Shown here piece by piece: positions 1 through 22,861 of a DNA stretch of 22,861 nucleotides. This DNA comes from a virus: IMG/VR virus record IMGVR_UViG_3300022864_000015, positions 1 through 22,861 of that record; one strand, written 5' to 3'. Position 1 is the first letter of the stretch; each line of letters opens with the position of its first letter. A model generated the notes under the pieces. The model did not search any database. It was not told where the DNA came from and was given only the letters and a program-made list of their open reading frames with translations. A program made the translations under genes and the position numbers.

Positions 1-96
1 TATTAAAGATGCGAAAGTTGATGAAAGTTCTTTATCTTCACAAATCTTATACCTCTTTAACTCTTCTTTAACTATCTCTCTTATCTTATCTTTCAT
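1..96 (-). CDS. hypothetical protein, cut by window edge
   Basis: This gene starts at 96 and runs off the left edge of the window after 32 codons. The peptide begins MKDKIREIVKEELKRYKICE and is rich in Lys and Glu, so a helical start is likely. The start is supported by AAGGAGGAGTGAGGAT directly upstream. That leader and the first five codons nearly match those of the gene starting at 1117, which begins MRDKIRD, so the two are probably paralogous at least at their 5' ends. I do not recognise the family, and the C-terminus is not visible. Confidence 0.7.
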   Translation of the reverse strand, partial: MKDKIREIVKEELKRYKICEDKELSSTFASLI

Positions 97-110
97 ATCC
101 TCACTCCTCC

Positions 111-473
111 TTAGTAGTTTCTTCTTTGTATAATTTCCCCTGTTTTTATATTAGCTATATTATGATATGGATTATCTTTAAGGTATAACGGCTTATAAAA
201 CCAATTCATCATTTCATTATAATCTTTTACTATTTCTGGATTATTGTTTATTGCTTTCATAAATTCTTTTGTTACACTATTTACAATATCAAAATTATTT
301 ACTCCATCTTTTATTAGTTCTTTATTCATATCCTCATTTACTCCTCTTCTTTTAGCAATGCAGCTTTCATTAAATTCTGTTTTCTTAATATTTCCAATAA
401 TTTCATTTAAAAAATAAAGAGCAGCAAATATCCCTAAAACTATTACAAATACATACATTAATTTTATTACCAT
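111..473 (-). CDS. small N-terminally membrane-anchored protein
   Basis: This is a 120-residue protein of unknown function. Residues 3 to 22 form one hydrophobic stretch (LMYVFVIVLGIFAALYFL), a probable membrane anchor or uncleaved signal. The remaining 95 residues are polar and Asn/Lys/Glu-rich, without Cys pairs or a catalytic motif that I recognise. There is no lipobox. The start has a strong site, GAGGAGGAATAA before ATG, and lies 12 bases after the stop of the 31-residue membrane peptide gene, so the two are probably co-translated. The location in a run of small accessory genes suggests a host-interaction role, but that is inference from position only. Confidence 0.75.
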   Translation of the reverse strand: MVIKLMYVFVIVLGIFAALYFLNEIIGNIKKTEFNESCIAKRRGVNEDMNKELIKDGVNNFDIVNSVTKEFMKAINNNPEIVKDYNEMMNWFYKPLYLKDNPYHNIANIKTGEIIQRRNY

Positions 474-485
474 TTATTCCTCCTC

Positions 486-581
486 TCAGCCAAAAGCTAT
501 CTTGACTAAACAAATTGTTGAAAGCATAAAACACATAACCAATACTGCTATTCCCCACAGTGCAAAATCTTCTGAATTCAT
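486..581 (-). CDS. 31-residue single-span membrane peptide
   Basis: The short frame starts at 581 and reads MNSEDFALWGIAVLVMCFML and onwards, ending KIAFG. Residues 8 to 27 are strongly hydrophobic, so it is probably a single transmembrane helix with a short acidic N-terminus. Evidence that it is real: it has the same AAGGAGGGGTGAGGAT-ATG leader as its neighbours, and it fits exactly between the stop at 600 and the start at 473. Small phage membrane peptides of this kind can be lysis or exclusion factors. No function can be assigned from the sequence. Confidence 0.65.
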   Translation of the reverse strand: MNSEDFALWGIAVLVMCFMLSTICLVKIAFG

Positions 582-599
582 ATCCTCACCCCTCCTTAT

Positions 600-827
600 T
601 CAGTTCATCTTGTTTAGAATAGTTGTTTTAGAACCAACAGCCCTAATTCCTGACGTAGCCTCCAGCTCCAACAGTTTCGATTGCAATGTTTCCGCAGCTC
701 CCCTATGAAACTTTTCCGACCATACGACGTCTTTATAGTATTCTCTGATAGCTTTTGCTAAATCATTAACAACATTACCATCTATTCCATAATCTGATAT
801 TATTTCTTCTAGCATTTTCTTTCTCAT
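600..827 (-). CDS. hypothetical protein, 75 residues
   Basis: The product is 75 residues, charged and probably helical, with no transmembrane segment and no Cys pairs. It begins MRKKMLEEIISDYG and ends in a Leu/Glu-rich stretch followed by a basic tail. The start at 827 has AAGGAGGGGTGAG immediately upstream, a shortened form of the leader found at 96, 581 and 1117. The upstream gene stops at 839, 12 bases away. I do not recognise the family. Confidence 0.7.
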   Translation of the reverse strand: MRKKMLEEIISDYGIDGNVVNDLAKAIREYYKDVVWSEKFHRGAAETLQSKLLELEATSGIRAVGSKTTILNKMN

Positions 828-838
828 CTCACCCCTCC

Positions 839-1117
839 TTAGTCAGTTCCATCAGTTAACCCCAACCAAATAGCCATTAATTGTTCCGATATTTCTTTAT
901 TGTCATTATCTTCTTCGCTAAAAGTCCTATCGTATAATTTAATAGTCGAAACTTCTAGTTCTGGATTTTCTCTTTTAATATCAAAAGTCATTGTAAAATT
1001 ATGCCACTTCCCATCTTTTGAAGAAGGGATATCATCGTACCCAAAATCTCCTATTTTTAGAAAAGGTTGCTTTATTCTTAAAAAGTTTCTAAGCCAATCT
1101 CTTATCTTATCTCTCAT
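839..1117 (-). CDS. hypothetical protein, 92 residues
   Basis: This is a soluble 92-residue protein of unknown function. The first 20 residues (MRDKIRDWLRNFLRIKQPFL) look amphipathic. A beta-rich middle follows with alternating aromatic and hydrophobic residues (WHNFTMTFDI), and the tail is acidic. The start at 1117 has AAGGAGTGAGGAT upstream. The leader and first codons resemble those of the partial gene starting at 96, suggesting duplication of the 5' region. No recognisable catalytic motif is present. Confidence 0.72.
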   Translation of the reverse strand: MRDKIRDWLRNFLRIKQPFLKIGDFGYDDIPSSKDGKWHNFTMTFDIKRENPELEVSTIKLYDRTFSEEDNDNKEISEQLMAIWLGLTDGTD

Positions 1118-1140
1118 ATCCTCACTCCTTAGTTAATAGT

Positions 1141-1233
1141 TCATCTATTATCTATTGATGTTGTAATGCCTTTAAACTTATTCCACACATAAGAACCATC
1201 TTCAAGATGTTGTTTGATATATACCGCAATCAT
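1141..1233 (-). CDS. possible 30-residue ORF or in-frame extension past an amber stop
   Basis: From ATG at 1233 a 30-codon frame reads MIAVYIKQHLEDGSYVWNKF and ends ITTSIDNR before TGA at 1141. It has no Shine-Dalgarno site, unlike every neighbour. It lies in the same frame as the 1243-1527 gene, separated from it only by TAG plus three codons (Ile-Thr-Gln). It could be a tail reached by amber readthrough, the remnant of a gene shortened by a nonsense change, or a chance frame. The composition looks protein-like (aromatics and charges mixed), but the call is weak. Confidence 0.3.
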   Translation of the reverse strand: MIAVYIKQHLEDGSYVWNKFKGITTSIDNR

Positions 1234-1242
1234 CTGGGTTAT

Positions 1243-1527
1243 CTAACATTTGTTCTGTATCTTAGTTAGTTCATCTTCTGTTGTTATGTTATGATTATGA
1301 TATTGTTTGTTGTGTGCTACTGTTGAGTAAGATAAATCTGCATGGCAGACACCAAACCCAGTTAATGCTCTCTTGTTCGTAACTCTCTTACCAAGCCTAG
1401 CTTTTGCATTAGCCGTCTTATTAGGGAAAGATGTCTTTCCGCAGACTGTGCATTTGATAATAGGACTCTGCTCTTTGAAATAACCATATGATTCTGGTGC
1501 TTCCCACTTGTGTTTACAATGACTCAT
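1243..1527 (-). CDS. small putative zinc-binding protein
   Basis: This is a 94-residue protein with a likely metal site at its N-terminus: C4 and H6 in MSHCKHKW, then C26 and C29 in KCTVCGK, the spacing of a small zinc ribbon. The rest is basic (several Lys/Arg between residues 38 and 55), followed by a His-rich segment near residues 70 to 80. Zinc ribbon plus basic patch is compatible with nucleic-acid binding, but this is inference. The start at 1527 overlaps the end of the previous gene by 14 bases. The stop is TAG, and the same frame stays open for 33 more codons. No named family is recognised. Confidence 0.72.
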   Translation of the reverse strand: MSHCKHKWEAPESYGYFKEQSPIIKCTVCGKTSFPNKTANAKARLGKRVTNKRALTGFGVCHADLSYSTVAHNKQYHNHNITTEDELTKIQNKC

Positions 1528-1996
1528 CTTTCTCCTCTCGTACCATGTTATCTATCTTAATAACTCTTACAGGAATACCCTTCTTGAAAGTCTTGATGGT
1601 AAGTTCACTAGGAAACTCTGCTAGTTTCTTGTTAATTAAGTCTTTTCTGTCTTTATCAACTACTGTTGCCCAGAACTTAAGCCAGTATACTTCTGAATTG
1701 TTGTGGCATTCGGCCTTGGACACCTTATCTGTCCACTCCTTAACGTTGGATTCCCTACGCCAGTCAGGGTTATCCTTCTCAAACTTCATTCTCCTGTCCG
1801 TTGGCAAGGCCTTAAACTTAGAGACAATCTCAGGCTCATGAGGCAAAGATCGATACTTAATGCCATCTAGAAGCTTGTCTGTAACAAACATCCCTAGTCT
1901 GTTGTTTAGTTCTTTTAGATCAAGTACTCCACCATGCGTAGATATCTCTGTTATCTTCTTGCAAGTAACCGAAGCATCTGTGTCGTTAAATATCAT
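1514..1996 (-). CDS. hypothetical protein, 160 residues
   Basis: This is a soluble 160-residue protein with no signal, transmembrane segment or recognised motif. It is mixed in charge, with two Trp-containing segments (DNPDWRRESNVKEW near residues 76 to 89 and VYWLKFWATVVDKD near 103 to 116) and a Lys-rich C-terminal half. It overlaps the upstream gene by ATGA at 1993-1996 and the downstream gene by 14 bases, so it belongs to the same translationally coupled string as the replication initiator. Its place beside replication genes hints at a DNA-metabolism role, but nothing in the sequence shows one. Confidence 0.75.
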   Translation of the reverse strand: MIFNDTDASVTCKKITEISTHGGVLDLKELNNRLGMFVTDKLLDGIKYRSLPHEPEIVSKFKALPTDRRMKFEKDNPDWRRESNVKEWTDKVSKAECHNNSEVYWLKFWATVVDKDRKDLINKKLAEFPSELTIKTFKKGIPVRVIKIDNMVREEKDESL

Positions 1997-2178
1997 TTAA
2001 CCCCCAATCTAAGCTTTACATCCCATTCCCAATCTAAGTCATATTCCACATAACCATACTTTTTTATCTCTTTAATCTGCTTCTGAACCTTTGCTCTTTC
2101 TTTTCTAACATTTTTATTGTCTGGATGAAGCATTCTAAGATATTGTTCTAAACCTCTCAATATTACAGCCTTGTTCAT
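1993..2178 (-). CDS. hypothetical protein, 61 residues
   Basis: The product is 61 residues. The first two thirds are basic and helical (MNKAVILRGLEQYLRMLH, then a Lys/Arg-rich run), and the rest is a short acidic/aromatic segment (DLDWEWDV). The start codon overlaps the stop of the replication initiator gene by ATGA at 2175-2178, and the stop overlaps the next start in the same way. This coupling suggests coordinated expression with the initiator. It could be an initiator accessory or loader-like peptide, but no family is recognised. Confidence 0.72.
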   Translation of the reverse strand: MNKAVILRGLEQYLRMLHPDNKNVRKERAKVQKQIKEIKKYGYVEYDLDWEWDVKLRLGVK

Positions 2179-2957
2179 CTGACCTCCTTTGCATCTCTTA
2201 ACAGTTTATTCATTTCTTCTAACCCAGCATTTTCATCTGTTGGGTTGCTAATCCAATCCTGCCAGTTATTAAACCAAACAGATCCATCTTGTATGTATCC
2301 ATCGGCAACTCTCTTACTGTTTTTATAATTCTTAAGGGCTGTTTTTATGTCTTCAAAGTCTTTCTCGTTCTTAACTGAAGCATTGCAATGTCTCAGTGCA
2401 TTCTTCTTACCGACTTTGTTTGGGTATAAAAGCCATAATTCCTCAAAATGAGGTATATACTTCTTTATCATTGTTGTATTAACCTTCTTTGTATGGGAGT
2501 AAGATTCGGCACTCAACTTGGTATCTCCAGCGACACACCCCGGGGAACCTGCCGACACTCCACTCTCTTTTGGGGTATCTACCTGGGCACCCTCATCAAA
2601 CTGTTCTCCGACATCTTGGTAGCATTGTGAACCTTGATAGGAATTGTAATTGTTAAGTGTGATAATACAGTATTTAGTTGTTATTTCTCTTGTTAAGAAC
2701 CCTGCGTTTTCTAAGACATAGGTGGCTCGCCTTATCTGTGACTTGTGCCACCCTAATTCAGAACCTAGTCTCTTATAACCTCCTAAGTACTGACCTCTTC
2801 GCAATACCACACTCTTTTGAGCCCCTGGGAAGTGGATAACTTGCCCTTTATGACAGGATTTCAAAAGAATGTGGACTGCTAGACAAACGGCTCTTGGGTT
2901 CTTATAAAAAGAAGTATCAATTAACTTCCTATGTAATAATATCCAGCCGTTTTCCAT
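2175..2957 (-). CDS. phage replisome organizer / replication initiator (winged helix)
   Basis: This 260-residue protein probably binds the phage origin and recruits the host replication helicase, as lambda O-type and DnaD-type organizers do. It opens MENGWILLHRKLIDTSFYKN, the usual start of this phage family. A winged-helix region follows at about residues 50 to 100 (GGYKRLGSELGWHKSQIRRA, then LENAGFLTRE). Residues about 105 to 165 form a low-complexity Gly/Ser/Asp-rich linker, and the C-terminal domain (FEELWLLYPNKVGKKNAL to WFNNWQDWI) is typical of the group. The gene follows the DUF669 gene directly, with AGAGGAG as its binding site. The linker DNA is unusually GC-rich for this genome. I see no helicase or polymerase in the window, so host enzymes or genes outside the window are presumably used. 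Confidence 0.78.
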   Translation of the reverse strand: MENGWILLHRKLIDTSFYKNPRAVCLAVHILLKSCHKGQVIHFPGAQKSVVLRRGQYLGGYKRLGSELGWHKSQIRRATYVLENAGFLTREITTKYCIITLNNYNSYQGSQCYQDVGEQFDEGAQVDTPKESGVSAGSPGCVAGDTKLSAESYSHTKKVNTTMIKKYIPHFEELWLLYPNKVGKKNALRHCNASVKNEKDFEDIKTALKNYKNSKRVADGYIQDGSVWFNNWQDWISNPTDENAGLEEMNKLLRDAKEVR

Positions 2958-3422
2958 TTAGTTCTCCTCTGGACTTCCGTCTTCTGATAAGAACTCAGGA
3001 ACATCCTCTACAGCCGTTGAAGCGTTGGGGTCTACTTCGTAAGCTACAGTATTGTTGCGGAGTGTACCATCTCTGTCTGCCTTTTCGTCAACAATCCAGA
3101 CTGATGTCTTCCCGATAAGCTTATTTAAAAGCTGTCTGAAATCACCTGATGTTGTATCCATAGACGGCAAAGTGGTCATATCAATACCACACCCCGCAAT
3201 GAAGTTCTTTAACTTCCAATCACAAGAGGGAACAAGAGTGATAAACTCTGTGTATTTCTTGCCATTATGCTCATCAGGAGTCATTATCTTAGTAATAATC
3301 TTTAACTGATTGTTGCCAGTTGAAGCTTGTACTTCTTCAATAGCTTCAATCTTTACTGTATATGGCCCTTTTGGGTATATTGTAAATCCTTTGTCTTCTA
3401 TTTTGTCCCAATCCATTCTCAT
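2958..3422 (-). CDS. DUF669-family protein, single-strand-binding-like
   Basis: This 154-residue protein has the DUF669 pattern: an N-terminal start of the type MDWDKIEDKGFT, a beta-rich core with KIEAIEE and LKIITKIMTPDEHNGK, then a segment on inhibiting or limiting size (LNKLIGKTSVWIVDE) and an acidic tail ending in DGSPEEN. Members are found beside phage Sak4/Erf-type recombinases, and an acidic C-terminal tail is a hallmark of SSB proteins that contact partners. A role as the single-strand-binding partner of the upstream ATPase is therefore likely, though inferred. The start overlaps the ATPase stop by ATGA at 3419-3422. A second in-frame ATG lies two codons in and would serve equally well. 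Confidence 0.78.
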   Translation of the reverse strand: MRMDWDKIEDKGFTIYPKGPYTVKIEAIEEVQASTGNNQLKIITKIMTPDEHNGKKYTEFITLVPSCDWKLKNFIAGCGIDMTTLPSMDTTSGDFRQLLNKLIGKTSVWIVDEKADRDGTLRNNTVAYEVDPNASTAVEDVPEFLSEDGSPEEN

Positions 3423-4177
3423 TTTGACTCCTTTTCGTATTTGTCATATTTATAGTTTAAAACTTTGTCTAGTACGATTGTAAGATCTGCTAACTCTCCA
3501 GACTCATCGTTGGCTCCACCAACACCTTTGAACTGGGACTTGCATAGGTACATATCGTTTGGTCTAATCCTAATCCATCTCTTTCCTGTCTTCTCATGTA
3601 CCTCTAATCGCCCTACGATGTCCACACATCCACAAAGAACTGGGACTATAGACTTACTCACTTTAGGGCAGATAAGCGATAAGAGGCTACCCTCAGCGTT
3701 CCTGAGCTCCATTGGGAACTCCCATGCGTTAAAGATAACGTTCATCTTGTTATAAACTAAGTCTCTAAACTGATGGATCCACTGTTTCATCTTGTAAGAA
3801 GCATCTCCATATTCTCGGAGGGTAGGGGCTTCTTTGCCATGACGCTCTGTTATGTTGAGGATTAATTGATTCTCTATCTCAGATAAGTTATCTAAAACAA
3901 CGTTCTTGAAAGGGTGTTTAGTTGTACGGAGATTTTTATAAAGTTCGTCTATAACCTTTTCAAACTCATTGTCCTTAACAGCTTCTAAGATATTAAATAC
4001 AACGTGACCTTTACCCAACAGTGGGCCAAGACCTGCTTCTGCGTTGATGATAAGAGTATCATCAGGAGGGAGTGTTGTGGCAAGAGTCGTCTTACCAACG
4101 CCTGGGTTACCGTAAATGATCAAGGAGATCCCACGGTCAATCTTATTACCAACAGGTTTTAAGTTTTTAAGATCCAT
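3419..4177 (-). CDS. Sak4-like / AAA_24 P-loop ATPase (recombination)
   Basis: This is a 252-residue RecA-fold ATPase of the phage Sak4 / AAA_24 type. The Walker A motif is GNPGVGKTT at residues 23 to 31, and the Walker B-like strand is NVVLDNLSE with Asp96. Family members act in single-strand annealing or recombination together with an SSB. The next gene encodes a DUF669 SSB-like protein, and a PD-(D/E)XK nuclease lies three genes upstream, so a complete recombination module is plausible. The start at 4177 shares its A with the stop codon of the previous gene (TAATG). Length is normal for the family. The alternative reading is a generic phage nucleotide-binding protein involved in replication; the P-loop itself is not in doubt. 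Confidence 0.83.
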   Translation of the reverse strand: MDLKNLKPVGNKIDRGISLIIYGNPGVGKTTLATTLPPDDTLIINAEAGLGPLLGKGHVVFNILEAVKDNEFEKVIDELYKNLRTTKHPFKNVVLDNLSEIENQLILNITERHGKEAPTLREYGDASYKMKQWIHQFRDLVYNKMNVIFNAWEFPMELRNAEGSLLSLICPKVSKSIVPVLCGCVDIVGRLEVHEKTGKRWIRIRPNDMYLCKSQFKGVGGANDESGELADLTIVLDKVLNYKYDKYEKESK

Positions 4178-4359
4178 TAGAACTTACCTGCTCTGACCCA
4201 TTTGTCATGGACTGCTTTCATTGCCTTGACAATCTTAGTGTTCTCTGCTACTGCTGTTGTAAGTTCTTTGATAGCGTCTATCATCTCACTGTCAACTGCT
4301 TTTATTACTTTCTCTACTACTTCTTTCTTAAACTTCTTAACATCTTTCTTTTCAGTCAT
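4177..4359 (-). CDS. small helical coiled-coil-like protein
   Basis: This 60-residue protein is almost entirely helical by composition, with Lys/Glu/Val/Ala-rich segments (VEKVIKAVDSEMIDAIKEL, then TTAVAENTKIVKAMKA) in which hydrophobic residues recur every three to four positions. There is no membrane segment. The start at 4359 has AAGGAG seven bases upstream, and the stop shares a base with the start of the ATPase gene. Translational coupling to the ATPase suggests co-regulation. Function is unknown. Confidence 0.72.
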   Translation of the reverse strand: MTEKKDVKKFKKEVVEKVIKAVDSEMIDAIKELTTAVAENTKIVKAMKAVHDKWVRAGKF

Positions 4360-4375
4360 TCAAGTCTCCTTTCAT

Positions 4376-4570
4376 TCATTTTACTCCTAGATTAATTGTA
4401 GAACTCGTTGCATCTTTTGTACTAATTGTCCCAACAAAACTGTTGAACTCAACATGAGCTTTATCAACAATTAAGTTTCCTCTACCATCACTAGAAATGC
4501 TAGTGACAAATGGTCCTGCTGTTGAACATCCTACAAGCAGTATTACTGATGCTAATAATAATATTCTCAT
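4376..4570 (-). CDS. small phage lipoprotein
   Basis: This 64-residue protein has a classic lipoprotein signal: MRILLLASVILLVGC, with a short basic start, a hydrophobic core and a lipobox ending at Cys15. After cleavage about 50 residues would remain, beta-rich and Ser/Thr-rich (FVTSISSDGRGNLIVDKAHV), anchored to a membrane by the acylated Cys. Similar small lipoproteins occur in many podophages next to replication genes and have no settled function; exclusion of superinfecting phages or envelope modification are possible. The start at 4570 is preceded by AAGGAGAGG. It is the second gene after the 5.5 kb promoter, so it is likely to be expressed with the nuclease and recombinase. Confidence 0.8.
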   Translation of the reverse strand: MRILLLASVILLVGCSTAGPFVTSISSDGRGNLIVDKAHVEFNSFVGTISTKDATSSTINLGVK

Positions 4571-4589
4571 TTTTCCTCTCCTTTCTATT

Positions 4590-5462
4590 CTATTTTATGG
4601 GTTGACCTTTGTATTTAAAATATAACTGTAACATTAAGTTATCTGGTTTCTCCTCGAAGCATATCTTCTTGTAAGGACATTCTGAATTATAGTTGTAACA
4701 GTTTGCAGTATTTCTATAATATCTTTTTGTTCTACCCTTGCCTCTTATTTCTTTAGCTAAAGATATAGCATCATTCTTCCAGATCTCTATTTCCATATCA
4801 CTACGATAAGAATAGATCTGTCCGAAGTAAAAGTCTGGTCTTGCTTTATAGTCTGCCATGATTCGAGTGCCGAATTGATTCTGGTCTTCACTCACTCTCT
4901 TGCGGAGTAATGGCTTTTTAATGAAGTCATACATAATACCTTTTACGTCATAGCCTAATTGTTTAGCGGCCCATACATATGCAGTACCTTGTGCTGATGA
5001 TGATATTCGTTGATTGAATTGTCTTAGTGTCTGTCCAGTTGTCTTTAACTCCCGCACCCACCAGTCTCCGTTCTTATTGACGAGCCCATCTATCCTACCG
5101 ATAAATGTGACACCCCTATATAAAGGAACACGGAATGACTTCTCGCTCTCGATCTTATCAAACTTTGCTCCTAAGAAAGGGCATTGCGTGAACATACCTA
5201 GAGCTGTGTACTTTGATAAGACTAATGATTCTGATTCTTCTGGACTTGATTGTGCTATCTCATCATCGAATGATTTAGCGAGGTCGTTAACTGTTTCTTT
5301 TATTGGTGCACCTTTGTAATAGAAGTCAAAGGCATTGTGTACTGCTTTACCGAGGGATAGTGCTGAGGATTGTTTAATGGGTGTCAAGCGTTGCTTATAA
5401 CGCCAGTAATACTTTTTCCAACAACTACGTGCTACCGAGGAGGAATTATTACTTATGTCCAT
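4590..5462 (-). CDS. PD-(D/E)XK nuclease with Fe-S type cysteines (Cas4/RecB-like)
   Basis: The product (290 residues from this start) is a RecB/Cas4-superfamily exonuclease. Visible core: H42 in GKAVHNAF, D125 in GRIDG, and E138-L-K140 in RELKTT. Four cysteines, C14 plus C255, C262 and C268, have the N- and C-terminal placement expected for a 4Fe-4S clamp. Such phage nucleases resect DNA ends for the annealing recombinase encoded downstream. I chose ATG at 5462 rather than the GTG 33 bases upstream for two reasons: AAGGAGATAC precedes this ATG, and the longer start would lie upstream of the predicted transcription start near 5487. It is the first gene behind the 5.5 kb promoter. Confidence 0.83.
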   Translation of the reverse strand: MDISNNSSSVARSCWKKYYWRYKQRLTPIKQSSALSLGKAVHNAFDFYYKGAPIKETVNDLAKSFDDEIAQSSPEESESLVLSKYTALGMFTQCPFLGAKFDKIESEKSFRVPLYRGVTFIGRIDGLVNKNGDWWVRELKTTGQTLRQFNQRISSSAQGTAYVWAAKQLGYDVKGIMYDFIKKPLLRKRVSEDQNQFGTRIMADYKARPDFYFGQIYSYRSDMEIEIWKNDAISLAKEIRGKGRTKRYYRNTANCYNYNSECPYKKICFEEKPDNLMLQLYFKYKGQPIK

Positions 5463-5475
5463 GTATCTCCTTTTC

Positions 5476-5515
5476 TTTTTTGAGTGTTTGACCACTATAC
5501 CACTAACTCAAAAAA
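5476..5515. repeat. 10-bp inverted repeat around the promoter, candidate operator
   Basis: TTTTTTGAGT at 5476-5485 is exactly reverse-complemented by ACTCAAAAAA at 5506-5515, with 20 bases between the arms. The centre (5495/5496) coincides with the -10 box (5494-5499). One arm lies just inside the -35 box and the other at about +2 to +12. Arm centres are 30 bp apart, close to three helical turns, as expected for a dimeric or tetrameric repressor. Six of the ten bases per arm are an A or T run, so the arms are partly low-complexity. Confidence 0.45.
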
Positions 5516-5521
5516 TGTCAA
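5487..5521 (-). promoter_or_regulatory. sigma70-type promoter for the recombination/replication genes
   Basis: Reading the minus strand, TTGACA lies at 5521-5516 and TATAGT at 5499-5494, separated by 16 bases. The -35 box is a perfect consensus match and the -10 box differs from TATAAT at one position. Transcription would start near 5487, leaving a leader of about 25 bases with AGGAG at 5471-5467 before the ATG at 5462. It sits only a few bases after the stop of the giant gene. It is the only strong promoter I found in the window. Confidence 0.75.
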
Positions 5522-5526
5522 GGAGT

Positions 5527-8500
5527 TTATTTATTCCATCTACCTCGATTCTTTCTTAATACTGATCTGTTTCTCCTAGAGAATATTCTTCCTGGTCTTT
5601 CTCTACCATTTATTTCATTGACAGATTGTTTGTAAGTAATCTTATGTTTGTTCCTGTAGAAAGGATCTCTTAGCTGTTTGATAGAAGAACCTTTGATTAT
5701 CTTGCGTATCTTATCACTATAATATCGCTCTTGTTTAACCATCCTTCTCTGTTGTGCAAGCTTGTGAGGGTCTTCTGCTGATGATCCTGTGCCTATATTT
5801 AGACCTGCTGCACCTCCTAAGAAGCTTGTTGAGTATTTTGTCTTACCTTTTGCTCTAAAGAAAGTAGGTGCTGTTGATCCAACTATATGTTTTGCTCTGT
5901 CTGATAGCTGTTCTCCTATGGTAATTTCTCCACTATCGTTGGTAATAGGTAATCCCATAAAGTTTCTATTCTCTATCTGCTCTACAACTGTCTTAACACC
6001 CCAGCTTAACTTACCTTTAGCAAAAGACAACGGTCCTCTTTCTGCTAAAGCAACAAACTGAGAAAGTTCTCGCCAGATAAGAGGGTCTGCATATGTTCTT
6101 TCACCTGAAGGAGTCTTGAATGGCCCAACGTTGGGTAATCTGATCCTTGCAAACTTTCCGGGCTCATTCTGGAACATCCATCTCTTTTTAGCAAAGATTC
6201 CTTCTTCTTTGTCTTTATCATCATCATCCATGAAGCTGAGTCCGAACTGTAGTAAGGAAAAGAGTACAAGTTTGATAGTTATAATCCTAGCTAAATGAGC
6301 TTGATAGTATTTAGAAAGGTAATCCATCTCTTGGCTTGACTTATCTCCATGAAGGAGACTGTTAAGAACACTACTATTACCTACTCTATACTTATGTTTG
6401 AATCCTAGAGCCTTGTTTACAGGGTACATAGCTCCTGTAACCTGCTGTAAGAATGACATAGTAAAGTTTCTAGCAAACAATCCTACCTGTAGGAACTTAG
6501 CTTCAGCTCCATATCTATGCTTATCTATCATACCTGAAGTGCTGGATGTGAAAGCTACTGCTAACCTAGCTGCTTCTTCTAATCTAGCATTCTTGTCCGT
6601 TATTTGAGGATTAAACTTAGGGTCTGCGATGAACCTATCTATCATAGAATTAGAGAATGTATACATAATCCTAGCAACATAGTGATTAAAGACATAATTA
6701 TCGATACCTGCTTTACCGCCCATTGTATCTTTTAGCTGTGCCATTGGATCTCGAAGTGTTGGGTGCTTGTCTGAAAGCTTCTTATCAAACAAAGTTTCCA
6801 TAACATGATCAGCTAGGAAGGCTTCTTGTCCATGTCTTTGGAGTAAGCTAACTCGTTTAGGATCATACCCATAGTTATTCATATGTGCAAAAGCATCTGT
6901 CTTGTTAGCCATATGTTCTTTAACGCCTTGAACACCGAGACCACCACCCCAAATAAGAGGCTTTATTCCAACGTTCCATAGTGTCTTAGGGTCCATCCAC
7001 AACATCGGAGATGAGGCTATCTGGATAGCAAAATTGTAAGGACTTAACATTATCTGTCTCTTTACGAATCCATTGACAGCTAACAAGCTCTTGGTAAATT
7101 CTGTGCTCTTTGGCTTGCTATCATACAACTGGCTTAATAATCCATACACATCTCTATGAACCCAAGGCATGTTGGTTGCACTACCTCTGTGATCAACTAA
7201 CCCAGGTGCATTCTTCATCTGAATATATCCAAGCTTAGTCAGCATATTAGCTGGCCTTAGTCCTTGTTCATTCTTGACTATTGCTGGATCTGTCTGGTAA
7301 GCAATATATCCTATGTCAACGGTGTTACCTTTGCTGTCTTGTACCGTTGGCAAGCCACTCTTATTTACTGGTCTAATCTCTTTGAGCTTAATAATCATGT
7401 CATTCTGAGCTACTTTTTCCATAGATTCTTGAACATAGTTGCCTAAAGCTGCACCATAGTTAGTAATAACATCTAATCCGGTACCTTTTTCTGCATGAGC
7501 TGTTGCTACGGCTGCTTCTGCAGCTGTCCTGAAATCTTTTCTTTGAACGTTGGGTGCTTTTAGATTTCCAGGTGAAGCCTTGGTGGAGTCTTTGTGTAAC
7601 CAGAATCCAGGAGTAAAGCCATTCTCAGCGTTGGCTTGATTAGGCGTACGATCTAAGAGTCCTGAATCTTTTAGTGATCCGAACATAACATCTTCTATCT
7701 CATTCTTGCAGATAATAATAGTATCTTGTAAAGCTTTAGGTAGAGATGAGTAATATAATAAGGCTGGCTTACTCTTCTTTAGGTCTTCTATCTCCTGTGT
7801 GGTCATAGGAGTTCCTTGATCCTCCATAAGATTTGTGTAGATAAGCACATTAGCTTCCATTTCGGCTGTATTACGCTTGCCTTTATATTTAGGTAAATTA
7901 GTAATACCATCTTGCCAAGGACCAGGCATGCCAACATCAGCTATTCTTATATTATAGGTACCCTTTACAGTCATGATTTCTTGATTAGCAAACCACATAT
8001 GATCTAATAATGACCGTTGGATAGATTGTTTCTCTTCTTTTGTCTTGCCAGGATATTCTTTCTCTACATAGTTATATACAGTAAGATGAACAATATTACT
8101 AATAGCACCTGCATTGAATCTAGCTAATGTTCCAGCATGCTTTTCATTGATATAATCGGCTACTATCTTATTAACATCACCTTCAGAAATATTAGTCTTA
8201 ACTTTAGCAAAGCTATTTGGTCTTAATGGATCGCCTAAGACACCAAGTTGTTCTCTTATCTCTTGATCAGTAAGAAGGGGATCTATCTTCTTTCTAAGAG
8301 CCATTAAGGCTTTTAAGGCAAAAGAGTACTCTATCATATCTTCTTTCAATATAGTAGGCTCTAAGGTTGTTTTAAGGGCATTCTTTTGCTCACCTGTCAA
8401 CATATACCCTAATTTCTTAACAGCACCTCTCCAGCTAGCATTCTGTATGTTCTGATCGTTCAAGAAAGCAACATCAGTAAACTCAGCAGGGATGTCAAAG

Positions 8501-11500
8501 AACAAGGAATTTTCTACTTCAATCTCCTTGAGGTTATACATCACTCCTTCTATCAATATGTCAAAGTTCCCAGTTACAGTAGTCTTAGATCCTTCTTTCT
8601 TTATTCCATAAGTTCCTGGAGCAAGGTATGTATCCTGATGAGTCCTACTGTTTAGCAAAGAAACACCTTTCTCTGTGATAACCATATGTCTTTTCTTAAG
8701 CTTTTCAAGTTCAGAGTCTTGCCTCTTAGCTATTGCTTTTTGTAACATAGTAAGCTGGTCTATCATATAAGCTACTCTTGTTTTCAAGAACTGTTCTTGC
8801 TCTTGTTGAGTAAGCTTGTATCCTCCAATAAGCATTGTCTCATGTTGTGCATTAAAGTGAGGATTAGGAATAAGAGCTTGTTTCAGATCACTCCATACTT
8901 CTCTAACAGTTTTAGCTGGATCTCCCTCAATTATTCCTTGTGCAGTCCATTGTTTTTTATACTTAGACCAACGTTTGCTTACATTAGCTACTCCTGCCTT
9001 GTTCTTTTTTACATTCTTGAACAACTCAATCATGTAGTGATTCTTAGCACCCCACTTAATCGTGTCAATATTATCAATAGATTCAATAAACTTAGTAAAA
9101 GTAATATAATTCTTTTCAAGCCTAGAGACTATACCAATAAGCTTATCTCCTTGAATGTCAACTTTCTTGGGGTTAGCATAATATAGGTCTTTCAAGCTAT
9201 TAGCTAATAATTTATTATTCTCTTTACTCTTTCCTACATACATTTCATTAATAGCATAGTATATGTAAGCTTTTGTATTTCTTAAGAATTCATTAAACTC
9301 TTTCAAGAACATATGCTCAAAGCCTTTAGCATCTCCTGTTACGCCTCTTGATCCTACTTCACTTGCAGTAAGAGACTCTTTAGCTATAGAACCTTCTGGT
9401 GTTTCATTTATCTCTTTAGCTGTTTCTTCTCCAGAAACCTTCTCGCTCATAGACTTAAAGTATTCTTCTACTTGTAAGTCTTCAATTATTCTTCTCTTTC
9501 TTATGTCAGCATTCCTTACCTTAATAACTTCTTCTTTTCTATTTAGAGTTGCTATGTCTTTTTCAGGTGCTCCATCAGCTTTCTCAGAAGTTCGTAATTC
9601 ACGCCTATTCTCAAGGAAAGCATCAATTATCTGTTGTTCTTCGTTTGTTATATAAGGTTCCATAGCTCTAACTTGTGCTTGTGCTTTCTTATTACCCAGT
9701 CTTGCCATCTCAAACACATCTAGCCTATCTATCTTTTCACCGCTTATTAGAGCCTTCATCTTATTCTTTGCTACATCAAAAGGAGCTTCAAACATCTGAA
9801 CAGGTCTGTCAGGAACGAAAGCCTCTGCTTTAATTCCTTTAGGGTTCTTATACTCGTTAGGTACATCTTTAGCAGGAACTTGCTTACTTCCTGTTCTAGT
9901 CTTTAAATGCCATATCTCAATATTCTTTTTCCTTCTTTTAAGAGTTCCTTGATCTCCTTCTTTTAAAAGAGCCTTGCCTGTGTTATAAGTTTCATCTACA
10001 GTTACAGTTGTTTTCCAATACTTCTTACCCTTCTTTCTCCCTGGTTCTTCGTAGAGAGTTCTTCTAGAGAACTGCGTGTTGTCTTCTGATGTAGACTCCT
10101 TAACCTCAGCTATCCTCTTTCTAAGCTCTACTTTCACTCGTTCATCGGAAGATGCATTGAGTTCCATTTGCAAGGAAGCTAGATAGTTAGACCTTTTAGA
10201 AAACTGTATTGGAGCTCTCGCATATATACCAGCTCTACGTTGTGCAGTTCTGAATGGATTAAATCTTGCCATCTTAGAAGTAGTCCATCCATCCATAGTT
10301 GAAAGTTTCTTCTTAAGATCGATATCATTTGCTATTGCTATTTGTTTCTTAGCTTTCTGCAAGGCACTTAGATAGAATATATTAGTGATCTCATTAATAT
10401 CATTCATAGTCATCTTCTGAGCATTCTGAGTATTATAAGAATCCAACCAAGCCATAAGACTAAAGCTTTTAAATGATGTGTTCTTTCCTGTTTCTATAGC
10501 TTCTTTATTACTCATGTCTTTATACAACATCTTGTATGATACGGCTTCACATACAGTTTCCTCTAACTGTGCCATTAGAGCAGACGTTGGTCTGTTTTTC
10601 TTAGTATCCCAAGAGACTAAAGAAGTTAATAATTTATTATCAATTCCACTCTCCTGAATCAGTTCATATCTATTTGCTCGAACTTGCTTTGCAGTCAAGG
10701 CTGTTGTAGCTTTATCAAGGTTCTTAAGATTTTCTCTCTGGTCTGTTCTTAACAAGTAATGAACAGTCTCATGCATCATCTTATGCATAACACCATCAGC
10801 TAAATTGTTTATCTTGTATATTTCAGGGTTAGCTTTAACTTCTTTTTCAAACCAAGCTTGTAGTTCATCAGCAAATACAGTCATCTGATCAGCATGATCC
10901 TTAGTCCATTGAGCTATATTATGTATTCCATCAGTACTCTTATCGAATACTGTATCTAAATACTGTGAATACTGTAGAAAAGCTGGGGCATCTCCACTTG
11001 CTATTAAGCTCTTAACATGATTTAAAGCGTTGATGATTTCAGGACTATAGCCTAAATGTCTAAGTTCAGCAGTTAGTTCTCTAGTGGATAGAGTAATTCT
11101 AGGTGAGCTACCAGCAGAATATGATCCTGAGTTAAGTACGCTTATGAATTCTTCTGCTGCTTTCGTTGGGTCAACTCCTTCTCCAACAAACTTTATCTTT
11201 CCTAAATCAACATAAGAAGAATCCTTCTTGTCTTTAATGGTTGATCTCGCTCCTAAGTCCCTAGCTAGTATTTCTAAAGTAGTGATCGGAGACTTCCTAG
11301 AGATAGCACCGCCTTCTGTGATATGCTCAAACATGTTAGGTCCATAAAAGACCTCTTGATTCTGAGAAGCTTGTTCATCTACAGTTGCATCAGAAGACAC
11401 ACCACCAAGAGGAACAATAACATTCTCTTGAAGAATCTTTATTATTGCATCGTTATCTATGCCAGTCTTGTTGTTTAAGGCTTCAGCACTTAAGTTCAAT

Positions 11501-12783
11501 AGCTTTTCTTTATGATATATAGGCAGGTCACCTAACCCAAGAGTTCTTCCCTCTCCAGCATGAAGCTTAACTCCTTTAGGATCAGATAATTCTTGCATAG
11601 AAGAAACTAGGTTAGAATTAACAGTAGTCTGTTGTTCGCTTGTAAGCTGACTGTATGTATTATCAGGAGCAGCTCTGTCAATAGACTTTACATCTACCTG
11701 TGCGTCTTTGTTAGGAGCTAAGTATGCTTCTTTCCTTGTGTCAGCAGTCTCTCTAGCTACAGTCTTAGTATCGAGCTTGCCAATCTTCTCGTTCAAAACT
11801 TTAGTAGTCTTAGCTACAATGTCTGATTGAGACTTTAACAAGGCCCCAGATACAACACCATCTACAGTCTTAGATATAGTTTCAAAGGAATATACCTTAC
11901 CATTGTCATCTCTTACGCCATCCTTCTTAAGGGTTCGCCATACATCTCCAGATATTTGCTCTAGTGTATGTTGATTCTTACTAACTATAGCACTACCACC
12001 GCCCATTACACCACCTGCTAAGAATCCACCTACAAAACCTTCTAAAACACCATCAGTAATATCTTGATATAAGTTATCTGTACCTTTCCATCCATAGACT
12101 TTTAGAACATTACCAAATACTCCCTGTGCAACTTCTTCAGAACCTTCAGTCAACCCAACGGAGAATAGCTTTCTTGCAATGTTTGTTCCAGGCTTCATAA
12201 ACTCCATCAAAGGAGCAACTTCTAAAGCTGACTCAGCAATCCAATCTAACATAGCTAGCTTACTAGCTTCTTGAACACTCAAACCATTATCTCTAGCCTC
12301 ACGATAGAAAGAAGAACCTGTAACGGCACCCAACGGCTGTGTCCCTAAGAAACCCCATCCGAACTGAGCAATCTTACTTAACTTCCTACCATTAGCCAAC
12401 GAAGCACCCAACTTCATAGCTCCGCCTCCACCCAACAGTCCTAACCCAACGCTAGGTAATGCCTCACCCAACAGTCCTGCTGATCGAGCAAAAGGATTCT
12501 TACCAAGAGTTAATCCAGGTACAGGAGCTTCCCAACCAGTAGATGCTTGTTCTTTCCAGTAATCAGAATGTTCTCTACCCCACTGAGCTAACTCAGGATC
12601 ATTGTTGGCTTCTCCCATCCAATTAGCCATATCTCCAACACTACCTATAAGACCTTCTGTACCTCTCCCTAGTCCAGCTGCTGCTTCTCTAAAGATATTA
12701 GGTCTATAGAACTTGCTGTTAATATCATTCTTACTTCTTGGTGCTTCTCTTAGACCAGTTGAATCTGTCTTTGGTATAAACAT
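5527..12783 (-). CDS. giant ejection / internal virion protein with HExxH motif
   Basis: This 2418-residue protein is the last of the virion genes, the place held by the largest ejection protein in podoviruses (T7 gp16 position). It is probably packaged in the capsid and delivered through the tail with the DNA. Gly/Ala-rich hydrophobic segments near residues 105 to 130 and 240 to 270 may insert in membranes. HETVH (H671, E672, H675), followed by EETVCEAVS at 741 to 749, looks like a zinc metallopeptidase site. An SH3/KOW-like stretch lies near 925 to 975. A hydrophobic helix at about 2165 to 2184 ends in MDDDDKD, and the last 65 residues are strongly basic. The layout resembles the large polyvalent proteins of phages. 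I see no polymerase motifs as in N4 vRNAP. ATG 12783 is the first start after an in-frame TAA and has only a weak ribosome site. Confidence 0.82.
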   Translation of the reverse strand: MFIPKTDSTGLREAPRSKNDINSKFYRPNIFREAAAGLGRGTEGLIGSVGDMANWMGEANNDPELAQWGREHSDYWKEQASTGWEAPVPGLTLGKNPFARSAGLLGEALPSVGLGLLGGGGAMKLGASLANGRKLSKIAQFGWGFLGTQPLGAVTGSSFYREARDNGLSVQEASKLAMLDWIAESALEVAPLMEFMKPGTNIARKLFSVGLTEGSEEVAQGVFGNVLKVYGWKGTDNLYQDITDGVLEGFVGGFLAGGVMGGGSAIVSKNQHTLEQISGDVWRTLKKDGVRDDNGKVYSFETISKTVDGVVSGALLKSQSDIVAKTTKVLNEKIGKLDTKTVARETADTRKEAYLAPNKDAQVDVKSIDRAAPDNTYSQLTSEQQTTVNSNLVSSMQELSDPKGVKLHAGEGRTLGLGDLPIYHKEKLLNLSAEALNNKTGIDNDAIIKILQENVIVPLGGVSSDATVDEQASQNQEVFYGPNMFEHITEGGAISRKSPITTLEILARDLGARSTIKDKKDSSYVDLGKIKFVGEGVDPTKAAEEFISVLNSGSYSAGSSPRITLSTRELTAELRHLGYSPEIINALNHVKSLIASGDAPAFLQYSQYLDTVFDKSTDGIHNIAQWTKDHADQMTVFADELQAWFEKEVKANPEIYKINNLADGVMHKMMHETVHYLLRTDQRENLKNLDKATTALTAKQVRANRYELIQESGIDNKLLTSLVSWDTKKNRPTSALMAQLEETVCEAVSYKMLYKDMSNKEAIETGKNTSFKSFSLMAWLDSYNTQNAQKMTMNDINEITNIFYLSALQKAKKQIAIANDIDLKKKLSTMDGWTTSKMARFNPFRTAQRRAGIYARAPIQFSKRSNYLASLQMELNASSDERVKVELRKRIAEVKESTSEDNTQFSRRTLYEEPGRKKGKKYWKTTVTVDETYNTGKALLKEGDQGTLKRRKKNIEIWHLKTRTGSKQVPAKDVPNEYKNPKGIKAEAFVPDRPVQMFEAPFDVAKNKMKALISGEKIDRLDVFEMARLGNKKAQAQVRAMEPYITNEEQQIIDAFLENRRELRTSEKADGAPEKDIATLNRKEEVIKVRNADIRKRRIIEDLQVEEYFKSMSEKVSGEETAKEINETPEGSIAKESLTASEVGSRGVTGDAKGFEHMFLKEFNEFLRNTKAYIYYAINEMYVGKSKENNKLLANSLKDLYYANPKKVDIQGDKLIGIVSRLEKNYITFTKFIESIDNIDTIKWGAKNHYMIELFKNVKKNKAGVANVSKRWSKYKKQWTAQGIIEGDPAKTVREVWSDLKQALIPNPHFNAQHETMLIGGYKLTQQEQEQFLKTRVAYMIDQLTMLQKAIAKRQDSELEKLKKRHMVITEKGVSLLNSRTHQDTYLAPGTYGIKKEGSKTTVTGNFDILIEGVMYNLKEIEVENSLFFDIPAEFTDVAFLNDQNIQNASWRGAVKKLGYMLTGEQKNALKTTLEPTILKEDMIEYSFALKALMALRKKIDPLLTDQEIREQLGVLGDPLRPNSFAKVKTNISEGDVNKIVADYINEKHAGTLARFNAGAISNIVHLTVYNYVEKEYPGKTKEEKQSIQRSLLDHMWFANQEIMTVKGTYNIRIADVGMPGPWQDGITNLPKYKGKRNTAEMEANVLIYTNLMEDQGTPMTTQEIEDLKKSKPALLYYSSLPKALQDTIIICKNEIEDVMFGSLKDSGLLDRTPNQANAENGFTPGFWLHKDSTKASPGNLKAPNVQRKDFRTAAEAAVATAHAEKGTGLDVITNYGAALGNYVQESMEKVAQNDMIIKLKEIRPVNKSGLPTVQDSKGNTVDIGYIAYQTDPAIVKNEQGLRPANMLTKLGYIQMKNAPGLVDHRGSATNMPWVHRDVYGLLSQLYDSKPKSTEFTKSLLAVNGFVKRQIMLSPYNFAIQIASSPMLWMDPKTLWNVGIKPLIWGGGLGVQGVKEHMANKTDAFAHMNNYGYDPKRVSLLQRHGQEAFLADHVMETLFDKKLSDKHPTLRDPMAQLKDTMGGKAGIDNYVFNHYVARIMYTFSNSMIDRFIADPKFNPQITDKNARLEEAARLAVAFTSSTSGMIDKHRYGAEAKFLQVGLFARNFTMSFLQQVTGAMYPVNKALGFKHKYRVGNSSVLNSLLHGDKSSQEMDYLSKYYQAHLARIITIKLVLFSLLQFGLSFMDDDDKDKEEGIFAKKRWMFQNEPGKFARIRLPNVGPFKTPSGERTYADPLIWRELSQFVALAERGPLSFAKGKLSWGVKTVVEQIENRNFMGLPITNDSGEITIGEQLSDRAKHIVGSTAPTFFRAKGKTKYSTSFLGGAAGLNIGTGSSAEDPHKLAQQRRMVKQERYYSDKIRKIIKGSSIKQLRDPFYRNKHKITYKQSVNEINGRERPGRIFSRRNRSVLRKNRGRWNK

Positions 12784-12895
12784 TTTTTCTCTTTCTTAAG
12801 GCATATTTAGGGAAAGGTTTAAGCATTTCTATTGTTTCTTCTTCGCTCATAGGAGCTTTATCAATCAAGTCTAGTATCTCTTTTGAAAGTGCCAT
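12731..12895 (-). CDS. 54-residue ORF overlapping the start of the giant gene
   Basis: The frame runs from ATG 12895 to TAA 12731 and begins MALSKEILDLIDKAPMSEEE, then becomes very basic (ALRKRK, then KDRFNWSKRSTKK). Its ribosome site, AGGAGGATAC, is among the best in the window, whereas the giant gene that starts inside it at 12783 has only AAGAAAGAG. It fills the otherwise empty space between the 341-residue protein gene and the giant gene. Translation of this frame would carry ribosomes across the giant start, so it may set expression of the ejection protein by coupling. No family is recognised, and a role as a leader peptide is inference. Confidence 0.6.
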   Translation of the reverse strand: MALSKEILDLIDKAPMSEEETIEMLKPFPKYALRKRKNVYTKDRFNWSKRSTKK

Positions 12896-12903
12896 GTATC
12901 CTC

Positions 12904-13929
12904 CTAATACTGAGATTGTTTATCATCATCAAAGAAATTCTTAAATAGACTCTGAGCATCTTGGCTAAGATTTGAGCCATAATCTTTCAATTGTTTCTGT
13001 CCTTGTCTACCCCAGGCATCAACAGACTTAGTTGGTGCTTCTTTAATCCAGTCAGGAGCTATTCCATGTCCTATGTTCTGTGTAGTAGCAGCCATCCAAG
13101 GATTTATACCTAAAGCATGTCTAGACAATGTATCTATTACACTCTCTGGAACACTCTTAATTAACTTTCCGAATCCTTCAGCATTAGATATATTCTCAGT
13201 TTTATTACTAGGCATCTTTTCAGGAAGCGTATAAGATCCACCAATAACCTTTGCTTCATCAAAGTCATTAGCTTGCTTCATCTCACGATCTATAGTCTCT
13301 TTATCTCCAAGATATGCACCTTTCTTTGTTTCAACAAAAGATACATCTTTATTATAAACACCAGAGTCTTTATTGGTTACTAATGCACCATAAGTAGATG
13401 CTGGTAATCCTTTGACATCATTACTATCTAGTTGAGCTATTGGAATCTTACCTATAACATAATTAGAATATGTCTTATCATATTCTACTTTAGCCTTTTC
13501 AGGATCTTCTATGAAAGCTGAAGCCTTCTCAGCTTCTGATCTAGCATCATCTCTTAGAGTATTCAACTGATCAAAAGTAAGTCCTGTTCTTCCAGATGTC
13601 TGATTCATGTAATAAGTCGTACCATCCATTTCTATAGGAATAGAACCTTTCTTCTTTTCAGTTGAAAGCTCAGTACCCTTCTTCTGCATCATAGCAAGAC
13701 TCATATTGTAAGAGTTTTTGTCTTTAGCAAGTTCTTTCTCTGCATTTAACTTCATTTGCATTTCATCTCTTGCTAGCTGTGTTTCTTGCATCATTTTCAT
13801 TTGTTGCATCTTCTGCCCTGCAAACCCTTGTGCAAAGCCACTAATAAGGTCAGCCCAAGCATTGTTCTGCTGTGGTGCTTGCTGCCTTGGTCCTTGTGTG
13901 CTATATCCTCCACTGTGCGGTACTGCCAT
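12904..13929 (-). CDS. putative ejection / internal virion protein (middle of trio)
   Basis: This is a 341-residue protein with a Gln/Pro-rich start (STQGPRQQAPQQNNAW) and a short Gly/Ala segment with aromatics (WADLISGFAQGFAG). From about residues 40 to 95 it is a Met/Gln/Lys-rich probable coiled coil, and the soluble remainder contains an Asn/Pro/Trp-rich patch near 275 to 300. I recognise no enzyme motif. The gene order, Ala/Gly-rich protein, then this one, then a giant protein, matches the gp14-gp15-gp16 ejection trio of T7-like viruses and the equivalent of SU10-like phages, which is the main basis for the call. The start at 13929 has AAGGAG eight bases upstream. Confidence 0.6.
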   Translation of the reverse strand: MAVPHSGGYSTQGPRQQAPQQNNAWADLISGFAQGFAGQKMQQMKMMQETQLARDEMQMKLNAEKELAKDKNSYNMSLAMMQKKGTELSTEKKKGSIPIEMDGTTYYMNQTSGRTGLTFDQLNTLRDDARSEAEKASAFIEDPEKAKVEYDKTYSNYVIGKIPIAQLDSNDVKGLPASTYGALVTNKDSGVYNKDVSFVETKKGAYLGDKETIDREMKQANDFDEAKVIGGSYTLPEKMPSNKTENISNAEGFGKLIKSVPESVIDTLSRHALGINPWMAATTQNIGHGIAPDWIKEAPTKSVDAWGRQGQKQLKDYGSNLSQDAQSLFKNFFDDDKQSQY

Positions 13930-13941
13930 AATATTACTCCT

Positions 13942-14667
13942 TTATTTATATTGACTCGTGAAGCTGGATCCATAACCTGCATTCGAAGCAGCCTGACTTG
14001 CTGAATTGTAAGCAGGTAATGTATTCCCACCGTTTGGTTGACCTGACCAATAATTAGCTTGTGTCTGACCAGTATTAATACCCCATTGACTAGCCATCTG
14101 TCCAGCAGCACTACCAAGACCTGAGAAGTCTGGACCTGCACCTGATTGACCACCAGATCCTCCATAATTAGTAGTATACTCTGGAGTTCTAGGCATAGCT
14201 GCCATTCCTGATGCACCTCTCCACATATCTTGTCTACGGTTCTCACCTCTCATCTTTGCAATATCAGCAGCAAAGCCTGTCTTCTGGCTGGCCATCTCAT
14301 TACCTACCCTACCGATGTTAGCCATCATAGCCTTGTTTCCAACTCCACCCATTGCTCCAGCTTGCATAGCTAATCCAGCAGCACTATTGCCTCTATTGCC
14401 AGCAGTACCCATGTACTCTCTATTAAGCTTTCTTTCTTGCTCTACTTGCATACCTTGATAATACTCTTGCATCCATGGAGGTTCTTCACCCTCCATAGCA
14501 CCACTATACATTTCTCGTTGTTGATCTCGAATACCTTGATAGTCATCATACTCATCAATGTAAGAGACTTCCAATCCAGGCATACCTTCTTGTTGACTTG
14601 CATTGTACATACTTGCACCTGCTCCAACCACTGCTGCCCCTCCGATTGCCCAAGCTACCATTGTCAT
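13942..14667 (-). CDS. putative ejection / internal virion protein (first of trio)
   Basis: This 241-residue protein begins MTMVAWAIGGAAVVGAGASM, one short hydrophobic Gly/Ala stretch. The body is rich in Gly, Ala, Met, Gln and Ser (GLAMQAGAMGGVGNKAMMAN), a composition typical of the small ejection protein (gp14-like) that forms an outer-membrane channel. The longest open frame begins 42 bases earlier at 14709. I prefer 14667 because AGGAGG lies six bases before it and because it makes an ATGA overlap (14664-14667) with the cupin-like gene. The Ser/Gly/Asn-rich C-terminal 90 residues look disordered. The ejection role is inferred from composition and position. Confidence 0.68.
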   Translation of the reverse strand: MTMVAWAIGGAAVVGAGASMYNASQQEGMPGLEVSYIDEYDDYQGIRDQQREMYSGAMEGEEPPWMQEYYQGMQVEQERKLNREYMGTAGNRGNSAAGLAMQAGAMGGVGNKAMMANIGRVGNEMASQKTGFAADIAKMRGENRRQDMWRGASGMAAMPRTPEYTTNYGGSGGQSGAGPDFSGLGSAAGQMASQWGINTGQTQANYWSGQPNGGNTLPAYNSASQAASNAGYGSSFTSQYK

Positions 14668-15164
14668 TTTGAACCTCCTATTTTTAAAGTGTTCTCTTCT
14701 ATAAGACACACAGCTGGATCGTCATATGTCTTTGCTATAATATAGTCTTCTATCTTTTCTAAATCTGTCTCATCTGTGACATGCGTTGTAATCCAGACAG
14801 TATCTTCATGCACGTATATAATCCTTTTAGTTCCTGGCTCAGTTATGCCAGCGTAAGGTGCCTTTATTCTCTTAGCCCCTGCTTCCGTTAGAACAGAACA
14901 CTCTCCACTCATAACAAAGTAAGGATGTCTGAACTTGTGTATCTTGCTTGTTAAAAGAGTTCCTTTAGGCATAAATATCTCTCTGACATACGCACCATCT
15001 ACAAACTTATGCTTCAACGGTAAGAATGTCTCATCATTTTCATGTCCTTCTAAAGCTCCAGGCACTTTCTTAAGTTGTTCCTCGAAGGCCATTATCTTCT
15101 TACGGAAGTCTTTTATCCCAGTAACAAAGAAGCCATTTATCTCTCTTTCAATCAATTCTTGCAT
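14664..15164 (-). CDS. cupin-like phage protein
   Basis: This is a 166-residue protein whose second half has the cupin pattern. Motif 1 has H76 and H80 in KIHKFRHPYFVMSGE, followed by Gly-containing turns. Motif 2 has H119 and H128 in YVHEDTVWITTHVT. The first 40 residues are helical. Cupins of this kind are seen in phage tail-gene clusters without a proven role; a metal-dependent activity or a structural small beta-barrel are both possible. The start at 15164 has AAGGAGAAAC before ATG, and the stop overlaps the start of the next gene. No conventional enzyme assignment can be made. Confidence 0.65.
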   Translation of the reverse strand: MQELIEREINGFFVTGIKDFRKKIMAFEEQLKKVPGALEGHENDETFLPLKHKFVDGAYVREIFMPKGTLLTSKIHKFRHPYFVMSGECSVLTEAGAKRIKAPYAGITEPGTKRIIYVHEDTVWITTHVTDETDLEKIEDYIIAKTYDDPAVCLIEENTLKIGGSK

Positions 15165-15172
15165 GTTTCTCC

Positions 15173-15409
15173 TTATGTTAGTGCCACATAGCCAAGGTTT
15201 CCCTTGCCTGTTGTTACATATAATCTCTTAGTTCCTGATCCATTATCATATATAGCTATTTCCCCAGGACTCAATGTGCTTGTTGTTGGTACAACATCAG
15301 TATTCTTAATCGATGCTGCATTATTAAACAATGTTTCCAGCATGTTCCTAAGAATAGCTACTTGTGTCTCATCAAACTTAGTAATGTCTCCAGGCTTGCT
15401 TATTGTCAT
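15173..15409 (-). CDS. small structural protein, tail-associated
   Basis: The product is 78 residues. A helical N-terminal half (TQVAILRNMLETLFNNAAS) is followed by VVPTTSTLSPGEIAIYDNG and RLYVTTGKGNLGYVAL. The second half resembles the short beta-strand module that displays as 'PTTSTL.EGEIA.YD....KRLY...' in many phage tail and fibre proteins. It overlaps the nozzle-like gene by ATGA (15406-15409), which supports co-translation. A minor tail or fibre-attachment protein is the best guess. Confidence 0.6.
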   Translation of the reverse strand: MTISKPGDITKFDETQVAILRNMLETLFNNAASIKNTDVVPTTSTLSPGEIAIYDNGSGTKRLYVTTGKGNLGYVALT

Positions 15410-18400
15410 AAGATCATCGGTGCCTCTGAGTATACTCCTTTAAGTTCACTTAATCTAAAAGGAAATAAGTCATTTTTAGCTATAGAGAAGTTAATTTCTT
15501 CTCCCCTTGCTGTGTCATGAAAAAAGCTCTCCCAACGCTCTGGATGAGAAGCCAACGATACTTCAAATGAATCATCTGATATGTTGGTCTCCCATGAGAA
15601 AGTAAAAGATCCTTGAGTTCCTTCATGTACTGTTCCTATTTTCTTGAAGAATTTATCTTGCATAGGAGAATCAAAATTCCTAAAGCCAAACTCGTACAAA
15701 TGATTAACTGAAGTTTCTGCATTTGTAGCCCCTTTTTCATAAGTATACCTAACTACGAAAGCATTAGTAAAGTAAACTTTTGGATTATCGTTCTTAGTAT
15801 CATCGGCAGTAAACTCAATCTTATATTGTATCCATACGTTTGCTGTTGAAGCAATCTCTGAACCATTAGGATCAGATAAAGCTGAGCTCCAACTTGCTGC
15901 TTCACAGGCAGTCTTAGTAGCTCCTGTTCTAGTATGTATAAGGATATTGTCTGTTGCTGTTGCCGTAATAGATTCATTCCAGTACACCTTGTTTAGACTC
16001 TCTGCATCAATCTGTTGAGATGGAGATGTCCATGAACCTGATGTATATTTATTTTCAATACCTGTATTATAGTCCTTCATCTTACCTAATAACTTTCTAA
16101 ATATTCTAAATGTTCTTGATGGTGGAATTGTAGCTGATACAGACTCTGATGTATCCCATGTAATAGGATGAGTATGATGACCTTGACATTGGGCATGATA
16201 TCCACCATTACCATAACGATTAACATCAACTCCTGTTGTAGTAACTGCTGTTGTATGAGTATGAGCTGCATTAGCTGCTGCTCCAGTACCTGGAGTGTCT
16301 GTCCCAATCTTAATATATTTACCTGTATAAGTAGAAGTCTTATCTGTCCAGCCTGTCCCTGGAGTTCCAGCTCCATCATATAAGCAATAGACAAACTTCT
16401 GTGCCCCATCCCAAGTGTCAGACTCACCGATCTTTTTAATAACTCTGAATTCTGCATAAGCTACTTCCCAGTCATCTTGTACAGTAGAATTAGTTGTATC
16501 TGAAAAAGCATGGTAGTGATCTGATCTTGGACAATCTGTACCACCATCTGACTCTCCACCACCTGAAGTTGAAGCATCTGTATCGCCACTAAAGTCATGA
16601 GAATGAGATGTTGAAGCAGTTTCATTCAAGACAGAAGAGCCCATCTGTATATAGTATCCATCACTGTTCCCAACGGCTGCTGTCAACACTTGCCACCCAG
16701 TAGGTGCCGTTGGCTGATCCCACATAACAATAGCACCATCAGGAAACTCTGTGTCAGAATTAGAATCAGACTTAAAAGCTCTTAATTTTATATGTCTTGG
16801 TCCTATTGAAGTAGAATCATCGGTATCAAAAGCAGTAATAGGATGAGTATGAGCCCACACAACAGCGTTCTGACTACCATCTCCAGAGTTCACAGCAGAT
16901 CCTGCATAACTAGGAATAGTACCTGCCATCTCATGCTTATGTCCTGTACCAGCAAATTCAGTTCCAGTTGTAGCATGTATGAGCAAGTATGAACCATCAG
17001 AAGAAATCTCTGTCCAACCAGTACCTGGTGTAGTATCTTCCTGGTCCCAGAAGATAACAATGTCATCAGCAATAGCATCTGCCGCAGATGTTTCTCCGAT
17101 CTCTATATAAGGAGCATTCTCAGTACCACCAACAAACACATCAGAAGATGTGCCAGCGTTGGCTTCTGTCTTAGTCTTTAATCTATATGTATCTTCAGAA
17201 GTTTTTTCTTTAACCACATAACCATTCTGAGAATCTCCATAATAAAGCTCTCCAGTTTCATCATCACCTGTCTTAGCAGCAAAGCAATTAGCTCCAGCTA
17301 CCGTAGTAGATGTCCATAAGTCATAGGATAAGGCTTGTCTTTTAAAGTTATACCTCATGATTCTATTATGATACTGAGCTGCGATAGTATCATCTGTGTA
17401 AGCAGCCAAGAATATACCTTCATGCATGAACCCAACGGTATCAGAATAATTAGATGGAAGTATTGATCCTGTATCAAACTCATCTATAATAGCTGATACT
17501 TGTGATCCATCAAACCTGTACCAATGATCCCATCCTAAGAACACAACACCATAAGGAGTTTGAGTAATAGACCATTGAGCAGGAGAACCTGTAAAAGCAA
17601 TAGGATCATCAGCATACCAAGAAGTAGGGTCTGCTCCGGATGTTGGAGAAGTAATATGTAACACTCTAATAGTATTCTTCTTAATACAAATCATCATACC
17701 TAGCTGAATAGGAATACCCATGATCTCATCATTATCTTCAGGTGATATCTCCATATAATCTAAATTAGCTGTTTGCTGTATGTAATGAGGAAGATACGGA
17801 TTGCTATAATAAATCTTATTAGGATAATTAGGATCGGCTGTAATAAAGAATCTTTCTCTATGGACCTTAATTATGCTTCCCTTAGGCATATCATCTGTGA
17901 CAGAAGGATAACCAGCACCCAGCGATCCATCTGCTATATCATCTGAATAAGTTGTAGTCGTATTATCTGCTATTGTAGCAAGAAGCTTTAAAGATGAACC
18001 ATCACCCTCTGTTCTATAAATCTTTCTATTAGAAGTTCCTACTGGACCCAACGGTATGTTTGTAAGCTCTACTTTCCTAGATGTAGCTGTGGTGATAGTA
18101 TTACTCACAGCCCCATTGACAACAGCATCGTCATCAAAGGTAACTCCGTAGTAATATTCAGCAGTTGCATCAAGGTTACCACCAGTAGTGCCTAGGGCAG
18201 CCTTACAGGCCCCCAGTTCCCATGTTGTGTTAGAAGACGCTCCATCGTATACCCAAATGTTATCGTAGCCGTTAGAGCACATAAGAAGGTCTTTATAAAC
18301 TTCAAAGTTACATCTCTTTCCATCAGTAAGACCAGCTCTTATTTCAGTAAAAGCTCCTGTTGCATCAGCTCCAACATAAGCCTTAGTACCATGTACAGCT

Positions 18401-18642
18401 ATAAACTTAGTAACACCAGATGATGTATAGTATCTCTCTAATCCCACTACTGCACCACTACCTATGGTAGTAGTGTTAAAATAAGTTACTGGATCTCTCT
18501 TGTCAACTGCTCCGGGTTCTTCTTCAAATCTACAGTTCTGAGCAATCTTAACCCACTTATCTTTAAGGTCTAAGTCTTCAACCTGATTATTCATACCAGG
18601 GAGAGTCTTTAATACAAATTGTTTTAGTTGTTCTGTGAGCAT
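15406..18642 (-). CDS. tail nozzle-like protein with three inserted collar-type domains
   Basis: The product is 1078 residues. It starts MLTEQLKQFVLKTLPGMNNQ and continues into a beta-propeller-like region to about residue 500, with repeated strand and Gly-Trp patterns (VYDGASSNTTWELG, WDHWYRFDGSQVSAIID). This start and the C-terminal region (about 855 to 1078) look like the nozzle or tail-tube end proteins of SU10/T7-like podophages, which form the distal part of the short tail. Between them, at about 528 to 850, lie three tandem domains of the tail-collar type, each with two HxH motifs. The gene follows the adaptor gene with a TAATG overlap at 18642. The nozzle role is inferred from length, position and style; the repeats are read directly. 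Confidence 0.7.
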   Translation of the reverse strand: MLTEQLKQFVLKTLPGMNNQVEDLDLKDKWVKIAQNCRFEEEPGAVDKRDPVTYFNTTTIGSGAVVGLERYYTSSGVTKFIAVHGTKAYVGADATGAFTEIRAGLTDGKRCNFEVYKDLLMCSNGYDNIWVYDGASSNTTWELGACKAALGTTGGNLDATAEYYYGVTFDDDAVVNGAVSNTITTATSRKVELTNIPLGPVGTSNRKIYRTEGDGSSLKLLATIADNTTTTYSDDIADGSLGAGYPSVTDDMPKGSIIKVHRERFFITADPNYPNKIYYSNPYLPHYIQQTANLDYMEISPEDNDEIMGIPIQLGMMICIKKNTIRVLHITSPTSGADPTSWYADDPIAFTGSPAQWSITQTPYGVVFLGWDHWYRFDGSQVSAIIDEFDTGSILPSNYSDTVGFMHEGIFLAAYTDDTIAAQYHNRIMRYNFKRQALSYDLWTSTTVAGANCFAAKTGDDETGELYYGDSQNGYVVKEKTSEDTYRLKTKTEANAGTSSDVFVGGTENAPYIEIGETSAADAIADDIVIFWDQEDTTPGTGWTEISSDGSYLLIHATTGTEFAGTGHKHEMAGTIPSYAGSAVNSGDGSQNAVVWAHTHPITAFDTDDSTSIGPRHIKLRAFKSDSNSDTEFPDGAIVMWDQPTAPTGWQVLTAAVGNSDGYYIQMGSSVLNETASTSHSHDFSGDTDASTSGGGESDGGTDCPRSDHYHAFSDTTNSTVQDDWEVAYAEFRVIKKIGESDTWDGAQKFVYCLYDGAGTPGTGWTDKTSTYTGKYIKIGTDTPGTGAAANAAHTHTTAVTTTGVDVNRYGNGGYHAQCQGHHTHPITWDTSESVSATIPPSRTFRIFRKLLGKMKDYNTGIENKYTSGSWTSPSQQIDAESLNKVYWNESITATATDNILIHTRTGATKTACEAASWSSALSDPNGSEIASTANVWIQYKIEFTADDTKNDNPKVYFTNAFVVRYTYEKGATNAETSVNHLYEFGFRNFDSPMQDKFFKKIGTVHEGTQGSFTFSWETNISDDSFEVSLASHPERWESFFHDTARGEEINFSIAKNDLFPFRLSELKGVYSEAPMIL
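16093..17061 (-). repeat. three tandem collar-type modules, coding repeat
   Basis: Three modules of about 100 residues start near 528, 637 and 750. Each contains a P-x-GW or PGTGW turn, a Gly-Tyr strand (SYLLIH, GYYIQMG, GKYIKIG), then two HxH motifs: H568/H570 and H598/H600; H680/H682 and H709/H711; H794/H796 and H823/H825. Each ends in a basic-hydrophobic strand (IKLRAFK, AEFRVIKK, RTFRIFRK). The two motifs are 29 to 30 residues apart in every copy, and the modules repeat every 112 to 114 residues. Confidence 0.75.
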
Positions 18643-19379
18643 TATTTCTCCATAGTCTTAGACATTAGTTCTTCGTCTGTTCGTTCTCTTCCTAATTCAA
18701 TCTTATAATCTTTTATCTTAGCAAAGTATTTGTTCCAGTTATCGTTGGCTTTATCTCCAAACCCACGATCTTCACAACCAGAAGCTACAGCATAATTTAC
18801 TGCTGCTGGATGTAGTGGTTCGGGTAGCTGAGGGTCTTCTGAATCTGAAGTCAAATCAACATGAGCATTAGAATAATACACTCTCATATAGTTTGCTCCA
18901 GCATTATCATCATTAGGTGGAGGATTAACACCTAAAGTGTCTTCTTCTCTGCTCCAATAATATTTCTGAGGAATACTTGTATTTGAGTCATAATTGTATG
19001 TAGTATCTCCAGTATCAGTATCAGTAACGCTGTACCCAATGTTGCTCCTCCAACCTGGATAATCTTCATCAAGATCATCTGTTATGACAGGGTCTAACTT
19101 GATCCAATCAGTGCCATCCTTCATGAAATACAACTTCTCAACTGAATATAAATTAGCAAAGTAGTCTGAAAGAGTATATTCATTAGACTTAGCTGAGTCA
19201 TCATTAGATTCACAGCTTATAGATGTAATGTATCCGTTGGCTTTAATACTCTTTGTTCTGAAAGAAATGTCTTTTAGTGCTTCGTTGATGTAGCTATTAA
19301 GCTCAGTATCAGACCAGAAAGCTGAACTATTGTCTCCCAATCTCTTCCTAACTCTTGTTCTTATCTCTAATAAATTCAT
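18642..19379 (-). CDS. SU10-type tail adaptor protein
   Basis: This 245-residue protein begins MNLLEIRTRVRKRLGDNSSA and continues FWSDTELNSYINEALKDI, the characteristic start of the phage adaptor family (SU10_adaptor type), which binds under the portal and links it to the tail nozzle. The middle is acidic and Asp/Ser-rich. Near the C-terminus LPEPLHPAAVNYAVASGCED and a Lys/Glu-rich helix match the usual adaptor end. The start at 19379 has AGGAG five bases upstream. It lies directly before the nozzle-like gene, the expected order. Confidence 0.78.
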   Translation of the reverse strand: MNLLEIRTRVRKRLGDNSSAFWSDTELNSYINEALKDISFRTKSIKANGYITSISCESNDDSAKSNEYTLSDYFANLYSVEKLYFMKDGTDWIKLDPVITDDLDEDYPGWRSNIGYSVTDTDTGDTTYNYDSNTSIPQKYYWSREEDTLGVNPPPNDDNAGANYMRVYYSNAHVDLTSDSEDPQLPEPLHPAAVNYAVASGCEDRGFGDKANDNWNKYFAKIKDYKIELGRERTDEELMSKTMEK

Positions 19380-19387
19380 TATATCTC

Positions 19388-20791
19388 CTATTCTGCTCCA
19401 GCTTCAACTTCTGTATATTTCATTCCCCAACCTAGAACTGCTCTTTTCCTTGACTCTAAATCTCTTTTAGTGTTACATATAAACCCACATCTCCCACACC
19501 TCACGTATGCTTTATCACTGTATCTAGCATGACCATCATTCAATCCATAGTCAATAGATTTTGAAGTAATTCTCTCACTTCTTTTGTTTGTATACAAATA
19601 CGTTCCACATTGAGGACACCCTCCAGTAACGATAGGATCATATATATATCTTTGTATGCTTGGGTCTCTAAGGTCTAGAGACAATGCTAGTAATCCAGAA
19701 GTAGAAGAAATATTAATATTAACTGCCTGTTCTGATAAAGATAATGCAAACGATCCAGGTTTATTCATAATATTGACATATGAAGTCAATAATGATATTG
19801 TCGCTGGAAGTACACTCGGTCCGACTGCATTAGAAATAGCTGAATCTAATAAAGAAATACCTAGTTCCAGAGTACTTGCTGTATATTTACTATTAAAATT
19901 TATATTAGGAGTCTCTACAGATATTGCAAGCTCTTGACGTTCTGGAATTGCTCCATGACCCTTATGAAGAATAACATCATACACATCCAAAGACATTACT
20001 TGCTCAGAAGGTGTATCTAAATGAGAGAAGTTTGCATTAGGCACTTCTACAGAAAGAGCTAGTTCAACTGTAGAAGAATAAACATTACTAATACTTGTTA
20101 TGCTTGGTGCCTCTACAGATAGAGTTAGTGTTTGCTCAGAAGGCAAGACAGTCCCAGTCCTAGCAATAGCAGGAGCATAGGAAGCTAGAGATAAAGCAAA
20201 CGTAGAAGGATCACTATAAATTACTGGAGTTGAAGTCTGTAGCGTTAAAGTTGATGTACTAGCTGCTGGTTCAACAGTAATATTAGTTTCTTCAGTATAA
20301 CCAATCCCTGAAACATATGAATTGTAGGTACTACTACCATAACGAAAGTTACAAGCATTAGGAGAAACCCACCTATCAGTATACTTATAGAAAGTCCACG
20401 TAACATTAGTTAGTCCTGTCCAACCTAGCTCACCAGATAAAAAAGTTTTAGTAGCATGAGAAACTTGAGTACAAGAACTTGCTGTACCAATTTTCTCTAT
20501 AATCTCTATCTTATCGGTAGCTACCATAGAACTTTCAGGACAAGACCAAGTTGTTGACTGAATTCCTGATGCTGGAGATGAATATACAGAAATAAGTCTA
20601 CAAACATTAGCTACGCTGGTTCCTACTGAAGTAAAGCTATCATCACTATGCTTTATTCTGACTGAATAAGTTGAGTAATTAAAATAATAAGTAGCCGCTT
20701 GAGACATGAACCAATTAAGGTAATCCGTAGAGCTACCCTGTGATGTACTTAGGGTTTCATCATCTCTATAATAAAGAGTTTCTGTTGCCAT
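19388..20791 (-). CDS. repeat structural protein with C-terminal zinc ribbon
   Basis: The product is 467 residues. Residues 1 to 175 form a beta-rich domain with many Tyr, Trp, Ser and Thr (WFMSQAATYYFNYS, WTFYKYTDRW). Residues about 177 to 380 hold roughly ten units of 18 to 24 residues, each with an L-S-L/V strand and a Pro or Gly turn. The end is a zinc ribbon: C392, C395, C432 and C435 (CPQCGTYLY, then YVRCGRCGFICN), finishing LGWGMKYTEVE. A zinc-ribbon block of this kind is found as a small separate protein beside the adaptor in related phages, so this may be a fusion. The protein is probably a virion component near the neck or tail. The start has AAGGATATA before ATG. Confidence 0.65.
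   Translation of the reverse strand: MATETLYYRDDETLSTSQGSSTDYLNWFMSQAATYYFNYSTYSVRIKHSDDSFTSVGTSVANVCRLISVYSSPASGIQSTTWSCPESSMVATDKIEIIEKIGTASSCTQVSHATKTFLSGELGWTGLTNVTWTFYKYTDRWVSPNACNFRYGSSTYNSYVSGIGYTEETNITVEPAASTSTLTLQTSTPVIYSDPSTFALSLASYAPAIARTGTVLPSEQTLTLSVEAPSITSISNVYSSTVELALSVEVPNANFSHLDTPSEQVMSLDVYDVILHKGHGAIPERQELAISVETPNINFNSKYTASTLELGISLLDSAISNAVGPSVLPATISLLTSYVNIMNKPGSFALSLSEQAVNINISSTSGLLALSLDLRDPSIQRYIYDPIVTGGCPQCGTYLYTNKRSERITSKSIDYGLNDGHARYSDKAYVRCGRCGFICNTKRDLESRKRAVLGWGMKYTEVEAGAE
19652..20263 (-). repeat. about ten degenerate ~22-residue coding repeats
   Basis: Residues about 177 to 380 of the structural protein recur as [P/S]-S-x-x-L-x-L-S-V/L-E-x-P-x-x. The serine of the L-S-L/V core falls at about 201, 225, 247, 267, 291, 313, 333, 351 and 371, with a related TLT at 183. 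Examples are PSEQTLTLSVEAPS, STVELALSVEVPN and ERQELAISVETPN. The protein repeat is clear while the DNA is diverged, so it is an old repeat. Confidence 0.7.
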
Positions 20792-20798
20792 TATATCC

Positions 20799-21200
20799 TT
20801 ATGCCAAAGTAATTATTCCTGCTGCGTTCCATTCAATCGTGAATGTTCCTGAACTAACTGATTGTGCTCCACCAAAGTCTATTGAACAAATTAAGTCATC
20901 TCCAGCAGTCTCATCATAGATTACTGCATGATAAGCTGTAAAAGTAGCTGCTGTCCAAGCGGTATCAGTACCATCCCACTTAGTTGTTGCTGCTTCTGTT
21001 ACTGCTCCACCGGCTAATTCCTTGTCTCCACGAGTGTATCCACCTGTTGTTGCAAGTTCATTTGTAGTTGTATAATTAGTGTCTGTCGCTGTGAACGCAT
21101 GACTGTTATCATACAAAGCTACAATGATAGTATCTCCTTCTAAATCAACTACTTTGTTGAAAAGATTAGCCTTGAATCTATTGTAAATGCCTGAAGCCAT
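20799..21200 (-). CDS. phage structural protein (MASGIYNRFK family)
   Basis: This is a 133-residue protein with the recognisable opening MASGIYNRFKANLFNKVVDL and then DTIIVALYDNSHAF. This pattern is common to small head/tail structural proteins encoded before the adaptor. The rest is beta-rich with many Thr, Gly and Ala (YTTTNELATTGGYTRGDKEL), and the C-terminus ends FTIEWNAAGIITLA. The start at 21200 has GGAGG nine bases upstream, located inside the 3' end of the endonuclease gene. Family-level assignment is fairly secure; its exact place in the virion is not known. Confidence 0.65.
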   Translation of the reverse strand: MASGIYNRFKANLFNKVVDLEGDTIIVALYDNSHAFTATDTNYTTTNELATTGGYTRGDKELAGGAVTEAATTKWDGTDTAWTAATFTAYHAVIYDETAGDDLICSIDFGGAQSVSSGTFTIEWNAAGIITLA

Positions 21201-21741
21201 TATAGTTACCTCCGTTTAAGTATTTAATTGCTTGTTTTAAATTATCTATATTATCCATCATTAACCCTAAACCAACATTGCACTTGTGGCATAAGAGTCC
21301 TCTTACTTCTTCTGTAAGATGGTCATGATCTACCATTAATTTACAGGTTTTTCCTTTTGCTGTTTTTCTTGTTTCTGTTTTACCGCATATAGCACACACT
21401 CCATTCTGAAATTTAAACATTTGTTTATATTGACCTAAAGTTAGAAATCTTCCGTGCTTGATATCATCACCCTTCCAAGAATGCCCTCTTTTAGTATTAC
21501 CAGTAGAAATTCCCAGTTCTTTTACACGTAAATCAGTCTCTTTTGTTAATCCACGATTCCAAGCTTTATTGCCTCTGTTCTTGCCAAGAGTAGCAATACT
21601 AATTCTCTGCTTAGTTTCTTCTGAACATGGTTTTCTATCTAAGTTCTTCATCTGAATACTTTTTTCTGTTCTCCATTTTAGAGTACACCTTTTCTTAGCA
21701 GCAATGCTCAGCTTACATCTGTGTTCTTTAGTGAACTTCAT
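21178..21741 (-). CDS. free-standing homing-type endonuclease (endonuclease VII-like HNH with NUMOD3)
   Basis: This 187-residue protein has two NUMOD3-like DNA-binding motifs, at about residues 4 to 18 (TKEHRCKLSIAAKKR) and 40 to 66 (SEETKQRISIATLGKNRGN). An endonuclease VII-type HNH domain follows: C116-x2-C119, DHDH at 138 to 141, C151-x2-C154 and N155. All zinc ligands and the catalytic D/H cluster are present, so it looks active. Such genes insert in phage genomes and cleave related phages lacking them. It overlaps the upstream 51-residue gene by ATGA and the downstream structural gene by 23 bases. No intron boundary is visible around it, so it is free-standing. Confidence 0.85.
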   Translation of the reverse strand: MKFTKEHRCKLSIAAKKRCTLKWRTEKSIQMKNLDRKPCSEETKQRISIATLGKNRGNKAWNRGLTKETDLRVKELGISTGNTKRGHSWKGDDIKHGRFLTLGQYKQMFKFQNGVCAICGKTETRKTAKGKTCKLMVDHDHLTEEVRGLLCHKCNVGLGLMMDNIDNLKQAIKYLNGGNYNGFRHLQ

Positions 21742-21893
21742 TTCGTTGTTTTACCTTGTATCTTCAAGCAGGGAATATGTATCTCCACATCTACCCGGCC
21801 ATCAGCATGTTTAATTTCTTTACTTGTTGCTTTGAGAATACCTCTCTCATCAAGCTCAACTAGCTTATCTCCAATTTGTATCTTCTGACCCAT
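21738..21893 (-). CDS. hypothetical protein, 51 residues
   Basis: The frame begins MGQKIQIGDKLVELDERGIL and ends CLKIQGKTTK. It is beta-like, with alternating hydrophobic residues and Gly turns, and resembles the short KOW/SH3-type small proteins of phage tail clusters, though I cannot name a family. The start at 21893 has AGGAG seven bases upstream. Its stop overlaps the endonuclease start by ATGA, and the upstream gene ends at 21903. Codon structure and spacing make it a probable real gene. Confidence 0.6.
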   Translation of the reverse strand: MGQKIQIGDKLVELDERGILKATSKEIKHADGRVDVEIHIPCLKIQGKTTK

Positions 21894-21902
21894 AGCTATC
21901 TC

Positions 21903-22139
21903 CTATCTTAGTTTCTTTCTATTAGTCCTATATTGTCTCTCATAATGCCTGAGATACTTTAGGAGTTTAGGATGGAATGATGTATCTCCACCCTTTATCT
22001 GCTTTAGTAGCACTCTAAGATTTTCTTGCATACCATCGGCTGATTCTAATAAACCTACTCTCAATCTTGACTTATGATTCTTAGGTAAGAACCAATCGAA
22101 CACCCGGATAGCTACTTTAGCGTAAGCTTCCCCTATCAT
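21903..22139 (-). CDS. hypothetical basic protein, 78 residues
   Basis: This 78-residue protein is markedly basic and Arg/Lys/His-rich toward its end (LLKYLRHYERQYRTNRKKLR). An amphipathic N-terminus (EAYAKVAIRVFDWFLPKN) could associate with a membrane. It overlaps the holin-like 55-residue gene by ATGA and so belongs to the same translation unit as the probable lysis genes. The family is not recognised. Confidence 0.65.
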   Translation of the reverse strand: MIGEAYAKVAIRVFDWFLPKNHKSRLRVGLLESADGMQENLRVLLKQIKGGDTSFHPKLLKYLRHYERQYRTNRKKLR

Positions 22140-22303
22140 TCAGCATCCTTGTTCTTAGCTAATAAGAAGTTCATTCCGAACATATTAATAACTTTAAGGA
22201 TTGAATTAATAATCTTGTTATCTACCTGTGTTGGTGTGATCGCAGCGATAGCTGCACAAGCCGTGATTACGATTGGTACAATCTTAAGTATTAGTTCCAT
22301 CAT
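22136..22303 (-). CDS. small holin-like membrane protein
   Basis: The product is 55 residues. The N-terminal half is one hydrophobic helix (LILKIVPIVITACAAIAAIT). PTQVDNKIINSILKVINMFG and a charged end (LLAKNKDAE) follow. This arrangement recurs in short phage membrane proteins suspected to be holins, beside XhlA-like genes. The start at 22303 has AAGGAG seven bases upstream; a second ATG follows immediately. It overlaps the 46-residue gene upstream by 20 bases and the next gene by ATGA. The holin role is inference from size, topology and neighbours. Confidence 0.6.
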   Translation of the reverse strand: MMELILKIVPIVITACAAIAAITPTQVDNKIINSILKVINMFGMNFLLAKNKDAE

Positions 22304-22424
22304 TATCTTGCTCCTTTGTTATGATTATATTAGTAATATCTTTCTCCAAATCTATGATTAATTGCTGAACTTTACTAAAGTCAACAAATATTTTTCTGAT
22401 AGCGTCATGCTGTGCTTGATCCAT
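22284..22424 (-). CDS. 46-residue helical peptide
   Basis: The frame begins MDQAQHDAIRKIFVDFSKVQ, continues QLIIDLEKDITNIIITKEQD and ends DNDGTNT. Hydrophobic residues recur every three or four positions, so it is probably a short coiled coil. It has no transmembrane segment. AAAGGG precedes the start at 22424, and the frame runs 20 bases into the holin-like gene. Its place between two small membrane-protein genes suggests the same lysis or membrane unit. No family is recognised. Confidence 0.55.
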   Translation of the reverse strand: MDQAQHDAIRKIFVDFSKVQQLIIDLEKDITNIIITKEQDNDGTNT

Positions 22425-22434
22425 TTTAACCCTT

Positions 22435-22683
22435 TCATGTATGTAGCTTAGCAACCCAAGCAGCCAAGGCTCCTATGCAACTACAAGCTCCTACAATAGC
22501 AATCCACATATATTTTAAGCTTGCTTGGTGTGTTTTACAGAGTCTATTCCTATCATTCTCAAATAATAAATCTACATCTTTACGATTTTCTTTGTGGTGA
22601 AGCTCCTCTGTTACGACAACAGTTGTCAATATTTTAAGCATCTTCTCTTGTCGATGATAGAGTTTACCTAGATCACCATTCAT
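22435..22683 (-). CDS. XhlA-like small membrane protein
   Basis: This is an 82-residue protein. Charged helical residues 1 to 55 (KLYHRQEKMLKILTTVVVTE) are followed by a C-terminal transmembrane helix (YMWIAIVGACSCIGALAAWV) and a short AKLHT tail. Topology and length fit the hemolysin XhlA-type proteins that accompany phage holins. The start shares a base with the stop of the 32-residue gene (TAATG), with GGAG upstream. No endolysin is seen in the window; if one exists it lies beyond 22861 or elsewhere in the genome. Confidence 0.6.
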   Translation of the reverse strand: MNGDLGKLYHRQEKMLKILTTVVVTEELHHKENRKDVDLLFENDRNRLCKTHQASLKYMWIAIVGACSCIGALAAWVAKLHT

Positions 22684-22781
22684 TATCTTCTTCTCCGTCC
22701 TGCTCCACGACCTCTGCTAGGCTTATTATCCCCTGCTTTCCCTACGCGAGGTGTTCCCCCACATGAACCTTTTTTAGCCAT
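22683..22781 (-). CDS. 32-residue Arg/Gly-rich basic peptide
   Basis: The frame begins MAKKGSCGGTPRVGKAG and ends SRGRGAGRRRR, with one Cys, nearly no hydrophobic residues and very high positive charge. Such a peptide may bind nucleic acid or coat a virion part. AGGAGG lies six bases before ATG 22781, and the stop overlaps the next start, so it is likely to be a real translated gene despite its size. Function unknown. Confidence 0.6.
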   Translation of the reverse strand: MAKKGSCGGTPRVGKAGDNKPSRGRGAGRRRR

Positions 22782-22790
22782 GATGTCCTC

Positions 22791-22861
22791 CTATTGTTGT
22801 ACTTGGTCTGTTAGTAATAAATTAGTTATCCTATCGCCAGCATCTAAATCGGCAACTAAGA
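22791..22861 (-). CDS. C-terminal end of an upstream gene, cut by window edge
   Basis: Only the last 23 codons are visible, reading LVADLDAGDRITNLLLTDQV and ending QQ before TAG at 22791. The frame is open to the right edge, and the next gene's ribosome site follows at once, so this is the end of a real gene rather than spacer. Too little is seen to name it. Confidence 0.5.
   Translation of the reverse strand, partial: LVADLDAGDRITNLLLTDQVQQ

Follow-up and report, generated by a model that had tools for sequence, protein, structure and literature searches.

Fiber tips with HxH motifs have been described as homotrimers, which fold from three chains and dock onto a six-fold tail. In T4 gp37 and, by inference, in SU10 gp16, one HxH motif from each of the three chains contributes to an iron site of six histidines (PMC9509320, PMC11705849). 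In the SU10 nozzle gp17, a loop with three tryptophans in a pseudo-threefold arrangement docks the trimeric short fiber (PMC9509320). The window analyzed here, i.e. the whole 22,861-nt stretch of IMG/VR virus record IMGVR_UViG_3300022864_000015, raises the question of what is built when three tip modules of this kind follow one another in a single chain, within a protein that resembles a podovirus tail nozzle. Our answer, which we consider likely, is that the modules (M1-M3) form a tail-collar/HxH fiber tip in cis: a single pseudo-threefold head for receptor binding, with two sites predicted to hold metal. To our knowledge, no collar/HxH block is present in the solved podovirus nozzles.

The following features define the protein that carries the block and the gene next to it:

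15406..18642, minus strand: putative nozzle protein of 1078 aa in which the block lies (ORF; Foldseek of the AlphaFold2 (AF2) model; full-length relatives)
17098..18642, minus strand: N-terminal nozzle core, residues 1-515 (conserved; similar in fold to a platform and propeller region)
15409..16047, minus strand: C-terminal nozzle core after the block, residues 866-1078 (conserved; aligns with block-less nozzles)
18642..19379, minus strand: SU10-type adaptor (PF24175 SU10_adaptor, E 4.3e-19; phrog_399, 9.5e-17)

Searches with the whole 1078-aa protein returned nothing convincing from Pfam, PHROGs or NCBIfam, with no Pfam hits at all, and the nozzle profile matched no solved nozzle among the PDB sequences; a lack of sequence similarity has also been noted between the T7 and SU10 nozzles (PMC9509320). 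The full-length AF2 model was weak (mean pLDDT 54), and contacts between its domains were unreadable. Foldseek with this model placed podovirus portal-tail/nozzle entries at and near the top (best E 4.9e-8), with unrelated propeller proteins interspersed among them. The nozzle/hub and portal-tail entries were those of Pa223, LME-1, VP1, cyanophage A4, P22, GP4, T7, Sf6 and SU10 (7z4f, E 1.8e-4), and the platform and beta-propeller fold of the weak model is thus similar to known nozzles. The N-terminus of one relative (L008) matches the PHROG for head closure Hc3 (phrog_8040, 1.5e-10). Both in fold, as judged by Foldseek, and in the position of its gene beside an adaptor gene, the protein is like the nozzles P22 gp10, Sf6 gp8, T7 gp12 and SU10 gp17. 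A preliminary description had called the protein nozzle-like, which is borne out by the podovirus entries and by the SU10-type adaptor gene as its direct upstream neighbor; we treat it here as a podovirus tail nozzle. The DNA strand opposite the block contains only short ORFs without support.

Within the nozzle, the block consists of three modules with two HxH motifs each:

16750..17085, minus strand: module M1, residues 520-631
16414..16749, minus strand: module M2, residues 632-743
16084..16413, minus strand: module M3, residues 744-853
16933..16941, minus strand: M1 HxH-1 (H568-K-H570), predicted upper metal site; both histidines of the motif invariant among relatives of the HxH type
16843..16851, minus strand: M1 HxH-2 (H598-T-H600), predicted lower metal site; degenerate (HGEH) in relatives L017 and L034
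16597..16605, minus strand: M2 HxH-1 (H680-S-H682), predicted upper metal site
16510..16518, minus strand: M2 HxH-2 (H709-Y-H711), predicted lower metal site
16255..16263, minus strand: M3 HxH-1 (H794-T-H796), predicted upper metal site
16168..16176, minus strand: M3 HxH-2 (H823-T-H825), predicted lower metal site

A motif scan found exactly six HxH motifs in the protein (starts at 568, 598, 680, 709, 794 and 823), with gaps between HxH-1 and HxH-2 of 30, 29 and 29 residues in M1, M2 and M3 and module steps of 112 and 114, in agreement with the three consecutive two-motif modules noticed initially; the repeats hold over the span first given for them (16093-17061, residues about 528-850), but their boundaries are better placed at about 520-853. 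The protein has 28 histidines in 1078 residues; shuffled sequences of the same composition contain 0.70 HxH on average, and six were reached by 2 of 20,000 shuffles, spacing left aside. Profile comparison of the modules by hhalign, run on alignments of relatives, demonstrated their homology (E 2e-17 for M1/M2, 7e-21 for M1/M3 and 3e-14 for M2/M3). The histidines of the motifs are invariant or nearly so in the HxH-bearing relatives, which are otherwise 48-67% identical to the window protein.

The block (residues 510-866) was also modeled by AF2 on its own, from an input of 26 sequences, giving a mean pLDDT of 78.4 and a pTM of 0.77. By our estimate, a pTM near 0.35-0.4 is expected for three independent domains, so the three modules of the model probably pack as one unit. 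According to DSSP, HxH-1 of M1 lies just ahead of strand 62-70 and HxH-2 starts strand 89-97 (numbered as in the model). A hairpin with one motif on each arm should look like this; M2 shows a similar pattern, which is less clear in M3. In a Foldseek search with the block model, no PDB entry, T4 gp37 and gp12 chains included, was found at E <= 0.001. The sole significant match in BFVD was Pas28 of Actinoplanes phage phiAsp2 (E 6.6e-14). Between the block and the independently predicted Pas28, TMq was 0.52 over 430 columns (rmsd 14.6 A), which exceeds the value of about 0.33 that we estimate for one superposed module alone. This relationship came to light through structure search only; tblastn of the block against isolated phages gave no convincing relative.

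Pas28 and the adjoining Pas29 (PHROG 5795) contain twelve HxH motifs each, in three groups of four, and Pas29 bears the GenBank note "possible receptor recognizing protein; contains HXHY motifs". Among proteins of this type, including relatives from viral contigs, every one of the 41 complete blocks is made of three modules, each with four HxH motifs in register, at gaps of about 7, 7 and 29-32 residues and module steps of 134-146; two of the 41 have an extra HxH, a fifth in one module and a stray one downstream, respectively. Like the window nozzle, Pas28 and Pas29 thus combine three tandem collar/HxH modules per chain, in register, with about 30 residues from the last descending to the ascending motif. 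They differ in having four HxH per module instead of two (3 x 4 against 3 x 2) and in that the modules lie in large proteins beside a long tail protein (Pas27) instead of in a nozzle. Since the last phiAsp2 gap equals the nozzle gap of 29-30, the nozzle module looks like the same needle minus two seven-residue turns. A joint tree, built on a very divergent alignment, parts the nozzle modules from the phiAsp2 modules (support 0.90), which hints that the two triplications may be independent.

Membership of the modules in the tail-collar group emerges from a chain of profile matches. None of the modules reached the curated cut-off of Pfam Collar (PF07484), with 1 of 23 modules at E 0.014 and the others unlisted; the collar-type heads that some relatives carry in the gene after the nozzle match PF07484 at 8.7e-5, a score of 22.8 bits that is under the cut-off of 24. 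The modules nevertheless display the collar motif order, G-x-I-x-x-W ... P-x-GW, the HxH pair and a closing strand, as in the M2 string GAIVMWDQ..PTGW..HSH..HYH..FRVIKK, of which M1 and M3 contain variants. The PHROG tail fiber protein family phrog_2097 was matched by 9 of the 23 modules (best 1.3e-5). The nozzle modules are further tied to the tail-collar group because M1 matches phiAsp2 module 1 (E 3.6e-11), phiAsp2 module 3 matches the collar-type heads after the nozzle (E 2.7e-12), and these heads match the PHROG tail collar fiber protein (up to 2.8e-21). The collar/HxH assignment made in the preliminary description thus stands on motifs and on tail-fiber family matches; as for its comparison with T4, the only match of the module profile among PDB sequences was the T4 gp37 tip 2XGF (E 0.14).

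Scans of IMG/VR yielded about 40 related nozzles. All 22 other HxH-type relatives with a complete block have three modules with paired HxH motifs in each, apart from the one degenerate site, and a few of their modules contain a third HxH. A profile search of 12 records detected three modules in all ten HxH-type records and scaffold pieces of three modules in both HxH-less records; it detected no further module outside the block. In the module tree, the copies of M1, of M2 and of M3 group separately, each in one clade (support 0.75, 0.92 and 0.93), so the triplication is older than this group of nozzles. About eleven relatives keep the start and end of all three modules, while the excursion that carries the histidines (profile positions about 45-88) is absent from every one. 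On a core-domain tree, built with FastTree and weak at its shallow nodes, the HxH and HxH-less states switched at least six times, in all three modules together and with no mosaics; exchange of the block as one cassette could partly cause this all-or-none pattern.

Two homologous nozzles, L035 (741 aa; N-terminal core 54% identical to that of the window) and L037 (797 aa), lack the block altogether and resemble the P22, Sf6, T7 and SU10 nozzles. They align with the window nozzle up to residue about 516-528 and resume at residue 850 (L035) or 868 (L037). The site that is empty in them, at about residues 516-860, is clean, and the block is, by sequence comparison, a discrete insertion in the nozzle. 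No cellular copy of it was found in a scan of a genome collection. Homologues devoid of the modules had been named beforehand as evidence against the initial idea; those found lack either the whole block or the HxH excursions, a pattern consistent with an adhesin cassette that can be swapped.

We propose the following architecture for the block. After giving one third of a collar, each module would descend a central needle with HxH-1, reverse direction in a variable loop at the tip and climb back to the collar with HxH-2. On this path the ends of a module lie together, so that the next module can be joined on, and M1, M2 and M3 of one chain would build one head with pseudo-threefold symmetry. 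The head would hold two metal ions, probably iron, each at a predicted cluster of six histidines to which every module lends one HxH. Since the nozzle is a hexamer in SU10, the tail end would display six heads, which would act in receptor binding with no trimeric fiber that needs assembly or docking. A trimer in cis requires exactly what the relatives display, always three copies with motifs equal in number and in register, and M1-M3 are therefore most likely one head; this packing is deduced from the AlphaFold confidence and the repeat-number rule. Three copies per chain are most simply explained by one trimer in cis, a simpler solution than three adhesion modules in a row.

The receptor-binding role is suggested by the most variable parts of the block. 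Within the protein, identity is lowest in the tip loops that separate the two HxH motifs of a module (0.30-0.33), as compared with average pairwise identities of 0.58-0.64 for the N-terminal core (residues 60-515) and 0.52-0.54 for the C-terminal core (residues 866-1078). In HxH-less relatives, matches to carbohydrate-binding domains occur inside single modules, F5/8-type in M3 of L008 (E 0.0025) and CBM5/12 in M2 of L068 (E 6e-5); decoration of one module of three is natural only if the subunits are covalently distinct. Both features suggest surface recognition, and they speak against the block being a folding or assembly element, e.g. a tail-tip plug or scaffold. We regard such an element as rather unlikely, even though two relatives manage without the block and at least one possesses other fiber-like and minor-tail genes. 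Further additions were observed elsewhere in the family: the L018 nozzle (5995-10575) contains another insertion of about 450 aa ahead of the block, and L003 and L053 have extra domains in M3 of the nozzle.

The same modules might instead trimerize in trans, each with the same module of two neighboring nozzle subunits, so that a hexamer would form two trimers per module position. Known collar/HxH tips (T4 gp37, SU10 gp16 and, by prediction, R22Y) are indeed homotrimers of separate chains. This arrangement, however, gives no reason for the module number of exactly three that the nozzle and phiAsp2 families have in common; a pTM of 0.77 is already obtained for a single chain, inserts are found in one module of three, and three linked trans-trimers about a six-fold axis would probably be sterically awkward. 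We thus consider it improbable. A string of three independent domains, each with its own four-histidine site or no metal and acting as spacers or as separate weak adhesins, would agree with the modules being tandem repeats with four histidines each. We find it likewise improbable in view of the high pTM of the whole block, the TMq with Pas28 over 430 columns, the module number fixed at three and the loss of excursions from all modules in concert; moreover, two HxH motifs about 30 residues apart along a hairpin would be expected to lie apart on a needle of the T4 gp37 type. We reject ordinary propeller blades, as the insertion is discrete, has collar-type motifs and is missing from two homologues.

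The proposed cis head can be compared with several known systems. SU10 gp16 has a collar-like tip with two histidine pairs (194/196 and 230/232), six copies of which are displayed on the hexameric nozzle (PMC9509320); it is a separate homotrimer docked non-covalently, whereas the tip domains of the window are part of the nozzle chain. The T4 gp37 tip (PDB 2XGF) resembles the module in its HxH needle under a collar, but consists of three separate chains with seven iron sites, as quoted in PMC11705849, against one chain and two predicted sites here. The tail fiber gp12 of Alteromonas phage R22Y, a marine podovirus, also carries six HxH per chain (PMC11705849). It is predicted to be a homotrimer in which each motif meets its counterparts of the two other chains, giving six irons per fiber, and its description contains no threefold internal repeat, unlike the window nozzle (PMC11705849). 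A preprint on mycobacteriophage baseplates reports a pseudo-trimeric claw as well as an accessory complex that is a heterotrimer (PMC13252515), from which it follows that phages make threefold interfaces from non-identical parts. Among open-access sources, we found no report of single-chain collar trimers.

On a more general level, it is fairly probable that single-chain versions of the collar/HxH tip evolved in phages, probably more than once, and that the one of this podovirus group, fused into the nozzle, supplies a fiber-tip-like receptor-binding head without a separate fiber, its covalently distinct subunits allowing one of the three to diverge or to gain a carbohydrate-binding domain. 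A single-chain tip would remove the mismatch in chain number and let the three subunits specialize. If correct, a simple rule follows: three tandem modules with equal HxH counts make one head with that many metals. Such a rule could be used to spot these adhesins among unannotated phage proteins, and the head would be a soluble monomeric mimic of a trimer that is easily tested.

Whether the block replaces separate fibers or adds to them can be judged from the genes around the nozzle, above all from the gene that follows it:

15173..15409, minus strand: small conserved "stalk" gene after the nozzle, headless here; candidate tail needle or short trimeric fiber

In relatives, the stalk N-terminus occurs alone (77-83 aa) or with a collar or other C-terminal head. 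The window and the majority of HxH-type relatives have the headless form; a collar head is present in L012 (4274-4897), L015 (9249-9869) and L029 (4638-5267), and the stalk gene of the block-less L035 (3881-4423) also bears a head. The heads vary among relatives (none, tail-collar, lectin-like or other), a further copy being that of L005 (5927-6535). A 54.6-kb relative additionally has a gene for a 678-aa fiber-like protein and a collagen-like minor tail protein. The preliminary description had suggested that the block replaces or adds to separate fibers. Replacement is weakened by L012 and L015, where the block and a gene for a separate collar-tipped protein are both present; addition to other adhesins is indicated by the heads of L012, L015 and L029 and by the fiber-like, wedge-type and minor tail genes of the 54.6-kb relative. 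The wedge-type genes of this relative (L114, 15595-16833 and 13805-15598) adjoin each other, contain a common domain that matches PHROG baseplate-wedge and structural proteins (best 5.7e-48) and possibly encode further adhesins.

Several other genes in the vicinity of the nozzle were recorded. At 14664-15164 (minus strand), the window encodes a 166-aa cupin-looking protein with a match to the PHROG "tail fiber adhesin" (5e-35); several relatives, among them L006, L007, L029, L034 and L037, also encode it close to the nozzle. Small proteins with a cysteine cluster (CKKCGKCC-like) are encoded close after the stalk gene in L005 (6546-6755), L008 (5499-5849) and L015 (9869-10141) and possibly bind metal, beside an adhesin for which metal binding is predicted. 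A 2418-aa ORF without convincing family match occupies 5527-12783 (minus strand) of the window, and some relatives have long ORFs in a comparable position (1100-1350 aa in L002-L007, part of them truncated at contig ends). Upstream of the tail genes, at 21178-21741 (minus strand), lies a gene for an HNH protein of the Endonuclease VII type (8.5e-20), possibly a homing endonuclease, which also matches NUMOD3 weakly.
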